From: Halorarum salinum
GTDB taxonomy: Archaea; Halobacteriota; Halobacteria; Halobacteriales; Haloferacaceae
Direction: 5' to 3'
NCBI RefSeq assembly: GCF_013402875.1
Contig: NZ_CP058579.1
Location: forward strand, 310,001-374,000
Length of the DNA stretch: 64,000 nucleotides
Positions 1 through 64,000 of this stretch are shown here, in pieces. Within the stretch, counting starts at the first letter, position 1. Every line of letters starts with the position of its first letter. Under the pieces are notes generated by a model. That model saw only the letters and a list, made by a program, of their open reading frames with translations. It was not told the DNA's origin and did not search any database. Made by a program: the position numbers and the translations under genes.

Positions 1-2
1 CC

Positions 3-752
3 GATGACCACCGACGCGTCCCCGCCGTCCTCCCGGCCCCGACGCTCAGGTCGATCATCGGGGTGCCGTTGCGGCTGCAGACGTATCGGAACCTGCTGTA
101 CCTGTTGCTGGCGTTCCCGCTCGGGCTGCTGTACTTCACGTTCCTCGCGGTCGGCCTCTCGGTCGGGATCGGGCTCGCCGTCACCGTCGTCGGCGTCCCC
201 GTCCTCCTCGCCGTCCTGGCGACCGCGGTCGGGCTGGGGTCGGTCGAACGGGAACTCACGGCGCTCCTCCTCGGCATCGACATCGACCCGCCCGCGGACT
301 CCCCCCTCTCGCTCGCCGACGACCGGCCGTTCCTCGTCCGGGTGAAGGAGCTCGTCGTGGGTCCGGCGACGTGGAAGGCTCTCACCTACCTCGCGACGAA
401 ACTCGTGTTCGGAATCGCCTCGTTCGTGCTCATCACGTCGTTGCTCGTGACGGGCGTCGCCCTCCTGTTCGTCCCCTTCGTGTACGACCTCCCCGGCGTG
501 TACGTCGGCGTGCTGTTCGACCGACCGACGACGGTTCAGTCCGCGCTCGCCTACGGCTGGAGCGACCTCCTCGTCGGTGTTCGCGGCGTCGTCGAGCTCA
601 CCTCGTGGCAGGTGACGACGCTCCCGGAGGCGACCGCGGTCGCGCTCCTCGGCGTCGTCGTGATCGTCCTCTCGCTCAACGTGTTGAACGGGCTCGCGTG
701 GCTCTCGGGCCGTTACGCCAGGGTCATGCTCGGCGGGCCGGCGGCCGCGTAA
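3..752 (+). CDS. membrane sensor-domain protein (5' end uncertain)
   Basis: This is an integral membrane protein of the 'putative sensor' type. It opens with a motif resembling LRSxxGVPLRLQTYRNLLYL and has long hydrophobic stretches at about residues 10-60 and 115-165 of the GTG-started form, then a C-terminal one. The frame is open to the left edge of the window, and the residues before the GTG at 63 (APTLRSIIG) still look family-like. The true start may therefore lie upstream of the window, and 63 is only the first in-frame GTG seen. In haloarchaea such domains occur alone or fused to signalling modules; no kinase domain follows here. It is followed by a 243-bp gap and convergent gatB. The family call is by pattern only, and the ligand is unknown. 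Confidence 0.7.
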   Translation, partial: DDHRRVPAVLPAPTLRSIIGVPLRLQTYRNLLYLLLAFPLGLLYFTFLAVGLSVGIGLAVTVVGVPVLLAVLATAVGLGSVERELTALLLGIDIDPPADSPLSLADDRPFLVRVKELVVGPATWKALTYLATKLVFGIASFVLITSLLVTGVALLFVPFVYDLPGVYVGVLFDRPTTVQSALAYGWSDLLVGVRGVVELTSWQVTTLPEATAVALLGVVVIVLSLNVLNGLAWLSGRYARVMLGGPAAA

Positions 753-995
753 CGACGTCGGAGCGGCGTGGACGTCGTCCCCGCTCGCGGGTCGCAACCG
801 TCGGTTACCCCGTACCACCTCTCGACTCCGTTCCGTCGATGTTCTCCGATGGCATCGAAGCCCACGGGATCCGGTCGCGGTGAGATCCCGTCCGATCGAA
901 TCCTCTCCCGCCCCGGTGGACGCGGCTTCGTCGAAACCCTCGACCGACGATGGGTTTCGACGTCCCTTCGGTGATACGGAGGGTTAGAGCGCCCG

Positions 996-2513
996 TCAGC
1001 CGTCCAGCCGTTCGCGGAGCAACCGGTTCACCGTTCCGGGGTCCGCCGACCCGCCGGTGGCGGCCATCACCTGGCCGACGAGGAAGTTGACCGCGCCCTC
1101 GTCGCCGTCGTGGTAGTCCTCGACGGCGTCGGGGTTGTCCTCGATCGCCGCGTCGACGGCGTCGGTGACCGCGTCGTCGTCGGCCTTGCCGAGGCCCTCG
1201 CGCTCGATGACCTCGTCGGGGTCGAGTTCCTCGTCGAGCATCGTTCGCAGCACCGTCTCCTCGGCGTTCTTGGTCGTCACCTCGTCCTCGGCGACGAGTT
1301 CGACGAGCCGTTTGAACTCGTCGAGCCGACCGATCACGTCCTCGACGGCCATGTCGCGGTAGTTGAGTTCGCCGAGCAGGTTGTCCGCGACCCACGTCGC
1401 CGCGAGGTCCGGGTCGAACTCGGCGGCGACCTCCTCGTAGAGGTCCGCCACGGCCTTGCGGGATGTGAGCTTCGAGGCCGCCTCCGCGTCGAGGCCGTAC
1501 TCCTCGCGGAAGCGGGCGCGGCGGGCCTCCGGCAGTTCGGGGATGGGAATCTCCTCCTTCCAGTCGGAGACCTGCAGCGCCGGGAGGTCCGCCTCCCGGA
1601 AGTAGCGGTAGTCCTTCTCCTCCTCCTTCGAGCGCATGGAGACGGTGTTGCCGTGGGTCTCGTTGAAGTGGCGCGTCTCCTGCTCGACGGCGCCGCCGGA
1701 CTGGATGAGCCGGCGCTGGCGGCTTTCCTCGTAGGAGAGCGCCTTCTCGGCGCCCCTGTGGCTGGAGATGTTCTTCACCTCGGTCCGGTTGGCGGACTCG
1801 AGGGTGGAGTCGGCGATGGAGCCGTCCTCGCCGATCTCGTCGGCGGGGACCATCGAGAGGTTCGCGTCGATGCGGAGGCTGCCGTCCCGCGCGGCGTCGA
1901 AGATGCCCAGGTACTCGAACACCTCCTCCAGTTTCTCGAGGAAGGCGCGGACCTCGCCCGGGTCGCGGAAGTCGGGTTCGGTGACGACCTCCATCAGCGG
2001 CGTTCCCGCGCGGTTGTAGTCGATCAGCGTGTAGTCCGCGCGGTCGACGGAGGCGGTGCGGACGTCCAGCGACTCGGTCCCCTCGCGGACGTGCCGGAGG
2101 CTGCCGGGATCCTCCTCGAGGTGCGCGCGGCGGACGTTCACCGTGCGTCGCTCGCCCTCGTGGGAGAACTCCAGTTCGCCGTCAGCACACAGCGGGGCGT
2201 CGTACTGGGTGATCTGGAAGTTCTTCGGCAGGTCGGGGTAGTAGTAGTTCTTCCGGTGGAAGCTGGTCTCCTCGGGGATGTCCGCGTCGAGCGCCTTCCC
2301 CACCTTGACGGCGGCCTCGACGGCGGCCTCGTTGAGGACGGGGAGCGCCCCGGGGAGCCCCAGACAGACGGGGCAGACGCGCGTGTTCGGGGCCTCGTCC
2401 TCGGCGGGCTCGGTCGAGCATCCACAGAAGACCTTCGTGTCCGTCTCGAGCTGGACGTGGACCTCCAGCCCGATGACGGGTTCGAGGTCGGCCCGCTCGG
2501 CTGCTCGTGCCAT
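996..2513 (-). CDS. gatB: Asp-tRNA(Asn)/Glu-tRNA(Gln) amidotransferase subunit B
   Basis: GatB is the kinase/tRNA-binding subunit of the GatCAB amidotransferase, which converts Asp-tRNA(Asn) and/or Glu-tRNA(Gln) to the amidated forms in the cytoplasm. The 505-residue protein has the usual family length. Visible hallmarks are the N-terminal VIGLEVHVQL, the zinc cysteines (VFCGC and VCPVCLGLPGALP), the HRKNYYYPDLPKNFQITQY segment, and a C-terminal YqeY-like tail with FLVGQVMAATGG. The ATG at 2513 is preceded on the minus strand by a CTTTAC-like box about 25-31 bp upstream (2538-2544), consistent with a leaderless transcript. gatA and gatC are not in this window. Confidence 0.97.
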   Translation of the reverse strand: MARAAERADLEPVIGLEVHVQLETDTKVFCGCSTEPAEDEAPNTRVCPVCLGLPGALPVLNEAAVEAAVKVGKALDADIPEETSFHRKNYYYPDLPKNFQITQYDAPLCADGELEFSHEGERRTVNVRRAHLEEDPGSLRHVREGTESLDVRTASVDRADYTLIDYNRAGTPLMEVVTEPDFRDPGEVRAFLEKLEEVFEYLGIFDAARDGSLRIDANLSMVPADEIGEDGSIADSTLESANRTEVKNISSHRGAEKALSYEESRQRRLIQSGGAVEQETRHFNETHGNTVSMRSKEEEKDYRYFREADLPALQVSDWKEEIPIPELPEARRARFREEYGLDAEAASKLTSRKAVADLYEEVAAEFDPDLAATWVADNLLGELNYRDMAVEDVIGRLDEFKRLVELVAEDEVTTKNAEETVLRTMLDEELDPDEVIEREGLGKADDDAVTDAVDAAIEDNPDAVEDYHDGDEGAVNFLVGQVMAATGGSADPGTVNRLLRERLDG

Positions 2514-2632
2514 TACGCTGGAATCGGGGCGGCGGAGGTAAAGGCTAACGGAGCGGATTTCCGGGGGGCGACCGTGATGACCGCGCGAGTGCTCGCCGCA
2601 GGATTATTACTGCTCGCGGCAGTACCGCTGAT

Positions 2633-4561
2633 GTGATTCGAAACGCCCAGCGTAGCGGACGCTCCAGGCCGCTCGGACTAGAGAGCGGGCTGTCGGCGCT
2701 GCGAACGAGTCCCCAGTTCGACGGCTCCGTCGAACCCATCGGCGACCACGAGATGAACGAACACGTCGCCCTCCTCTCCGAAAACCACGAGGAGCGGTTC
2801 GCCGCCGTGACCCCGTTCCTGAAACAGGGGCTCGATCGGGGCGAACGGTGCATGTACGTCGTCGACGGGACGTCGCGGGCCGACGTGCTCGAGTCGCTGC
2901 GCGCCGCCGACGTCGACGTTGACGCCGCGCTCGACTCCGGGGCGCTCACGTTCCACACCGTCGAGGAGACCTACCTCCGGAACGGGTCGTTCGACGCCGA
3001 CGGGATGCTCGAGTTCTACGCCGACGCCGTCGAGGCGACGACCGCGGAGTACGAGGCGCTCCGCGTGACCGCGGAGATGGGGTGGGTCCTGCGCGACGGG
3101 ACCGACCTCGAGGAGTTCATGGAGTACGAGAGCAGGGTGAACAGGCTGTTCCGCGACGAGGACGCCATCGCGCTCTGTCAGTACGACTACGAGGCCACGC
3201 CGCCGAACGTCCTCCGCGACGTCATCAAGACGCACCCGCACCTCATCTACGACGGCACCGTCTTTCACAACATCTACTACATCCCGCCGGAGGAGTTCTT
3301 CGGTCCACGGCGGGCGGAGGCCGAGGCGGAGCAGATGCTCGCGACGCTGCTCGACCGCGCCGAGACGCGGACGGAGCTGGACGCCCACCAGTCGTCCCTC
3401 CGGCGGCTGAACGAGATCACGGCGGACCCGAACCGGTCGTTCGAGGGGAAGCTCGAGTCGCTCTTCGAGCTCGGCCGCGAGCGGTTCGGGCTCGAACTCG
3501 GCGCGATGGCCCGCGTCGACGTCGGGGCGGACGGGTTCGAGGTCGAGCACGTCGGCGGCGACCGCGGGCGCTTCGAGCCGGGCGTCGAGCTGTCGCTCTC
3601 GGAGACGTACTGTCCCGCCGCCATCGGGAACGGGGCGGCCGGGAGCGTGACCGAACCCGAGGCGGAGGGGTACGGCGACGCCGTCGTCCGTCGGGAGTTC
3701 GGCCTCCGGACGTACCTGGGCACGCACGTCGAGGTCGACGGTGGGCCGGACCGGACGTTCTTCTTCGCCTCCTCGGAGCCGCGGACGGGAGGGTTCACGG
3801 ACGCCGAGTGCACGTTCCTGAAGCTGATGGGCCAGTGGGTGAAGGGGGAGCTCGAACGCCGGAAGCGCGAGCGGGCCCTCGAGGCGTCGAACGAGCGGCT
3901 CGAACAGTTCGCCTACGCCGCCTCCCACGACCTGCAGGAGCCGCTCCGGATGGTGTCGAGCTACCTGCAACTCGTCGAGCGCCGGACCGACGGCGACCTC
4001 CCCGAGGAGTGCGAGGAGTTCATCGAGTTCGCCGTCGACGGCGCCGACCGCATGCGGAACATGATCGACGGCCTGCTCGCGTACTCGCGCGTCGGGACGG
4101 GGGAGGAGCCGTTCGAGCCCGTCGACCTCGAGACGGTCGTTGCGGACGTCCGCAACGACCTCGGGCTGCAGATCGAGGAGATCGACGCCACGATCACCGC
4201 CGACCCGCTCCCGACCGTCGCGGGCGACGGCGGGCAGTTGCGACAGCTGCTCCAGAACCTGCTGGACAACGCGATGGAGTACAACTGCGAGGGCACACCG
4301 GAGGTACACGTCTCCGCCGAGCGGACCGGGAGCGACTGGACCGTCTCCGTCCGCGACGACGGCATCGGCATCGACCCCGACGACGCCGAGCGCGTCTTCG
4401 ACGTGTTCGAGCGGCTCCACGGCCGAAAGTGCCACGAGGGGACCGGCATCGGCCTCGCGCTGTGCGAGCGGATCGTCGAGCGACACGACGGCGAGATCTG
4501 GGTCGAACCCGGCCGCGAGGACGGGACGACCGTCTCGTTCACGCTGCCCGCGGCCGGGTAG
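2633..4561 (+). CDS. MEDS-GAF sensor histidine kinase
   Basis: This is a cytoplasmic sensor kinase with three modules and no membrane segment. Residues about 20-215 form an MEDS domain (motifs LKQGLDRGERCMYVVDG and VLRDVIKTHPHLIYDG). Residues about 275-395 form a GAF domain with YCPAAIGNG. HisKA and HATPase_c follow, with the phospho-acceptor at about H432 in YAASHDLQEP, the N-box QNLLDNAMEYN, and DDGIGIDPDDAERVF and GTGIGLALCERIVE boxes. No receiver domain is fused, so a separate partner must exist. The GTG at 2633 is used because the residues before the ATG at 2753 (LRTSPQFDGSVEP) already resemble the N-terminal stretch of haloarchaeal MEDS proteins; 2753 is the alternative start. Redox, light or one-carbon sensing are all possible. 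Confidence 0.9.
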   Translation: MIRNAQRSGRSRPLGLESGLSALRTSPQFDGSVEPIGDHEMNEHVALLSENHEERFAAVTPFLKQGLDRGERCMYVVDGTSRADVLESLRAADVDVDAALDSGALTFHTVEETYLRNGSFDADGMLEFYADAVEATTAEYEALRVTAEMGWVLRDGTDLEEFMEYESRVNRLFRDEDAIALCQYDYEATPPNVLRDVIKTHPHLIYDGTVFHNIYYIPPEEFFGPRRAEAEAEQMLATLLDRAETRTELDAHQSSLRRLNEITADPNRSFEGKLESLFELGRERFGLELGAMARVDVGADGFEVEHVGGDRGRFEPGVELSLSETYCPAAIGNGAAGSVTEPEAEGYGDAVVRREFGLRTYLGTHVEVDGGPDRTFFFASSEPRTGGFTDAECTFLKLMGQWVKGELERRKRERALEASNERLEQFAYAASHDLQEPLRMVSSYLQLVERRTDGDLPEECEEFIEFAVDGADRMRNMIDGLLAYSRVGTGEEPFEPVDLETVVADVRNDLGLQIEEIDATITADPLPTVAGDGGQLRQLLQNLLDNAMEYNCEGTPEVHVSAERTGSDWTVSVRDDGIGIDPDDAERVFDVFERLHGRKCHEGTGIGLALCERIVERHDGEIWVEPGREDGTTVSFTLPAAG

Positions 4562-4582
4562 CGGGACCGGGCGTCGCCGGCG

Positions 4583-4816
4583 TCAGCGGGCGTACAGCGG
4601 CTTCCCGAGCAGCTCCGTGAGCGCGGCCCCGTCGTTCGGCGTGACGGCCACGTACGGCCGCGAGACCGGCCCGAACACGTCGACGACGCGCCCGACCGTG
4701 GACAGCGAGTCGTCGACCACCATCGTGCCGACGTCGACGGGGTCCTCGTCCGACGGCACGCGCACGACCGCGACCCCGCCGGCGGTCCGGACGACCTCGC
4801 CGACGCGGCGCATCAC
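4583..4816 (-). CDS. gar1: H/ACA RNP component Gar1
   Basis: Gar1 is a small beta-barrel protein that binds the Cbf5 pseudouridine synthase in H/ACA guide-RNA particles modifying rRNA and tRNA. The 77-residue translation matches archaeal Gar1 in length and pattern: RRVGEVVR at the start, [33 protein letters not shown] in the core (too long to quote contiguously beyond this outline), and a short LLGKPLYAR tail. Two ATG codons are adjacent (4816 and 4813). It overlaps the srp19 stop by 4 bp in an ATGA arrangement, so the two are co-transcribed and probably translationally coupled, as is common in haloarchaea. Confidence 0.93.
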
Positions 4817-5094
4817 TCACCCCGGAGGATGCCGATGTAGGCGGCGACCGCCTGCACGAGGTCGTTCTTCGCGGTGTCCTCGGTTCCGGAGACCAGGACG
4901 CGCCCGCGGGGTTCGTACTCCCGCGAGTACGTCCCGTCGCGTTCGATCGTCGCGTCGTAGCCGACCTGCTGGACCGCCTTCGCGATCTCGTCCACCGTCG
5001 GCTCCGCGACCGCCTGCTCCTGGGCGACCCGCCGCCCCTCCGCCCGGGTGAGCGCCGCGTCGAAGTACGCGGGCCAGAGGACGTTCTCGACCAT
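4813..5094 (-). CDS. srp19: signal recognition particle 19 kDa protein
   Basis: SRP19 binds helices 6 and 8 of 7S RNA and helps SRP54 load onto the signal recognition particle. The 93-residue protein starts [12 protein letters not shown] and ends with the archaeal SRP19 pattern GRVLVSG...[12 protein letters not shown]. An open frame extends far upstream, but the ATG at 5094 gives the family-typical start, and the upstream translation is GC-rich shadow of the TRAP permease. It is the first gene of a two-gene unit with gar1. The 98-bp spacer from the TRAP permease stop suggests its own promoter. Confidence 0.94.
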
Positions 5095-5192
5095 ACCGGA
5101 GGGGTGTGCGCCGGGCGGAAAAAGGGTGCTATCCGGCGGGGGGCGTCTCCGACGGCGAGTCGGATCGGACGGGTTCGCGCCGGGACCGCCGG

Positions 5193-7871
5193 TCAGGCGA
5201 CCACCCGGTCGTCCTCGCGCACCGTCCCGAACAGGAGCACGGCCAGCAAGCCGGCACCGGCGAACCGCGCGAGCACGTCCGTCGTCGTGGTGTAGGCCAC
5301 GAGGTCGAGTCCGACCAGCCCGAGACCGGCGGCCGCCGGCGAGAGCAGCAGCGCCGGCACCATCAGGAGCAGCGACGCGAGCGCGTAGCCGACGCGCCCG
5401 ACCGTCGGCACCTCGTCGTCGTAGAAGCCGATGATCGCCACGCCGAGCGCCCAGATGCCGACGAACATGCCGACGATGGGGACGACGACCTCCGAGAGGA
5501 GGTAGACGGGGTCCGAGAGGTCCGCGAGCGTCAGCAGCACCGCCTCGCCCTCGGTCCGGCGCAACAGCAGGATTCCGGGCGAGAACACGAACGCGAAGGG
5601 GACGAGGATCTTGTTCAGCGACAGCAGGAAGGCGATCCGGCCGGTCCCCCACTCGTCGGCCTTGGCCACGCCCGCGGCCGCGTACGCCGCGACCGCGACC
5701 GGCGGGGTCACGTCGGCCATCAGGCCGAAGTACAGCACGAACAGGTGCGCCGCGAGGATCGGCACCCCGAGCCCCTCCAGCGCGCCGCCGAGCGTCGCGA
5801 TGAGCAGGATGTACATCACCGTCGTCGGCATCCCGAGCCCGAGGATCAGCGCGGCGACGCCGGCGATGAGCAGGGTGAGGACGAGCGACCCGCCCGACAG
5901 CGTCACGATGAGCGAGGTGAGGTTCGGCCCGAGGCCGCTCACGCTGATGACGCCGGGGATGACGCCCGCCGCCGCGACCGCCACGACGACCGTGGTCGCC
6001 GTGCGGGCGCCCGAGTCCATCGACTGGACGATGAAGGTCACGAACCGGTACGCCTGGTTGTCGGCGAGTCCGGGGCGACCGACGCGTCCGGCGACGGCCT
6101 CGGCCGTGTCGTCGACGCTATCGTCGAGTTCCAGCAGCCGCGACTCCACGCCGGGGCGGACGAGGAGCACCCCGACGGAGACGACGAGGACGATCACGTC
6201 GAGGGAGCTCACCGCCTCGCGGAGCGCGGCGACGGGCGACAGCGGCGTCCCCGCCGCGCCGGTCACCAGCCCCGCGACCCCGACGCCTGCGACGGCCAGC
6301 GCCGCCGCCTGCGCGAGGAACCCGAGGCCGATGCCGGCGAGCAGCGGCACGCGCGTCCCGCGGGACCACGCGGCGACGAGCGCGACGAGCGCGACGACGG
6401 CCACGATGGTGTACCAGCCGGACCGTCCGACCGACAGCCGGCGGATCACCAGGTAGTACAGCAGCAGCACGATCGGCACGAGGTAGAACCAGCCCCGCCG
6501 GAGGAGGTCCCCCACCCGCGGGAGCGTCGACCGGTCGACGCCGCCGATGCCGTGTCTGGCCGCCTCGAAGTGGACCATCACCCACATGCCGAAGAAGAAG
6601 GCGATCGCCGGGACGGCGGCCGCGACGATCACCTCGCCGTAGGGCGTCCCGGTGTACTCGACGATGAGGAACGCCGCGGCGCCCATCACCGGCGGCAGGA
6701 TCTGGCCGCCGGAGGAGCTCGACGCCTCGACGCCCCCGGCGAACTCCGGCGAGTAGCCCGACCGCTTCATCAGCGGGATGGTGAACGCGCCGGTCGTCAC
6801 GGTGTTGGCGATCGACGATCCCGAGAGCATCCCCATGAACCCCGAGGAGACGACCGACGCCTTCGCCGGACCGCCCCGCCGGGAGCCCGTCAGCGCGTAC
6901 GCGAAGTCGATGAACCACCTGCCCGCGCCGGACGTCTCGAGGAACGCGCCGAAGAGGATGAAGATGAAGATGAACCGGACCGAGACCGTGACGGGGATGC
7001 CGAACACGCCCTGGGAGGTGAACCAGAGGTTGCGGACGACGTTCGCCCACGAGAGCTGCGGGATGGAGAAGATGCCGACGAGCGCAGCGTCCCGCGGGAT
7101 GAAGTGCCCGAAGTAGGCGTACGCGATGAACGACGCGACGAGGCCGGCGAGGAACGTCCCCAGCGCCCGCCGGGTCGCCTCCAGCACGAGCAGGACGCCG
7201 ACCGTGCCGAGGAGCAGCGCGTACGACGCGTCGAGCGGGAGCCCGACCGCCGTCAGCGCCGCCGCCGGCGCCCGGAGGATCGGGTACACCTCGCCGATCG
7301 GTCGCCCCCCCTCCAGCCCCAGGATGCGGAGCACGCTGCTGATCTCGTCGAACTCCTGGAGGAAGTACACCGGCGAGGTGAGCGTGAGGACGACGAGCAC
7401 GAGGTCTGCCGGCGTCACGCGGTCGCGGTTCGGGTCGACCGCGAACCACCGGACCGCCCCCCGGACCGGCTCCACCGCGCGGCGGGCGGCCGGCCCCAGG
7501 CCGGCGACCGCGTCCGCGAGGGCGCCGAGCCGCCGGGCGACGGCGCCGGTCCCGTCCGTCCCCGGGAACAGCAGGAACGCGAGCACCAGCGCGAACGAGA
7601 CGTGGACGACGTTCGCCTGTAGCTGCTGGAGGGCGAACAGCTCCACCTCCCCGAGCAGGGGGAGCGTGAACCGGACGGTGAAGCTGCGAGCCGCCAGGAT
7701 CATCTGGAACAGCGAGAAGAGGATCGCGACCGCCGAGACGACGATCGCGGCGATCCCCCCGAGCGACCGCTTGCGCTCGATCTCCTCCAGGAGCTCCTCG
7801 GTGTCCGTCGACTCCGCGTCGGTCGGAGCGGCGTCCGGACCGGGCTCCTCCGGCGGTTCGCCTACGCCCAT
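5193..7871 (-). CDS. TRAP transporter fused permease (DctQM type)
   Basis: This is the membrane component of a tripartite ATP-independent periplasmic transporter, with small (DctQ, about residues 30-230) and large (DctM, about 330-850) subunits fused. Length (892 aa) and more than a dozen hydrophobic segments fit the fused permeases that pair with TAXI binding proteins. Recognisable are [17 protein letters not shown], the [13 protein letters not shown] loop and [17 protein letters not shown]. It lies directly downstream of DUF1850 (10-bp overlap) and the TAXI binding protein, forming one operon read on the minus strand. Uptake is driven by the ion gradient. The substrate is likely an organic acid such as a dicarboxylate or glutamate but cannot be set from sequence. 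Confidence 0.93.
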
Positions 7872-8350
7872 GGCACCCGTCCCCGTCGCTCGCCGGCCCC
7901 CTCCGAGACGCGGAAGCGTACCGTCTCCCCGCCGGACAGTTCGACGAGGTCGTAACGCTCGCCGTCGACGACGAGCTCGTGTCCGGCGATCTCGCCCGGC
8001 GAGACGTACAGCTCCTCGGTCTCGGCGTTCGGCTCGAAGACGAACGCGCCGTCGTCCGTCCGGTTCACGTCGGCGGTCGAGGGGAGCCCGGCGCCGTACG
8101 AGGAGAACTCCATGCGGGTCATCACGAGCGACCCGTTCCGGAGCTCGTACGTCTCGACGACCGGGGTCTTCTCGACGCTGTGTGTGTACTCGAGCACGAA
8201 GCCGTCCGTCCGGACCGTGAGCAGCTCCTCGCCGTCCTGCTCGACGACGAGCAGCGGGTCGGCCGGCGCGGTCACCGCCCCGACCCCGGCGAGCACGACG
8301 GCCATCCCCGCGATCGCCGTGATCGCCGCGAGCGTCACGCCCCCTCGCAT
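7862..8350 (-). CDS. DUF1850 protein of the TRAP operon
   Basis: This 162-residue protein has an N-terminal signal/anchor (about residues 5-28) and an exported beta-rich domain. The diagnostic DUF1850 stretch EYTHSVEKTPVVETY is present at about residues 54-68. DUF1850 genes are regularly found between TAXI-type binding proteins and fused TRAP permeases, and that is the exact arrangement here. The start is 4 bp after the binding-protein stop, and the end overlaps the permease start by 10 bp. The molecular role is unknown; accessory function in substrate delivery or assembly is inferred from context. Confidence 0.85.
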   Translation of the reverse strand: MRGGVTLAAITAIAGMAVVLAGVGAVTAPADPLLVVEQDGEELLTVRTDGFVLEYTHSVEKTPVVETYELRNGSLVMTRMEFSSYGAGLPSTADVNRTDDGAFVFEPNAETEELYVSPGEIAGHELVVDGERYDLVELSGGETVRFRVSEGAGERRGRVPWA

Positions 8351-8354
8351 CGAT

Positions 8355-9398
8355 CTACCCGAAGTAGCGGGCGGCGCCCTCGTGGAGGTCGATGGACATC
8401 CCGTCCTGTGCCGTGTCGGCGCTGATGAAGTCCGTCTTGATCGTCAGTTCGTCCACGTTGTCGAAGATGGCCGCGGTGACCTCCTCGACGACGTCGGCGT
8501 CGTACTCCGCCCGGGTGGCGATCATCGCCTGCACCGAGACGGTGGCGACGTCCTCGTCGATGCCGGAGTAGGTGCCGGCCGGGATGGTGTCGTCCGCGAA
8601 CCACGAGGCGGCGTCCCGTAGCTGGCTGCGGGTCTCGTCGTCGAGGTTCAGGATCTCGATGTCGGACGTCTCCGCGAGGTCCGCGACCGCGCCGACCGGC
8701 CAGCCGCCGACGACGAACGCGGCGTCGACGTCGCCGTCGCGGAGCTGGTCGGCCGCCGTGCCGAAGTCGGCGTTCTGCTCGTCGAAGTCCTGGGGCGTGA
8801 TGCCGACGGTCTCGAGGATCTGGAGCGCGTTCACCTGCGTCCCCGAGCCGAGATCGCCCGTGTTGATCGAGGCCCCCTCCATGTCCGAGAGCGACTCGAT
8901 CCCGGCGTCGGGCCGGGTCACGATGTGGATCGTCTCGGGGTACAGCGTCGCGACGCCCCGGAGGCTCTCGACCGGGTTGCCCTGGAACGCCTCGAGGCCC
9001 TCGCCGTTGGCCGCGAAGTACGCGATGTCGTTCTGGATCAGCGCGAAGTCGGCGTCGCCGTTCGCCAGGCTCCCGACGTTCTCGACGGACGCGCCGGTCG
9101 ACTGGACCTGCAGCGTGTGCGGCGTGTTCGCCTCCACGACCCCCTTGAACTCGTTCGAGAGGGGGTAGTAGGTGCCGGACTGCCCGCCCGCGTGCCAGGA
9201 GATCCGCTGGCCCTGGCCGCCGTTCCCGCCGTCCTCGGTCCCCTCGTCGGTGGCGTCCCCGTTTCCGCCGCCGTTGCCGCCACCGTTCCCGTCGCCGTTT
9301 CCGCCGTCGGTACAGCCGGCGAGGCCGACGAGACCGGCCGTGCCGGTCGCCTTCAGTACGTCGCGACGGTTCAGATCGAGCGGAGTTCTCCGTGACAT
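8355..9398 (-). CDS. TAXI family TRAP solute-binding lipoprotein
   Basis: This is the extracytoplasmic solute receptor of the TRAP system. The N terminus has a twin-arginine-type leader (LNRRDVLKATGTAGLVGLAGC) with a lipobox LAGC, then a Gly/Asn/Asp-rich linker typical of haloarchaeal lipoproteins. The TAXI domain follows with GTYYPLSNEF, TGASVENV, DADFALIQNDIAY and a late GGWPVGAVADLAE segment. The ATG at 9398 is chosen over the longer open frame because it begins the leader and lies about 30 bp from a clear TATA element at 9424-9432, giving a leaderless or near-leaderless mRNA. It is the first gene of the three-gene TRAP operon. Confidence 0.93.
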   Translation of the reverse strand: MSRRTPLDLNRRDVLKATGTAGLVGLAGCTDGGNGDGNGGGNGGGNGDATDEGTEDGGNGGQGQRISWHAGGQSGTYYPLSNEFKGVVEANTPHTLQVQSTGASVENVGSLANGDADFALIQNDIAYFAANGEGLEAFQGNPVESLRGVATLYPETIHIVTRPDAGIESLSDMEGASINTGDLGSGTQVNALQILETVGITPQDFDEQNADFGTAADQLRDGDVDAAFVVGGWPVGAVADLAETSDIEILNLDDETRSQLRDAASWFADDTIPAGTYSGIDEDVATVSVQAMIATRAEYDADVVEEVTAAIFDNVDELTIKTDFISADTAQDGMSIDLHEGAARYFG

Positions 9399-9423
9399 AC
9401 GTACTCGAAGAACCCCCTCGAGG

Positions 9424-9432
9424 ATATTTATG
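9424..9432 (-). promoter_or_regulatory. TATA box of the TRAP operon
   Basis: The minus strand reads CATAAATAT, centred about 30 bp upstream of the ATG at 9398. This is the spacing expected for a leaderless haloarchaeal transcript. The rest of the 271-bp spacer up to 9669 shows no ORF with coding character. Confidence 0.6.
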
Positions 9433-9669
9433 CGCATCGTAACTCCAGTGGGGAGTACGAACTTCCAATTCGCGGCCGAATCGCCGAGGATCGGCCCTCG
9501 ACGGGATGGACGCTCCCTCACAGGGCGGATTCACGACGCGGATGAGCCTGTCGTACGATGGAAACTGGCCTCGCCCACGAGAGGGGCGAGCCTACCGTCG
9601 CCGGGGCTGGCGGTCTATCGGCTTCGCCCGTCCATGACCGGCCGCCCGGTGGAGAGGAGGGTGAACGGC

Positions 9670-9978
9670 TCAGTCGGCGTTCTGGGGGGTAGACCGCGGC
9701 GCGGACCGCCGGTCTGTCCCCGTCCCGAACAGGTGGTCGAACGGGTGGGGCGAGCGGAGGGTCGCGATGAGGCTCCACATCACCCCGGTCAGGAGCGATC
9801 CGAAGGCGGACATCGTCATCCCGAGGCTGAAGAAGGTCACCCCGTAGACGATGCCTATCGTCGCGGACGGCATCGAGGTCCCGAGCGGGACGTTCGCCAT
9901 CGAGTCGCGGAGGGTCGGGACGAGCACGACGAGCGAGAAGACGCTCCCGCACAGGAAGACTAGGTCTTGCCACATCAT
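9670..9978 (-). CDS. small three-TM membrane protein, SemiSWEET-like
   Basis: This hydrophobic protein of 102 residues has helices at about 5-23, 38-58 and 60-77 and a polar, charged tail. The pattern GSVFSLVVLVPTLRD, then PLGTSMPS, then a final helix ending in MWSLIA is reminiscent of a half-SWEET/PQ-loop sugar transporter (PT in place of PQ), but this is weak. Two adjacent ATG codons exist (9978 and 9975). A perfect-arm palindrome lies about 80-95 bp upstream (10056-10073) and may be its operator. It is not clearly part of an operon. Function is unknown. Confidence 0.7.
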   Translation of the reverse strand: MMWQDLVFLCGSVFSLVVLVPTLRDSMANVPLGTSMPSATIGIVYGVTFFSLGMTMSAFGSLLTGVMWSLIATLRSPHPFDHLFGTGTDRRSAPRSTPQNAD

Positions 9979-10055
9979 CGTTCCTTTTCGAATTTGAAGT
10001 CAGTTCTGGAGGTGTGGTTCATCGAATCTACAAAATAGTCTCGGCCTGATAAGGG

Positions 10056-10073
10056 TTACTCGTTATCGAGTAA
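10056..10073. promoter_or_regulatory. palindromic site TTACTCG-TTAT-CGAGTAA
   Basis: The 7-bp arms are perfect inverted repeats around a 4-bp spacer, in an AT-rich patch 78-95 bp upstream of the small membrane protein start at 9978. It has operator form. The binding protein is unknown. Confidence 0.4.
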
Positions 10074-10211
10074 GTTCTATCGTGAAGGATAGGGGCCGGC
10101 TATCGCCGCCCGGGATCGCGCCGGACGTCGGACCCGGGCGGACGAACCCGACGGGTCGACGTGACGTTCCCGGGTCGACCGGCCGGGTCCGGACGATCGG
10201 CCAGTACGGTC

Positions 10212-10240
10212 GGCGTACCGGTCGGGCCGGTCGGTACGCC
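10212..10240 (-). terminator. hairpin downstream of btuF-like gene
   Basis: GGCGTACCG and CGGTACGCC are exact 9-bp inverted arms with an 11-nt loop, 40 bp beyond the stop of the binding-protein gene. No T-run follows on the minus strand, so a terminator role is tentative. Confidence 0.3.
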
Positions 10241-10279
10241 CGGCGTAATCGTCCGGTCCGCCGGCCAGTCGGTTCGCCG

Positions 10280-11470
10280 TTACGACCGGCGGGCGAGCAA
10301 CGCGCTCGTCAGCACCGCGAGCGCGGCCACCGCGGCGCCGAAGCCCGCGGCGCTCGTCTCGGTCGGCTCGGACTCGTCCGCGGTCGTCTCCCCTTCCGAC
10401 GTCGAGTCCGACGTCGGCGACGCCGTCTCCGTGCCGTCGCCCGACTCCACCGTCACGTCGCCGCGCGCGACGAACTCCGCGTTCGCGGCCGCGTCGGGGT
10501 GGAAGCCCTCGGTGAGGTTACGAACGCCGTACACCACCGAGCGGGGTGCGGGCTGGTTCATCCAGTTCGCGTCCACCGTCACCGTGTTCCCGTTCTCGAC
10601 CGCGGGGGTGCTCGCGTACGGCTCCCCCTCGACGGTGTGTGCCGAGGAGTCGGTGAGCACCAGGTACTCGGGGGCCAGTTCGACGATCACCTCGTCGTTC
10701 ACCTGCGGGTAGCCCCCGTCGAACTCGCGCTCGCCGACGACGTTGGTCGCTCCCGAGACCTCGAGCATCGTCGAGATGAACGTGCCCGTGTTGACGACGT
10801 AGCCGCCGCCGAGCGGGTAGAGCGCGCGGACCGGCTCCTCGTCGGCGGTCGCCTCGGCGGCCGCCTCGACGTTCGCGTCCATCCAGGCGTTCGCCTCAGC
10901 GGCGCCCTCGCAGTTGCCGGTCAACTGGCCGATGAGCGTCGTCTTCTCGCGCACGGTCGTCACGTTCGTCTGCTCGGTCACGTGGAACACCGTGAGCCCG
11001 GACCCGCGGAGCGCCTCGACCGTCTCGACCGGGATGGAGTTGGGCGCGAGCACGAGGTCCGGCTCGGTGCCGACGACCCTCTCGACGCTCACGCCGAAGC
11101 CGGACGCCGACACGTTCTCCCGCGTCTCCGCGCCGTCGAGGTAGAGCGCGAACTGCGAGACGCCGACGACCTGCTCCTCGCCGCCGATCTCCCACATCGT
11201 CTGGGCGGCGCTCGGGTTCAGGGTGGTGACCCGCTCGGGCCGCTCCTCGACGGTCACCTCGGTGCCCGTCGCGTCGGTCGCCGTGAAGGGGAACTCACAC
11301 GACGGGACGTCGCCGTCGGTCCGATACTGTACGCCGTCAGCACTCGCGTCCGCGTCGGCGGGCGCGGACCCGTCGCCCGCCGTCGGCGCGGTCGCTCCGG
11401 CCGCGGCGGCCGGGACCACGCCGGCGAGCACGACCGCGGTCGCCACGAGGATCGCCGTGAGTCGTCGCAC
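10280..11470 (-). CDS. btuF: BtuF-like ABC substrate-binding protein with PGF-CTERM-type anchor
   Basis: This exported binding protein belongs to a cobalamin/siderophore-type ABC importer. It has a signal peptide (about residues 3-24, ending PAAAAG), a periplasmic-binding fold from about residue 60 (VEERPERVTTLNPSAAQTMW, VGTEPDLVLAPNS, QVNDEVIVELAPEYLVL), a Ser/Thr/Asp/Glu-rich linker and a C-terminal hydrophobic helix ending ALLARRS after AAGFG. This tail is like an archaeosortase-processed anchor. The GTG at 11470 is chosen because it begins the signal peptide and lies about 30 bp from the shared palindromic TATA; the longer frame starts at TTG. It is divergent from the permease and ATPase genes. 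B12 is the best substrate guess; heme or siderophore is possible. Confidence 0.88.
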   Translation of the reverse strand: MRRLTAILVATAVVLAGVVPAAAAGATAPTAGDGSAPADADASADGVQYRTDGDVPSCEFPFTATDATGTEVTVEERPERVTTLNPSAAQTMWEIGGEEQVVGVSQFALYLDGAETRENVSASGFGVSVERVVGTEPDLVLAPNSIPVETVEALRGSGLTVFHVTEQTNVTTVREKTTLIGQLTGNCEGAAEANAWMDANVEAAAEATADEEPVRALYPLGGGYVVNTGTFISTMLEVSGATNVVGEREFDGGYPQVNDEVIVELAPEYLVLTDSSAHTVEGEPYASTPAVENGNTVTVDANWMNQPAPRSVVYGVRNLTEGFHPDAAANAEFVARGDVTVESGDGTETASPTSDSTSEGETTADESEPTETSAAGFGAAVAALAVLTSALLARRS

Positions 11471-11494
11471 GCCTTCCACGACCGGGTAAGACAA

Positions 11495-11504
11495 TAAATA
11501 TTTA
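11495..11504. promoter_or_regulatory. bidirectional palindromic TATA (TAAATATTTA)
   Basis: This perfect 10-bp palindrome is centred at 11499.5, 29.5 bp from the GTG at 11470 and 30.5 bp from the ATG at 11530. It can act as TATA box for both divergent leaderless genes. There is no other AT-rich element in the 59-bp spacer. Confidence 0.6.
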
Positions 11505-11529
11505 CCTAAAGCAATCTACCTTGATATCC

Positions 11530-12627
11530 ATGCGAACCCCGGGACGCTCGGCCGTCGCCTCGGCGGGCCTGTTCGGCCTGCTCGTCGCGGTCGTCACGGC
11601 GAGCGCCGGCGTCGGCCCCGTCCCGGTCCCCGCGCGGAACGTCCTCGCGGTCGTCGCCAACGCCGTCGCGGTCCCCGTCGGGTTCGAGCGGGTCGCGGGC
11701 GCGACGAGCGCCGGCCTCGCGGGGACGGGAATGTCGGTGCGGTACGTCCACCCGTTCTCGTTTCCGGTCCCCGAGGTCCACGAGACCATCGTGATGACCG
11801 TGCGCCTGCCCCGCATCGCGCTCGGCGCGTTCGTCGGCGTGGCGCTCGCGGCGGCGGGCACCGTGATGCAGGGGTTCTTCCGGAATCCGATGGCGGACCC
11901 CTCCATCGTGGGCGTCTCCTCGGGCGCCGCGGTCGGCGCCGTCTTCGCCATCGTCGCGCCGCTGGCGCTCCCGTTCGGCGTCGGGCTCAGGGGGGCGGCG
12001 TTCGCGGGCGCGCTCGCGGCCGGGTTCGGCGTCTATCTCATCGCGACCCGGGACGGCCGGACGCCGGTCGCGACGCTGCTGCTCGCCGGCGTCGCCGTCC
12101 AGACGCTGCTCGGCGCGGTCGTCTCCTACATGCTGTTGCGCTCGGGCGAGTCGATGCGCCGGGTCGTCCACTGGCTCATGGGCCACCTCGCCAACGCCAC
12201 GTGGGACGACGTGACGAGCGTCGCCGTGCTCGTCCCCGTCCTCGTGCTCGTTCTCGTGGGCTACGCGCGCGACCTGAACGTCCTCCTGCTCGGCGAGGGC
12301 GACGCGGGCGCGCTCGGAGTGAACGTCGAGCGGACCAAGCGCACCCTGCTCGCCGTCTCGGCGGTGCTCACGGCCGCCGCGGTCGCCGTCTCGGGGGTCA
12401 TCGGCTTCGTCGGCCTCGTCGTCCCGCACGTCATGCGGCTGCTCGTCGGCCCGGACCACCGCATCCTCCTGCCGACGAGCGCGCTCGCCGGCGGGTCGTT
12501 CCTCGTCGCCGCCGACACGGTCGCCCGGGCGAGCGCCGCGGAGGTGCCGGTCGGCATCGTCACCGCGGCCGCCGGCGCGCCGTTCTTCCTCTATCTCCTC
12601 CGCAAACGCGAGGTGTACGAGCTGTGA
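11530..12627 (+). CDS. btuC: FecCD/BtuC family ABC transporter permease
   Basis: This polytopic permease of about 365 residues has the FecCD pattern: LPRIALGAFVGVALAAAGTVMQGFFRNPMADPSIVG, then GAALAAG-like helices, LMGHLANATWDD, the cytoplasmic coupling region NVLLLGEGDAGALGVNVE and GFVGLVVPHVMRLLVG near the end. The ATG at 11530 is used instead of TTG 11521 because it is the first ATG and sits correctly relative to the TATA palindrome. The stop overlaps the GTG of the downstream ATPase by 4 bp, so the two are translationally coupled. Together with the divergent binding protein it makes a complete type II importer, probably for cobalamin. Confidence 0.93.
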   Translation: MRTPGRSAVASAGLFGLLVAVVTASAGVGPVPVPARNVLAVVANAVAVPVGFERVAGATSAGLAGTGMSVRYVHPFSFPVPEVHETIVMTVRLPRIALGAFVGVALAAAGTVMQGFFRNPMADPSIVGVSSGAAVGAVFAIVAPLALPFGVGLRGAAFAGALAAGFGVYLIATRDGRTPVATLLLAGVAVQTLLGAVVSYMLLRSGESMRRVVHWLMGHLANATWDDVTSVAVLVPVLVLVLVGYARDLNVLLLGEGDAGALGVNVERTKRTLLAVSAVLTAAAVAVSGVIGFVGLVVPHVMRLLVGPDHRILLPTSALAGGSFLVAADTVARASAAEVPVGIVTAAAGAPFFLYLLRKREVYEL

Positions 12628-13400
12628 TCCGCGCGAGCGACGTCCGCGTCGACCTCGGCGGCGAACCGGTGCTGGAGGGCGTCTCCGTCGCGGTCGGCTC
12701 CGGCGAGCTGGTCGGGCTGGTCGGCCCGAACGGCGCGGGGAAGACGACGCTACTCCGGGCGCTCAACGGGACGCTCGCGCCCGATTCGGGGACCGTCGAG
12801 GTCGACGGCGCCGACGTCGCCGGGCTGTCGTCCCGCGAGGTCGCGCGGCGGGTCGCGACCGTCCCGCAGGACACCTCGGTCTCGTTCGAGTTCACCGTCG
12901 AGGGGGCCGTGGAGATGGGCCGGACGCCGTACGTCTCCCGGTTCGGCCGGACGACGAGGGAGGACCGGGAGGCGGTCCGCGAGGCGATGGATCGCGCGCA
13001 GGTCGCCGAGTTCGCCGACCGGTCGGTGACGACGCTCTCGGGCGGCGAGCGCCAGCGGATGCTGTTCGCCCGGGCGCTCGCGCAGGGAACGCCCGCGCTG
13101 CTGCTCGACGAACCGACCGCCAGCCTCGACATCAACCACCAGCTTCGCACCTTCCGGCTGGTCGAGGACGCCGTCGAGGGTGGGAAGGCCGCGCTCGCGG
13201 CCATCCACGACCTCAACCTCGCCGCGCGCTTCTGTGACAGGCTGGTGCTCATCGCGGGCGGTGAGGTCCGGGCGAGGGGGACGCCGGAGGCGGTGCTGGG
13301 CGACGACGCGCTCGCGGCGGCGTTCGGCGTCGAGACGGCGCTCAACCACGATCCGGCCGTCGACGCGCCGCTCGTCACCGCGCTCTCCGAAGGCGAGTGA
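12624..13400 (+). CDS. btuD: BtuD-like ABC transporter ATPase
   Basis: This 258-residue ATPase belongs to the cobalamin/iron-siderophore importer class. It shows Walker A GPNGAGKTT, Q-loop VPQDTS, signature LSGGERQRMLFARAL, Walker B ALLLDEPTASLD and H-loop AIHDLNLAARF. The GTG at 12624 overlaps the permease stop (GTGA), which fixes the start. A short C-terminal extension after the H-loop follows the usual family layout. It is the second gene of the btuCD unit. Confidence 0.95.
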   Translation: MIRASDVRVDLGGEPVLEGVSVAVGSGELVGLVGPNGAGKTTLLRALNGTLAPDSGTVEVDGADVAGLSSREVARRVATVPQDTSVSFEFTVEGAVEMGRTPYVSRFGRTTREDREAVREAMDRAQVAEFADRSVTTLSGGERQRMLFARALAQGTPALLLDEPTASLDINHQLRTFRLVEDAVEGGKAALAAIHDLNLAARFCDRLVLIAGGEVRARGTPEAVLGDDALAAAFGVETALNHDPAVDAPLVTALSEGE

Positions 13401-13442
13401 CGGTCGCGACGTGGCCGCCCCGACGGGGACCGACCGCGTTTC

Positions 13443-14525
13443 TCACGGATCGGGGTCGTAGATGCCGAGGTCGGACTCGCCTTCGACCTCGATCACGCCC
13501 CGAGCCCCTCGCCGGACCGGCCGCGTGAGCGCGTGATCGACGACGGTGATCGGGCCGGGGACGGGTAACTCCATCTCGGCGGCCGTCGTCGTCCCCGGCG
13601 CGACGGGCGTCGTCTCGACGTACCGGGCCGGTTCGGAGACGAGGTCGCCGTCGCGGTACAGCCGACTCCAGACGTTACCGATCGCGTGCCAGGCGCACGG
13701 GAGGTTCGGCCCGCCGTTGGCGAAGTACACGCGGACGGTCTCGTCCGTCTCGGCGGACAGCGGACCGTAGCCGTCGTCGGTGAACGCGTACGCCTCGCCG
13801 TTGAAGACGACGTACGTCGGCCCCTCCTCCCCCAGCCCCCCGAAGTCGAAGGTGTGGTGACCGTCTACACCGGGGTCCCCGTTCGTGTAGAGTTCGTGCT
13901 GGCCGAGGTAGAACTCCCTGTCGACGGCGGGCAACCCGTCCGCGGGTTCGACGAGGATGGCGCCGAACATGCCGGAACTCACGTGGTAATCCATCAGCGG
14001 GACTGCGCAGTGATAGATGTGAATCCCGGGATAGACAGTCCTGAAGCGGATCCGGGCCGGAGCGTCGCCCGGCGCGAGGGTGGTGTCGGCCGCACCGCCG
14101 CCGGGGCCATACACCGCGTGGAAGTCGACGTTGTGAGCGTCTCGGTTCAGGTCGGCAGGCACCTCGAACGTGAGGTCGATCGTGTCGCCCTCGCGGACGC
14201 GAATCAACGGCCCAGGAATCCGTCCCTCGTAGGTCATGTACCGGAACGTGGCGCCGGGTTCTATCTCGGCGACCAGTTCCTCGGACCGCAGTGTGATCTC
14301 GTGCTCGCGGGGCGTGTTCCAGTCGACCGGCGGCGGAACGTCCGTCGGATCGGCGGCGATCCGATCGACGTCGGGGTCCTCCGCCGGCGGGAGTTCCTCC
14401 GGTGGATCACCCTGCTGTCTCGACGACGCGCGCCCTCGGGTCGAGAGACGGCCTGCCGTGAGGAACGTGCCAGCCGCGGCCGTCGACTGTAGAATCCGCC
14501 GGCGGAGCACCGATGGTTGTGACAT
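13443..14525 (-). CDS. nirK: copper-containing nitrite reductase
   Basis: NirK reduces nitrite to nitric oxide outside the membrane using type 1 and type 2 copper. The 360-residue protein begins with a Tat-type leader (LRRRILQSTAAAG). Two cupredoxin domains follow with every expected site visible: H131, D134 and H136 (HNVDFHAVYG), H172-C173 (YHCA), H181 and M186 (HVSSGM), H280 (CAWHAIG) and H331 (VVDHAL). The C-to-H spacing of 8 fits the AniA/class II subgroup. A TATA-like GCGTATATTT lies at 14541-14550, about 20 bp from the ATG. No nor or nos genes are adjacent, so it may serve partial denitrification or nitrite detoxification. Confidence 0.9.
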   Translation of the reverse strand: MSQPSVLRRRILQSTAAAGTFLTAGRLSTRGRASSRQQGDPPEELPPAEDPDVDRIAADPTDVPPPVDWNTPREHEITLRSEELVAEIEPGATFRYMTYEGRIPGPLIRVREGDTIDLTFEVPADLNRDAHNVDFHAVYGPGGGAADTTLAPGDAPARIRFRTVYPGIHIYHCAVPLMDYHVSSGMFGAILVEPADGLPAVDREFYLGQHELYTNGDPGVDGHHTFDFGGLGEEGPTYVVFNGEAYAFTDDGYGPLSAETDETVRVYFANGGPNLPCAWHAIGNVWSRLYRDGDLVSEPARYVETTPVAPGTTTAAEMELPVPGPITVVDHALTRPVRRGARGVIEVEGESDLGIYDPDP

Positions 14526-14540
14526 GACAGTACCGTGCTG

Positions 14541-14550
14541 AAATATACGC
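14541..14550 (-). promoter_or_regulatory. TATA box of nirK
   Basis: The minus strand reads GCGTATATTT about 16-25 bp upstream of the nirK ATG, implying a leaderless or very short-leader transcript. Confidence 0.5.
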
Positions 14551-14678
14551 CCCTCGAGGAGTAGGCGTTGCGACGGGAAGCACCACCGGATGAAACCGAT
14601 TGCCTACGTCGGTTCGTCCGAACCGCTCCGGGGCCCACGAACCGGTAGCCCTTTCGCCGCCCGTGGGCGAGACGAACC

Positions 14679-15707
14679 ATGCGCGTCCCGTGCGTCAGGG
14701 TCCCCGTCGAGGAGGGCGAGGCGATCCGAACGCTGCTGGCCGACGCCGGCCTGCTGGACGGCGACCGCGAGATCTCGGTCGAGGACGACGACATCTACAT
14801 CCCGGTGGTGGACGCCGACGCGGTCCCGGCCGAGTACGAGGTGGTCGAGCGCGAGGCCGCCGAGCGGACGGGGCAGGTGACGCCCGACGAGATCCTCGGG
14901 TACGAGCCCTCCTACGAGCGCCTGGGCGACATCGCGATCGTCGACGTGGACGACCCCGGGGAGGCCCGGCGGGTCGCCGAGGCGATCCTGGAGTCGGACT
15001 TCCCGTGCAGGACGGTCGTGAACCGGGCATCGAAGGTGAAAGGCGAGTACCGGGTCCGCGACTGGGAGGTGCTGGCCGGGGACGATCCCGAGGACGGCCC
15101 GGAGGGCGGCGGAACCCCGTCCCGCCCGCGGACGGAGACGGTCCACCGCGAGTACGGCCACGAGTTCCTGCTCGACATCGCCGAGGTGTACTTCTCGCCG
15201 CGGCTGGCCACCGAGCGCCACCGCGTCGTCGAGCAGGTCGAGGTCGGCGAGCACGCCTTCGACATGTTCGCGGGCGTCGGCCCGTTCGCGGTGCCGATGG
15301 CCGCCCGCGGCGCCGAAGTCGTCGCCTGCGACGTGAATCCGCGCGCCGTCGAGTATCTGCGCGAGAACGCGAGACGGAACGGCGTTTCGGAGAACCTCAC
15401 CGCGATCGAGGGCGACGTGCGCGAGGTCGCCGCCGACTACGGGAACTGGGCGGACAGGGTGGTGGCGAACCTCCCCCACTCCGCGACGGAGTTCCTCGAC
15501 ACGGCGGTCGCGCTCGCGGGCGAGGAGTGCGTGCTCCACCTCTACGACATCCAGCACGAGGACGACCCGTTCGGCCCCGGCGAGCGCGCGGTCAGGGCGG
15601 CCGCGGGCGGGGAGTACGAGGTGACGGTGGAGACGCGCCGCGAGGTCCGGTCGTACGCGCCCCACGAGGTGAACGTCTGTCTGGACGTGCGCCTGTCGCG
15701 GGTGTGA
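14679..15707 (+). CDS. trm5: tRNA (guanine37-N1)-methyltransferase Trm5 family
   Basis: This SAM-dependent enzyme methylates G37 next to the anticodon, suppressing frameshifting. The 342-residue protein has an N-terminal domain, then REYGHEFLLDIAEVYFSPRLATER, the SAM motif DMFAGVGPFAVPMA, VVACDVNPRAVEYL and the catalytic-region motif VVANLPHSATEFL. The ATG at 14679 gives a family-typical MRVPCVRVP start. Archaea carry several Trm5 subtypes (a, b, c; some act in wyosine synthesis); the sub-class is not resolved here. It sits directly upstream of the tRNA-Thr gene, with no obvious operon partner. Confidence 0.92.
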   Translation: MRVPCVRVPVEEGEAIRTLLADAGLLDGDREISVEDDDIYIPVVDADAVPAEYEVVEREAAERTGQVTPDEILGYEPSYERLGDIAIVDVDDPGEARRVAEAILESDFPCRTVVNRASKVKGEYRVRDWEVLAGDDPEDGPEGGGTPSRPRTETVHREYGHEFLLDIAEVYFSPRLATERHRVVEQVEVGEHAFDMFAGVGPFAVPMAARGAEVVACDVNPRAVEYLRENARRNGVSENLTAIEGDVREVAADYGNWADRVVANLPHSATEFLDTAVALAGEECVLHLYDIQHEDDPFGPGERAVRAAAGGEYEVTVETRREVRSYAPHEVNVCLDVRLSRV

Positions 15708-15775
15708 CCACGGACCACGGTCGCGCCGGTTCCGGAATCCTTATTTCCGTCATGCCGGTACTCCGTATTGCGAGC

Positions 15776-15848
15776 GCCGGTGTAGCTCAGCTGGCAGAGC
15801 GATTCCTTCGTAAGGAATAGGCCGAGGGTTCAAATCCCTCCACCGGCT
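15776..15848 (+). tRNA. tRNA-Thr (anticodon CGT)
   Basis: A complete cloverleaf is readable: acceptor GCCGGTG pairs with CACCGGC, D-arm GCTC/GAGC, anticodon arm ATTCC-TTCGTAA-GGAAT with anticodon CGT (codon ACG), T-arm GAGGG-TTCAAAT-CCCTC, discriminator T. CCA is not encoded. A CTTATTT box about 30 bp upstream (15739-15745) is a plausible promoter. The 3' end from 15831 is duplicated at 22754 and serves as the integration site of the downstream element; the gene itself is intact. Confidence 0.97.
15831..15848 (+). repeat. attL: 18-bp direct repeat in tRNA-Thr 3' end
   Basis: CAAATCCCTCCACCGGCT covers the T-loop end, T-stem and acceptor 3' strand plus discriminator. It is identical to 22754-22771. 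Confidence 0.85.
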
Positions 15849-16337
15849 TTCGGTCGGCTTCGCCTCCCGAATGACCTTATTCACCCGATAGAGGCCCTGA
15901 CACTTGAATATTCCTTTCTGGGACCCCGTTTCGAGAGACATTTGATTCGGTCTCACCACCCCGTTTTGCCGGAAACATTCGATTCGGTCACCGATACGTG
16001 GCCGCTCCCCCGTGTGGTTTCGAAAAAGGAGTCCGAATACAGCGAGAAGGGCGCTCCGCCTTCTTGTCCGGTCGTGAACCACCACCATCCGGGGCGGGTT
16101 TTGACACCACTCAATTCGCGGGCCGTCGGTTGACGTAACCCGGCTCAAAGGTTCTGACAATCCCCGCGTGCGTATGGGCGATGAGGTTATTCGTGACTGG
16201 CGAGAAGGGCGAGGCAAGGTTCATTTTCGTCAGCCCCAACCCACCTTCGAGCCGTCGCCACGAATGGCGTTACCCCTTCGCTATGTTCTACGGGGTTTCG
16301 TGAGTTGGGTCATTTTAGTGGTGTGGTTGTGGAAGTG
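15849..16337. other. element left end, 489 bp without a confident gene
   Basis: No recognised gene is seen. Two near-identical 15-mers lie 37 bp apart (ACATTTGATTCGGTC near 15940 and ACATTCGATTCGGTC near 15977), which may be recombinase arm or regulatory sites beside attL. A 55-codon ORF (16174-16341, +) with a hydrophobic C-terminal segment (GFVSWVILVVWLW) overlaps the end of the next gene by 4 bp; there is no TATA or RBS in support. The long antisense frame across the tRNA is a known kind of artefact. Confidence 0.4.
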
Positions 16338-17246
16338 TTAGTGTTCTCTACTTATTGTGCCGTCGCATCGCTCTATGAAGCCTTCAAGTTGTTTAACTGC
16401 AATGTTCAGGTCTTCTACGTCTTTATGGTCCATTATTAGATTCCTTGATGGGTGCATGACTTGGTTCCGCAAATCCCTCGCCTTGTTCAGATTATGGTTG
16501 AAATCGCCTTTCCCGTCGTATCCGAGAGAGCTTGTTATTTCTGATGACCGGCTCGCAACATCCTTCAAATCACCGAATCCCATGTATTCGGTCGGATGTA
16601 GCTGGCCCACGTTGTATTCGGCCTTCTTCCATCTGCCAATGCTTACCTCGTCCATGTGCTTGATTAGGTCTTCTCCGTCGGGATGGGTTGCTTCAATGGC
16701 GTGAGATAATACAACTTCAACGCTCGAAATGAGTTGGTAGAGGATTGCCCGAAGCCGCCTATCGTTCAGGTCGGCCAGAGTTATTATGGACAGGCAACTT
16801 CGGTCTTGCAATATTTCATATACTTCGTCATGGTGCTCTGGCCAGTCCTCTAAAAGGTCATACGGGTTGGAATAGACTTTGCTGTTGGTGAGGTCCTTAC
16901 TTGTAGGACTGATTGTTTCTACTACAGAGTCGTTGATGTAGAACCATTCATCAGGATGATATATTAGCAGAAAATCGTGGTCTTTGAAGCGGGATAATTC
17001 CGGAATTATCGGGTCCTCCAGCCATACCCATTGTTCTCTGTTGAGGTCTTTCAGCGAACAGGAATTGCAGTCATAATACTTGCCGTCGGTGGGCAGGGGG
17101 ATGTACGTGTAGTTGTTTGATTCGTAGTGGCCTATATTGTCCCTGTATGTCTCCAAACTCTCGAAATCACAGACTGACGATATTTCGACGTTAATTGTCT
17201 GTGCGTAATCGACGTGGGGTTTCGGCCACGAAGGATTGTCGGTCAC
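16338..17246 (-). CDS. HEPN-like hypothetical protein
   Basis: This is a 302-residue protein encoded by markedly AT-richer DNA than the chromosome, with Lys, Asn and Ile more frequent than in the neighbours. The N-terminal half contains CNSC (a possible metal site with other Cys) and acidic, aromatic-rich sequence. The C-terminal third is helical and ends with NKARDLRNQVMHPSRN, where R260-NQVM-H265 fits the R-x4-6-H motif of HEPN ribonucleases. HEPN proteins often act in anti-phage defence or toxin systems; that role is inferred. It starts with GTG at 17246 and is divergent from the winged-helix gene at 17334. No antitoxin-type nucleotidyltransferase is adjacent. Confidence 0.65.
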   Translation of the reverse strand: MTDNPSWPKPHVDYAQTINVEISSVCDFESLETYRDNIGHYESNNYTYIPLPTDGKYYDCNSCSLKDLNREQWVWLEDPIIPELSRFKDHDFLLIYHPDEWFYINDSVVETISPTSKDLTNSKVYSNPYDLLEDWPEHHDEVYEILQDRSCLSIITLADLNDRRLRAILYQLISSVEVVLSHAIEATHPDGEDLIKHMDEVSIGRWKKAEYNVGQLHPTEYMGFGDLKDVASRSSEITSSLGYDGKGDFNHNLNKARDLRNQVMHPSRNLIMDHKDVEDLNIAVKQLEGFIERCDGTISREH

Positions 17247-17333
17247 AATTGCCCAGAATATTCCGTTGTCAGCACTTAAAGTTTAGAAGATACGGTATCG
17301 TTTGAGAGTCAAAGGCGGCGAGAAAGAGGGCGT

Positions 17334-17579
17334 ATGAGTGACGACGACCGAGACCGCACCGACACAGAGCGCTATACGGAGCAGGTTAGCCCCGATGACG
17401 CCCTTGAGGTGTTCTCCGACCACGAACCCAGAACAGCCAGCGAAATCGCTGACGCCCTCGATGTGTCCCGCAGAACTGCCCTCAACAAGTTATCCGAGCT
17501 GGTCGAGCGGGGAGACCTCCGGCGCAAGAAGGTCGGTGGCCGGGCAGTCGTCTTCTGGAAGCCCACATCAGATGAATAG
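17334..17579 (+). CDS. winged helix-turn-helix regulator
   Basis: This is a small DNA-binding protein of 81 residues. After an acidic N-terminus, residues about 22-78 form a wHTH: DALEVFSDHEPRTASEIADALDVSRRTALNKLSELVERGDLRRKKVGGRAVVFW (described by position 22-75; recognition helix about SRRTALNKLSEL). This type is common on haloarchaeal plasmids and proviruses. The 87-bp AT-rich spacer to the divergent HEPN-like gene suggests it may regulate both. The stop codon at 17577-17579 directly abuts the 8-bp target duplication of the inserted transposon, so any downstream co-transcribed gene was separated by that insertion. Confidence 0.85.
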   Translation: MSDDDRDRTDTERYTEQVSPDDALEVFSDHEPRTASEIADALDVSRRTALNKLSELVERGDLRRKKVGGRAVVFWKPTSDE

Positions 17580-17587
17580 ACTGAGTG

Positions 17588-17603
17588 GGCTCTGTTGAAA
17601 CCC
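17588..17603 (+). repeat. left terminal inverted repeat
   Basis: GGCTCTGTTGAAACCC, preceded immediately by the octamer ACTGAGTG. Confidence 0.85.
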
Positions 17604-17675
17604 TCAAAACATGATAGGTTTGGCACTGTCCGTGGTAAGTGCAGACGAGGAACCTACCGTTGGACAGTTACTGTT

Positions 17676-18137
17676 TCAGTTCTCGGTAATTGTGAGTGTA
17701 TATTCGTAGTCCTGAGAGTGAGGTTCGTCAATCCGTTCACCGATTCGGAACCCGTATTCGTACTCGCCGGGTGCAGCATCAGGAGCAACATGAACTGGCG
17801 CGCTCACGGTAACACTTGTGCAGTCGTTCCATAACCAAATCGGCGGGCATGAATCGGCTTGAAAATCAATATCCGGTGAGGTCTCAACGTCTCCGAATCT
17901 GACTGGAGCATCGGTGGAACCACATCGGTACAATTGCGTGTCGAATTGGAACTCTGTGATGCCTTCCACATGAATTTCTAATATTGCGAAGCCACCCGGA
18001 ACCAGTTCTAACTCATCAACTTGGACGGTCGGTGGCCAACTTCCGTCGTCCGTGCAGGAGGTAGTAGTACCAAGACACCCACCTAATATTCCAGAGATTG
18101 TTGGAACGGTTCTGGCGAGGAACTGACGACGGTTCAT
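17676..18137 (-). CDS. Tat lipoprotein, hypothetical, transposon cargo
   Basis: This 153-residue exported protein starts at the ATG at 18137, which begins a short twin-arginine leader (MNRRQFLARTVPTISG) followed by a lipobox LGGC. The mature part is beta-rich, with several Cys and an Asp/Glu-rich, Ig-like character (VDELELVPGGFAILEIHVEG, APGEYEYGFRIGERID). No family is recognised. It lies wholly within the 705-bp unit bounded by inverted repeats, so it appears to be a passenger gene. Base composition is AT-richer than host genes. A surface role such as exclusion, adhesion or immunity is possible but unsupported. Confidence 0.75.
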   Translation of the reverse strand: MNRRQFLARTVPTISGILGGCLGTTTSCTDDGSWPPTVQVDELELVPGGFAILEIHVEGITEFQFDTQLYRCGSTDAPVRFGDVETSPDIDFQADSCPPIWLWNDCTSVTVSAPVHVAPDAAPGEYEYGFRIGERIDEPHSQDYEYTLTITEN

Positions 18138-18276
18138 AGTTGATGCGTCATCCGAGCGAGTGTGAAACTTTCCCAAGGTCTATACGGGTTTCTGTTGCTG
18201 AGTCGCAGGGCTACCGAAAGACCAATTCGCACCTGTAGTAAACGCGCATTTCGTGCTAATATACCTCTGAAGAATG

Positions 18277-18292
18277 GGATTTCAACAGAGCC
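18277..18292 (-). repeat. right terminal inverted repeat
   Basis: The plus strand reads GGATTTCAACAGAGCC and is followed immediately by the octamer ACTGAGTG. Confidence 0.85.
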
Positions 18293-18550
18293 ACTGAGTG
18301 CTGTTCTGAGGCAGACACCCTCGGACCTACGTAATACTCCTACACCCGAAAGGGGCCTTCCGCCGGAGAAAAACGCCTGACTGCGGTCCGGTACAGTTAA
18401 TACCCTACGATTGGGTTTAATCTTGAGAGAACCGAGGAAGCGTCCCCGGACTGGTCAAGACCGGGTTTTTGCTGGTCCGTGTGCTGATTCTCCTTTCTGG
18501 ACGAGAAGCACGCGCCAACTGGAGCATCTTGGGTTGTCTCACAGACCACT

Positions 18551-19120
18551 ATGTACGACGAGTCACAACCAGAGCCGATTACGGAACCCGACACGCCGAA
18601 CGCTACTAAATTCCACCCCGACGATGAGAACGCGGATTATCCATCAAAGGACAGACTTGACGGAATGAAGTCGTTTATAGTACACTACAGCCGTCTCAGG
18701 GCATTCAACAAAGGAATATTCTCGTACAAGTGGGGAGACAATCCAATGCTCCAGAGACAGGACAGTTTGACGATTCTCGATGCCGTCGCGGGTTACGTTG
18801 AGCTGAATCCCCTTCAGAAGAAGGTCGCCCGCATGGAGATGGACCGGGCACTGTTCCAGAAGTGGAGTTCTCCGGCTGGGATTGACAAGGAATTAATCGC
18901 AGTCTGTATCTGCGCTATCGTCCTTCGGAACGACTGTCGGAGCGACCGGGCCTATCACCCCAACCGAAACGACGAGAACAATGACGAGTTGTTCGTTCAT
19001 CTCATGGAGGGATTCTCTTACCAAGACACAACTGTCCGGCGTTGTATCCAGAAGGTCCAAGGCCACATTCAGTGGTCGTCTGTTGATTGGAAGGAGGCTG
19101 AGACCATGCTTTCGGCCTGA
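18551..19120 (+). CDS. hypothetical protein of haloarchaeal mobile elements
   Basis: The protein has 189 residues with a charged N-terminus and a helical core: LQRQDSLTILDAVAGYVELNPLQKKVARMEMD, then ELIAVCICAIVLRNDCR, then YHPNRND and FSYQDTTVRRCIQKVQ. The helix pattern faintly recalls cyclin-like repeats of TFB, but no zinc ribbon is present and this is not a firm match. I have the impression that proteins with a ..LDAVAG...L..H/Q-K(R).A.. core and an HPN motif recur on haloarchaeal plasmids and proviruses. The ATG at 18551 is the only good start. It is followed by a tandem TATA region. Confidence 0.65.
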   Translation: MYDESQPEPITEPDTPNATKFHPDDENADYPSKDRLDGMKSFIVHYSRLRAFNKGIFSYKWGDNPMLQRQDSLTILDAVAGYVELNPLQKKVARMEMDRALFQKWSSPAGIDKELIAVCICAIVLRNDCRSDRAYHPNRNDENNDELFVHLMEGFSYQDTTVRRCIQKVQGHIQWSSVDWKEAETMLSA

Positions 19121-19126
19121 ATGGAG

Positions 19127-19154
19127 TATATAAACCCCAGACAGGGTATATAAA
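19127..19154 (+). promoter_or_regulatory. two tandem TATATAAA boxes
   Basis: TATATAAA occurs at 19127-19134 and again at 19147-19154, exactly 20 bp apart. Expected start sites are near 19157 and 19177. These are the strongest TATA-like sequences in the window, just after the stop of the preceding gene. Confidence 0.6.
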
Positions 19155-19157
19155 GGG

Positions 19158-20156
19158 TTGTATCTTAATAGTGTTGAGGGGATTCGGAGAGGTGGCCCAG
19201 AGCCCACTATAGGATACCGGGATAGGAGAGCGGAACCGTCTCCCTATTGCGTATCCCAGCGACTGCCGAAACAGGAGGCGATACGTTGTAACGGAGGTCG
19301 ATTTGCTGTCGTTGGTCGCTTCTCGTCCAATACAGATTCTGAAACGGACAAGAAGTCCGGCGCTCCACCACCGCTTCCAGAGGGAACCAATGGGAGTCAG
19401 AACCGGACGACATTATCTCTGTACCTGACTGATATTGTAGTATTCCCCCTAATAGTAGCCAACCATTCACTTCATATCTGCCTCAGAAGTTCATCGACCG
19501 ACTGGTTCCCGAGAGGATTCCTTCCTCAACTCCTGCCCCTGAGGGGTCTGTTACCGATGGGAATGGGAGAATACGGACTCCTCCATTGGATACCCCTCCT
19601 AACCGGGACCACCACTCCTATTCAGACTGTTGTCCCAATAAGTTCCTATGAGGACCGCAGTCCCTTCTCAATCCGCTATCCTCTTCGTGGTACAGCACCC
19701 TTCTTGTCCCATTTTGGTCCCTTTCTGGTACCGCCTTCCTCTATAGGACAACTCCTAAAGGGACTCTCCCTACTACCCCCTTTCCGTAGGTTTTCCCCCT
19801 TCTTCCCTCTCATAGGGTCCTGTAGGAGTAGGGAAAATCAGCCATATCAGGCCAACCCCCGGGTTTGGGGGAGCCATAGACAACCAGTTGCCCCTCAGAC
19901 GTCCGAGGATGCTCCCAGCTGGATTCTTTTTTGGACCGAGGGGCAACCATCATCTAGAGTACAGAATCGAACCACGAGCCTCGTAGGAGCTTACAACGAA
20001 TACGAATCCAACCTACATTATGTCGATATAATTTCTATCGGTTCGGAGTTTGCTCTGCTTTGGTTGGAAGATGCCAGATATACCAAAATAGATTATATGG
20101 AATCTTTCTTACTGTTAGTGGCGGCCCGCCCGTCATTCTGTGTTTGGGTAGCATGA
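19158..20156 (+). CDS. putative orphan protein or long transcript, uncertain
   Basis: A 332-codon frame stays open although the other frames of this AT-rich, CpG-poor stretch contain many stops. It begins at a TTG about 27 bp downstream of the first TATATAAA box, so a leaderless TTG start is possible. The first in-frame ATG is at 19557, which would give 200 residues. The translation is not acidic, is rich in Pro, Ser, Leu and Arg, and matches no family I know. Codon use is unlike host genes. It could instead be a structured non-coding RNA with an accidental frame. I see nothing convincing on the minus strand. Confidence 0.35.
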   Translation: MYLNSVEGIRRGGPEPTIGYRDRRAEPSPYCVSQRLPKQEAIRCNGGRFAVVGRFSSNTDSETDKKSGAPPPLPEGTNGSQNRTTLSLYLTDIVVFPLIVANHSLHICLRSSSTDWFPRGFLPQLLPLRGLLPMGMGEYGLLHWIPLLTGTTTPIQTVVPISSYEDRSPFSIRYPLRGTAPFLSHFGPFLVPPSSIGQLLKGLSLLPPFRRFSPFFPLIGSCRSRENQPYQANPRVWGSHRQPVAPQTSEDAPSWILFWTEGQPSSRVQNRTTSLVGAYNEYESNLHYVDIISIGSEFALLWLEDARYTKIDYMESFLLLVAARPSFCVWVA

Positions 20157-20201
20157 AGAAAACGGCCCCAAAAAGGATGCACGGGGATTATATCAAGCGC
20201 C

Positions 20202-20600
20202 TTAAATAAAGTTCTCCCTCGCGTCGGGTTGGGGTCGTGGCTCTGAGACGATAAACGGGGTAGACCCGAGTTCTTCGACCGTGGGAAGTTCGGGTCTGGG
20301 TCGAGCCGAATTGAGCCGGTCTTTTCCGAAGACGGTTGTGAGGAGGGTCGCAGTCACGAAGTCCCCTTGGCGATATGCGTCGTACAGGTCGCCGTCCCAG
20401 ACGTTCCTGAGGAAGCGGCTCCCTTCGGGAGGAAAGTCCTCGGGGTCCCCGTCAAGGTCGGTATGGGAGACGTAGCAGCGGGCTTCTCGCCGCACAGGAT
20501 TCCGGTTCACATCGTCCGGACTAACCTGAATCAGGGTCAGGAACTCCTCTGAGGCCCCTGCTTCTCGGAAGAACTCAATGTTGTCAGGCGTCAGGTCCAC
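20202..20600 (-). CDS. hypothetical protein, element operon
   Basis: This acidic protein of 132 residues starts at GTG (20600), 12 bp after the stop of the upstream gene, so it is probably co-transcribed with it. It begins MDLTPDNIEFFREAGASEEFL and has a conserved-looking CYVSHTDLDGDPEDFPPEG segment and a WDGDLYDAYRQGD helix. There is no signal peptide, membrane segment or recognised domain. It is the last gene of a minus-strand set formed by the 46-residue protein, the zinc-binding protein and this gene. Confidence 0.6.
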   Translation of the reverse strand: MDLTPDNIEFFREAGASEEFLTLIQVSPDDVNRNPVRREARCYVSHTDLDGDPEDFPPEGSRFLRNVWDGDLYDAYRQGDFVTATLLTTVFGKDRLNSARPRPELPTVEELGSTPFIVSEPRPQPDARENFI

Positions 20601-20612
20601 GTCGGAAGGCGC

Positions 20613-21215
20613 TTAGACTGCATCCTCATTAACGGTCTCGCCACGTCGCCACTTCTGGTACGCATTTCGGTCAATTTCATGGGAGCGTCCATCCGGATGT
20701 TCCGCCCGTGTCATACCGGCTATCTCGTGGATGCCCGTTATCGGGTCGCCACATTCGGGGCAGGAGAATGACGGCGGGTCGTGAGGCGGTTCCTCCGGCC
20801 ATATCTCCTTCCGCCGAGCGATACTCGGACAATGGTTGCAGAAGCCCTTCCGATACGAGAGAATGAGGCTCCATTCGTGGTCGGTTACCTCAGGGAACGG
20901 CTTCAACGAATCTGAGTTGGGGTCGGGGACGTTGACGGTGTGGCTACAAAGGGTGTCGCCGTCTTGAACGATGTGGTCTTTGTAGGAGTCTCGATAGTAG
21001 ATATAGAAGGGGGCTTCTCGATTCCCAACCTCTGTCAGCCATTTCCCAAGCCGAGCCGCGTCCGAAGGCCACATCGCGGGCGCTTCATCTTGGTTCTCCA
21101 CAGAGTAGCCATTCAGATTGCGAACCGTCCCGGTCTCCTCATCCCACCATAGATACCCGGATACGAACTTGTGATAGTCTTCTTGTGTCAAGGTTTGGTT
21201 AGTTTTTGGTTTCAC
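20613..21215 (-). CDS. zinc-binding hypothetical protein
   Basis: This 200-residue protein starts at GTG (21215). The C-terminal half has two CxxC knuckles, FCNHC and CPECGD, so a structural zinc is likely. The N-terminal half is rich in aromatic residues (YHKFVSGYLWWDEETG, FYIYYRDSYKDHI). No known family is recognised. It sits 48 bp after the 46-residue gene and 12 bp before the next gene, implying an operon. Nucleic-acid binding is a reasonable guess from the zinc ribbon only. Confidence 0.65.
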   Translation of the reverse strand: MKPKTNQTLTQEDYHKFVSGYLWWDEETGTVRNLNGYSVENQDEAPAMWPSDAARLGKWLTEVGNREAPFYIYYRDSYKDHIVQDGDTLCSHTVNVPDPNSDSLKPFPEVTDHEWSLILSYRKGFCNHCPSIARRKEIWPEEPPHDPPSFSCPECGDPITGIHEIAGMTRAEHPDGRSHEIDRNAYQKWRRGETVNEDAV

Positions 21216-21263
21216 GCCTTCTCGCCTGATTCAGGCCCTCAGTAGTACCTTCAGCAGTACCAT

Positions 21264-21404
21264 CTACCGGAGGTAGTGTTTGAGGTCAGCATTGAACTCT
21301 CGGAGTTCGGCTTTCTCGCCCTCTGGAAGACGACTATTGTGAAGGGCTTCTTGAATCCGCTCCTGAAGTAGTACGGCCTGTCGCTTGTTCGGCTTCAGCG
21401 CCAT
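21264..21404 (-). CDS. 46-residue basic helical protein
   Basis: This is a short gene beginning MALKPNKRQAVLLQERIQE and ending LREFNADLKHYLR. The composition is highly helical and charged, with Lys/Arg and Glu alternating. The start ATG at 21404 lies about 24-30 bp from a TATA-like GGTTTATGCC (minus strand, near 21428-21434), fitting a leaderless mRNA. It would be the first gene of the three-gene minus-strand set. Function is unknown; small helical proteins of mobile elements are often DNA-binding or regulatory. Confidence 0.55.
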   Translation of the reverse strand: MALKPNKRQAVLLQERIQEALHNSRLPEGEKAELREFNADLKHYLR

Positions 21405-21651
21405 ACTATCCTTTATGGCCCGGTCGGCATAAACCTATCGAATAGTTGAAAGTTCTGGAAGGGGTCTTCTGGGTTTGCTCGTGGGACTACTGACTCGATT
21501 CCCTCGGAACACCGCACCTTCTCGTCTGTTTTGTCTCTATCAACAATCGAAACTTCGGCCCCTCGGGCAGTCTCCTAACATCCATCATGAAACTGATGGT
21601 TTGGTCACGGAACCGCCGAGGACAGGAACGGTCCGTGAGGGGGCCTCAGCG

Positions 21652-22659
21652 CTATATGTCTCGTAGGTGGTCCTTCCGCCGTTCGGCTTTCTCGTCGTAA
21701 GACCCCTTGTCGTAGTGCTTATCCAGAATCTTTCCACTCATGTTCACTCGGTCACCCGTCACATCCTTCGGTTGGCCTGCGTTCCGAGCCGCCGTGACGT
21801 ATCCCCGGCGAAGGGCGTGGGGACTGACCGAGCCGGGACACTTCGAGGCGTGTCCCCATTGAGTCGCTTCGCAGGTATCGGCGTCTCGGTCGAACGGACA
21901 CTTCCCGCCGTTGTGGAAGCACGGGCTGGTAGAGAGGTAGACGTGTTTGGTGATGGTCGTCCGGGATGCACGTCCGTAGTCGGTAGCGATTAGCGGCTTT
22001 CGTCCGTGGTCGTCGGTCACGTCCGGGCGCTGGGTGGAGATGTAGTCGGCCAGAACCTCGGCCACTTCAGGGGTAATCAGAACGTCCCGTTCGCTCTTTG
22101 ATTTCCGCTTGAGTGGCGTTCCCGATTCGGCCCGGTGTCGAATCTCGATAGCGGGACGGCCTTCGTCAAAGTCACCTACGTCGAGGGCACGTAGTCCTCC
22201 AAGTCGCATCCCGGTCTTCCAGAGGGTGAGTACGATTACGTGGCGAAGACTTGCGTAGTCGTACTTGGAGAGGCGTTTGAGGATGGCCTTCGCTTCTTGT
22301 CTTGTGAGGACGTCGTCACATATCTCGTCTTCGTCGGAGACCTTCGTTGTCTGGACGAGTTCGTGGAGACCGACGGGGACGGCCTGTATAGACTCACAGA
22401 ATTGGATGAAGTTCTTGATGGTCCGCATATCGTTGCGGGCCGTTATCGGCTTCACGTCGTCCAGTCGCCATGCCTCGAAGCGGGCTATCTCGTCGCTGTC
22501 TACGTTCCTCATGTCCTCGATGTTCTGGGTGGCGAGGTATTCGAGGAACCGCTTGAGGGCGGTGTTGTAGTTATAGAGGGTCTTCTCGCTGACGTGGGCT
22601 TCTTTCCGTGTCAGGTATCGGCTCTTGGCGTCTCGGGGTGGGGTTGGCTTGAGTTCCAT
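21652..22659 (-). CDS. int: tyrosine recombinase / integrase
   Basis: This site-specific recombinase of 335 residues has an N-terminal SAM-like core-binding domain (about 15-105, with KTLYNYNTALKRFLEYLA) and a catalytic domain from about 115. Catalytic residues seen are R152 in TGMRLGG, H281-x-x-R284 in SPHALRRG, and Y316 in LDKHYDKGS. A four-cysteine insertion (C247, C254, C263, C274) precedes HxxR and may bind zinc, as I recall for many haloarchaeal integrases. It lies 95 bp from attR and is the obvious enzyme for integration into tRNA-Thr. The gene is intact, so excision may still be possible. Confidence 0.93.
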   Translation of the reverse strand: MELKPTPPRDAKSRYLTRKEAHVSEKTLYNYNTALKRFLEYLATQNIEDMRNVDSDEIARFEAWRLDDVKPITARNDMRTIKNFIQFCESIQAVPVGLHELVQTTKVSDEDEICDDVLTRQEAKAILKRLSKYDYASLRHVIVLTLWKTGMRLGGLRALDVGDFDEGRPAIEIRHRAESGTPLKRKSKSERDVLITPEVAEVLADYISTQRPDVTDDHGRKPLIATDYGRASRTTITKHVYLSTSPCFHNGGKCPFDRDADTCEATQWGHASKCPGSVSPHALRRGYVTAARNAGQPKDVTGDRVNMSGKILDKHYDKGSYDEKAERRKDHLRDI

Positions 22660-22753
22660 CGTTGGCCTTGTGTAAGGCCATTCGCAGAGGTGCGTCCGCG
22701 TATGGACCGGCGGTAGCGACGAGGTACAGCGTGCCTCTCGCGTCTAAGGGTTC

Positions 22754-22771
22754 CAAATCCCTCCACCGGCT
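22754..22771 (+). repeat. attR: 18-bp copy of tRNA-Thr 3' end
   Basis: Identical to 15831-15848. The sequence just upstream (AGGGTTC then an extra C) also mimics the tRNA T-loop. Confidence 0.85.
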
Positions 22772-22786
22772 CTTTCTTCCGAACGA

Positions 22787-22870
22787 ACCGAGGCTGAAGA
22801 GCCTCGGTGGAGGGATTTGAGCCGGGGAGGAGCTCCGCTCCGACCGTGGTTCACGACCCCTCCACCGGCT
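22787..22870. repeat. att-core relics and hairpin beyond attR
   Basis: 22787-22808 is a perfect hairpin (ACCGAGGCT, loop GAAG, AGCCTCGGT). 22805-22819 is an inverted 15-bp copy of the att core. 22857-22870 is a direct 14-mer CCCCTCCACCGGCT, preceded by TGGTTCACGA like a T-loop. These look like remains of earlier integrations at the same tRNA. Confidence 0.5.
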
Positions 22871-23130
22871 TCCCGCCCCTCCCGGCCGAAACGACGCCGA
22901 AAGCAGCTTCCACCGACGTCCGCCGTTCCCCGAACCGAGCGTCCCACACTCGGACCGTGGATCGTCGTCGTCCGGGACGGTCGCCGGGGATGGCCCATCA
23001 CGCCGGAACCGCGGGTCGCGTCTCGGCGTCGCCGGCCCTCCCCGGTAGGTTTACAGCGGAGGGAACGAGGCCTCGCGCCTCCTGTGACCGATATACGCGC
23101 CGTACTGCCGACTAGCACTCGGGTAGGATT

Positions 23131-23140
23131 TTTTATAAAT
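23131..23140 (+). promoter_or_regulatory. TATA box of giant multicopper oxidase
   Basis: TTTTATAAAT about 39-48 bp upstream of the ATG at 23179, in an otherwise GC-rich context. Confidence 0.55.
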
Positions 23141-23178
23141 CCAGTTACAATGTTGTTGGATTCCGTACTCATACTCGA

Positions 23179-26100
23179 ATGCCACCGGACAACGAAGATT
23201 GTGAGAACGAACAGCCATCTGGTAGCCTACCCGCCAACGAGCGTACCGACGGCGGGGGTAAGCACGTCTTACGCGAACTGGAGGAGGAAGGGGACGAGTC
23301 GACCTATCCGCGCCGGACGTTCCTGAAGGGAAGCGGCGCCCTCGCCGCGAGCGCGGGGCTGGCGAACGGAACCGCGATCGCGGCCGAGAACGGCCTCGCG
23401 GGCGACGTCCCCGAGGAACCCGAGGACGGGCAGGTCCGCCACTTCGAGGTCCACGCCATCGAGGTCGACCTCGTCTACAACCGCTTCGGGCTTCACCAAC
23501 CCAACGCCGCGATCCTCGTGCTGAAGGAGGATCTGAAGGAGGCCAAGCGGCTCTCCGGGAAGGTCCCGTGCGCGAACAGCGTGGTCCTCCAGGACGAGCA
23601 GGAGGAGGCGTTCTGCGAGGACATCCCGAAGAAGTTGCGTGCGGACGGCGACACGCGGGTCCTCCAGCCGCTGTCGCTGCGCGCCAACTTCGGCGACGTG
23701 ATCGAGGTCGAGTTCCACAACGACCTCGACCGCCGCGCGTCGATCCACCAGACTGCGCTCCCCTACGAGGTCCGGGAGTCCGACGGGATGAACGTCGGGG
23801 AGAACCCCGACACGACGGTCGCGCCCGGCGACTCCATCACCTACCGCTGGGACGCCCGCCGCCTCGGGACGCACTTCTTCCTCGACGGGGCGAACCAGGC
23901 GTACGACAGCGCCGACGAGCCCCCCCAGAAGGCGAACCTTACCGCCCGCGGCCTGTTCGGCTCGGTCTCGGTCCTCCCGAAGGGGACGACCTGGACCGAC
24001 CCGTACACGGGGAAGGAGACGCAGGGTCGCGTCCAGGCCGACGTCCACGTCCCCGAGGACGTCCCGGAGGAGGCCGTCGATCGCGGCTTCGTGCCGGGCC
24101 TGAGCTACCGGCAGATCCTCCTTCACTACCACACGCCGGAGGGGATCGTGACCCGGGACGGCGATCAGCTCACGTTCCCGGACAGCGACGAACCGCAGAT
24201 GGTCCACGCCATCAACTACCGCGCGGACCCCACCGGCAACCGCATCCCGCCGCTCGACGACCCGATAGAGCGGGAGGCGTTCTACAACTCGTGGGTCCAC
24301 GGCGACCCCGGCGGCGGCGACAACGCCTACCCGATGTACCTCGGCGACCCGGTCAAGACCGTCTCCGTCGGGGCGTCCATCGAGGAGAACCACGTCCACC
24401 ACCTCCACGGCCACCGCTGGAAGGAGACGCCGCCGGACGAGCGGTCCGACACGATCGACTCACAGACGCTGGGGCTGGGCGCGGTGTACGACGAGCCGTT
24501 CACCACGGCGTTCGGGACGGCCGACGGATCGATCGAAGACCTGGAGACGGTCCGCCCGGACATGACCTTCGAGGAGGCGTTCCGGACCGGCGCAGGCGGC
24601 GCCCACGGGAGCCCCGGCGACTACCTGTTCCACTGCCACCTGTTCCCGCACTACGGCGAGGGGATGTGGGGGCTCGTGCGCGTGCTCGACAAGGAGCGAG
24701 AGGGATTACAGAAACTCCCGGACAACGACCCGCCCATCCCCGCCGACTCCGACGTCGAGGGGTTCCCGGAGTTCATCCCCGGCGAGTTCGGCGAGGCGCC
24801 GCCGTACCCGCCGTACGGCGCCGCGGGCCTCGACGACTTCCGCGACCCGGAACCCGACGAGGAGGATGCGCTCACCCGCAACGGCGACGATATCCTCCCG
24901 GGCGCCCCCTACACTGACCCCTGCGAACCCGACATCGAGGGGTTCGAACCCGACGTCCAGATCGAGGGAATGAAACGCGACTACACCATCGTGGCGCTCC
25001 CCGCGGACGTCGTCTACAACGACGACGGCCACCACGACCCCAACGGCATCGTCTACGTCCTGGAGAAGTACCGCGAGGTCGACCCGGACACGGGGAAGGT
25101 CCTCGTCGACGAGGACGTGAACGACGTCGAACTGATAAAGGAGGGGAAGCTGAACCCCGAGCCGCTGGTCGTCCGCGCGAACGTCGGCGACTGCGTCGAC
25201 GTCACCTTCAAGAACGAGGTGACCGACGAGAACCTCGCGGCCATCCCGGCCGACAGGTTCCCGGAGGGCGACGACGACGCCTTGCCCGAGAGCGTCCCCG
25301 TCGAGGAGGGCGGCAAGTCGACCCACATCCACTTCGTCTCCTACGACGTGCTCGGCTCCGACTCGCTCGCCACCGGGTTCAACTACCGCCAGGACGCCCA
25401 GCCCGGCGAGAGGAACTTCTTCCGGTGGTTCGCCGACGAGGAGGGGACCATCTTCTTCCACGACCACATCACCGGCATCGAGGACGTGATGCACGGCTCG
25501 TTCTGCTCGCTCGTGGTCGAGCCGCCGAACTCGGAGTGGTTCGATCCCTACAGCGGCGACCCCGTTCGCAGCGGGACGCAGGCCATCATCGAGAACCCCG
25601 ACGGCGAGGACTTCCGCGAGTTCGCGCTCGCCTACCACGACTTCGCCCAGCTCGTCGACCGCGACGGCGAACTCGTCAACGACGACGCGGAACACAACGA
25701 GAACGCGGGCGTGATGGGCATCAACTACCGGAACACGCCGTTCCACATCCGCGACGACTGCGACCCGGCGTACGTGTTCTCCTCGTTCGTCCACGGCGAC
25801 CCGTCGACGCCGCTGCTCGAGACCTACGAGGGCGACCCGGTCCGGATCCGGCTCTGGATGGGCGCCTACGAGGAGCAGCACACCTTCCACGTCAACGGCC
25901 GCCACTTCGAGTCCGAGGGCAACCATCCGGAGGAGTCGACCTCCCAGATCCTCGGCACGTCCGAGGCGTTCACGCTCGACCTGAACCCCGAGGGCGATGG
26001 GATGGAGGGGGCGGACATGGACGCGTTCACCGAGCTGGGGAACCCGGCGGGGCTACCCGTCAGGGACCACCTGTACGGCTCCCCCATCATCGACGACCTC

Positions 26101-28149
26101 TGGGAGGGGATGTGGGGGATCCACCGGCGGTTCGGCGCGGCGACCGACCACCTCCAGCCCCTGCCGGACCGGGGGCTCCCGGACGAAGAGATCACCGAGG
26201 AGGAGCTGAAGGAGATGGGCCACCCGGCGCCGTTCGCCGACTTCGACTGGACGGAGTTCGGGCACCGGGCGAGGCTGCTGTACGACGACGACGACGACCG
26301 GGAGTTCCCGCCTGACAAGGACGAGCGGCAGAACGACGAGATCACGGGCGACCCGCCCGAGCGGGCGCCCGACCCGGGCGACCCGTGTCCCGACGACGCG
26401 CCGGTCCGCACGTTCGACGTCAGCGCCGTCGACGCCGAGATCGAGTACAACGACCACGGCGACCGGGACGAGTTCGGGGTCGTCTACACCCTCGACGAGC
26501 ACGCCGACGACGTCCGCGACGGGGACTCCCCCGTCCCGCTCACGCTCTGGGCGAACCTGGGCGACTGCATCGAGGTCAACTTCACCAACCGCGTCGACCC
26601 CGACGAGTTCGAGGACCACGCCCACCCCGAGATGCGGACCGAGCACCCCTGGGACCGGTCGAAGCGGATGTCGATGCACGCGACGCACCTGGAGTACGAC
26701 GTGCTAGGTTCGGACGGCGCGACGGTCGGGTTCAACTGGGACCAGACGGTCGCCCCCGGCGAGACGATCACCTACCGGTGGTTCGTCGACGAGGAGACGC
26801 CCAGTTCCATCTTCTGGGACTACGCGGACGTCCGGAGCACCCGCCACCACGGCGCCTACGGCAACGTCATCGCGACGCCCCCCGAGGCGGAGCTGGTCGA
26901 CCCGAGGACCGCCGAGCCGACGCCGCAGGGGCTCTCCACGGAGGCCATGGTGAAGACCCCCGACGGTCCCGACCAGCGCCTGGTCAACCTGCTGTTCGCG
27001 GACGCGCAGTTCATCCTCAACGAGGACGACCCCGACGACTGCGTGGTGCCGCCGGGCCACGACGAGGAGGTCGACCCGGACGACCCGTGTAACCAACTCG
27101 GCGACCCCGAGGACCACGGCTACATGGCGATCAACTACCGCGCGGAACCGTTCGTCCGGCGGTTCGAGGAGGACGACGACCAGTACCAGGTGTACGACTC
27201 CGACGTCCACGGCGACCCCGCGACGCCGCTGCCGCGCGCGCTGCTCGGCGACCCGGTCAGCCTCGTGGTGGGCCAGGGCGCCGACAAGGCCCGCGGGATC
27301 TCGTTCCACCTCGCGGCCCACCAGTGGCCCCGCTTCGAGGACGTCGACGCGTCGCCCGAGATCGGCGTCGACGACCGCCACATCGTCGGGCGGTCCGACG
27401 AGCGCGACCTCCTCGACGACGCCGGCGGCCTCGCGGAGAGCGTCGGCGACCACATCTACCAGGAGATGAAACAGCGGCGGCGCCTCGAGGCCGGCGCCTG
27501 GGGCATCTTCCGGGTGCGCGAGGACCCCGAGGACTTTCGGACGCCGGTCCAGCCGCTCCCGGACCGGGCGACGGGCATCCCGGTCGACGAGCGGATCGGC
27601 TGGGTGACCGCCCGGGGCGACCTCACCGGCGACGGGACGAAGGATCTGGTCGTCCTCGTCCCGGACAGCGTCCGCGGGTCCGAGGACGCCTCGGCGCTGT
27701 ACGTGTTCCTCGGCCCGGTCGACGAGAAGTCGATCACGGACCTGACCGGCGCCGACGTCGAAGTCGTCGGGACGCTCCACGACGACGAGCACGAGCACGG
27801 GACCGCCACGGTCCGGCTGAGCGACGACCTCGGGATCGACGACCTCGACACGCTTCTGGGGCTCGTCACCGACGCCACGGTCGCCGTCGGGAACTGCGAC
27901 TCCCGGCGGAAGTCGGAGAACCCGCTCTCGAAGCTCGAGTTCGACGCGGGCGAGAAACGCTCGGGCGACGTCGACGTCACGCTCGCGCGCGGTGGCGACG
28001 GCGAGAGTCGCAAGGGCGACCGGAGCGAGGAGGTCGCCATCGACGTCACGGCCGCGGACGTCGACGAGGACGGCTCGCTCGAACTCGCGATCGACCTCGA
28101 GGACGGCCCCCGCGTCGTCGTCGACGGCTGCGAGTCGCTGTTCGGGTAG
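23179..28149 (+). CDS. giant three-unit multicopper oxidase, Tat-exported
   Basis: This 1656-residue protein has a Tat leader (YPRRTFLKGSG, RR at 45-46, cleavage near 68). Three homologous units follow (about 80-510, 590-1010, 1070-1460), each with an INYR segment and a VHGDP segment. Unit 1 ends with the copper motifs HVHHLHGH (405-412) and HCHLFPH...M (485-496), normally C-terminal. Unit 2 opens with the HxH pairs THIHF (716, 718) and FFHDH (761, 763), normally N-terminal. Unit 3 keeps only scattered His. One trinuclear site could thus form between units 1 and 2. A GDLTGDGTKDLVVLV repeat near 1480 and a Gly/Asp-rich tail complete it. Large oxidases of this kind include manganese oxidases; the substrate here is unknown. 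Confidence 0.88.
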   Translation: MPPDNEDCENEQPSGSLPANERTDGGGKHVLRELEEEGDESTYPRRTFLKGSGALAASAGLANGTAIAAENGLAGDVPEEPEDGQVRHFEVHAIEVDLVYNRFGLHQPNAAILVLKEDLKEAKRLSGKVPCANSVVLQDEQEEAFCEDIPKKLRADGDTRVLQPLSLRANFGDVIEVEFHNDLDRRASIHQTALPYEVRESDGMNVGENPDTTVAPGDSITYRWDARRLGTHFFLDGANQAYDSADEPPQKANLTARGLFGSVSVLPKGTTWTDPYTGKETQGRVQADVHVPEDVPEEAVDRGFVPGLSYRQILLHYHTPEGIVTRDGDQLTFPDSDEPQMVHAINYRADPTGNRIPPLDDPIEREAFYNSWVHGDPGGGDNAYPMYLGDPVKTVSVGASIEENHVHHLHGHRWKETPPDERSDTIDSQTLGLGAVYDEPFTTAFGTADGSIEDLETVRPDMTFEEAFRTGAGGAHGSPGDYLFHCHLFPHYGEGMWGLVRVLDKEREGLQKLPDNDPPIPADSDVEGFPEFIPGEFGEAPPYPPYGAAGLDDFRDPEPDEEDALTRNGDDILPGAPYTDPCEPDIEGFEPDVQIEGMKRDYTIVALPADVVYNDDGHHDPNGIVYVLEKYREVDPDTGKVLVDEDVNDVELIKEGKLNPEPLVVRANVGDCVDVTFKNEVTDENLAAIPADRFPEGDDDALPESVPVEEGGKSTHIHFVSYDVLGSDSLATGFNYRQDAQPGERNFFRWFADEEGTIFFHDHITGIEDVMHGSFCSLVVEPPNSEWFDPYSGDPVRSGTQAIIENPDGEDFREFALAYHDFAQLVDRDGELVNDDAEHNENAGVMGINYRNTPFHIRDDCDPAYVFSSFVHGDPSTPLLETYEGDPVRIRLWMGAYEEQHTFHVNGRHFESEGNHPEESTSQILGTSEAFTLDLNPEGDGMEGADMDAFTELGNPAGLPVRDHLYGSPIIDDLWEGMWGIHRRFGAATDHLQPLPDRGLPDEEITEEELKEMGHPAPFADFDWTEFGHRARLLYDDDDDREFPPDKDERQNDEITGDPPERAPDPGDPCPDDAPVRTFDVSAVDAEIEYNDHGDRDEFGVVYTLDEHADDVRDGDSPVPLTLWANLGDCIEVNFTNRVDPDEFEDHAHPEMRTEHPWDRSKRMSMHATHLEYDVLGSDGATVGFNWDQTVAPGETITYRWFVDEETPSSIFWDYADVRSTRHHGAYGNVIATPPEAELVDPRTAEPTPQGLSTEAMVKTPDGPDQRLVNLLFADAQFILNEDDPDDCVVPPGHDEEVDPDDPCNQLGDPEDHGYMAINYRAEPFVRRFEEDDDQYQVYDSDVHGDPATPLPRALLGDPVSLVVGQGADKARGISFHLAAHQWPRFEDVDASPEIGVDDRHIVGRSDERDLLDDAGGLAESVGDHIYQEMKQRRRLEAGAWGIFRVREDPEDFRTPVQPLPDRATGIPVDERIGWVTARGDLTGDGTKDLVVLVPDSVRGSEDASALYVFLGPVDEKSITDLTGADVEVVGTLHDDEHEHGTATVRLSDDLGIDDLDTLLGLVTDATVAVGNCDSRRKSENPLSKLEFDAGEKRSGDVDVTLARGGDGESRKGDRSEEVAIDVTAADVDEDGSLELAIDLEDGPRVVVDGCESLFG

Positions 28150-28260
28150 CGACCCCGAACCCCCTCCGTTCTCCCCGCGACCCGGGTGGCGGGCGGTCCG
28201 AACCGGAGTTCGGGTGATCTCCACGACGGGGCGGCGGACGGCCGCCGCGGACGACGGACC

Positions 28261-29880
28261 TCAGTCGTCGTCCGACACGCCCGATTCGACGACCCGCTCG
28301 GAGCCGGGCATCGAGACGCCGTCCTCCTCGCGGAGGAAGATCGGCCGCCGCTTCCCGAACGCGGTCATCATCGACGCGACGGCGATCAGCGTGACGAGCG
28401 CGAACGGGCCGCCGGTGATGATGGCGGCCGCCTGCAGCGCGTCGACGCCGCCGACGACCATGAGCAGGGAGGCGAGCGCGCCGATGAGGAAGCCCCAGAC
28501 GACCCGGTTGATCGTCGAGGGCCTGTGGGCGCCGCCGGTGGTCAGCATCCCGAGCGCCAGCGTCGAGGAGTCCGCGGAGGTGACGAAGAACGTGGTCACG
28601 AGCACGAGGAACATGGCCGTCAGCAGGCCGCCGAGCGGGAGCGCCTCGAACAGCGGGTAGCCCGAGGCCGCCTCGCCGAGGTTGCCGACGACGCCGAGGA
28701 TGTCCGCACGACCGTTCTGCTGGAGGAAGATGGCCGTCCCGCCCATCGTGGCGAACCACGGGATGGTGATGGCCGTCGAGGCGAGCACCCCGGTCACGGC
28801 CACCTGCCGCACCGTCCGGCCGCGGGAGATGCGCGCGATGAACAGGCCGACGAACGGCGTCCACGAGAACCACCAGGCCCAGTAGAACACCGTCCAGCCG
28901 CCGACCCAGGCGGCCACGCCGGCGCCCTCGGTGGCGCCCGCGCCGGTGTAGAAGCTCATCGAGATGAACTGGTTGACGTAGACGCCCAGCGCCTCGGTTC
29001 CGAGCGCCATGATGTACCGGGTCGGGCCGAGGAGGAACGTCGCGACCATCAGCACGACGAACAGGGCCATGTTGAAGTAGGACACCCGCCTGATGCCCCG
29101 CTCGACCCCGAGCGCGACCGAGAGGGTGAACGCGACCGTCAGCCCGGTGATCACGAGCACCGTCGTCAGGTCGCCCACCCCCGTTCCGGTCGTCCACTCG
29201 ATGCCGACGAGGAACTGGCTCCCGACGAGCCCCAGCGTGGTCGCGACCCCGCCCAGCGTCGCGAACACCGCGAGGACGTCGATCACCTTGGCGAGGGGGC
29301 CGTCGAGGTTGTCGAGGCCGACCCACGGGGCGAGCACCGTCGAGATCCGCAGCGGCGCGTCGTAGCGGTACGCGTAGTAGGCGATCGGGATCCCCATCAC
29401 GACGTAGGCGGTCCACGCGGAGATGCCCCAGTGGAAGAACGTGTACTGGATCGCGCCGACCGCCGCGCCGGGCGTCTGCGAGTCGGCGCCGATCAGGGGC
29501 GAGACCGTGTCGTAGTGGAAGATCGCCTCGGCGGGCCCCCAGAAGACGATGCCGGCGGCGATCCCCGCCGAGTACAGCATCGCGAAGTAGGCGGGGAAGG
29601 TGAACTCGGGTTCCTCGTTCTCCCCGCCGAGGGTGATGTTCCCCCAGGGCCCGAAGATGAGGAACGCGACGAAGACGACGAGGAGGAACATGGCGAGCAG
29701 GTACGCCCACCCGAACCCCGTCCACAGGAAGTCGTTGACGCCGTTCATGAGGTTCGCGGCCGCCTCGTCCCGGAAGACGAACGCCAGGACGGCCAGCAAC
29801 GAGACGACGAAGCCGACGCCGAACACGACGTAGTCCAGTTCGTCCGTGAACTCCTCCCAGGCGCCCTCGGACGCGCTCAT
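28261..29880 (-). CDS. BCCT family betaine/choline/carnitine transporter
   Basis: This secondary transporter of 539 residues and about 12 helices belongs to the betaine-carnitine-choline family. It shows the family signature region GWTVFYWAWWFSWTPFVG followed by LFIARISRGRTVRQV, plus FGPWGNITLGG and SAGIAAGIVFWGPAEAIFHY early in the protein. The ATG at 29880 follows a GTTATAC box about 70 bp upstream. It is the first of a run of glycine-betaine catabolic genes, so betaine uptake for use as a nutrient, not only osmoprotection, is likely. A paralogue lies at 51889-53541. Confidence 0.94.
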   Translation of the reverse strand: MSASEGAWEEFTDELDYVVFGVGFVVSLLAVLAFVFRDEAAANLMNGVNDFLWTGFGWAYLLAMFLLVVFVAFLIFGPWGNITLGGENEEPEFTFPAYFAMLYSAGIAAGIVFWGPAEAIFHYDTVSPLIGADSQTPGAAVGAIQYTFFHWGISAWTAYVVMGIPIAYYAYRYDAPLRISTVLAPWVGLDNLDGPLAKVIDVLAVFATLGGVATTLGLVGSQFLVGIEWTTGTGVGDLTTVLVITGLTVAFTLSVALGVERGIRRVSYFNMALFVVLMVATFLLGPTRYIMALGTEALGVYVNQFISMSFYTGAGATEGAGVAAWVGGWTVFYWAWWFSWTPFVGLFIARISRGRTVRQVAVTGVLASTAITIPWFATMGGTAIFLQQNGRADILGVVGNLGEAASGYPLFEALPLGGLLTAMFLVLVTTFFVTSADSSTLALGMLTTGGAHRPSTINRVVWGFLIGALASLLMVVGGVDALQAAAIITGGPFALVTLIAVASMMTAFGKRRPIFLREEDGVSMPGSERVVESGVSDDD

Positions 29881-30066
29881 ACGACCACCCTCCGGACGCG
29901 GTCATCCGTCATGTGAACATTACCCGTGAGAGCAATTAGCATATTCCTGTATAACGGTTGACCCCGAACTACGGAGGTGTTTATTTACGGAAGGGGCAAT
30001 CCGCCCCGGTATCGGGGCAGGCGGACGGCGGTCGGCGCCGGGACGGTGGCGACCGGCGCTCCCGGC

Positions 30067-32580
30067 TCACCGGATCAGTTTGTCGCGCTCGGGGTCGAAC
30101 AGCGGTTCCTCCCGGACGGTCGCCGGGTAGCGCTCGTTCCCGTACTCGACCTCGACGGACCGACCCGGGTCGGCGTACTCGGCGGGCAGGTAGGCGTAGA
30201 CGATGCCGGCGTCGACGGTGTAGCCGTAGTCGGCCCGGCAGCCGTAGCCGAGCGCCTCGTCGCCGTCGAGCACCGGGTGGCCCGCGTCGACGACCGCCCC
30301 CTCCTCGTCGAGCGTGATCGGCACCAGCTTCCGGTCGACGCCGCGGTCCCGGGCCGAGAGGAGCGCCTCGCGGCCGAGGAACTCCGTGTCGAGGTCCACC
30401 GCGAAGCCGATGCCGGCCTCGTACGGGTCGTGCTCGGGAGTGAGGTCGCTCCCCCAGAGCCGGTAGCCCTTCTCCAGGCTCGTCGAGTCGAGCGCCGCCC
30501 ACCCCATCGGCACGACGCCCTGTTCCTCGCCCGCCTCCCGGACGGCGTCCCACAGCCGCGCCCCGTACTCGGTCGGCGTGTAGATCTCCCAGCCCAGTTC
30601 GCCGGCGTACGACAGCCTGAGCATCGTGACCGGGAGGCCCCCGAGGTACGTCTCCTGCACCGAGTAGAACGGGAACGCGTCGTTCGAGAGGTCGGCCTCG
30701 ACGACCGGGTCGAGCACGTTCCGCGCGTCGGGGCCCCAGACGCCGACGCCGGCCGTGTCCGAGTCGTGGACGGCGACCGAGACGGAGCCGTCGTCGGGGG
30801 CGTGCTCGCGGATCCAGCGGGAGTGCAGCGTCGCGGAACTGCCGCCGCCGGTGAACAGCAGGTAGCGGTCCTCGGCGAGTCGGCTGACCGTGAGGTCCGC
30901 GAGGACGCCGCCGTCCTCGTTGCACATCGCGGTGTAGCGCATCCGGCCGGGGGAGACGGCGACGTCGTTGGTCAGCAGCCCCTGGAGGAACGACTCGGCG
31001 CCCCGGCCGGCGACCTCGATCCCCGTGAAGGTGGTCATGTCGAACATCGCGACGCCGTCCCTGACCGCGAGGTGCTCGACGCCCTGTGCCTTCGACCAGT
31101 GCCGGCCGCGCCAGCCCGGGCGGCCCGGGACGTCGTACTCCGACAGGAGCTCCTCGTTGGACTCGTACCACTGCGGCACCTCCCAGCCGCCGCTGTCGTA
31201 GAACGCCGCCCCGAGGTCGTCCTGCCGGTCGTGGAACGGGCTGCGCCGGAGCCCCCGCTGGCCCGTCGGCTGCTCGCGCGGGTGGACGAGCTGGTACACC
31301 TCCCGGTACTGCTGGCCGCCGCGGCCGTAGGTGAACTCCCGGCTGCCCGCGTGGGGCTGGAACCGCGAGACGTGCGCGCCCGTCGCGTCGACCCGCTCGC
31401 CGTCGAGCCGCGGGACGCCCTCCTCCATCCAGTTGGCGACGACGCTGCCCGCGCCGCCCGACTGGGTCACCCAGACGGCGAGCGCCCACCAGAGCCCGTC
31501 CACGTCCTCGTCGGGGCCGAGGATCGGCATCCCGTCGGGGGTGAACGAGAACATCCCGTTGATCCGGGAGTCCCACCCGCAGTCCTCGAACGCCGGGACG
31601 AGTTCGCTCGCGGCGTCGCGGGCCGACCGGTCGTGGTCGGGGTGGGTGTTCTCGCGGAAGTGCTCGGCGGTGAACTCGCGGAGCGACGGGTACTCCAGCC
31701 CGAGATCCTCGAGCCGTTCGGGGCCGTGGATGTCGGCCGGGTCCACCAGCAGCGGTTCGTGGTTGTACGAGCCGACGCCGTACCGCTCGCCGTGCTGGCG
31801 GAAGTACAGCGAGTAGTCCTGGTGGCGGAGGATCGGCTGTTCGATCTCCCGATCCGCGCCCGCGAGTTGCTCGAACTCCTCGGAGACGAGGTACTGGTGG
31901 GCACACGGCACCAGCGGGACGTCCGTGCCGACCATGTCGCCGAACAGCGGGCCCCAGATGTTCGTCGCGAGCAGCAGGTCGTCGCACTCGACGCGGCCGC
32001 GGTCGGTGACGACGGCCGCGACCTCGCCGTCGTCGACCTCCACGTCGGTCACCTCGGTGTTCCCGACGAAGCGGTGGCCGGCCCGCTCACGGGCGCGCTC
32101 GGCCATCGTCTCTGAGGCGTCGACCGCGTGGGCCTTGCCGTCGGACGGGAGGTAGTAGCCGCCGTGGATCACGGACTCGTCGATCTGGGGGACGAACTCG
32201 GCGACCTCCTCCGGGGAGAGGAGCCGCCCGCCCGTCAGCCCGTGGGCCCGACCCCACTCGCGCTTGCGCTCGAGGAAGTCCATTCGGTCCTCGGTGTAGG
32301 CGACCTCGATCCCGCCGCTCGTCCGGAAGTCGCCGAAGCCGTCGTACAGATTCCGGGTGTAGGCGGCCATCCGCGACATCAGCCTGTTTCCGGTCGTCTG
32401 GAACACCAGCCCGGGCGCGTGGGAGGTCGAGCCGCCGGTCTCGTACAGCGGCCCCCGGTCGAGGACGAGGACGTCCTCCCGGCCGAGGCGGGCGAGGTGG
32501 TAGGCAGCGCTACAGCCCACACAGCCCGCGCCCACGACGACGGTTCCCGCCCGATCGGGGAGCGTGGTCCCTGTGCTCAT
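30067..32580 (-). CDS. dimethylglycine/sarcosine dehydrogenase-like FAD enzyme with GcvT domain
   Basis: This 837-residue flavoenzyme has two parts. Residues about 10-400 form a DAO-type FAD oxidoreductase (VVVGAGCVGCSAAYHLARLG, ETGGSTSHAPGL, INGMFSFTPDGMPILGPDE). Residues about 430-830 form an aminomethyltransferase (GcvT)-like domain that binds tetrahydrofolate (MFDMTTFTGIEV, LLTNDVAV, LRLSYAGELGWEIYTP, GWAALDSTSLEKGYRLWGSDL). Such proteins oxidatively demethylate dimethylglycine or sarcosine and pass the methyl group to folate. Between a BCCT carrier and a sarcosine oxidase it probably handles the dimethylglycine step. An FeS or heme partner is not seen nearby. Confidence 0.9.
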   Translation of the reverse strand: MSTGTTLPDRAGTVVVGAGCVGCSAAYHLARLGREDVLVLDRGPLYETGGSTSHAPGLVFQTTGNRLMSRMAAYTRNLYDGFGDFRTSGGIEVAYTEDRMDFLERKREWGRAHGLTGGRLLSPEEVAEFVPQIDESVIHGGYYLPSDGKAHAVDASETMAERARERAGHRFVGNTEVTDVEVDDGEVAAVVTDRGRVECDDLLLATNIWGPLFGDMVGTDVPLVPCAHQYLVSEEFEQLAGADREIEQPILRHQDYSLYFRQHGERYGVGSYNHEPLLVDPADIHGPERLEDLGLEYPSLREFTAEHFRENTHPDHDRSARDAASELVPAFEDCGWDSRINGMFSFTPDGMPILGPDEDVDGLWWALAVWVTQSGGAGSVVANWMEEGVPRLDGERVDATGAHVSRFQPHAGSREFTYGRGGQQYREVYQLVHPREQPTGQRGLRRSPFHDRQDDLGAAFYDSGGWEVPQWYESNEELLSEYDVPGRPGWRGRHWSKAQGVEHLAVRDGVAMFDMTTFTGIEVAGRGAESFLQGLLTNDVAVSPGRMRYTAMCNEDGGVLADLTVSRLAEDRYLLFTGGGSSATLHSRWIREHAPDDGSVSVAVHDSDTAGVGVWGPDARNVLDPVVEADLSNDAFPFYSVQETYLGGLPVTMLRLSYAGELGWEIYTPTEYGARLWDAVREAGEEQGVVPMGWAALDSTSLEKGYRLWGSDLTPEHDPYEAGIGFAVDLDTEFLGREALLSARDRGVDRKLVPITLDEEGAVVDAGHPVLDGDEALGYGCRADYGYTVDAGIVYAYLPAEYADPGRSVEVEYGNERYPATVREEPLFDPERDKLIR

Positions 32581-33065
32581 GTAACACGAACCGATGGCGG
32601 CCCGGTCCCATATGTCCCCGCCTGAACTATCTGTGGGTTATAGAAGCGGCGGCGCTCGGGGGGACCCGAGGAGTCGACGAACGGCCGGGGGTTCGGTCGG
32701 GACGACGACGGGGGAGCCGTGTGGCGCGCGACGGCCGCGCCTCCGTGCGCGGCCGACGACGCGCGAGGGGCGAGCATCGCAGGCGAGCGACCGGAGGGAG
32801 CGAGCCGAGACGCGCAGGCGGTTGGGGAGGGTGAGGATGCGGTGGGTGGGACTGAAAGGGGCCGCGGCTGTCGGCGAAGGAACGGACCGCCAAGCACCGC
32901 AGCGACCGGAGGGAGCGAGGAGCGCAGCGGCCGTACCGAGTCGACAGCCGCGGGGGCTTTCGGGAACTGCTTGACGCCAAACGGACCGACCCAAGAGCCG
33001 AGTGCCACGAGGGCTTTCGGGCACCCCTCCACGACGACCCCACCGGCTTCGAAGCCGAAACCGAA
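32581..33065. other. intergenic region, 485 bp, with an 18-bp direct repeat
   Basis: No convincing gene is seen. GCGACCGGAGGGAGCGAG occurs at 32787-32804 and at 32902-32919, 115 bp apart, amid further GGAGGGAGCGAG-like words. The promoter of the FAD enzyme must lie near its left end; TATAACCCACAG (minus, about 32630-32641) is a candidate. Confidence 0.4.
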
Positions 33066-34208
33066 CTACTCGAACCGATCGAGCCCGAACATGTCGATCG
33101 GGTGCTCGCTCTCCCCGTCGACGGCGAGATCGGCGAGCACCTCGCCGACGACGCTGGCGAACTTGAAGCCGTGTCCCGAGAAGCCCGCGCCGACGGCGAC
33201 CTGCGGGTGCTCCGGGAGGGTGTCGAGGACGAAGTGCTCGTCGGGGGAGTTCGTGAACATGCACGTGGCCAGCCGCATCGTCGGGCCGGCCCCCTCGGGG
33301 AAGTACTTCCCCGCGAAGTCGCGCAGGAGGAGTTCGTCCGCCCGCGACGGCTCCGTCTCGTGGTCGTCCGGGTCGACCCCCTCGCCGAGGTGGTGGTACT
33401 TCCCGAGTTTGAACCCGGGGACGTCGTAGACGGGGAGCCCGTAGAACCGTCCCTCGGGCGTCGCGAGGTTCCAGACGGGGAAGGCGTCGGGGTCGAACAG
33501 CGCCGGCGTCTCAGGCTGGAACCACGCGAGCACCTGCCGTTCGGGGACCGCGAGCCCGTCCAGCGCGTCCGCCAGTTTCGCGTTCCACGCGCCCGCGGCG
33601 AGCACGAGGCCGTCGGCGACGTACGTCCCCCGGTCCGTCCAGACCCGGACGCCGCCGTCGGGCGTCTCCGCCCAGTCGCGCACCGACTCGCGCGCCCTGA
33701 TCTCCGCGCCGGCGGCCTGGGCGGCCCGGACGTGGCCGATTATCGCCTGCTCGGGGACGACGAACCCGCCGTCGGGCTGGTAGAGCGCCCGGTACTCCGC
33801 CGGGAGATCGTAGCCGGGGAACCGGTCGTTCACCTCCGCGCCCGTCAGCACCTCGTGGGGGATGTCGTGCTCCTCGCAGGAGCGGCGCGACCCCTCGAAG
33901 ACCACGTCCCCCTGCGGCCCGGCGTCGACGGAGCCGGTCCGGTGGATGACGGGTCGGCCGGTCCGCTCGGCGAGGTCGTCCCAGAGGTCGTAGGCCCGCT
34001 CGACGAGCGGGATGTAGGAGGGGTGCTCGTAGTAGGCCCGGCGGATGATGCGCGTGATGCCGTGCGAGGAGCCGCGCGCGTGCGGGACGTCGTAGCGTTC
34101 GAGCCCCAGCACGTCGTGGCCCCGGTCGGCGAGGTGGAACGCCGTCGCGCTCCCCATCCCCCCCACGCCGACGACGACGACGTCGTACCGCTCGTCCGTC
34201 TCGTCCAT
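33066..34208 (-). CDS. solA: monomeric sarcosine oxidase / N-methyl amino acid oxidase
   Basis: This FAD enzyme of 380 residues belongs to the MSOX/SolA family. It oxidises N-methylated amino acids such as sarcosine to glycine plus formaldehyde and H2O2. It has the dinucleotide motif VVVGVGGMGSATAFHLA (about 11-27), RGSSHGITRIIRRAYYEHP with the family-typical Arg/His, LVLAAGAWN, and C316 in ATCMFTNSPDEHFVLD, the position of the covalently bound flavin Cys in MSOX. The gene is divergent from the Rieske oxygenase and adjacent to the dimethylglycine enzyme, so sarcosine is the likely substrate and the last demethylation step is catalysed here. Confidence 0.9.
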   Translation of the reverse strand: MDETDERYDVVVVGVGGMGSATAFHLADRGHDVLGLERYDVPHARGSSHGITRIIRRAYYEHPSYIPLVERAYDLWDDLAERTGRPVIHRTGSVDAGPQGDVVFEGSRRSCEEHDIPHEVLTGAEVNDRFPGYDLPAEYRALYQPDGGFVVPEQAIIGHVRAAQAAGAEIRARESVRDWAETPDGGVRVWTDRGTYVADGLVLAAGAWNAKLADALDGLAVPERQVLAWFQPETPALFDPDAFPVWNLATPEGRFYGLPVYDVPGFKLGKYHHLGEGVDPDDHETEPSRADELLLRDFAGKYFPEGAGPTMRLATCMFTNSPDEHFVLDTLPEHPQVAVGAGFSGHGFKFASVVGEVLADLAVDGESEHPIDMFGLDRFE

Positions 34209-34340
34209 GACCCGTGTCGGTTACTCGGCCCCGCTCTTGACGGTTCCCCACCATTATCTCGGACCCTTAAGGCGCGTCCGTCCGGCGGCGTCCCTCGGGA
34301 CGGAAACCGCCCGACTCCGACGCGGTCGGTTCGGGTGGTA

Positions 34341-34350
34341 CTTATAGGTG
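34341..34350 (+). promoter_or_regulatory. TATA-like box of the Rieske gene
   Basis: CTTATAGGTG about 52-61 bp upstream of the ATG at 34402, within the 193-bp divergent spacer shared with the sarcosine oxidase gene. A start site near 34370 is implied. Confidence 0.4.
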
Positions 34351-34401
34351 CGTAGCATTTCTGGTGAAGACTTACCCGGGAATCGTGGGATAGTGTAGCA
34401 C

Positions 34402-35541
34402 ATGACGCGATGGAACGACGGGTCCGACCGAGTCGAGGCCGTCAGCCCCGACATCACCGAGGAGACGAACGCGCTCCCGACGCGGTACTTCACCGACCCC
34501 GACGTGTGGGAGATGGAGAAGGAGAAGGTGTTCGGGACGTACTGGGTGTACGCGGGACACGTCAACTGCATCCCCGACACGGGCGACTTCTTCACCCGGA
34601 CGGTCGGCGACAGGCAGGTCATCGTCCTCCGCGACCACGACGGGGAGGTGCGGTCGTTCTACAACGTCTGTGCCCACCGGGGCTCCGAGATGGTCGAGGA
34701 CACGCCGATGACCGACCCGGGGAACGCGCGGCGCATCAAGTGCCCGTACCACCTGTGGACGTACGACCTCGACGGCGACCTCGCCAGCACGCCGCGGAGC
34801 TTCGAGCACGCCGGGATGAACGCGGACCTCGAGGACGAGGACGTGCGGGAACTCGACCCCGAGGCGAACGGGCTCAGGGACGTCGCCACCGAGCGCATCG
34901 GGCCGTTCGTGTTCGTCAACTTCGACGACGACCCCCTCCCGCTCGCCGAACAGGCGGCGGGGCTGAAGGAGGAACTGGAGGCGCTCCCGCTCGGCGAGTA
35001 CGAGCACGCCCGCCGCATCGTCTCGGAGGTCGAGTGCAACTGGAAGACGTTCGGCGGCAACTACTCGGAGTGCGACCACTGCCAGGCGAACCACCAGGAC
35101 TGGATCGAGGGCATCTCGTTGAACGAGTCGGAGCTGGAGGTGAACGACTACTATTGGGTGCTCCACTACACGCACGCGGAGGACGTCGACGACGAGCTCC
35201 GCATCCACGACGAGCACGAGGCCAAGTTCTACTACTTCTGGCCCAACTTCACCGTCAACATGTACGGCACCGCCGACGGCTACGGGACGTACATCATCGA
35301 CCCCATCGACGAGGGGCGGTTCCAGCTCGTCGCGGACTACTTCTTCGAGAGCGCCGAGTTGAGCGAGGAGGAGGAGGAGTTCGTCCGCACGAGCAGGCAG
35401 CTCCAGGAGGAGGACTTCGAGCTGGTGGAACGGCAGTACCGCGGCCAGAACGCCGGCGCGCTCGGGCAGGCACAGCTCGGACCGAACGAGCACACGCTCC
35501 ACCGGTTCCACCGGCTGGCACAGGAGGCGTACGACGCCTAG
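34402..35541 (+). CDS. Rieske non-heme iron oxygenase alpha subunit (GbcA/stachydrine demethylase-like)
   Basis: This oxygenase component of 379 residues carries a Rieske [2Fe-2S] centre with C90-x-H92 (NVCAHRGSEM) and C114-x2-H117 (KCPYHLWTY). Its mononuclear iron site includes H226-x4-H231 (SECDHCQANH). This class demethylates quaternary amines such as glycine betaine or proline betaine. The neighbours (BCCT importer, dimethylglycine and sarcosine enzymes) make glycine betaine to dimethylglycine the best guess. The electron-donating reductase (GbcB-like) is not in the window. An 11-bp gap with a GGGAGGA ribosome site separates it from the small zinc-ribbon gene. Confidence 0.9.
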   Translation: MTRWNDGSDRVEAVSPDITEETNALPTRYFTDPDVWEMEKEKVFGTYWVYAGHVNCIPDTGDFFTRTVGDRQVIVLRDHDGEVRSFYNVCAHRGSEMVEDTPMTDPGNARRIKCPYHLWTYDLDGDLASTPRSFEHAGMNADLEDEDVRELDPEANGLRDVATERIGPFVFVNFDDDPLPLAEQAAGLKEELEALPLGEYEHARRIVSEVECNWKTFGGNYSECDHCQANHQDWIEGISLNESELEVNDYYWVLHYTHAEDVDDELRIHDEHEAKFYYFWPNFTVNMYGTADGYGTYIIDPIDEGRFQLVADYFFESAELSEEEEEFVRTSRQLQEEDFELVERQYRGQNAGALGQAQLGPNEHTLHRFHRLAQEAYDA

Positions 35542-35552
35542 GGGAGGACGGG

Positions 35553-35930
35553 ATGAGCGAGCGAAACGAGCGGAACGGGCGAGGCGGGCCGGCGTTCGTC
35601 GCCGGGTGTCCCTCGTGTGACACCCGCGTGGCGACCGACGAGCCCAACGAGGTCGTCGCGTTCCAGCGCCGCCATCGCGCGATCACGGGCCACGACGCCG
35701 AGATGGAGCGGGCCGAACTATCCGTCGACGGCGTTCCCGAAGAGGGGGGCGTGGAGGCGGTCGTCCGCGCCATCCAGCCGTCGTTCGATCGGGGGGTCCC
35801 GCTCGGCGTCGTCGCGGCGGCGATGAGCCGGCGGGGGGCCACCGTGGGGGAGACGCTCGAGGCGGTCCACGAGGCCCGGATGCGAGGGGCGCTGTACGAA
35901 CCGCGCGACGACCACCTCGGCGCGGTCTAG
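35553..35930 (+). CDS. small zinc-ribbon protein linked to the Rieske gene
   Basis: This 125-residue protein starts at ATG 35553 with a clear GGGAGGA element upstream, so it is co-transcribed and independently initiated after the Rieske gene. A single CPSC knuckle (AGCPSCDTRVATDEP) lies near residue 20, followed by FQRRHRAITGHDAEMERAEL with His pairs. The C-terminal half (VVRAIQPSFDRGVPLGVVAAAMSRRG) looks like a helical or winged-helix domain. No family name can be given. A role as regulator or accessory factor of betaine demethylation is inferred only from position. Confidence 0.75.
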   Translation: MSERNERNGRGGPAFVAGCPSCDTRVATDEPNEVVAFQRRHRAITGHDAEMERAELSVDGVPEEGGVEAVVRAIQPSFDRGVPLGVVAAAMSRRGATVGETLEAVHEARMRGALYEPRDDHLGAV

Positions 35931-35979
35931 CCAGTCGCCGCTTCGGCGCTCGGAACCGCGGCGGCCACCCCGGCGCTGG

Positions 35980-36630
35980 TCAGTCCTCGTCCTCGATCAG
36001 CATCGTCTCGACGAGTTCGGCGGACCCGCGTCGAATGCGCCCGCCGACGGCGGTCGGCGAGATGTCGAGCAGTTCCGCGACGTCCGACAGCGATGCCCCC
36101 CGCGGCTCGTCGAAGTAGCCCTCCTCGTAGGCAGTCACCAGCGCGGTCCGCTGGGCCGACGTGAGGTTGGTCGGCCGCCCCTCCGTCCACCCCTCCCGGC
36201 GGTACATCTGGGCCAGGTCGAACGAGATCCCCTCCTCCTCGCAGTACTCCCAGAGTTCGGCGAGCGTCTCCCGGTCGGGGAACTGGAGCCGGATCCGCCA
36301 CCCGTGGGAGGTGCTCGTGGACTCGAGCGTCAGCCCGCCGAGTTCCACGGTCTTCGGCGAGACGAGTTTCGTCCCCGGGCCGTGACGCATCCGGTAGATC
36401 CGGGCGGAGTCGGACGAGGAGACGTGGCTCCACTCGCTCACCGTGTGGTCGTCCTCGAGCGCCGCGTCGAACGACTCGTCCGCGTCCTCGACGAGGAAGA
36501 AGAACATGCCCGTCCGCGGGTCGGTCGCCGACTGCGGGATGACCGTGATGGACGCCTCCGGGCAGGCGCGGATCGTCGGCGTCAGCGCGAGGTCGGGGTG
36601 GGAGACGTCGCCGACCGCGATGAGGCTCAC
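35980..36630 (-). CDS. Bat-type HTH transcriptional regulator
   Basis: This is a haloarchaeal regulator of 216 residues with an N-terminal sensor-like domain and a C-terminal HTH_10 (bacterioopsin-activator type) domain. The HTH part reads LTSAQRTALVTAYEEGYFDEPRG, then ASLSDVAELLDISPTAVGGRIRRG, both typical. It is convergent with the betaine gene run, just 49 bp from the zinc-ribbon gene, and is the natural candidate for its local regulator. The upstream region contains GACA-TACGAG-TGTC (36748-36761), a small palindrome that could be an autoregulatory site. Confidence 0.88.
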   Translation of the reverse strand: MSLIAVGDVSHPDLALTPTIRACPEASITVIPQSATDPRTGMFFFLVEDADESFDAALEDDHTVSEWSHVSSSDSARIYRMRHGPGTKLVSPKTVELGGLTLESTSTSHGWRIRLQFPDRETLAELWEYCEEEGISFDLAQMYRREGWTEGRPTNLTSAQRTALVTAYEEGYFDEPRGASLSDVAELLDISPTAVGGRIRRGSAELVETMLIEDED

Positions 36631-36943
36631 GGCCGAACCCTCCCGCCACGGTCCGTCCCCGACGCGCGGCGCGCGCGAGCACCCGTCCCCGACGACCGCG
36701 CCGCGGGACGCCGTGAAACCGAACCCGACGCGCGATACCCTCGTTGAGACATACGAGTGTCATGGGAAACGGGCCATTTCAAGGTTCCCGCGATAGAGGT
36801 CGATTAACGGACGGGTTCGAGGCGCCGACGGCACGCCGCGGTTCCGAGCCGCCACGGCCGCTCGAAACGCCGCGCGCCGGTCGCGCTCGCCGGGGCGACC
36901 CGCAAACGAAACCGGGAAACGCCCCGCCGCCCCACAGCCGCCA
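36631..36943. other. divergent intergenic region, 313 bp
   Basis: It separates the HTH regulator from dphB. It holds a palindrome GACATACGAGTGTC (36748-36761) in a slightly AT-richer patch. No gene is seen. Confidence 0.4.
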
Positions 36944-37753
36944 ATGCTCACCTTCGTCGGCCTCGGCCTCTACGACGAGCGCTCCGTCACCGTCGAGGGA
37001 CGGGAGGCGCTCCGGGCGGCGGATCGGGTCTTCGCGGAGTTCTACACCAGCCGGCTGGTCGGCGCGAGCGTCGCCGACCTGGAGGCGTACCACGGCGTCG
37101 GGATCGAGGTGCGCGACCGGGCGGGCGTCGAGCGGGATCCCGAGCCGATCCTCGAGGCCGCCGAGTCCGCCGACGTCGCGTTCCTGACCGCCGGCGACAC
37201 GATGATCTCGACGACCCACGTCGACCTCCGGATGCGGGCCGCCGAGCGCGGCGTCGACACGCGGGTGATCCACGGCGTCACCGCCCAGTCGGCCGCATCC
37301 TCGCTGACCGGCCTCCAGAACTATCGCTTCGGGAAGGCGGTAACGCTCCCGTTCCCGTACGCCCACGGCGCCGAGGGGCTCCCCGCGAGCGTCGTGGACG
37401 GCATCGAGGACAACCGCGAGCGGGGGCTCCACACGCTCGTGTATCTGGACATCAAGGTCGCCGGCTCCTCGCCCGCAGGGCCCGCCGAGGGCGAACCGGA
37501 CGAGTTCATGACCGCGAGCGAGGCCGCGGGGATGCTCGCGGCCGACTGGGACCCCGACGCGATCGGCGTCGCGATCGCGCGCGCGGGCAGCCCGGACCCC
37601 GTCGTCGCCGCCGACACCCTCGCGACGCTCTCGGAGCGGGACTTCGGCGCGCCGCTGCACATGCTGGTGGTGCCGGGCGAGGTCCACCACCTCGAGGCCG
37701 ACGCGCTGGCGACGCTCGCGGGCTGTCCGGCCGACGTCCTCCCGGAGTTCTGA
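36944..37753 (+). CDS. dphB: diphthine synthase
   Basis: This SAM-dependent methyltransferase trimethylates the 3-amino-3-carboxypropyl group on His of elongation factor 2 on the way to diphthamide. The 269-residue protein has the tetrapyrrole-methylase fold: MLTFVGLGLYDERSVTVEG at the start, VAFLTAGDTMISTTHVDL, IHGVTAQSAASSLTGLQNYRFGK and TLPFPYAHG, all diagnostic of archaeal DphB. The ATG at 36944 is unambiguous. It is convergent with artA (30 bp between stops). EF-2 itself is not in the window. Confidence 0.96.
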   Translation: MLTFVGLGLYDERSVTVEGREALRAADRVFAEFYTSRLVGASVADLEAYHGVGIEVRDRAGVERDPEPILEAAESADVAFLTAGDTMISTTHVDLRMRAAERGVDTRVIHGVTAQSAASSLTGLQNYRFGKAVTLPFPYAHGAEGLPASVVDGIEDNRERGLHTLVYLDIKVAGSSPAGPAEGEPDEFMTASEAAGMLAADWDPDAIGVAIARAGSPDPVVAADTLATLSERDFGAPLHMLVVPGEVHHLEADALATLAGCPADVLPEF

Positions 37754-37783
37754 TCCGGTACGAAGCGGAGGGGAGCGGACGGG

Positions 37784-38818
37784 TTACAGCCGCCCCGACT
37801 CCGACCCGCCAGCGGGTTCGGCCGGCAGATCGACCGAGCCGTGGAGGTCGTACTCCTCGTCGGTGACGAGATACAGCACGTCCTCGACGACCGTCAGCAG
37901 TTCGGGGAGTTCCCTGACCACGAGGTAGGTGATGCCGACGAGCGCGACGACCGCGAGCACCTGGCTGATGACCCGGTCCGAGAGGAAAAAGGACACCATG
38001 TACGGGTCGGAGGAGCCGAACAGGAACAGCACCTCGTCGACGAACACCTGGAGGTACTGCTTCCCGAAGGCGATGCCGATGAACGTCGTGCGCAGCAGGT
38101 TCAGCGCCCAGATGGTCGGGATGGAGACGGCGAGCGCCCGGAGCTTTCGGGGGAGGGGGGCGCGCACGGCGGAGATGAGCCCCACGAAGATGGCCATGCT
38201 CCCCAGCCCGGTGCACGCGAGCACGATCTCGAAGACGAGTTCGTGGCCGCCCCCGGTCGTGAACCGGTAGGCGTTCGCGTAGCCGAGGACGGGCCCCTCC
38301 ACGAGTTCGGGGTGGTAGCCGAGCAGTTCGATGAGCGCGCCGGTCTGGACGGTGACCGCCCGAATGAGCAGTTCCTTCGGGGCCGGGAACGTGGTCCCGA
38401 ACAGCGAGACGGGCGGGACGGTCTCGAACGGGAGGTACACCAGCCCCATCCAGCCGACCGACCGGGAGAGGACGAACAGCGAGTCGCGACCCGTCAGGAG
38501 CAGTTTCGCGACCGACAGGCAGGCGGGCACGGCCGCCAGCGCGAGGATCCCCTCGACGTAGCTCTTCTGCTCGAACGCGAAGTGGGGGAACAGCACGAGC
38601 CAGAAGGCGGCGAACAGCGCCCACGCGCCGGCGACGACCGCGCGGCCCGTCCGCTCGTGGCCCGCCGGCAACCGACCCGAGCGGGCGGCCCACTCGACGC
38701 CGGCGCCGCCGAGGAACGCGAGCACGACGACCCAGGCGAACGCGTCGGTGTAGCCGTTGGGGGCCGCGAGGACGGCCTCGCGGGCGGGGGCGAACGCGCT
38801 CCCGACGGCGCTCTGCAT
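37784..38818 (-). CDS. artA: archaeosortase A
   Basis: This polytopic membrane protease/transpeptidase processes PGF-CTERM proteins and links them to membrane lipids. The 344-residue protein has about eight helices. Catalytic residues are C202 (ACTGLGSM), R243 (NLLRTTF) and R282 (LSDRVIS). The spacings of 41 and 39 residues equal those recalled for Haloferax volcanii ArtA (C173, R214, R253). The cytosolic C-terminal tail (EEYDLHGSVDLPAEPAGG) is typical. It is adjacent to the S-layer glycoprotein gene, a predicted substrate, and the two are transcribed in the same direction. Confidence 0.95.
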   Translation of the reverse strand: MQSAVGSAFAPAREAVLAAPNGYTDAFAWVVVLAFLGGAGVEWAARSGRLPAGHERTGRAVVAGAWALFAAFWLVLFPHFAFEQKSYVEGILALAAVPACLSVAKLLLTGRDSLFVLSRSVGWMGLVYLPFETVPPVSLFGTTFPAPKELLIRAVTVQTGALIELLGYHPELVEGPVLGYANAYRFTTGGGHELVFEIVLACTGLGSMAIFVGLISAVRAPLPRKLRALAVSIPTIWALNLLRTTFIGIAFGKQYLQVFVDEVLFLFGSSDPYMVSFFLSDRVISQVLAVVALVGITYLVVRELPELLTVVEDVLYLVTDEEYDLHGSVDLPAEPAGGSESGRL

Positions 38819-39081
38819 GTGCGGGGGATGGCCCGGGTCCGGTAAAGCCCTTGTCCTGTCGGGCGGTTCGAGGGCGGCCGCGACGCGGCGGTGACGGCTT
38901 CAACGAGCGCGTTCAGCGGGGCTAAGTCGTGACTTCGACCGGTCGTCAGTAGGCGATCCGTAACGGAAACGGCTCGAGGGCGGTCCCGCCGCTCGCCGGT
39001 GGAGCGCGTCGAAAGAATGGGTCCGCAGTTCCGCGTGAAGCGGAAGCGGTGACCGGTTCCGCCGGTCAGTCGTGGTTCGCG

Positions 39082-41652
39082 TTAGTCGCGACGGACCGCG
39101 ACGAGCGCGGCGCCGATCAGCGCGATGAGAGCCAGCACGGCCGTGAAGCCGGGCGTGGTCGTCTCGGTCGGCGTGTCGTCGCCACCGTTACCGTCGCCCT
39201 CGGTAGGCGTGGCGGTTTCCGTCGGCGTGCCGTCGTCGGTCGTCGGCGTGCCGTCGTCGGTCGTCGGCGTGCCGTCGTCCGTGCCCGGCGTGGACGTGCC
39301 GACAGACTCGACGATGTTGCCGTCGGCAGCGTCGATGTCAGCGAACGTGTTGCGGGCGCTCACTTCGAACGTGTCGCCAGCAGCGTTGTCGCTGAGGTCG
39401 AACGTACCCGAGAAGGTACCGTCAGCGTTGACGACGTTGTCGGAGGCGGTCTCGATGAACCGCGGCTCCGTGTCGTCAGTCGACTGGATCCGGATGCTGA
39501 TCTCGCTACCGGGTGCGATGTTGGTCTCGCCCGTGACTTCAGCCTCTTCGGAGGCCGTCACGTTCGTCGGGTCCTCGAAGGAGCCCGTCGCCTCTTCGTA
39601 GGCGAACGAACTGTTCACCGATTCGAAGTCGTCCGAGTCAGCAGCGATACTGTTGCCGTCGCCTTCATCAACGTCGAGGAGTTTGGCGTCCTGGACGTCA
39701 AGCGTGGCGGTGAACTCGTCACCGGCCTCGAACTCGTCATCCGTGTCCTCGAACTCCACGTTGGAGTCCTCGGGGTTGAAGACGATGTAGTACTCGTCGT
39801 TCTCCCCGTCAGCGATGAGCGAGAACGCGCTCGTACTCTGGCTCACGTTGACTTCCTTCGCGTCCGCGTTGTTGCCGACAGTGCCCTCGGTCTGAACGAT
39901 GCTCAGACCAAGCGAGTTGTCGTCACCCAGCGCGCTACGGAAGTCGCTGGTCGAGACGGAGCCATCGGTACCCGAGAGGAGGCCCTCGAGACCCGAGGCG
40001 GACACCTGCATGATGAGGGTGTCAGCGTTCCCATCTTCGTCACCAGCGACAAAGTCGGTCTCCGTGACGAGATCGTTCTCGAGTGCGCTCGAGAGTGCGC
40101 TGGCCTGCTCGTCGTCCTCGTTCAGGAGGTCGTCCGCGTTGTCCTCGCTCGCGCGCCAGAGGTTCATCTCGTCGGTCGAGCGCTCATCAAGCACGAGCGT
40201 GGCGAGGTCGGTTTCATCGTCCATCGCGTCGTCGACGTCAGCATCGCTGTTAGCTTCGGTCGGGCTGACGCGGATGTCGTAGTCACCGTCATCGAGGAGG
40301 TTGCCGTTCAAGGACTCTTCGCCCGTCACATTGACGGAGTCGTCGTCGCTCACAGCAGTGACGACGTTGTCAGAGTCCTGACCAGCCAGGTAGGTGTTGT
40401 ACCGGACGGTCACTTCGCCGTCGGCGTCGTCGGAGTCACCGTCACCGTCGTCGACGGTGAAGTTCAGCTGGTAGTTGTCGTTCTCAAGGTCGCCGATGAC
40501 GACCGTCCCAGTAGTAACTTCGTCGAGTTCGATAGTGAACTCGGCGATGTCACCCTGCTGCTGTTCAACCGTAGAGTTGACGATGGTGGCGTCACCCTCG
40601 CCGGCCTCGGTCACGTTGATCGTGTCCGTAGCCTCGGCGCTGGTGTCAGCCGACTCGAAGGTGAACTCGTATTCACCCGTGTCGATGTCGGTGTTGTTGA
40701 AGTCCGCTTCGTAGGTGCCGTCCGTGACACCCGCAAGCCGGACACTATCCTCGTCCTCGGTGGACACATCGTCGAAGCCAGTTTCCTGCTCGAACAGTGC
40801 CGCGAGGTCCTCCGCATCGAGGCCGTCAGCGGAGACGATGATGTCGTAGGACGCACGCGAGGAGTCGAACTCGACGTCGACCTGATCGTCGGACTGAACT
40901 TCGTCAGCCGCGAACTCAGCCGACCAGGTCTGGTCGGCAACCTCGAACGAAACCGTTCCGTCCTGGTTGTTACCCTGAAGTTCGTAGTTTCCGCTGTCGA
41001 GTTCCGAGGAGTCGAACTCAATGACGCCGTTGTCGTCGACGTTCAGCGACTCGACAGTCGTGGTGTCATCACCATCAACGCTCCGGAGGGTGACACTGTC
41101 GTTGCCGGTGAAGTCTTCGACAGCAACGGACTCGCCCCACAGGACCGACCCGTCGAGTTCGCTGATAGTCATGAACCGGTCAGCGTCGTACTCGTCCGAA
41201 GTCGAGTCGGTGACAGTCAGCGTTCCTGTGGTCTCAGCCCACCCGCTCTCGGTAACATCAGAATCGGCGGTGGGTTCATCCGCCTCACTCGTATTACCGT
41301 GAGCGGCGTAGACATTGTAGTCACCCTCAGAGAGGGAACTCACATCGACACCGTTGAAGTCGGTTGTCGTTGTGTTATCAGCAGCAGCGGAGGCGTAAAT
41401 GTCCGTGCTACTGTTGTACGTACCGTCACCATCGACATCGATGACGTATGCTGCAGTTGCACTCGCCGTACTATCGTGGTCGACGGAGATATCCGTCGAG
41501 CCACCGTTGTTAAGATCCGCATCAGTTGCGGATACGCCGGTAGCGGCCGCAGCCGCCGACCCCGCAAACGCCACGGTCCCAGCGAAGACGCTGAAGACCA
41601 TGAGCGCTGCAAGGAACAGCGCGCGTGCCTTGTCTGTATAGTCGTTTGTCAT
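39082..41652 (-). CDS. csg: S-layer glycoprotein with PGF-CTERM anchor
   Basis: This main cell-surface protein candidate has 856 residues and is very acidic (many Asp, Glu, Thr, Ser). The ATG at 41652 starts a signal peptide (DKARALFLAALMVFSVFAGTVAFAG). There are many N-x-S/T sequons (for example NDS, NNT, NVT, NQS types). The C-terminal part has three copies of TDDGTPT in a Thr-rich linker, then TTTPGFTAVLALIALIG and a short basic end: the PGF-CTERM signal recognised by archaeosortase A. It has a predicted 5' leader of about 100 nt, unusual here and matching the long leaders of known S-layer genes. Synonymous codon use is less GC-extreme than in the neighbours. Confidence 0.95.
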   Translation of the reverse strand: MTNDYTDKARALFLAALMVFSVFAGTVAFAGSAAAAATGVSATDADLNNGGSTDISVDHDSTASATAAYVIDVDGDGTYNSSTDIYASAAADNTTTTDFNGVDVSSLSEGDYNVYAAHGNTSEADEPTADSDVTESGWAETTGTLTVTDSTSDEYDADRFMTISELDGSVLWGESVAVEDFTGNDSVTLRSVDGDDTTTVESLNVDDNGVIEFDSSELDSGNYELQGNNQDGTVSFEVADQTWSAEFAADEVQSDDQVDVEFDSSRASYDIIVSADGLDAEDLAALFEQETGFDDVSTEDEDSVRLAGVTDGTYEADFNNTDIDTGEYEFTFESADTSAEATDTINVTEAGEGDATIVNSTVEQQQGDIAEFTIELDEVTTGTVVIGDLENDNYQLNFTVDDGDGDSDDADGEVTVRYNTYLAGQDSDNVVTAVSDDDSVNVTGEESLNGNLLDDGDYDIRVSPTEANSDADVDDAMDDETDLATLVLDERSTDEMNLWRASEDNADDLLNEDDEQASALSSALENDLVTETDFVAGDEDGNADTLIMQVSASGLEGLLSGTDGSVSTSDFRSALGDDNSLGLSIVQTEGTVGNNADAKEVNVSQSTSAFSLIADGENDEYYIVFNPEDSNVEFEDTDDEFEAGDEFTATLDVQDAKLLDVDEGDGNSIAADSDDFESVNSSFAYEEATGSFEDPTNVTASEEAEVTGETNIAPGSEISIRIQSTDDTEPRFIETASDNVVNADGTFSGTFDLSDNAAGDTFEVSARNTFADIDAADGNIVESVGTSTPGTDDGTPTTDDGTPTTDDGTPTETATPTEGDGNGGDDTPTETTTPGFTAVLALIALIGAALVAVRRD

Positions 41653-42027
41653 GATTGTCTGTTTTCGGTTGGCGACTTCTCCGTTCGCCCGTGCCTCCGA
41701 CCGCCCGCGAGGCGGACTCGGCCTGGGATACTTGGTAGGGTCACCGTCGGGTAGGGGTAAGGGAATCATTCAACGCTCGTTATAAATGTCTTGTGGTGAA
41801 ACGAGCGGCGGGACAACGCTTCACACACCCGATATCGGGCCGTTGAGCGCTTCTCGCCGATTCCTGCCGTAAGTACTTTGTGGGCGAGTCGGTTCGAACG
41901 TGGCGTTCGGATGCGAGCGAGATGGATACCACCCTACCGCGACGTAGGGGTACCTTACGAGTGCCGATCCGGCGGATAGCGGGCCGTCCGGTCGAGCGTC
42001 TCGACGGCGGCCGACCGTTCCGCGACG
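41653..42027. other. S-layer gene leader and promoter region, 375 bp
   Basis: It holds the approximately 100-nt 5' leader (41653 to about 41756), the TATA element and upstream sequence. No gene is seen. Long frames here are shadows. Confidence 0.5.
41780..41788 (-). promoter_or_regulatory. TATA box of the S-layer gene
   Basis: The minus strand reads CATTTATAA. A start site near 41756 is expected, leaving a leader of about 100 nt before the ATG at 41652. Confidence 0.6.
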
Positions 42028-43224
42028 CTACCGATCCCGCAGCACCGACTCGCCGGGCGTCGTCGTCGCGCCAGTGCCGAGTTTCACGCCGGCGTTGAGG
42101 TTCGTGTCGATGGCGGTCTTGACGTCGTCGCCACAGACCACGCCGAACTTCCGGCGGCCCGTCGAGACCGCGCCGCCGTTCACTCGGAGCCGGACCGCCT
42201 CGCCGTCGTGGCGGAGGTTCGCCACCGTCGTCCCGGCGCCGAAGTTCACGTCCCGCCCGAGCAGGCTGTCCCCGACGTACGAGAGGTGTCCGGCCGTCGC
42301 GCCCGCCATGAGCACGCTGTTTTTCACCTCGACCGAGTGGCCCACCTTCGACCCTGACTCCAGCAGCGTCGACCCGCGGACGTAGGCGTTCGGCCCGACG
42401 TTCGCGCCCGACCGAACCAGCGCCGGCCCCTCGATCACCACGCCCGCGTCCACCGACGCGCCCTCCTCGACGACCACGGCGCCGCGCAGGTCGGCGTCCC
42501 CGTGGACCTCCCCGCGGACGTCGCGCTCCAGTTCGCTCAGCTTCCACTCGTTCGCCTCGAGCAGTTCCCAGGGCCGCCCGACGTCGAGCCAGCGGTCGAA
42601 GGGGACGGCACGAACGTCCGTCCGCTCGCACGCACGCGTGAGGACGTCGGTCAGTTCTAGCTCCCCGCGTTCGCTCTCCTCCACGTCGAGCCAGTCCTGG
42701 GCCGCGCCCGGGAAGACGTACGCCCCGGTGTTGATCAGGTCCGAGGGCGGGTCGGCCGGCTTCTCGGTGACGCCGGTCGCGACCGTCTCGTCCCCGCGCT
42801 CCTCGGTGTGGAGGACCCCGTAGTCCCCGGGGTTGTCGACGCGGTAGGAGCCGACCGCGGGCGCGACGTCGTACAGCGTCGAGAGCGACCGCTCGTCGTA
42901 CAGCGCGTCGCCGTTCAGCACCGCGAACGGTCCCGGGTCGAGGCGCGGCGCCGCCGTCCGGACCGCGTCGGCCGTGCCGCGCTGCTCGGGCTGCTCGACG
43001 TACTCGACGGGCACGCCGCGGAACTCGTCCCCGAACTGCTCGCGCACCGGCGCCGCCTCGTAGCCGACGACGACGACCAGGCGGGAGGCCCCGGCCGCGA
43101 CGGCGGCCGCGGCGGCGTGGGCCACCAGCGGCCGCCCCGCGACGGGGAGCATCGGCTTGGGCCGTTCCGCCGTCAGCGGTCGCATTCGGGTGCCTTCGCC
43201 CGCTGCGAGGAGCACTGTTTGCAT
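42028..43224 (-). CDS. GlmU-like sugar-1-phosphate nucleotidyltransferase with LbH domain
   Basis: This bifunctional-type enzyme of 398 residues has an N-terminal nucleotidyltransferase with QTVLLAAGEGTRMRPLTAERPKPMLPV (start to about residue 28), the FAVLNGDALYDE metal site and EKPADPPSDLINTGAYVF. The C-terminal left-handed beta-helix (about 245-395) has hexapeptide repeats such as GASVDAGVVIEGPALV and GPNAYVRGSTLL. It activates GlcNAc-1-P or a related sugar to a nucleotide sugar, probably for surface glycosylation. The S-layer gene next door is a plausible consumer of the product. Confidence 0.9.
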   Translation of the reverse strand: MQTVLLAAGEGTRMRPLTAERPKPMLPVAGRPLVAHAAAAAVAAGASRLVVVVGYEAAPVREQFGDEFRGVPVEYVEQPEQRGTADAVRTAAPRLDPGPFAVLNGDALYDERSLSTLYDVAPAVGSYRVDNPGDYGVLHTEERGDETVATGVTEKPADPPSDLINTGAYVFPGAAQDWLDVEESERGELELTDVLTRACERTDVRAVPFDRWLDVGRPWELLEANEWKLSELERDVRGEVHGDADLRGAVVVEEGASVDAGVVIEGPALVRSGANVGPNAYVRGSTLLESGSKVGHSVEVKNSVLMAGATAGHLSYVGDSLLGRDVNFGAGTTVANLRHDGEAVRLRVNGGAVSTGRRKFGVVCGDDVKTAIDTNLNAGVKLGTGATTTPGESVLRDR

Positions 43225-43408
43225 GCACGCATGGCCGTGGCGAACCCCCTAAGCGGTTGCGGCCCCGGGCGGACCGCCCGACTGAGCCGGAGTCGCCGGC
43301 CGCGTCCCGCCGTCGTCGGTCACCCCTCGTTCGCGTCCACCGGCTCGAACAGCGGGTCGAACTCCTCGGGAATCTGACCCCGCACCCGGTTCATCTCGTT
43401 TCCCGGGG

Positions 43409-43702
43409 TCACCTCCCCACGAGCGCGAGCACGACCTTCGCGTGGTAGACCGCGTCCGAGCGCTCGACCTCCTCCCGCTCCGCCACGCGGTCCGCGATCT
43501 CGTCGAAGCCGAAGCGCTGGCCCGCCTCCCCGAGGAACCGGTCGACCTCCATGGGGAGGGGGCTCGCGAGGTCGTCGGCCGCCCCCTCGGTGGTCCGCTC
43601 GCCCAGCGTCGAGAGCGTGGCCCGGGCCGCCCGAACCGCCCGGCCCCCCTCCGCGAGTTCCAGCCGATGCTGGAGCTGCCCGACGAACTCGCTGGAGTTC
43701 GT
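43409..43702 (-). CDS. DUF2267 protein lacking a canonical start
   Basis: The frame encodes a full DUF2267 domain: SSEFVGQLQHRLEL, AVRAARATLSTLGERT, ASPLPMEVDRFLGEAGQRF and DAVYHAKVVLALVGR. No ATG or GTG occurs before the domain; the first in-frame ATG (43552) is halfway in. The codon where a start is expected is ACG (43702-43700), one base from ATG, and the frame is directly continuous with dodecin after its TGA (43706-43708). It is therefore a gene with a mutated or non-standard start, a read-through extension, or a sequencing error. Coupled translation from dodecin is possible. Coordinates use the ACG. Confidence 0.55.
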   Translation of the reverse strand, partial: TNSSEFVGQLQHRLELAEGGRAVRAARATLSTLGERTTEGAADDLASPLPMEVDRFLGEAGQRFGFDEIADRVAEREEVERSDAVYHAKVVLALVGR

Positions 43703-43705
43703 CGA

Positions 43706-43915
43706 TCAGGCCGACTCGTGGACGGGGAACGCTATCTCGACGGTCGCCTTGTACTCCGTGATCCCGCCGTCCTCGACGCTCGCGGTCCAGTCCTCCACCT
43801 CGACGCCGTGGATGTCGTCGACCGTCTCGCTCGCCTCCGCGACGGCCTGCCGGGCGGCGTCCTCCCACGATTCGTTCGACGTTCCGAGCACCTTGATGAT
43901 TTTCACTACCGTCAT
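43706..43915 (-). CDS. dodecin family flavin-binding protein
   Basis: This small protein of 69 residues forms a dodecameric flavin store. The dodecin signature is visible: VVKIIKVLGTSNESWEDAARQAVAEASETVDD, with the fold-defining beta-alpha-beta-beta layout and a final EYKATVEIAFPVHES strand. It starts at ATG 43915. The TGA at 43706-43708 is followed without a break by the in-frame DUF2267 sequence. Flavin storage or light protection is the known role in haloarchaea. Confidence 0.93.
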   Translation of the reverse strand: MTVVKIIKVLGTSNESWEDAARQAVAEASETVDDIHGVEVEDWTASVEDGGITEYKATVEIAFPVHESA

Positions 43916-44053
43916 CGTGCTGGGTGACGGCCCGGCGAGGCATTGGTATACAGTGCGTAGTGCGACTCCCAGCGGGGACGGGTCGGTTAGGCGTCGACGA
44001 CGGCCACGTAGGGGCCCCCTACGGACGCGCCCGTCCGGCGACCCGGTCCGCGG

Positions 44054-44100
44054 CCCGATATACGGAATCCGTTCCCGATATACACGAAAAGTTTTATTCT
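44054..44100 (+). promoter_or_regulatory. doeA promoter with repeated CCCGATATAC and palindrome
   Basis: CCCGATATAC occurs at 44054-44063 and 44074-44083, exactly 20 bp apart. The palindrome ACGGA-A-TCCGT lies between them (44062-44072). A TTTTATT box sits at 44092-44098. 44080-44085 is an ATACAC half-site like those of neighbouring genes. The 18-mer from 44059 matches 61985-62002 at 16 positions. Confidence 0.5.
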
Positions 44101-44133
44101 CGCCCCCGCCGTCCTCGTACGCGACTCGGTATC

Positions 44134-45312
44134 ATGCAACGCGACATCTTCGAGGCGAGCGAGTACGAGCGCCGGATCGAACGGACGCGCGAGCGGATGC
44201 ACGAGCGGGACCTCGACGCCGTCGTCGTCTCCGACCCGGCGAACATGAACTACCTGTCGGGGTACGACGGCTGGTCGTTCTACGTCCACCAGGCGGTCGT
44301 GCTCACCGCGGAGGGCGACGAACCGGTGTGGGTCGGCCGCGAGATGGACGCGAACGGCGCGCGCGCGACGACCTGGCTCTCCGAGGAGAACATCAGGTCG
44401 TACAGCGACGACCACGTCCACTCGCCGCACGACCTCCACCCGATGGACTTCCTCGCGGACGTGCTGGCGGACCTCGACGTCGACGGCGGCCGGATCGGGC
44501 TGGAGATGGACGCGTACTACTTCACGGCGAAGTCCTACACCCGGCTCGGGTCGAACCTCCCCGAGGCGGAGTTTGAGGACACGACCCTGCTCGTGAACTG
44601 GGCACGGGTGAAGAAGTCGGAGCGCGAACTGGAGTACATGCGCGAGGCCGCCCGCATCTCCGAGGAGGCGATGGTCGCCGGACTGGACGCGATCGGGGCG
44701 GGGGTCCCCGAGTACGAGGCCGCCGCCACCATCTACGACGCGCTCATCACCGGCACCGACGGGTACGGCGGCGACTACCCCTCCATCGTCCCGCTGATGC
44801 CCTCCGGGGACCACACGGGGACGCCCCACCTCACCTGGACCGACCGGGAGTTCGAGGACGGCGACCCGGTGATCATCGAGCTGTCGGGCTGTCGACACCG
44901 GTACCACTCCCCGCTCGCGCGAACCACCTTCGTCGGCGACCCGCCGGCCGAGATCGAACGCACCGCCGACGTCGTCGTCGAGGGGATCGAGGCCGCGCTC
45001 GACGCCGCCGAACCGGGCGTCACCTGCGAGGCCGTCGAGAAGGCGTGGCGCGACACCATCGCGAAGTACGACGTCGAGAAGGAGGACCGCATCGGCTACT
45101 CGATGGGGCTGGGCTACCCGCCGGACTGGGGCGAACACACCGCGAGCATCCGGCCGGGCGACGGGACGGTGCTCGAGGAGGACATGACGTTCCACATGAT
45201 CCCCGGCATCTGGGGCGACGACTTCGGGGTCGAGATCAGCGAGACGTTCCACGTCACCGCCGACGGCGCGGAGACGCTCGCGGAGTTCCCCCGTCGGCTG
45301 TTCACGGCGTAG
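44134..45312 (+). CDS. doeA: ectoine hydrolase (DoeA/EutD-like, M24 fold)
   Basis: This 392-residue protein has the creatinase/aminopeptidase (M24) fold and fits the ectoine hydrolase branch: ANMNYLSGYDGWSFYVHQ, GGDYPSIVPLMPSG, PHLTW, RHRYHSPLARTTF, GYPPDWGEHTASIRPGD and MTFHMIPGIW. These closely resemble DoeA motifs recalled from Halomonas. The paired Asp metal ligands of true M24 peptidases are not evident (IIELSG in place), consistent with a non-peptidase. It would open the ectoine ring to N-acetyl-diaminobutyrate. The ATG at 44134 follows a TTTTATT box about 36-42 bp upstream. Surrounding genes supply later steps of the pathway. Confidence 0.88.
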   Translation: MQRDIFEASEYERRIERTRERMHERDLDAVVVSDPANMNYLSGYDGWSFYVHQAVVLTAEGDEPVWVGREMDANGARATTWLSEENIRSYSDDHVHSPHDLHPMDFLADVLADLDVDGGRIGLEMDAYYFTAKSYTRLGSNLPEAEFEDTTLLVNWARVKKSERELEYMREAARISEEAMVAGLDAIGAGVPEYEAAATIYDALITGTDGYGGDYPSIVPLMPSGDHTGTPHLTWTDREFEDGDPVIIELSGCRHRYHSPLARTTFVGDPPAEIERTADVVVEGIEAALDAAEPGVTCEAVEKAWRDTIAKYDVEKEDRIGYSMGLGYPPDWGEHTASIRPGDGTVLEEDMTFHMIPGIWGDDFGVEISETFHVTADGAETLAEFPRRLFTA

Positions 45313-45415
45313 CCCCGCGTGGCCCCGCGCCGAGGCGGGCCGGGGCCCGCCCGAAGCGTCCGTAGCGGCCCCGCCCGGATCGGACCGGCAAGGCGGACAC
45401 GGCGGACCGGCGGGC

Positions 45416-46645
45416 CTAGAAGTCCCCGGCGACGATCGATGCGACGCGTTCGTAGTCGAACAGGCGATCGGCCTCCCCCGTGGCGGACTCGAAGCCGTTC
45501 CACTCGCCGAACGCGTCGGGGTAGAACTGCTTTGCGGCCGCCTCGGTCTGGAACAGGTTGATAATCGGTCCCTGATACGACGTGCCGCCCCTGTAGAGCC
45601 GGCCGTTCTCGACCGCCGTCAGCTTCCGTCCGACCGGATCCTCGCTCATCCGCCGTATCCGGCGTTCGAACTCCTCGGTCGAGACGTGGGAGAACCCGTA
45701 CTGGAAGAGGAGCGCGTCGGGGTCGACTTCGAGGAGCTTCTCGTAGTCCCACTCCCCGTAGCTCCCCTCCATGTGGTCGTCGAACGCGCCCCGCATCCCG
45801 AGATCGCGATACTGCTTGTGTCCGTTCCCGTCGTGAACCGGGTAGGCGTAGAACGCCCCGTCCTCGAAATCGGAGTTGATCGACAGGAGCCCGACGGTCG
45901 GTCGCTCGTCCACCGGCGGGAGGTTCGACCGGATCGTCGAGCGCAGGTCGTCGTGAACGCGTTCGAACGCCTCGTACCGCTCCCGCTCGTCGAACACCTC
46001 GGCGATCGTCTCGAAGGCGTCGTACAGCGAGTAGTAGGCGTAGTCGTGCCAGTCCTCGTCGCGGCGGCGGATCGAGTTCCCGATGATCGGCCCGACGTCT
46101 CGCTCGATCGCCCCGTGGTCGTCCGCGTCCCAGTCGTCCGCGAGGCGGCTGATGAAGTTCGGGTCCATCAGATGGACGTCGCAGTCCATCTCGTAGAACG
46201 CCTCCTTGTCGAGGCCGCCCCCCGCGAAGAGTTGCGGGACGTCGTCGAAGGAGACGTCGACGCCGGGGAGGCGTTCGTAGAACGCCGTCGGCCAGTTCTC
46301 CGTGAAGACGAGCCCGCGGAGTCCGTCGAGTCGGCCGAGTGCGATGGCCATGTCGCCGTAGGTGCTGAAGTACGCCATCCACGTTTCGGGCGTCCCCTCG
46401 AAGGAGACCTCGCCCATCGGCTCCATCGTGACGGAGAATGGGCCGCGTTCGTCGGCGTCCGGCTCGGGTGACGCCGGGTCCCCCGCGTTCGGTGACGGCT
46501 CTCCCGCGTCCGTCCCCGTCGGCGTGGACTCCGACCCGGAACCACCCGTACAGCCGGCGAGCAGCGTTCCGCCGAACAGTGCGCCGCCGTACGTCACGTA
46601 CTCGCGCCGCGTGGGCGCTTCGCGCCCCTCGATGTCTCGGGTCAC
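45416..46645 (-). CDS. iron-type ABC substrate-binding lipoprotein
   Basis: This exported binding protein of 409 residues has a Tat-type N-terminus (APTRREYVTYGGALFGG), lipobox LLAGC and a Ser/Gly/Pro/Asp linker. A helical-backbone binding fold follows (TWMAYFSTYGDMAIALGR, DVHLMDPNFISRLADD, VDPDALLFQYGF, QTEAAAKQFYPDAFG). The GTG at 46645 is chosen over the upstream ATG because a perfect operator palindrome lies 4 bp upstream (46649-46664) and would otherwise be inside the gene. The operator form suggests DtxR-type metal control, so iron-siderophore uptake is likely. No permease or ATPase is adjacent. Confidence 0.85.
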   Translation of the reverse strand: MTRDIEGREAPTRREYVTYGGALFGGTLLAGCTGGSGSESTPTGTDAGEPSPNAGDPASPEPDADERGPFSVTMEPMGEVSFEGTPETWMAYFSTYGDMAIALGRLDGLRGLVFTENWPTAFYERLPGVDVSFDDVPQLFAGGGLDKEAFYEMDCDVHLMDPNFISRLADDWDADDHGAIERDVGPIIGNSIRRRDEDWHDYAYYSLYDAFETIAEVFDERERYEAFERVHDDLRSTIRSNLPPVDERPTVGLLSINSDFEDGAFYAYPVHDGNGHKQYRDLGMRGAFDDHMEGSYGEWDYEKLLEVDPDALLFQYGFSHVSTEEFERRIRRMSEDPVGRKLTAVENGRLYRGGTSYQGPIINLFQTEAAAKQFYPDAFGEWNGFESATGEADRLFDYERVASIVAGDF

Positions 46646-46648
46646 GAA

Positions 46649-46664
46649 TTTAGGCCCGCCTAAA
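46649..46664 (-). promoter_or_regulatory. DtxR/SirR-like operator TTTAGGCCCGCCTAAA
   Basis: These are perfect 7-bp arms (TTTAGGC/GCCTAAA) with a 2-bp centre, directly before the GTG at 46645. The TTAGGC-type half-site resembles metal-regulator operators. Repression by iron or manganese is inferred. Confidence 0.55.
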
Positions 46665-46680
46665 GAATACAAAGTCCTTG

Positions 46681-46704
46681 CGGTTTTTTGGTCGGCCAAA
46701 ACCG
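46681..46704 (-). terminator. hairpin after hydroxyacid dehydrogenase
   Basis: The arms CGGTTTT..GG and CC.AAAACCG pair around TCGG with a small bulge. It lies 26 bp beyond the dehydrogenase stop and before the next promoter. Confidence 0.4.
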
Positions 46705-46729
46705 GGGGCGTCGCGCGTCGGGGCCCCGA

Positions 46730-47701
46730 TCAGTCGTCCGCGAGGCCGGCGACGACGTTTCGCAACCCGCCGTCCCCGTCGAGCGCGACGACGTTGTCGG
46801 CGACGATGTCCGCCAGTCGGTCCCAGTGGTTCGGCGTGTGACCCCCGGTGTGGGGCGTGAGGAGGCAGTTCTCCAGGTCCCACAGCGGGTGCTCGCCCGG
46901 GAGCGGTTCGGGGTCGGTCACGTCGAGTGCGGCGCCGCGGATCGCGTTCGACTGGAGCGCCGCCACGAGCGCGTCGGTGTCGACGATGCCGCCCCGGGCG
47001 GCGTTGACGAGGACCGCGTGCGGCGGCAGCGTCGCGAACTCGGCATCCCCCACGAGCCCGCGGGTGAGGTCGTTCAGGGGGGACGCGATCACGACGTAGT
47101 CGCTACGGGCGAACGCCTCGTGGATCTCGTCCCCGTCGAACCCGACCACCTCGTCGGTCGGCCCGCCCTTCTCGGGCGTGTAGCGCACCCCGATGGTCTC
47201 CACCTCGAACCCGTCGAGCCGTTGGACGATCGCCTGTCCGATGGAGCCCAGTCCGACGACGGTGACGGTGCTGTCGGCGAACTCGTGGGACTGGAAGTGG
47301 CGCCACTCCCCGTTCTCCTTCCGGCGCCACCCCTCGTGGAGCCGACGGGCGAACACCAGCATGTTTCCGATGGACTGCTCGGCGATGCCCGGCGCGTGGA
47401 TGCCGCCGGCGTTCGTGACGACGACGCCCCGGTCGACCAGTGCGGAGGTCGGCAGATGGTCGGTCCCCGCGAACGTGCAGGCGAACAGTTCCAGCCGTTC
47501 CGCCCCCGCGAGCAGGTCCTCGTCGATGCCCTTTCCGGTGACGACCCGGGCGTCCCGGACGAGTTCCCGCTCGGCCCGCGGCGTCCGCGCGAGTTCGACG
47601 CGGCGGTCGGGGAGCCGTTCCCGCAGGGTCTCGGCGTACGATTCCATCGACAACCCCTCGGTTCCCTCCCGGAGGACGACGACGTCTGGATGTTCCGACA
47701 T
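46730..47701 (-). CDS. D-2-hydroxyacid dehydrogenase
   Basis: This NAD-dependent oxidoreductase of 323 residues has the Rossmann motif VVGLGSIGQAIVQRL (about 146-160), the catalytic Arg region VLVNAARGGIVDTDAL, the Glu region GAALDVTDPEPLPGEHPLW and the His in LTPHTGGHTPNHW. It interconverts 2-keto and D-2-hydroxy acids. It is divergent from the M20 amidohydrolase, and the 105-bp spacer carries the ATACAC-N7-GTGTAC motif, so it may belong to the same regulon. A role in disposal of a keto acid from hydroxyectoine breakdown is a guess. Confidence 0.9.
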   Translation of the reverse strand: MSEHPDVVVLREGTEGLSMESYAETLRERLPDRRVELARTPRAERELVRDARVVTGKGIDEDLLAGAERLELFACTFAGTDHLPTSALVDRGVVVTNAGGIHAPGIAEQSIGNMLVFARRLHEGWRRKENGEWRHFQSHEFADSTVTVVGLGSIGQAIVQRLDGFEVETIGVRYTPEKGGPTDEVVGFDGDEIHEAFARSDYVVIASPLNDLTRGLVGDAEFATLPPHAVLVNAARGGIVDTDALVAALQSNAIRGAALDVTDPEPLPGEHPLWDLENCLLTPHTGGHTPNHWDRLADIVADNVVALDGDGGLRNVVAGLADD

Positions 47702-47777
47702 GTGGTTGCTCCCGCGTCCCGGCGACGCGTATCTTGCGGTTCGCGGGGTCGTCCCTTATCGCTTATGTGTATTTGAC

Positions 47778-47796
47778 ATACACGAGAACTGTGTAC
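47778..47796. promoter_or_regulatory. ectoine-region operator ATACAC-N7-GTGTAC, copy 1
   Basis: The inverted repeat lies 10 bp before the M20 start at 47807. An additional GTGTAT-TTGAC-ATACAC palindrome (47767-47783) overlaps it, giving three half-sites in a row. Confidence 0.6.
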
Positions 47797-47806
47797 AGTT
47801 AAGTCG

Positions 47807-49165
47807 ATGGACGTGCCATGGACGCCCATGTCATCGGTTCGTGACCGCCTCGCCTCGCTCCGTCGCGACCTCCACCGCCACCCCGAACCGGCGTGGCGCG
47901 AGTTCCACACGACCAGCCGACTCGTCGAGGAGCTCCGCGCGATCGACCCCGACGGAATCGCGGTCGGACCGGAGGCGTACGACCCGGCGGACCGGATGGC
48001 CGTCCCCGACGACGACGCGTTCGAGCCGTGGGTCGAACGTGCGCGCGACCGCGGCGCCGACGGGGAACTGCTCGACCTGATGGCCGGCGGGAACACCGGC
48101 GCGGTCGCCTGGCTCGACCGCGGGGAGGGGCCGGTCGTCGGCCTCCGCGTCGACGTCGACGGCCTGTTCATCGAGGAATCGACCGACGGGGACCACGCCC
48201 CGGTCGCGGGGGGCTTCCGCTCCGAGGTCGACGGGACGATGCACGCCTGCGGCCACGACGCCCACATGACGTGGGGGCTCGCCGTCCTCGAGACGATCCG
48301 CGACAGCGACTTCGCGGGTCGGTTCGTCGTCTTCTTCCAGCCGGCCGAGGAGACGGGCGGCGGCGGGTGCCCGATGGCGAAGAGCCGGTTCGCGGACGAC
48401 CTCGACTACCTGCTCGCGGTCCACGTCGGCCTCGACCACCCGACCGGCCGGGTGGTCGCCGGCATCCGGAAGCCGCTCGCCATGTGCCACGTCGACGCGA
48501 CGATCCGGGGCACCTCCGCCCACGCGGGGAAGGCGCCCAACGAGGGGGCGAACGCCATGCAGGCGCTCGGCACCGCGATCGAGAACGTCTACGCGATCCC
48601 GCGCCACGCGGACGGGATGACCCGGGTCAACGTCGGCCGCGCGGAGGCGGGGACGGCGAGCAACGTGATCGCCGAGCGGGCCCACCTCGAGGCGGAGGCC
48701 CGCGGCGAGACGACCGAACTGATGGAGTTCACGAAGCGGGCGCTCCGGCGACGGCTCCGGACGGCCGCCGAGATGCACGGCTGCGAGGCGGCCGTCGACG
48801 TCGTCAGCGAGTCGCCCCGGGCGGACAGCGACCCGGAACTCGTCGAGTTGATCGGCGACGTCGCGGGCGGCGTCGCGGGCGTCGAGGAGGTCGTCCCGAC
48901 CGCCGACTTCGGCGCGAGCGAGGACGCGACGTTCCTGATGCAGCGCGTCCAGCGGAACGGCGGGCTGGCGTCGTACCTGATCGTCGGGACGGACCACCCG
49001 ACGAGCCACCACACGCCGACGTTCGACGTGGACGAGCGCAGCCTCCCCATCGGCGTCGACGTCCTCGCGGACGCCGTGCTAGCGCTCGCCGAACGGGAAC
49101 CACGGCGGCAACCGGCTGGAGGCCGGGCCGGGGGCGGGACCGGAGACGGCGGTCGGGAATCGTGA
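47807..49165 (+). CDS. M20 family amidohydrolase (possible N-acetyl-diaminobutyrate deacetylase), copy 1
   Basis: This metal-dependent deacetylase/amidohydrolase of 452 residues shows LRRDLHRHPEPAWREF, the first metal motif VGLRVDVDGLFIEE, MHACGHDAHMT, the FFQPAEETGGGG site and a dimerisation-domain insertion (GTSAHAGKAPNEGANAMQAL). In the ectoine route it could remove acetyl from N-acetyl-diaminobutyrate (DoeB2-type role). The ATG at 47807 follows the operator; ATG 47828 is an alternative. The stop overlaps the GTG of the next gene by 4 bp. A paralogue at 58684 shares two long identical DNA blocks. Confidence 0.88.
   Translation: MDVPWTPMSSVRDRLASLRRDLHRHPEPAWREFHTTSRLVEELRAIDPDGIAVGPEAYDPADRMAVPDDDAFEPWVERARDRGADGELLDLMAGGNTGAVAWLDRGEGPVVGLRVDVDGLFIEESTDGDHAPVAGGFRSEVDGTMHACGHDAHMTWGLAVLETIRDSDFAGRFVVFFQPAEETGGGGCPMAKSRFADDLDYLLAVHVGLDHPTGRVVAGIRKPLAMCHVDATIRGTSAHAGKAPNEGANAMQALGTAIENVYAIPRHADGMTRVNVGRAEAGTASNVIAERAHLEAEARGETTELMEFTKRALRRRLRTAAEMHGCEAAVDVVSESPRADSDPELVELIGDVAGGVAGVEEVVPTADFGASEDATFLMQRVQRNGGLASYLIVGTDHPTSHHTPTFDVDERSLPIGVDVLADAVLALAEREPRRQPAGGRAGGGTGDGGRES
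48861..48940 (+). repeat. 80-bp block identical to 58849-58928 (inverted)
   Basis: The plus strand here equals the minus strand of 58849-58928 over 80 bp inside the two M20 genes. A second block, 49006-49073, equals 58716-58783 over 68 bp. Elsewhere the genes have diverged, suggesting gene conversion. Confidence 0.8.
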
Positions 49166-50448
49166 ACGGGAACGACCGGGGGGAAGGGGACGGGTGGCCC
49201 GCCGCCGACGACGTCGTCTCGCTCGCCGACGTCCGGGCGGCCCGGGGCCGCCTCGAGGGGGTCGTCCACCGCACGCCGCTGGACACCTCCCGGACGCTCG
49301 CGGACCTGAGCGGCGCCGCCTCCGTCGGCCTGAAACTGGAGAACGTACAGCGGACGGGGTCGTTCAAGATACGCGGGGCGTACAACCGGATGGCGGGGCT
49401 CTCGGACGCCGAGCGGGAAGCCGGCGTCGTCGCCGCGAGCGCCGGCAACCACGCCCAGGGCGTCGCGCTCGCCGGGCGGCTGCTCGACGTCGACGCGACG
49501 GTCGTCGTCCCCGAGGTGACGCCCGCAGCGAAGGTCGAGGCGACCCGGGGCTACGGCGCGGAGGTGGTCGTCGAGGGCGACATCTACGAGCGGTCCTACG
49601 AGCGCGCGCTCGAAATCGCCGAGGAGTCGGGCCGGGCGTTCGTCCACCCGTTCGACGACGCGGCGGTGATCGCCGGCCAGGGGACCGCCGGACTCGAACT
49701 CGCGGAACAGTACCCCGACCTCGACACGGTGGTCGTTCCCATCGGCGGCGGCGGGCTGATCTCGGGGGTCGCGACGGCGATGGGGGCGCTCGACGACGAC
49801 GTCCGCGTCGTCGGCGTCCAGCCCGAGGGGGCGCTCCACGCGAAGCCGTCGCTCGCGGCCGACCGCATCCGCGAGCTCCCGGACGTCGACACCGTCGCGG
49901 AGGGGATCGCCGACACGCGCATGCTGGAGTCGACGTTCGCCGTCGCGCGCGAGCGCGTGGACGAGGTGGTCGCCGTCACCGACCGGGAACTCGCGGTCGC
50001 GGTGACGCTGCTGGCCGAGCGGGCCAAGACCGTCGCCGAGAGCGCGGGCGCCGCGGGGGTCGCCGCGCTGCTGTCCGACGAACCGGACGTGAGCGGCGAG
50101 CGCGTCGGCGTCCTCGTCTCGGGCGGGAACGTGAACCTCGCCGAGCACGCCGAACTCGCCCGGACCGGACTCGGCGAACTCGGCCGGTACGCGGAGGCCA
50201 GGCTGGCGGTCGACGGCTGGCCGACCGCCGTCGCCGACGTGGTCGAGACGGTGGAGGCGGAGGGTGCAGAGCTCGACGCGCTGGAGCGCGCCCGCCGGGG
50301 CGCCGACGACCGGCCGAACCGGGTGCCCGTGACGGTCGGCCTCGAGGGGAGCGGCCCCGGCCATCTCGCGGACGTGCTCGCGGCGCTCGACGCGTTGGAC
50401 GACGTCGCGGTCGTCGACGCCGACGGCCCCGCGGCGGACCGCGCCTGA
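49162..50448 (+). CDS. threonine dehydratase-like PLP enzyme (EutB-like)
   Basis: This fold-type II PLP lyase of 428 residues has the PLP lysine K69 in RTGSFKIRGAYNRM, SAGNHAQGVALA, the phosphate loop PIGGGGLISGVATAM and VLVSGGNVNL. The C-terminal approximately 90 residues (VPVTVGLEGSGPGHLADVLAAL) look ACT-like. The family covers catabolic threonine ammonia-lyase, serine racemase and EutB of hydroxyectoine utilisation. The neighbours (DoeA-like, M20, aminotransferases, RidA) favour a hydroxy-diaminobutyrate dehydratase role; plain threonine deamination is the alternative. The GTG at 49162 overlaps the M20 stop, indicating coupling. Confidence 0.88.
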   Translation: MNGNDRGEGDGWPAADDVVSLADVRAARGRLEGVVHRTPLDTSRTLADLSGAASVGLKLENVQRTGSFKIRGAYNRMAGLSDAEREAGVVAASAGNHAQGVALAGRLLDVDATVVVPEVTPAAKVEATRGYGAEVVVEGDIYERSYERALEIAEESGRAFVHPFDDAAVIAGQGTAGLELAEQYPDLDTVVVPIGGGGLISGVATAMGALDDDVRVVGVQPEGALHAKPSLAADRIRELPDVDTVAEGIADTRMLESTFAVARERVDEVVAVTDRELAVAVTLLAERAKTVAESAGAAGVAALLSDEPDVSGERVGVLVSGGNVNLAEHAELARTGLGELGRYAEARLAVDGWPTAVADVVETVEAEGAELDALERARRGADDRPNRVPVTVGLEGSGPGHLADVLAALDALDDVAVVDADGPAADRA

Positions 50449-50454
50449 CCGACC

Positions 50455-51816
50455 TCAGACCGCCGTCGGCGAGGTGGCTTCCGCCTCGACCGCATCGAGG
50501 AACAGCCCGATGCCGAGGTCGATCTCCCGCTCGGTCGCGTCGAGGGGCGGGAGCAGCCTGATCGTCTTCCGGCCGCACCCGAGCGTGAGCAGGCCGCGCT
50601 TCAGCGCCGTCCGGACGACCGCGTCCCGGCGATCGGGGGTGTCGAACTCGACGGCGAGCATCAGGCCCTTGCCGCGCACGTCGACCACGGGGTCGGGCGC
50701 GTCGTCCCGGAGCAGTTCCTTCGCCTGTCGGCCGCGCTCGGTGGCGTTCGCGAGCAGGTCGTGCTCCTCTATCGCCTCCAGCGTGAGCGCGCCCATCGCC
50801 GACGCGAGCAGGTCGCCGCCGCCGAACGTCGAGCCGAGGCGGTTCTTCTCGGACGGGAACAGCTCCTCGCTCCCGATGGTCGCGCCGACGCGCAGCGCCT
50901 TCGCCGCGGAGATGACGTCGGGTTCGATCGGGTAGTGGTCGGAGGCCCACCACTCCCCCGTGCGGCCGATGCCCGACTGGATCTCGTCGACGACGAGGGG
51001 GACGTCGTACTCGTCACAGACTGCGCCGATCTCCGCGACGAACGCCTCCGAGGGGAAGCGGTAGCCGCCGACGCCCTGGATCGGTTCGAGAACGACGAAC
51101 GCGACCTCCTCCGGGGGGACGTGTCCCCCCTCCGGCGCGAGCGCGCTCCGGAGCCGCGAACTCCCGCCGGCGAAGAAGCCGCAGTCGCAGCCCTCGGGGT
51201 CGCACGTTCGGTCGGTACAGAACGGGACCGTCTCGACGCCGGCCAGTTGGGGGTAGCCCCGCGTGTACACCTCCTTCGACTTGGTGACCGACAGCGCCCC
51301 CAGCGTCCGCCCGTGGAAGCTTCCGGCGAAGGAGAAGCCGTACTTCGCGGTCGGCCGGGCGTCGTGCGTGATCTTCATCGCGTTCTCGATCGCCTCCGCG
51401 CCCGAGTTCGAGAGGAAGACGGTGTCCATCCCGTACTGGCTCGACACCTCGGTCAGTCCCTCCATCAGGTGGCTCGAGCCGGGTATCGCCGACTCGTCGG
51501 GCGTGGGGCCGGCGCCGAAGTACATGTCCTGGCCCGCGATCTTCATGGGTTCGACGAGGTCGAACTCGGCCAGCGGGTCCAGCACCTTCGGGTTGTCGTA
51601 CCCGAGCGGCGCCGCGCCGATGTGGCAGGTGAAGTCCAGCAGGACGTTGCCGTCGACGTCGGTGACGAACGGACCGTCGGCCTCGGCGGTCACGTCCCAG
51701 ACGAACTCGTGGGAGTACTCGCTCGGCGCGGCGCGGGCCCCATGGAACGACACCCACTCCCGGGCGTTCGGACCGGGGAGGGCCTCCGCGTCCGGCACGG
51801 CCGTGTCCCTATCCAT
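50455..51816 (-). CDS. class III aminotransferase (DoeD/EctB-like), copy 1
   Basis: This PLP transaminase of 453 residues has FTCHIGAAPLGYDNP, FLSNSGAEAIENAMK, FHGRTLGALSVT, VVLEPIQGVGGY, VVDEIQSGIGRTGEWW and the PLP-lysine segment ISAAKALRVGA. Such enzymes use omega-amino substrates such as diaminobutyrate, ornithine or GABA; diaminobutyrate to aspartate semialdehyde fits the ectoine context. It is convergent with the EutB-like gene (6 bp between stops). The start codon overlaps the ATACAC-N7-GTGTAT operator, so expression should be controlled by the same factor as the M20 gene. Confidence 0.9.
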   Translation of the reverse strand: MDRDTAVPDAEALPGPNAREWVSFHGARAAPSEYSHEFVWDVTAEADGPFVTDVDGNVLLDFTCHIGAAPLGYDNPKVLDPLAEFDLVEPMKIAGQDMYFGAGPTPDESAIPGSSHLMEGLTEVSSQYGMDTVFLSNSGAEAIENAMKITHDARPTAKYGFSFAGSFHGRTLGALSVTKSKEVYTRGYPQLAGVETVPFCTDRTCDPEGCDCGFFAGGSSRLRSALAPEGGHVPPEEVAFVVLEPIQGVGGYRFPSEAFVAEIGAVCDEYDVPLVVDEIQSGIGRTGEWWASDHYPIEPDVISAAKALRVGATIGSEELFPSEKNRLGSTFGGGDLLASAMGALTLEAIEEHDLLANATERGRQAKELLRDDAPDPVVDVRGKGLMLAVEFDTPDRRDAVVRTALKRGLLTLGCGRKTIRLLPPLDATEREIDLGIGLFLDAVEAEATSPTAV

Positions 51817-51833
51817 ACACAGTTTATGTGTAT
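51815..51833. promoter_or_regulatory. ectoine-region operator ATACAC-N7-GTGTAT, copy 2
   Basis: It overlaps the first bases of the aminotransferase start codon (51814-51816). A TTTAATG-type TATA lies just upstream on the minus strand (about 51839-51846). Binding here would block a leaderless start. Confidence 0.6.
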
Positions 51834-51888
51834 ATCGTACATTAAAACTTGGTATGACCGGCCGGGTCGACCGGGCCCGGCCGGCCGC

Positions 51889-53541
51889 TCAGTCGTCGTC
51901 GCCCGGCTCCGCCCGCGTCGATCGGTCGGGGCGGGAGCCGACGATCCAGGAGTCCTCCCGGAGCAGCACCCGGCCGAACTTGGAGCCGAACTCCTTGATG
52001 AGCCCGAGCATCGCGAACAGGCAGACGAACGCGAACGGGCCGCCGGTGATGATCGCCGCCGACTGGAGCGCCGAGACGCCGCCCTCCCCGCCGAGCGTCA
52101 TGAGGATGGCCGCGAACATCCCGAGGACGACCCCCCAGAACACCCGGTTGATGCTCGAGGGCCTCGCCTTCCCGCCGGTGGTCATCATCGACACCGCGAG
52201 CGTCGAGGAGTCCGCGGAGGTGATGAAGAACGTGGTCACGAGCACCATGAACGCGACCATGAACACCGACCCGAACGGGAACGCCTCGAACATGGCGAAG
52301 CCGGCGACCGAGGCGCCCTGGTCGTTGACCGGGCCGAGGATCTCCGCGACGCCGTTGTGCTGGGCCCAGACGGCCGTCCCGCCGACGACGGTGAACCACG
52401 GGATCGTCGCCGCCGACGTCGCGCCGATGCCGGTGAACGCGACCTCGCGGACGGTCCGGCCGCGCGAGATGCGGGCGATGAACAGGCCCGCGAACGGCGA
52501 CCACGAGAGCGCCCACGCCCAGTAGAACACGGTCCACGCGTTCGCCCACTCGGTGCCGCCGTCGACGCCCGCGCCGGTGAACAGGCTCATCGAGACGAAG
52601 TCGTTGATCATGCCGCCGAACGCCTGCGTCCCCAGCAGCACGAGGAACACCGTCGGGCCGATGACGAACGTCGCGACCATGAGGAGCACGAACAGGATCA
52701 TGTTGAAGTTCGAGAGCCGGCGGATGCCGCGGTTCACGCCGAGCACCATCGACACCGTGAACAGCAGGGTCATCGCGGTCACGACGAGGATGACGCCGGT
52801 GTTCCCGAGGTCGATCCCCCACTGGAAGTTGAGGCCGGTGATGAACTGGCTCCCGATGAACCCCAGCGAGGTCGCCACGCCCCCGATGGTCGCGAAGACG
52901 GCCATGACGTCGATGACCTTCGCGACCGGGCCGTCGAGGTTGTCACGGCCGATGATCGGCGTCAGCGCGGACGACACCCGGAGGGGCACGTCGTCGTAGT
53001 TGTAGGTGAAGTAGCCGATGGCGATCCCCATGATCGTGAAGACGGCGAGCTGGGGGAGCGCCCAGTGGAAGAGCGTCTGCTGGACGGCGATGACCATCGC
53101 CTCGCTCGTCCCGCCGGAGACGTCGAACAGCGGCGAGGGGCTGTCGTAGTAGAACAGCGCCTCGGTCGGCCCCCAGAAGACGACGCCGGCCGCGAACCCC
53201 GCCGAGTACAGCATCGCGAAGAAGGAGAGGAAGCTGTACTCGGGCGGGTCATCCCCGAACGTGATCGAGCCCCACGGGCCGACGATGAGGAACAGCAGGA
53301 ACAGCACGATGAGGAAGACGATGAGCAACAGCGCCCAGTTGAGGTAGCCGAGCATCGCGTCGTTCGCGATCCCGATCCAGCGCTCCACGGTCCCCGGCGA
53401 GAGGAAGTACAGCAGGATGAGTCCGACCGTCAGCCCCGCGCCGAAGACGAACACGACGGGGTCGAGTTCCTCGCGGAACCGCGCGACTGCGCCCGGTTCT
53501 CCCCCGGGATCGGACGTCCCGCTCGCGGTCCGCTCGCTCAT
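51889..53541 (-). CDS. BCCT family transporter, second copy
   Basis: This compatible-solute importer of 550 residues is paralogous to that at 28261-29880. It shares FGPWGSITFG-type and FAAGVVFWGPTEALFYY motifs and AWTVFYWAWALSWSPFAG; one Trp of the usual WxWW signature is Ala here, which may alter substrate choice. The ATG at 53541 is used because the protein then starts like its relatives; the longer frame up to 53655 is Arg/Gly-rich and probably leader. An AT-rich promoter region lies at about 53660-53720. Between ectoine genes it probably imports ectoine or hydroxyectoine. Confidence 0.9.
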   Translation of the reverse strand: MSERTASGTSDPGGEPGAVARFREELDPVVFVFGAGLTVGLILLYFLSPGTVERWIGIANDAMLGYLNWALLLIVFLIVLFLLFLIVGPWGSITFGDDPPEYSFLSFFAMLYSAGFAAGVVFWGPTEALFYYDSPSPLFDVSGGTSEAMVIAVQQTLFHWALPQLAVFTIMGIAIGYFTYNYDDVPLRVSSALTPIIGRDNLDGPVAKVIDVMAVFATIGGVATSLGFIGSQFITGLNFQWGIDLGNTGVILVVTAMTLLFTVSMVLGVNRGIRRLSNFNMILFVLLMVATFVIGPTVFLVLLGTQAFGGMINDFVSMSLFTGAGVDGGTEWANAWTVFYWAWALSWSPFAGLFIARISRGRTVREVAFTGIGATSAATIPWFTVVGGTAVWAQHNGVAEILGPVNDQGASVAGFAMFEAFPFGSVFMVAFMVLVTTFFITSADSSTLAVSMMTTGGKARPSSINRVFWGVVLGMFAAILMTLGGEGGVSALQSAAIITGGPFAFVCLFAMLGLIKEFGSKFGRVLLREDSWIVGSRPDRSTRAEPGDDD

Positions 53542-53914
53542 CCCGGCACCACCCCCGTTCCGGGACCGCGGCGGTCCGCCGAACGCGCCTCCGGTTCGTC
53601 GCGCTCCCCGGTTCTCGACCGCCCGTGCACCGTGCTGACTGGTGGCATGTCCCACCGATAGTTAGAAACCATGATAAATGTTTTCCTTTTTCGTACCTGC
53701 TATAAACGGAAAGCGTATACCTAAACGTGCGTAATCCGGTACTAATGCGGTCGAAACGGGGCGGCCGTGGCGGCAGCTCGGGCCGTGGGAACGCGGCGAA
53801 CGCCGAAATGACGGGTCGGCGGGGGCGACCGAGGAGCGGGACGCGAGCGCGAACGACGGGATGGGGGCGGGACGGCGCGGCCGCGCGAAGCCGTTCTGCC
53901 CGCGGGAAGCCAGT

Positions 53915-54562
53915 TCAGTTCGTCAGTTCCTCGGCCGCCCGCTCGCGGGCCTCGGCGCTCTCGTCGACGTTCCGGAGGAACTCGTCGACGCTGTCCTTGA
54001 TCTCCTCGCGGGCCGCGTCGGGCGAGAACTCGTCGGACATGGTGAGCAGGCGGACGAACGCCCGGAGTTCCGCGTCGGTGATCTGGGCGAACTCGTCGTT
54101 CTCGATCTTCTCGACCACCTCGTCGACGTCGATCTGGCCGACCGGGTCGACGTTGAACTCGACGTTCACCATGCGATAGTCGGAGCCCGCGAGCCGCTGT
54201 TCGGCCTTGCCGACGCCCTCCGAGAGCATGTCCTTGAACGGCGTATAGTAGCCCATCGTCCCGAGGTGGAGGAACGCGAGCATGTCGGTGATGCCCTGCG
54301 TGTACGCCTCGCGGTCCTCGTCGTCCGGGTCGAACACGGTGTTCCGGTCCCGCTCCTCGAGGTAGCCGAAGAGGATGCTGAAGTCCAGGACGGCGTTCCG
54401 CACCCGGCGGCGGATGCGGTTCCGCTTCTGCTTCTTCGAGTGGTCGGTGTAGTCGGTCTTCCGTCCGAGCAGGAAGTCGCGGTCGGAGGGCGTGAGGATG
54501 CCGCGCGGTCGCTCCGCGTCGGCCGCGGTCTCGAGCGCGTCGGGGACGTCGTCCTGGACCAT
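53915..54562 (-). CDS. conserved haloarchaeal protein of unknown function
   Basis: This 215-residue charged, helical protein begins MVQDDVPDAL with RGILTPSDRDFLLGRKTDYTD near residue 20, a basic segment KKQKRNRIRRRVRNAVLDFSIL, and EEIKDSVDEFLRNVDES near the end. I believe it is a conserved haloarchaeal family without a known role; the basic helix could bind nucleic acid. The start codon at 54560-54562 overlaps an ATACAC-N7-GTGTAC operator exactly as in the aminotransferase gene, so it is co-regulated with, or is the regulator of, the ectoine region. There is no HTH that I can recognise. Confidence 0.8.
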   Translation of the reverse strand: MVQDDVPDALETAADAERPRGILTPSDRDFLLGRKTDYTDHSKKQKRNRIRRRVRNAVLDFSILFGYLEERDRNTVFDPDDEDREAYTQGITDMLAFLHLGTMGYYTPFKDMLSEGVGKAEQRLAGSDYRMVNVEFNVDPVGQIDVDEVVEKIENDEFAQITDAELRAFVRLLTMSDEFSPDAAREEIKDSVDEFLRNVDESAEARERAAEELTN

Positions 54563-54579
54563 ACACAGATAACGTGTAC
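54561..54579. promoter_or_regulatory. ectoine-region operator ATACAC-N7-GTGTAC, copy 3
   Basis: It overlaps the start codon of the unknown-function gene in the same register as copy 2: both read CATACACAG from the start codon outward. Confidence 0.6.
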
Positions 54580-54989
54580 TTCGACGATTAACCCTTGCGG
54601 TCGGCCCCCCGAACTGCCGACGCCGACGGGACGCTTGACGGGGCGTCGCGGCCTCACGGCCGTCTCTCCCGCCGACGGGCAGTCGTCCCACGGTCGACGG
54701 GTAGTGTGCTCGTCGAACAACCGCCACACCTCGGTCGGTGAACCGCCGGTACACCCGTCGAACAGCAGCCATGCGGTGGTCGGCGGGGAGTCGGTGCGCC
54801 GGGAGGCGGCGCTCCCGGTCCGGGAACGTACACGGTTTTGCGGCTCCCGAAAGCCTCAGCAGGTGGAATGTACTGGCCTCGTGCGTTCGATATGGGGGAT
54901 GGACCGATCAGAAGTAGTCTAGCTCTGCTAGTCAGTAGAGTGCATTACCCCTGTTTCCTACGGGGGTTGTTGCATGGAGTCTCGTTCGG
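54563..54989. other. intergenic region, 427 bp
   Basis: It holds operator copy 3 at the left. Near 54950-54970 is a small hairpin (CCCCT...ACGGGG) downstream of the monooxygenase stop that could terminate it. No gene is seen. Confidence 0.4.
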
Positions 54990-56186
54990 CTAGCCGGAGT
55001 GGTCGGACGCTCCGAGAGCGGTCTCCGGGAGCGACGTACCCGACGCTCGCTGCCGACGAGCGCGCTGAAAGAGTACGTCAGGAACGAGTCCGACCAACAG
55101 ATTGCGCGTTCCTGCTCCGATTCCGGATCGGATCGATCCGAGCCTCCCGAGCAACTGCGACTCCGAGCGAATCCGGTCGGCTCTCGGTTTTCGTTCCCGT
55201 TCGTACGCCTCGAACGCGTCCGACCGATCGTCGGTCGCGGAAATGGAGTGAGCCAGCAGGAGGCCGTCCTCGATCGCCTGTGCCGCACCCTGGCCGGCGA
55301 ACGGTAGCATCCCGTGTGCGGCGTCGCCGGCGAGACAGACTGCCCCACGGGACCAGCGGTCGAGCGTCGGTACCTCCTCCAGGGCAGTGACGAAGACGTC
55401 GTCGTCATCTAGTGATTCGAGCACGGAGGGGATCGGCTCGGGATACGAGGCGAACTGCTCGCGGAGTTCGGATACCGGTCTGGGGTGGTCGGCCGGAAGT
55501 GATGTCGGGGACGTGGGTGCGGTCCCGAACCAGTAGAATCGATCCTCGCCAAGCGGTGCACCGCCGGTGTAAGCTCCTTTCCCCCACACCTCGATACCCC
55601 GCATTCGGTGCTCCTCGGGCAGATCGACGGTCGCAACTGCCCGGTATGCGACACTGTCCAGCGCCCGCAGTTCGACGTCGGGGACGACGGCGTCGCGGAC
55701 GGCTGAGTTGATCCCGTCCGCCCCGACGACGACGTCCGGTCGAACGCAGGTACCGTCCGCAAACTGGACGGTCGGTTCGTTGACGTCGGTCACCGCCCGG
55801 CACTTCGCTCCGGTTTCGACGTCGGTGTCCAGTTCATCGAGCAGGATGGCCTGAAGGTCACCACGGTGTATCGCCACGAACCCGTGGCCGAACTCGTCGC
55901 GTTCGAGCCGATCCAGGTCGAACCGTTTCAACACTCGCCCGCCTGGGGACCGAATGACGCTATCGCCGAGGGGAATCCCCACGTCTCTGATGCGGTCGAC
56001 GATCCCGAGGTGGTCGAGGACGAGTAGTGCGTTCGTCTGCAGGAGGAGTCCGGCGCCGACCGGTCGATACTCGGATGCCGCCTCGTAGATGGTCGGTGTC
56101 GTCCCCCGCTGTTCGAGCGCGAGTGCCGTGACGAGTCCACAGATGCCTCCCCCGACGATGGCGACCTCGGGCATTTCTCGTGTCAT
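54990..56186 (-). CDS. FAD-dependent aromatic monooxygenase-like protein
   Basis: This group A flavin monooxygenase of 398 residues has the FAD motif VAIVGGGICGLVTALALEQRG, DG motif VVVGADGINSAVRDAV (about 155-170) and second FAD motif VCLAGDAAHGMLPFAGQGAAQAIEDG. The ubiH/salicylate-hydroxylase pattern suggests hydroxylation of an aromatic or isoprenoid substrate with NAD(P)H and O2. The start is ATG 56186, with 56174 (MPEVAIVGG) as alternative. Base composition is slightly less GC-rich than its neighbours. No aromatic ring-cleavage genes are adjacent; the HTH regulator at 56737 is divergent and may control it. Confidence 0.88.
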   Translation of the reverse strand: MTREMPEVAIVGGGICGLVTALALEQRGTTPTIYEAASEYRPVGAGLLLQTNALLVLDHLGIVDRIRDVGIPLGDSVIRSPGGRVLKRFDLDRLERDEFGHGFVAIHRGDLQAILLDELDTDVETGAKCRAVTDVNEPTVQFADGTCVRPDVVVGADGINSAVRDAVVPDVELRALDSVAYRAVATVDLPEEHRMRGIEVWGKGAYTGGAPLGEDRFYWFGTAPTSPTSLPADHPRPVSELREQFASYPEPIPSVLESLDDDDVFVTALEEVPTLDRWSRGAVCLAGDAAHGMLPFAGQGAAQAIEDGLLLAHSISATDDRSDAFEAYERERKPRADRIRSESQLLGRLGSIRSGIGAGTRNLLVGLVPDVLFQRARRQRASGTSLPETALGASDHSG

Positions 56187-56736
56187 CGTCGACTCCGACA
56201 CGAATCGGTTACCGCGTTCGAGCAGGCGGGTGCGACTGTGGTACCCTCGGTGAAACGTCGATCCGACGTTCCTTCGTCGGTAGTTATCCCGGTACGTACA
56301 GCGAGTTGCGTTCGTCTCATACCGCGCTGTTCGAGGCGGATTCCCAAGCGTCGACTGCGGTGTATCCATGGTTATTCAAAAGCCGGGCTTCGTTGAAATG
56401 CGAGCATCCGACGGGCTTGCTCGTGAAACAGCCGGTAAAAACGTCATCGAGGAGGCCGAGGCTCGTTTCGAACACAGCCCCGATGGTAAGCCGTTCTTCG
56501 AGCGATTCCGCTGATACCGCCGATTAGCGTGCTTGGAATGGGATTCCTCGCCTGCGAATTGTACAGCGCTGGAGAACGGCTTCGAGAGGCCGAATCGAAA
56601 ACACCAGCCGCGGTGGAACCCGAGTCAGCGCCCGAGTAGGATAGGTAGCTTCGCTTTATCGACCGACGGAAGGTCGAAACCCATCCCTGCTCGAGGGTTT
56701 CAACAACGCCAAATGCCCTCGCGGACGTCTCCCCGT
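56187..56736. other. intergenic region, 550 bp, with gene remnants
   Basis: A 48-codon ORF (56368-56514, +; MVIQKPGFVEMRASDGLARE...) is followed in another frame by an approximately 45-codon stretch up to the TAG near 56638 (ISVLGMGFLACELYSAGE). The pair looks like a frameshifted remnant of one gene; the family is not recognised. A GGC..CGTTGAAA motif near 56386 and its inverse near 56695 recall IS6-type ends but lack convincing target duplications. Confidence 0.35.
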
Positions 56737-57417
56737 ATGCGATATCTCACGGTCCTCGTCCACCCCTCCGAACGAGGCTCTTTTCATCCGCTTGGGAAGC
56801 AACTCACGACCGAACCTTCGATTACGCGTGAGGCAATTCACCACGTCGAGCTGCTCGTCGACGGGACGGTGCTGTTGTTCGCCGAGGGGAGCGGTGATCG
56901 GGGGCGGTACGAGGAGATAATGCGGGAATCACCGTTCGTCGTCGACTTCCTCGTAGCCGGCGATGACCGGTGGATGGCGGTGAGTCGGTTCGAGCCGACG
57001 GAGGTATCGAGGCGTGCACTGGAACTGCAACGGGAGTTGGACATCGTTATCGAAACGCCGATCCGCTTCACCTCGGACGGCTCGCTTCGAATAACGTATC
57101 TGGGAACCGACGAGGGCTTTCGGCGGCAGTTTCGGAACGCCGTGGGGGAGGACACCTTCGCGTTCGAAATCGTCGAGAACGGCGATTACGAACCGGACGA
57201 GTCCTCGCTCACGAGGCAGTTGACGGCTCGCCAGCGAGAGGTACTCGAGGCTGCAGTCGACGTTGGGTACTACAGTAACCCTCGTCAGGCGACGCACGCG
57301 GACGTCGCTGCGGCCATTGGTATCGCACCCACGACCGTGGGAGAACACCTCCGGAAAGTCGAAGAGCGCGTATTTAGCGCGCTCGCTCGAGGCCCCCGTG
57401 ACCTCTTGCCCGAGTGA
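56737..57417 (+). CDS. Bat-type HTH transcriptional regulator
   Basis: This haloarchaeal regulator of 226 residues has an N-terminal sensory domain (MRYLTVLVHPSERG, HHVELLVDGTVLLFAEGSGD) and a C-terminal HTH_10 domain (LTARQREVLEAAVDVGYYSNPRQATHADVAAAIG and TTVGEHLRKVEERVF; about 160-220). ATG 56737 gives the usual MRYLTVL start; ATG 56713 is an alternative. It is divergent from the flavin monooxygenase across a 550-bp spacer. Moderately lower GC than flanking genes. The target is unknown. Confidence 0.88.
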   Translation: MRYLTVLVHPSERGSFHPLGKQLTTEPSITREAIHHVELLVDGTVLLFAEGSGDRGRYEEIMRESPFVVDFLVAGDDRWMAVSRFEPTEVSRRALELQRELDIVIETPIRFTSDGSLRITYLGTDEGFRRQFRNAVGEDTFAFEIVENGDYEPDESSLTRQLTARQREVLEAAVDVGYYSNPRQATHADVAAAIGIAPTTVGEHLRKVEERVFSALARGPRDLLPE

Positions 57418-57650
57418 TCGATACCCGTACCCGTTTTGCACCTGATTCCCGCTGAGCCGTGTCAAAATTACACGTTTTCGACGAGGTTGTTCGGTCAGGG
57501 CGAAGCCGTGACACTACGAGTAGCTGGTCGACGATCAGTTGGTACGTGCAGTTCGCGGCTCCTTCATGCGGACAAGTGTTCGATGAGCGGGAGTTTCGAT
57601 GAAGCCAGCTACCCGACCAGCGATACAGCGGTCCTCAGGTCGGGGAGGAG

Positions 57651-58550
57651 TCACGTGACGGCGTCGGCGATCGCCGCCCCGGCTAGCTGTTGCACGACGT
57701 AGTAGGTGATGATCGCGACGACGACGAGGGGCTCGGCGAACGGAAGCGCGACGAGGAGGGCGATCCCCAGGTTCTTCAGACTGCTCGCGAAGAACAGCGG
57801 GAGCACCCGCGCCCGGTCGAGACGCAGTCCGGCGCCACAGACCGTCGTGGCGACCAGTCCCAGCAGGAGGAGGAGGACGGAGACGACGACGATCGCCGCG
57901 AGGACCCGGCCGTCGATCGCGGCGGACTCGACGCCCGCGACGCTCGTGTAGATGAGCAGCAGGATGGCGAGCGTCGACCCGCCGTCGACGGCCCGCGCGG
58001 GGACCGCCCTCGCGGGGACGACCGCGGCGAGGAGCGCCCCGCCGACGATGATCGTGAGGAGGTCGACGAGGATGGCGGTCGTCGGCACGGCCGCCCGGAC
58101 GTCGACCAGCCGCGTGAGAACGACCGGCGTCGCGACCGGCGCGAGCAGCAGCGAGACGATCGAGATCGTCGTCGCGAGCTGGACGTCTCCGCCCGAGAAC
58201 CGGGTCCAGATGATCGCGCTCCCGACGGTGGTCGGAACCGAGAGCGCGACGGCGAACCCGAGGACGGCCCCGTCGGCGAGCAGCGCGTTCGCGACGCGCA
58301 TTCCCCCGAGGGGTAACAGGACGTAGGAGATGCCGAGAGACAGGGCGACGAGGGAGCCGTAGGACGCGAACTCGACCTCGTCGAACCGCCAGCCGCGGAG
58401 CGAGCCGTAGACGAGAAGGATCACCAGCGGCGTGACGAGCGGCTCCAGGCGGGAGCCGAATCCCGGGACGAGGACGCCCGCACCGACCGCTACCGCGACG
58501 TAGCCCACGTTTCGGAACCGATCGACCGCCCCGAGCCACCGTCCAGTCAC
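57651..58550 (-). CDS. BASS/SBF-like sodium symporter family protein
   Basis: This hydrophobic protein of 299 residues has about ten helices and no soluble domain. SVPTTVGSAIIWTRFSGGDVQLAT resembles the paired TM4 region of bile-acid:sodium symporter (SBF/BASS) proteins, and FFASSLKNLGIALLVALPF resembles the TM9 region. It starts at GTG 58550. The substrate is unknown; organic acids or precursor metabolites are typical for the family. It lies between an HTH regulator and an M20 amidohydrolase and is transcribed in the same direction as the latter, 133 bp downstream of it. Confidence 0.8.
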   Translation of the reverse strand: MTGRWLGAVDRFRNVGYVAVAVGAGVLVPGFGSRLEPLVTPLVILLVYGSLRGWRFDEVEFASYGSLVALSLGISYVLLPLGGMRVANALLADGAVLGFAVALSVPTTVGSAIIWTRFSGGDVQLATTISIVSLLLAPVATPVVLTRLVDVRAAVPTTAILVDLLTIIVGGALLAAVVPARAVPARAVDGGSTLAILLLIYTSVAGVESAAIDGRVLAAIVVVSVLLLLLGLVATTVCGAGLRLDRARVLPLFFASSLKNLGIALLVALPFAEPLVVVAIITYYVVQQLAGAAIADAVT

Positions 58551-58683
58551 ATGAAACTCCCATGCGTGGCACGTTATCGGGCCACGGACGCGCCGGGGTT
58601 CGGGACCCTCCTACAAATGTGTGGTCCCTCGAGTCGGCGTCGACGCTCGTGTCGCCGCCGTAACCGCTCCGCCGCCGTGCCCG

Positions 58684-59967
58684 CTACGGCTGCCGTCGCC
58701 CGATTTCGGCGACGACGTCCGCGAGGACGTCGACGCCGATGGGGAGGCTGCGCTCGTCCACGTCGAACGTCGGCGTGTGGTGGTTCGTCGGGTGGTCCGT
58801 CCCGACGACGACGTAGGAGGCGAACCCGCCGCTCTCCTGGACGCGTTCCATCAGGAACGTCGCGTCCTCGCTCGCGCCGAAGTCGGCGGTCGGGACGACC
58901 TCCTCGACGCCCGCGACGCCGCCCGCGACCTCGGCGACGAGGTCGCGGAGTCGGGGGTCGCTGTCGACGCTGGGGGACTCGCTGATGACGCGGGGTCGCA
59001 CGTCGCAGTCGTGCATCTCCGCCGCTGCGTAGAGGATCCGTTCGAGTTCGGTCCGCGCGTACTCCATCAGCGCCGTCGTCTCGCCGCGGACCTCGCCGTG
59101 GATGGTGATCTCCTCGGCGACGACGTTGCTCGCGGTGCCGCCCTCGACCCTGCCGACGTTGACCCGGGTCATCCCGTCCGCGTGGCGCGGGATCGCGTAC
59201 GCGTTCTGGACGGCGGTCGCCATCGCCTGCATGGCGTTCGCCCCCTCGTTGGGCGCCTTCCCCGCGTGGGCGCTCGCCCCCTCGAACGAGGCGGTGACGT
59301 GTGCCATCGCGAGCGGTTTCTCCACGCCCGCGACGACGGTTCCGGTCGGGTTGTCGAGACCGACGTGGAACCCGAGCAGGTAGTCGAGGTCGTCGACGTA
59401 GCCGCCCTCGGCCATCGGCTTCCCCCCGCCCGAGATCTCCTCGGCCGGCTGGAAGAACACGCGAAAGGTCCCGTCGAACCCGCTCGCCTTCACCGCCTCG
59501 ACCGCGCCGAGCGCGATGGCGAGGTGGGCGTCGTGGCCGCAGGCGTGCATGTAGCCGTCGTGCTCGGAGCGGAACCCCTCGTCGGCCGGACGGTGACCCG
59601 GTTCGTCCGACTCGTGGAGCGAGATCGCGTCGAGGTCGACGCGGAGGCCGACGGTCGGCCCGTCGCCCCCCTCCACCGTGGCGACGACGCCGGTGTGACC
59701 CGAGCCGATCCGTTCGAGGAAGTCCTCCCGCACGCCGGCCGCGCGGGCCCGGTCGCGCCACTTCGCGAGTTCGGCGTCGTCGGGGACCGCCATCCGGTGC
59801 TCCGACGAGAGCGCGTCCCGCCCGACGGCGATCTCGTCCACGCCGATCCGCTCCAGTTCGGCGACGACGCGGCTCGTCGTCCGGAACTCACACCACCCCG
59901 GTTCCGGGTGCCGGTGGAACTCCCGGCGGAGTTCGGACAGCCGGTTGCGCACGTCGTGTGACAGCAT
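58684..59967 (-). CDS. M20 family amidohydrolase, copy 2
   Basis: This metal-dependent amidohydrolase of 427 residues is a paralogue of the enzyme at 47807. Motifs are LRREFHRHPEPGWCEF, VGLRVDLDAISLHE, MHACGHDAHLAI, FFQPAEEISGGGKPM and GASAHAGKAPNEGANAMQAM. Two stretches (58716-58783 and 58849-58928) are identical at DNA level to copy 1, encoding the C-terminal metal-binding part with DFGASEDATFLM. It may deacetylate N-acetyl-diaminobutyrate or a hydroxylated version. A GTGTAC half-site lies about 47 bp upstream of the ATG (60013-60018). Confidence 0.9.
   Translation of the reverse strand: MLSHDVRNRLSELRREFHRHPEPGWCEFRTTSRVVAELERIGVDEIAVGRDALSSEHRMAVPDDAELAKWRDRARAAGVREDFLERIGSGHTGVVATVEGGDGPTVGLRVDLDAISLHESDEPGHRPADEGFRSEHDGYMHACGHDAHLAIALGAVEAVKASGFDGTFRVFFQPAEEISGGGKPMAEGGYVDDLDYLLGFHVGLDNPTGTVVAGVEKPLAMAHVTASFEGASAHAGKAPNEGANAMQAMATAVQNAYAIPRHADGMTRVNVGRVEGGTASNVVAEEITIHGEVRGETTALMEYARTELERILYAAAEMHDCDVRPRVISESPSVDSDPRLRDLVAEVAGGVAGVEEVVPTADFGASEDATFLMERVQESGGFASYVVVGTDHPTNHHTPTFDVDERSLPIGVDVLADVVAEIGRRQP
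58849..58928 (-). repeat. 80-bp block identical to 48861-48940 (inverted)
   Basis: Counterpart of the block in copy 1. A further 68-bp identity covers 58716-58783 and 49006-49073. Confidence 0.8.
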
Positions 59968-60107
59968 GCGACGCGGTAGGCCGCGTGGCCACTTAATGAT
60001 GATCGGTAATCGTGTACGCCGCGCTCGCGAACGGTGGACACCCCCGTCGGGAGGCCCCGCCCGGCGTCGGCGTCCCGCCGGAGTCCGGCGTCCCGACCGG
60101 CCCGCCG

Positions 60108-60548
60108 TCAGCCGAGGTAGGCGACGGCGTCCATCTCGACGGACACGTCGTCCGGGAGCCGCGACACCTCGACGCAGACCCGGGCCGGCGGGTCGTCGCC
60201 GAACCGGGCGCCGTACGCCTCGTTGACCGCACCGTACTCGTCCAGGTCCGTGAGGTAGACGGTGACCTTCACCACGTCGTCGAGGCCGTCGCCGCCGGCC
60301 GCCTCGACGACCGCGGCGACGTTGTCGAGGACGCGCCCGGTCTGTGCGCGGACGTTCCCCGGGACCCGTTCGTCCGTCGCCGGGTCGACCGGCCCGTAGC
60401 CGGAGACGTACAGCGTGTCGCCGGCGCGGACCCCCTGCGAGTAGGGGTTGTCGTTCCGGGGCGCGCCGTCGGTGACGACGGGAACCGTCGCCGCGTCGTC
60501 GGACCCCGCCCCCGGGTCGGACCCCGCATCCGCGTCGGGGTCGGTCAT
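60108..60548 (-). CDS. ridA: RidA family enamine/imine deaminase
   Basis: This 146-residue protein has a disordered Asp/Gly-rich N-terminus and a RidA domain from about residue 30: [61 protein letters not shown] and [24 protein letters not shown]. RidA hydrolyses reactive 2-aminoacrylate-type imines made by PLP dehydratases, fitting the EutB-like enzyme of this region. The ATG at 60548 overlaps the aminotransferase stop by 4 bp (ATGA), so the two genes form one transcript. The longer open frame upstream is a shadow. Confidence 0.93.
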
Positions 60549-61927
60549 CGCGCCGTCGCCCCCGTCGCCGTGGCGTGTTCGATGGCGTCCGCGACCACGT
60601 CCATCGCCGTCTCCGCGAGGTCCTCGGTCAGCACGAGCGGCGGGAGGAGCCTGAGGACGCTCCCGTGGCGACCTGCCGTCCACACGAGGACGCCGTGCTC
60701 GAAGCAGTACTGCTGTATCTCGTCGACGGCGTCGCCGTCCGGATCGCCGTCGCCGTCGACGAACTCGGCGCCGACGAACAGGCCGCGGCCGCGCACCTCC
60801 GCGAGTCGGTCGGTGCCCTCCCCGGCCTCGCGGAGCCGGTCGCGGATGTACGAACCGAGATCGCGGGCGTGCGCCAGCAGGTCGTGGTCCTGGACGTACT
60901 CGATGGCGCGGGTGCCGGCCCGCATGCCGACGACGTGGCCGCGGTAGGTTCCGGCGTGGTCGCCCGATCCCCACGTGTCGAGGTCCTCGTGGTAGATCGT
61001 CGCCGACAGCGGGAAGCCGACGCCGCCGAGCGCCTTCGCCGAGGTCATGACGTCGGGCGTGACGCCGGCCCAGTCGCAGGCCCACCACTCGCCGGTCCGG
61101 CCCAGGCCGCTCTGGATCTCGTCGAACACGAGCGGCACGTCGTTGTCGTCGGCGACGTCGCGGAGCCCCCGGAGGAACCCCTCCGGGGGCGTGACGACGC
61201 CGCCCTCGCCCTGGATCGGCTCGACGAAGATGCCGGCCGGGTTCGCGAGGCCGCCGTACGGGTCCTCGACGATCGCCTGCACCTCCTCGAGCGCCCGGTC
61301 CACGGCCTCCTCGGGGCTCTTCCCCTGCCGGAGCGGGTACGGGTACGGCGCGTGGACGACGTCGCCGAGCAGCGGCGTGTACCGCTCCTTGAACCCGCGG
61401 TTCGACGTGAGGCTCATCGCGCCCGACGTCGCGCCGTGGTAGGCGCCGCGGAAGGCGACGAGACCGTCGCCGCCCGTGTTGTACTTCGCCAGTTTGATCG
61501 ACGCCTCGATCGCGTCGCTCCCGGTCGGGCCGCCGAAGACGACCCGGTTCTCCCCCCGCAACCCGGCCGGCGCGATCTCGTCCAGTTTCCCGATCAGTTC
61601 GAGTCGTGCTTCGGTCGGGAAGTCGACGGTGTGGACGAGTTCGTCCGCCTGCTCGTGGACCGCCTCCAGGACGTACGGGTTCGCGTGGCCGACGTTGAGC
61701 ACGCCGATGCCCGCGAACAGGTCGACGTACGTGTTTCCGTCGACGTCGCGAACGGTCGCCCCCATCCCTTCCTCGAACGCGACCGGGACGTCCTCGGGAT
61801 AGGCGACCGCGCTGCTGTCCACGTCGCGCTGTTTCGCGAGCAACGCCCGGGAGTTCGGTCCGGGCACGTCCTCGACGTTCGGCGCGTCCTCGAAGTGCAA
61901 CTCGTGGATCGGCGGTCCGGCCGTCAT
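60545..61927 (-). CDS. class III aminotransferase (diaminobutyrate transaminase-like), copy 2
   Basis: This PLP transaminase of 460 residues shows [87 protein letters not shown] and [18 protein letters not shown] with the PLP lysine. The resemblance to EctB/diaminobutyrate-2-oxoglutarate transaminases is good, so it likely performs the DoeD step to aspartate semialdehyde. The ATG at 61927 is chosen because a TTATTTGG box lies about 25 bp upstream (leaderless); 61939 and 61954 are alternatives. It is followed by ridA. Confidence 0.9.
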
Positions 61928-61984
61928 GGCTAGTGACATGGCGAACGGCACCAAATAACTTGTCCACGGTTTTCATACAATTCG

Positions 61985-62002
61985 TATACGGAATTCGTTT
62001 CC
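61985..62002. promoter_or_regulatory. upstream 18-mer shared with doeA promoter
   Basis: TATACGGAATTCGTTTCC matches TATACGGAATCCGTTCCC at 44059-44076 in 16 of 18 positions; both changes are C/T. It lies 58-75 bp upstream of the aminotransferase start, just outside a further ATAC-AATTC-GTAT palindrome (61975-61987). Confidence 0.5.
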
Positions 62003-62115
62003 CCAGTCGGGGGGACGGGGTCGGAGGCGACGGAACGGGGTCGAGGTCGAACGGCTCCGTTCGCGCAACCGGCGGCTAGACGGCCGGTTCGACGGGTGAG
62101 GGCCCGAGGGCTCGG

Positions 62116-63056
62116 TCAGAACGTGACGACGCCGTCCACCTCGAACCGGGCGCCTCCCAATGCCGACCCGGTCGCGGACACCGTCCAGCCGTGCGCCTCC
62201 GCGACCTCCCGGACGATGCTCAGCCCGTAGCCGATTCCACGTCGCCCTCCGCGATCCCGGGGCCGTCGTCGGCGACGTAGAACCCCCGCCCGTCCGCGAG
62301 CGTGCCGACCCCGACCCGGACCGCGGGCCCAGCGTGTTCGACGGCGTTCCGGAGGAGGTTCTCGAGCAGTTGGTGGAGCCTGTCCGGGTCGGCCTCGGAC
62401 TGCCCGACGACCGTCTTTGGCTCCTGCGTCTCCATCGCCTCCCGGTAGGCCGGGACGAACGGGTTCCCGTCGTCGCTCCCCTCGCCCCGGATCAGTTCGA
62501 GGAAGTCGTCGCCGAGGTGGTCCTCGCGCGACCCGGGGAACCCCGAGACCGCCTGCCGGTTCGCCTCGGTGATGCGCCACTCGGAGTCGACCGCGATGAA
62601 GCGGTCGGTGATGCGGCCCAGAATCCGCCGCCGTCTGCGGGTCACCTCGTCGACCTTCTCGGTCGCCCGGTAGTGGTCGACCGCCGTTCGCACGCGGTTC
62701 GCGAGCAGGTCCCAGTGGTCCTCGCCGCCCCCCTTGCGGATGTAGTCGGTGACGTCGGCCGAGATGGCCTCGCTCGCGACCGACTCGCTCCCGCGTGCGG
62801 TGTAGAGGATGACCGGAAGCGACGGGTGCTCCTCGCGGACGGTCTCCAGCAGTTCGATCCCGTTCGTGCCGGGCATCTCGTAGTCCGTGAGGGGGCACTC
62901 GACGTTCGCGAGACGGCGGGGGTCCCCGAGAACCTCCTCCGGGGACGACGCCGTCCCCATCGTCACGTCGGGGACCCGACGCTCGAACCGGGCGACGACG
63001 AGTTCGAGCGACTGGACGTCGTCGTCGACGTACGGGACCCGGCGGGAACGGGACAT
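62116..63056 (-). pseudogene. decayed receiver-PAS-histidine kinase
   Basis: The ATG at 63056 opens a response-regulator domain with phospho-Asp site PLTDYEMPGTNGIELL and ADVTDYIRKGG, then a PAS domain (ITDRFIAVDSEWRITEANRQ). At about residue 205 the PAS breaks off (AMETQEP) and jumps to the kinase N-box (EADPDRLHQLLENLLRNAVEH), so the HisKA helix with its His is missing. After DDGPGIAEGD the frame ends at a TGA (62220-62222), while the expected GYGLSIVREVAEAHGWTVSATGS continues in another frame to 62116. Two deletions, one of them frame-shifting, are thus implied. If expressed it would make a 278-residue receiver-PAS fragment. Confidence 0.75.
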
Positions 63057-63164
63057 GGAGGGGAACTCGACAACCGCCTGATTTATCTCTACTGATCCGA
63101 TGCACAGCTCTGATACCGGGGCGTGTGGCTCCCGACGGCGATCGGTCCTGGCGGTGGAACCGGG

Positions 63165-64000
63165 TCAGAACGGCGAGCGAGCCGAGCCGTCCAGTTCCAG
63201 CGCGACCACGCGGCCGTTCCCGTACATCACGTACACCTCGTCCGATCCGTCGCCGTCCGTGTCCGCGACCGTCGGATGGGTGTAGATGCGCTCCTCGCGG
63301 GCGTAGGTCGCCCGCACGTCCCCGGTCGCGGGGTCGACGATCGTGACCGTGCCGTCGTTCGTCGTCGCGACGAGGTCGGGGTCGCCGTCGCCGTCGAGGT
63401 CGCCCAGCACGGGCGGGGGCGTCATCCGCGTCTCCTCGGTCGTGAGCGCCGTCGTCCACTCCCCCTCCCCCGTTTCGCCGTCGAGCGACCGGAGCCGGCC
63501 GTCGGCCGCGACCGCGTACACCTCGGCTCGGCCGTCGTCGTCCCCGTCGCCGACCGCGTGGACCGCGGCGAGCGTCCCCAGGTCGCGGCGCCACCGCGTC
63601 TCGCCGGTCGCGCCGTCGAGCACCCCGACGGTCCCCTTCGTCGTCGCGACGACGACCTCCGGGGAGCCGTCGTCGTCCACGTCCGCGCTCGTCGTCCAGC
63701 CGACCGGTTCGTCGAGGCCGCTCCGGTTCCAGACGGTCCTCCCCTCGCCGTCGAGGAGGACGACCCGCCCGTCGGTGGTGCCGACCGCGAGATCCGTCCC
63801 GCCGTCGCCGGTGAAGTCGCCCGCCCGCGGCTCGCCGTTCACGACGCCGCCCACCGTGCGTTCCAAAAGGAGCGACCCGTCCGGGGCGTACACGTGGACC
63901 GTCCCGCGGACGTCGACGACAGCGATCTCGGCGCGGCCGTCGCCGGTCAGGTCGGCCACGACCGGCTTCGTGTAGCCGTACGCCGAGAGCCGCTCCCGGA
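63165..64000 (-). CDS. FG-GAP/PQQ-like beta-propeller protein, partial
   Basis: The frame is open to the right edge, so the N-terminal part is missing from the window. At least five repeats of a propeller blade are visible, with Asp-rich calcium-like motifs such as ADLTGDGRAEIAVVD, GDFTGDGGTDLAVG, ADVDDDGSPEVVVA, GDLDGDGDPDLVA and ADTDGDGSDEVYV. Interspersed PQQ-like elements (LDGATGETRW, LDGETGEGEW) are also seen. Such proteins are usually exported and act in adhesion, binding or as integrin-like domains. The end is at 63165; function is unknown. Confidence 0.85.
   Translation of the reverse strand, partial: RERLSAYGYTKPVVADLTGDGRAEIAVVDVRGTVHVYAPDGSLLLERTVGGVVNGEPRAGDFTGDGGTDLAVGTTDGRVVLLDGEGRTVWNRSGLDEPVGWTTSADVDDDGSPEVVVATTKGTVGVLDGATGETRWRRDLGTLAAVHAVGDGDDDGRAEVYAVAADGRLRSLDGETGEGEWTTALTTEETRMTPPPVLGDLDGDGDPDLVATTNDGTVTIVDPATGDVRATYAREERIYTHPTVADTDGDGSDEVYVMYGNGRVVALELDGSARSPF

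What the first reader, a model, noticed from the sequence alone, without database searches (positions are those of the whole stretch)
17580..18300. Transposase-less 705-bp unit with IS6-like ends and a lipoprotein cargo
The ends GGCTCTGTTGAAA(C/T)CC are inverted repeats (15 of 16) and both are flanked by the same octamer ACTGAGTG, the hallmark of a transposition event. Inside there is no transposase, only a Tat lipoprotein gene. This is neither a plain IS nor a classic gene-free MITE: it looks like a cargo-bearing non-autonomous transposon, nested in an integrative element and inserted directly after the stop codon of a regulator. Passenger lipoproteins on minimal transposons are not something I know to be described in haloarchaea.
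Basis: partly seen in the sequence, partly recalled or inferred. Interest (0 to 1): 0.8.

Follow-up and report, generated by a model that had tools for sequence, protein, structure and literature searches.

The report
Lipoprotein-carrying transposon lacking its own transposase
A 705-base piece of archaeal DNA carries one surface-lipoprotein gene between the ends of a common jumping gene (an IS5-type element, not IS6 as first thought), and it belongs to a widespread, apparently undescribed family of such 'cargo only' elements in salt-loving archaea.

Summary
Window 17588-18292 is a 705-bp unit with 15/16 terminal inverted repeats and an exact 8-bp target duplication (ACTGAGTG). It holds one intact gene, a 153-aa Tat lipoprotein, and no transposase. 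It sits in a 6.9-kb integrative element bounded by an 18-bp tRNA-Thr repeat.
The IS6 assignment is wrong. IS6 elements in these genomes have other ends (GGCGGTGTTCAGATAAGG). The unit's ends are those of haloarchaeal IS5-family elements (ISHxa2/ISHla2 relatives, 8-bp duplications), and one intact relative (64% identical) is in the same genome.
The unit is one of many. I collected 72 elements with duplications of at least 7/8: 14 with an IS5 transposase and 58 without. Of these, 43 transposase-less elements have exact 8/8 duplications, and 19 of them carry a credible gene (lipoproteins, small membrane proteins, an Mrr-like nuclease). Precise empty sites exist for several, though not for the window unit. 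The lipoprotein gene recurs in relatives under purifying selection, in one case with both ends at the same offsets.
Best reading: a mobile insertion cassette moved in trans by IS5-family transposase. The kind is known in bacteria; this archaeal family and its cargo appear new. Movement itself was not observed.

The parts
17580..17587 (.). left copy of the 8-bp target-site duplication (ACTGAGTG)
   Evidence: sequence
17588..17603 (+). left terminal inverted repeat GGCTCTGTTGAAACCC
   Evidence: same 13-mer starts IS5-family elements
17588..17647 (+). L-type end region (CCCTC-N6-TGATAGG), as in other transposase-less elements
   Evidence: closest by eye: E058
17676..18137 (-). cargo gene: 153-aa Tat lipoprotein (RRQFL signal, lipobox LGGC, C21), predicted beta-sandwich
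18233..18292 (-). R-type end region (GGCTCTGTTGAAATCCCATTCTTCAGA), like the R end of transposase-bearing IS5-family elements
18277..18292 (-). right terminal inverted repeat (reads GGCTCTGTTGAAATCC inward)
18293..18300 (.). right copy of the 8-bp target-site duplication (ACTGAGTG)
   Evidence: sequence
15831..22771 (.). host of the insertion: 6.94-kb integrative element between 18-bp direct repeats (tRNA-Thr 3' end at 15831-15848; copy at 22754-22771), tyrosine integrase 21652-22659

Best explanation
The unit is a non-autonomous, cargo-bearing insertion element (a mobile insertion cassette) of a haloarchaeal IS5-family group related to ISHxa2/ISHla2. It carries a gene for a surface lipoprotein and the two end types of that IS group: an L-type and an R-type end sharing GGCTCTGTTGAAA(T/C)CC. 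An IS5-family DDE transposase encoded elsewhere would bind both ends, cut the unit out or copy it, and insert it with an 8-bp target duplication, here right after the stop codon of a small regulator in an integrative element. Shown: ends, duplication, shared end architecture on transposase-bearing elements, precise empty sites for sister elements, an intact IS5 transposase in the same genome, conservation of the cargo gene. Inferred: that this transposase (or a relative) moved this unit, and that the lipoprotein benefits the host.
For: Ends and 8/8 TSD. Transposase-bearing IS5-family elements (NCBIfam NF033579 IS5_2) have the exact 13-mer just upstream of the transposase gene, the matching end on the other side, and 8-bp duplications: L104, L094 and L099 at 8/8, plus an ISHxa2-annotated copy and one in Halobacterium salinarum. 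50 of 55 elements with 8/8 TSDs are polar, with one L-type and one R-type end, and the first 50-60 bp of the R end share a consensus in elements with and without transposase. Census: 58 transposase-less versus 14 transposase-bearing elements. Empty sites, ungapped or nearly so and crossing the junction with one octamer: E009 in nine or more IS6 transposase gene copies at up to 96.6%, E010, cargo-bearing E067 at 91.7%, and transposase-bearing E005 and E007. A transposase-less and a transposase-bearing element share a homologous passenger (E039/E042, 56%). The lipoprotein is 58-66% identical in 12 other genomes; L033 has both ends at the same offsets from the gene (152 and 89 bp, against 155 and 91 here), and several others have one end or a decayed end. 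Similarity of L033 and L036 (90.7%) stops near the ends. Cargo dN/dS is 0.14-0.36. One intact full-length IS5 transposase, 64% identical, is in the same genome.
Against: No empty site for this particular insertion was found among 170 genomes of the family. The in-genome IS5 element (L087) has slightly different ends (12/13 and 11/13 matches) and no TSD. Only L033 among the homologues keeps both good ends, and it has no TSD. Three homologues (L041-L043) sit at one syntenic chromosomal place without ends. No transposition was observed.
Confidence: 0.93

Rival explanations
1. It is an IS6-family derivative: IS6 ends with a passenger gene, moved by IS6 transposase.
For: 8-bp target duplication is also typical of IS6; IS6 genes are common in the relatives; two IS6 genes have a GGCTCTGTTGAAA end downstream (L064, L071).
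Against: Full IS6 elements in these genomes are 698 bp with ends GGCGGTGTTCAGATAAGG/TTATCTGAACACTACC and 8/8 TSDs in several. The end near the IS6 gene in L071 is not the mate of any IS6 end there. The own genome has only weak or broken IS6 matches.
Confidence: 0.02
2. It is a decayed autonomous IS5-family element whose transposase gene was deleted, leaving a passenger gene that was originally carried next to the transposase (a transporter IS turned cassette).
For: Transposase-bearing elements of the group carry passengers between the transposase and the R end, including a Tat lipoprotein (L094) and an RDD-family gene in the ISHxa2 copy; E039/E042 share a passenger with and without transposase.
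Against: The L-end sequence beyond about 18 bp differs between the two classes (TGATATATTCTG...GTCAATACAG versus GTTACAGGTTCG...), so the cassettes look like their own lineage of ends rather than simple internal deletions. No transposase-bearing element with this lipoprotein was found.
Confidence: 0.25
3. The end motif is a host sequence feature (regulatory element or non-coding RNA) and the octamer match is coincidence.
For: Solo ends without a partner exist in the genome, and some lie just upstream of genes.
Against: Exact octamers at 23 of 74 pairs versus 0 in each shifted control; precise empty sites; same ends on transposase-bearing elements.
Confidence: 0.01

Closest known systems
Mobile insertion cassettes (MIC231 of Bacillus cereus, IS231/IS4 family)
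   Same: IS ends, no transposase, one passenger gene, presumed mobilisation in trans by an intact related IS (concept in PMC3129680; MIC231 references in PMC2266710 and PMC6542083)
   Different: IS5-family ends and 8-bp duplications; archaeal hosts; cargo is a Tat lipoprotein, and in sister units small membrane proteins or nucleases
ISHxa2 / ISHla2 and relatives (IS5 family, Halobacteria)
   Same: identical terminal 13 bp or more, same R-end region, 8-bp duplication, passenger genes in several copies
   Different: they encode a 273-aa IS5 transposase; the unit does not, and its L end diverges after about 18 bp
ISH2 (531-bp ORF-bearing MITE of Halobacterium, moved in trans by ISH8) and MITEHsal2 (411-413 bp, 6-8-bp duplication)
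   Same: haloarchaeal, transposase-less; ISH2 has a small ORF reported as expressed (PMC3119063, PMC10264941)
   Different: ISH2 belongs with ISH8 (10-bp duplication); the cargo is not a lipoprotein; MITEHsal2's ends were not compared here
Transporter IS (tIS, IS with passenger genes)
   Same: the transposase-bearing sisters fit this description (concept in PMC3129680; only one IS6 example, ISDsp3, in PMC7986276)
   Different: the unit itself lacks the transposase

Membership tests
Mobile insertion cassette (MIC) | terminal inverted repeats of a known IS family | tested here: met
   (IS5 family)
Mobile insertion cassette (MIC) | target-site duplication of the length made by that IS | tested here: met
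   8/8 ACTGAGTG; cognate IS elements 8/8
Mobile insertion cassette (MIC) | no transposase, at least one intact passenger gene | tested here: met
Mobile insertion cassette (MIC) | mobilised in trans by the cognate transposase | not testable with these tools
   an intact relative is present; movement not shown
IS5-family element (full insertion sequence) | encodes an IS5-family DDE transposase | tested here: not met
   no transposase inside; hence a derivative, not an IS
IS6 family | IS6-type terminal repeats | tested here: not met
   IS6 ends in these genomes differ
MITE (classic, non-coding) | short, non-coding, no passenger | tested here: not met
   conserved 153-aa gene, dN/dS 0.14-0.36 across homologues

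The most novel reading that the evidence does not exclude
Halobacteria share a class-wide mobile cassette system in which one IS5-family transposase group trades a pool of small surface and membrane-protein genes (lipoproteins, multi-pass membrane proteins, occasionally nucleases) as transposase-less units with a fixed L/R end pair, so that these genes spread as selectable cargo rather than as hitch-hiking debris.
Probability: 0.3. Interest if true: 0.75.

Novelty: new member of a known kind. Interest (0 to 1): 0.5.

Why it matters
It identifies a concrete archaeal counterpart of bacterial mobile insertion cassettes, with a defined end pair, a probable cognate transposase and dozens of examples. 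These could be used to find many unannotated cargo elements, to explain how small surface-protein genes move between haloarchaea, and to test trans-mobilisation in genetically tractable hosts. It also corrects the family assignment from IS6 to IS5.

Tried and rejected
IS6 as cognate family: rejected from the ends of IS6 elements. Second copy of the unit or lipoprotein in the same genome: none. The 9.0-kb and 5.1-kb convergent end pairs in the own genome as composite transposons: outer flanks do not match; smaller elements with 7/8 octamers lie inside them. Empty site for the window unit: not found in 170 genomes. Viral contigs: no R-end 27-mer; no lipoprotein match in phage records. Cargo function: no Pfam or PADLOC match; AlphaFold model of moderate to low confidence (pLDDT 63.5), beta-sandwich with only weak PDB matches (TM 0.54 or less); the weak sequence hits to Tako8 and WD-repeat proteins span about 35 residues and were discounted. 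Preferred direction of cargo relative to the R end: no clear bias. A few 7/8 pairs in the census (for example E012, E032) are nested or probably chance and are not used as evidence.

Full report
OBSERVATION. The unit is 17588-18292 (705 bp), its inverted repeats match at 15 of 16 positions, and ACTGAGTG lies directly outside both ends at 17580-17587 and 18293-18300. The regulator ORF ends at 17579. Inside there is one credible gene, a 153-aa protein on the minus strand with a twin-arginine motif and a lipobox, without a Pfam match. The unit lies in a 6.94-kb integrative element: an 18-bp copy of the tRNA-Thr 3' end is found at 15831-15848 and 22754-22771, with a tyrosine integrase beside the second copy.

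WHICH FAMILY. In the window's genome the 13-mer GGCTCTGTTGAAA occurs 9 times exactly and its reversed control never (its 1-mismatch search also gave no controls). In 12 genomes of the same family it occurs in every one, again with no controls. IS6 transposase genes in relatives are bounded by GGCGGTGTTCAGATAAGG and TTATCTGAACACTACC, element length about 698 bp, several with perfect 8-bp duplications, so the ends of our unit are not IS6 ends. IS5-family transposases of a 273-aa group (NCBIfam NF033579) start about 50 bp inside an exact GGCTCTGTTGAAATCC end, have the partner end 1.4-2.5 kb away and 8-bp duplications: L104 TGCTATTC, L099 GATTATTT, L094 GCTTTTTG, an ISHxa2-annotated copy CACCGTCT, a Halobacterium salinarum copy CCCAGGGT. 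The closest named elements are ISHxa2 and ISHla2 (94% and 92% protein identity to the L094 transposase). The genome of the window holds one intact transposase of this group, 64% identical over its full length, in an element with slightly altered ends.

NOT ALONE. Using exact end positions I fetched loci around them and added 89 stretches from a scan of about 85,000 prokaryotic species genomes with the R-end 27-mer; the titles listed are all haloarchaeal. No viral contig matched. A script that pairs convergent ends and compares flanking octamers gave 72 elements with at least 7/8 matching octamers; 14 carry an IS5 transposase and 58 do not. In the earlier, smaller set 23 of 74 pairs had 8/8 octamers and none did at shifted offsets. 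Among elements with 8/8 octamers, 50 of 55 are polar: one L-type and one R-type end. The R end (consensus near GGCTCTGTTGAAATCCTATTCTTCAGACATATTCTCGCCTGAAACAGCCGGTCG) is the same with and without transposase, whereas the L end of transposase-less elements has its own continuation. In the window unit the end at 18292 is R-type and the end at 17588 is L-type. The R end also occurs in 77 plasmid records, the listed ones all haloarchaeal.

CARGO. Of 43 transposase-less elements with exact octamers, 19 hold a credible gene by size, charge, hydrophobicity or lipobox: three with lipoproteins (window unit, L128, L220), many with small multi-pass membrane proteins, one with an Mrr-type restriction endonuclease (L160; PF04471), and others. 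The rest look like non-coding MITEs. Transposase-bearing relatives also carry passengers between transposase and R end, such as a 154-aa Tat lipoprotein in L094, small membrane proteins, and an RDD-family gene in the ISHxa2 copy. One membrane-protein passenger is shared between a transposase-less and a transposase-bearing element (E039/E042, 56% identity).

EMPTY SITES. Joining the flanks with one octamer removed and searching the fetched loci gave uninterrupted sites for E009 (inside an IS6 transposase gene, uninterrupted in nine or more other copies, up to 96.6% over 232 bp without gaps), E010, the cargo-bearing E067, and the transposase-bearing E005 and E007 (E010 sites also). For the window unit the surrounding integrative element has no close relative in 170 genomes, so no empty site could be shown.

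HISTORY OF THE LIPOPROTEIN. Homologues with 58-66% identity over the full length occur in 12 other genomes of the family, two of them on plasmids of Halorubrum trapanicum and Haloprofundus halobius. L033 has both ends at the same offsets from the gene as in the window; L034, L036 and L040 have one recognisable end at the same offset, and L035 has degraded ones. L033 and L036 are 90.7% identical across the unit and unrelated beyond it, as expected for insertion at different places. L041-L043 share 3.3 kb of synteny without ends, a resident chromosomal version. Synonymous changes exceed replacement changes (dN/dS 0.14-0.36), so the protein is maintained. The predicted fold is a beta-sandwich of moderate to low confidence without a clear solved relative; I infer a surface-exposed binding or structural domain.

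MECHANISM. Most likely an IS5-family transposase acting in trans recognises the L/R end pair and inserts the unit with an 8-bp staggered cut. Shown: ends, duplications, shared end architecture, empty sites of sister elements, presence of an intact transposase. Inferred: that this transposase acts on this unit, and whether it moves by excision or copying.

WHAT IS KNOWN. Cassettes with IS ends, no transposase and a passenger gene are called mobile insertion cassettes, and IS with passengers transporter IS (PMC3129680; MIC231 references in PMC2266710, PMC6542083). In haloarchaea, MITEs moved in trans and an ORF-bearing one, ISH2, are described (PMC3119063, PMC10264941). Open-access searches found no paper on passenger-bearing IS5 elements or lipoprotein cassettes in haloarchaea and none with this end sequence in such a context. 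ISfinder and subscription papers could not be searched. I therefore call it a new member of a known kind, with the archaeal, class-wide family as the interesting part.

Noticed in passing
window 15831-15848 and 22754-22771: 18-bp direct repeat of the tRNA-Thr 3' end bounds a 6.94-kb integrative element with a tyrosine integrase (21652-22659); most other genes in it have no assigned function.
   Followed up: partly
L122 516-3954 (Halorubrum trapanicum, G152:C3): A 3.4-kb element with the same ends and an exact 8-bp duplication carries a gene resembling a type 2 isopentenyl-diphosphate isomerase (FMN_dh domain) and a second, unrelated-looking transposase.
   Followed up: partly
L160 153-1528; L173 1927-4225: Mrr-type restriction endonuclease genes as cargo of transposase-less elements (L160 with 8/8 octamers; L173 pair only 7/8).
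   Followed up: partly
L114 (Halorubrum saccharovorum contig 57): Two transposase-less elements with exact duplications lie 121 bp apart within a 1.7-kb stretch, together with a further lipoprotein gene: a small hot spot.
   Followed up: no
L316 (Halorubrum trapanicum plasmid pCBA1232-01): A row of short hypothetical genes interspersed with these ends surrounds the lipoprotein homologue; may be a cassette cluster.
   Followed up: no
L094, L123, L100, L124 (Halorubrum saccharovorum contig 57): Element ends are duplicated around an N at about 90 bp distance, probably an assembly artefact at IS boundaries.
   Followed up: no
window 23179-28149: 1656-aa Tat-signal protein that by eye consists of repeated multicopper-oxidase-like domains, just outside the integrative element.
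   Followed up: no
L016 3914-5691; L004 536-1513 (own genome): Two further transposase-less candidates in the window's genome with 7/8 octamers, carrying MgtE/CBS-domain and TrkA_C-domain membrane protein genes.
   Followed up: partly
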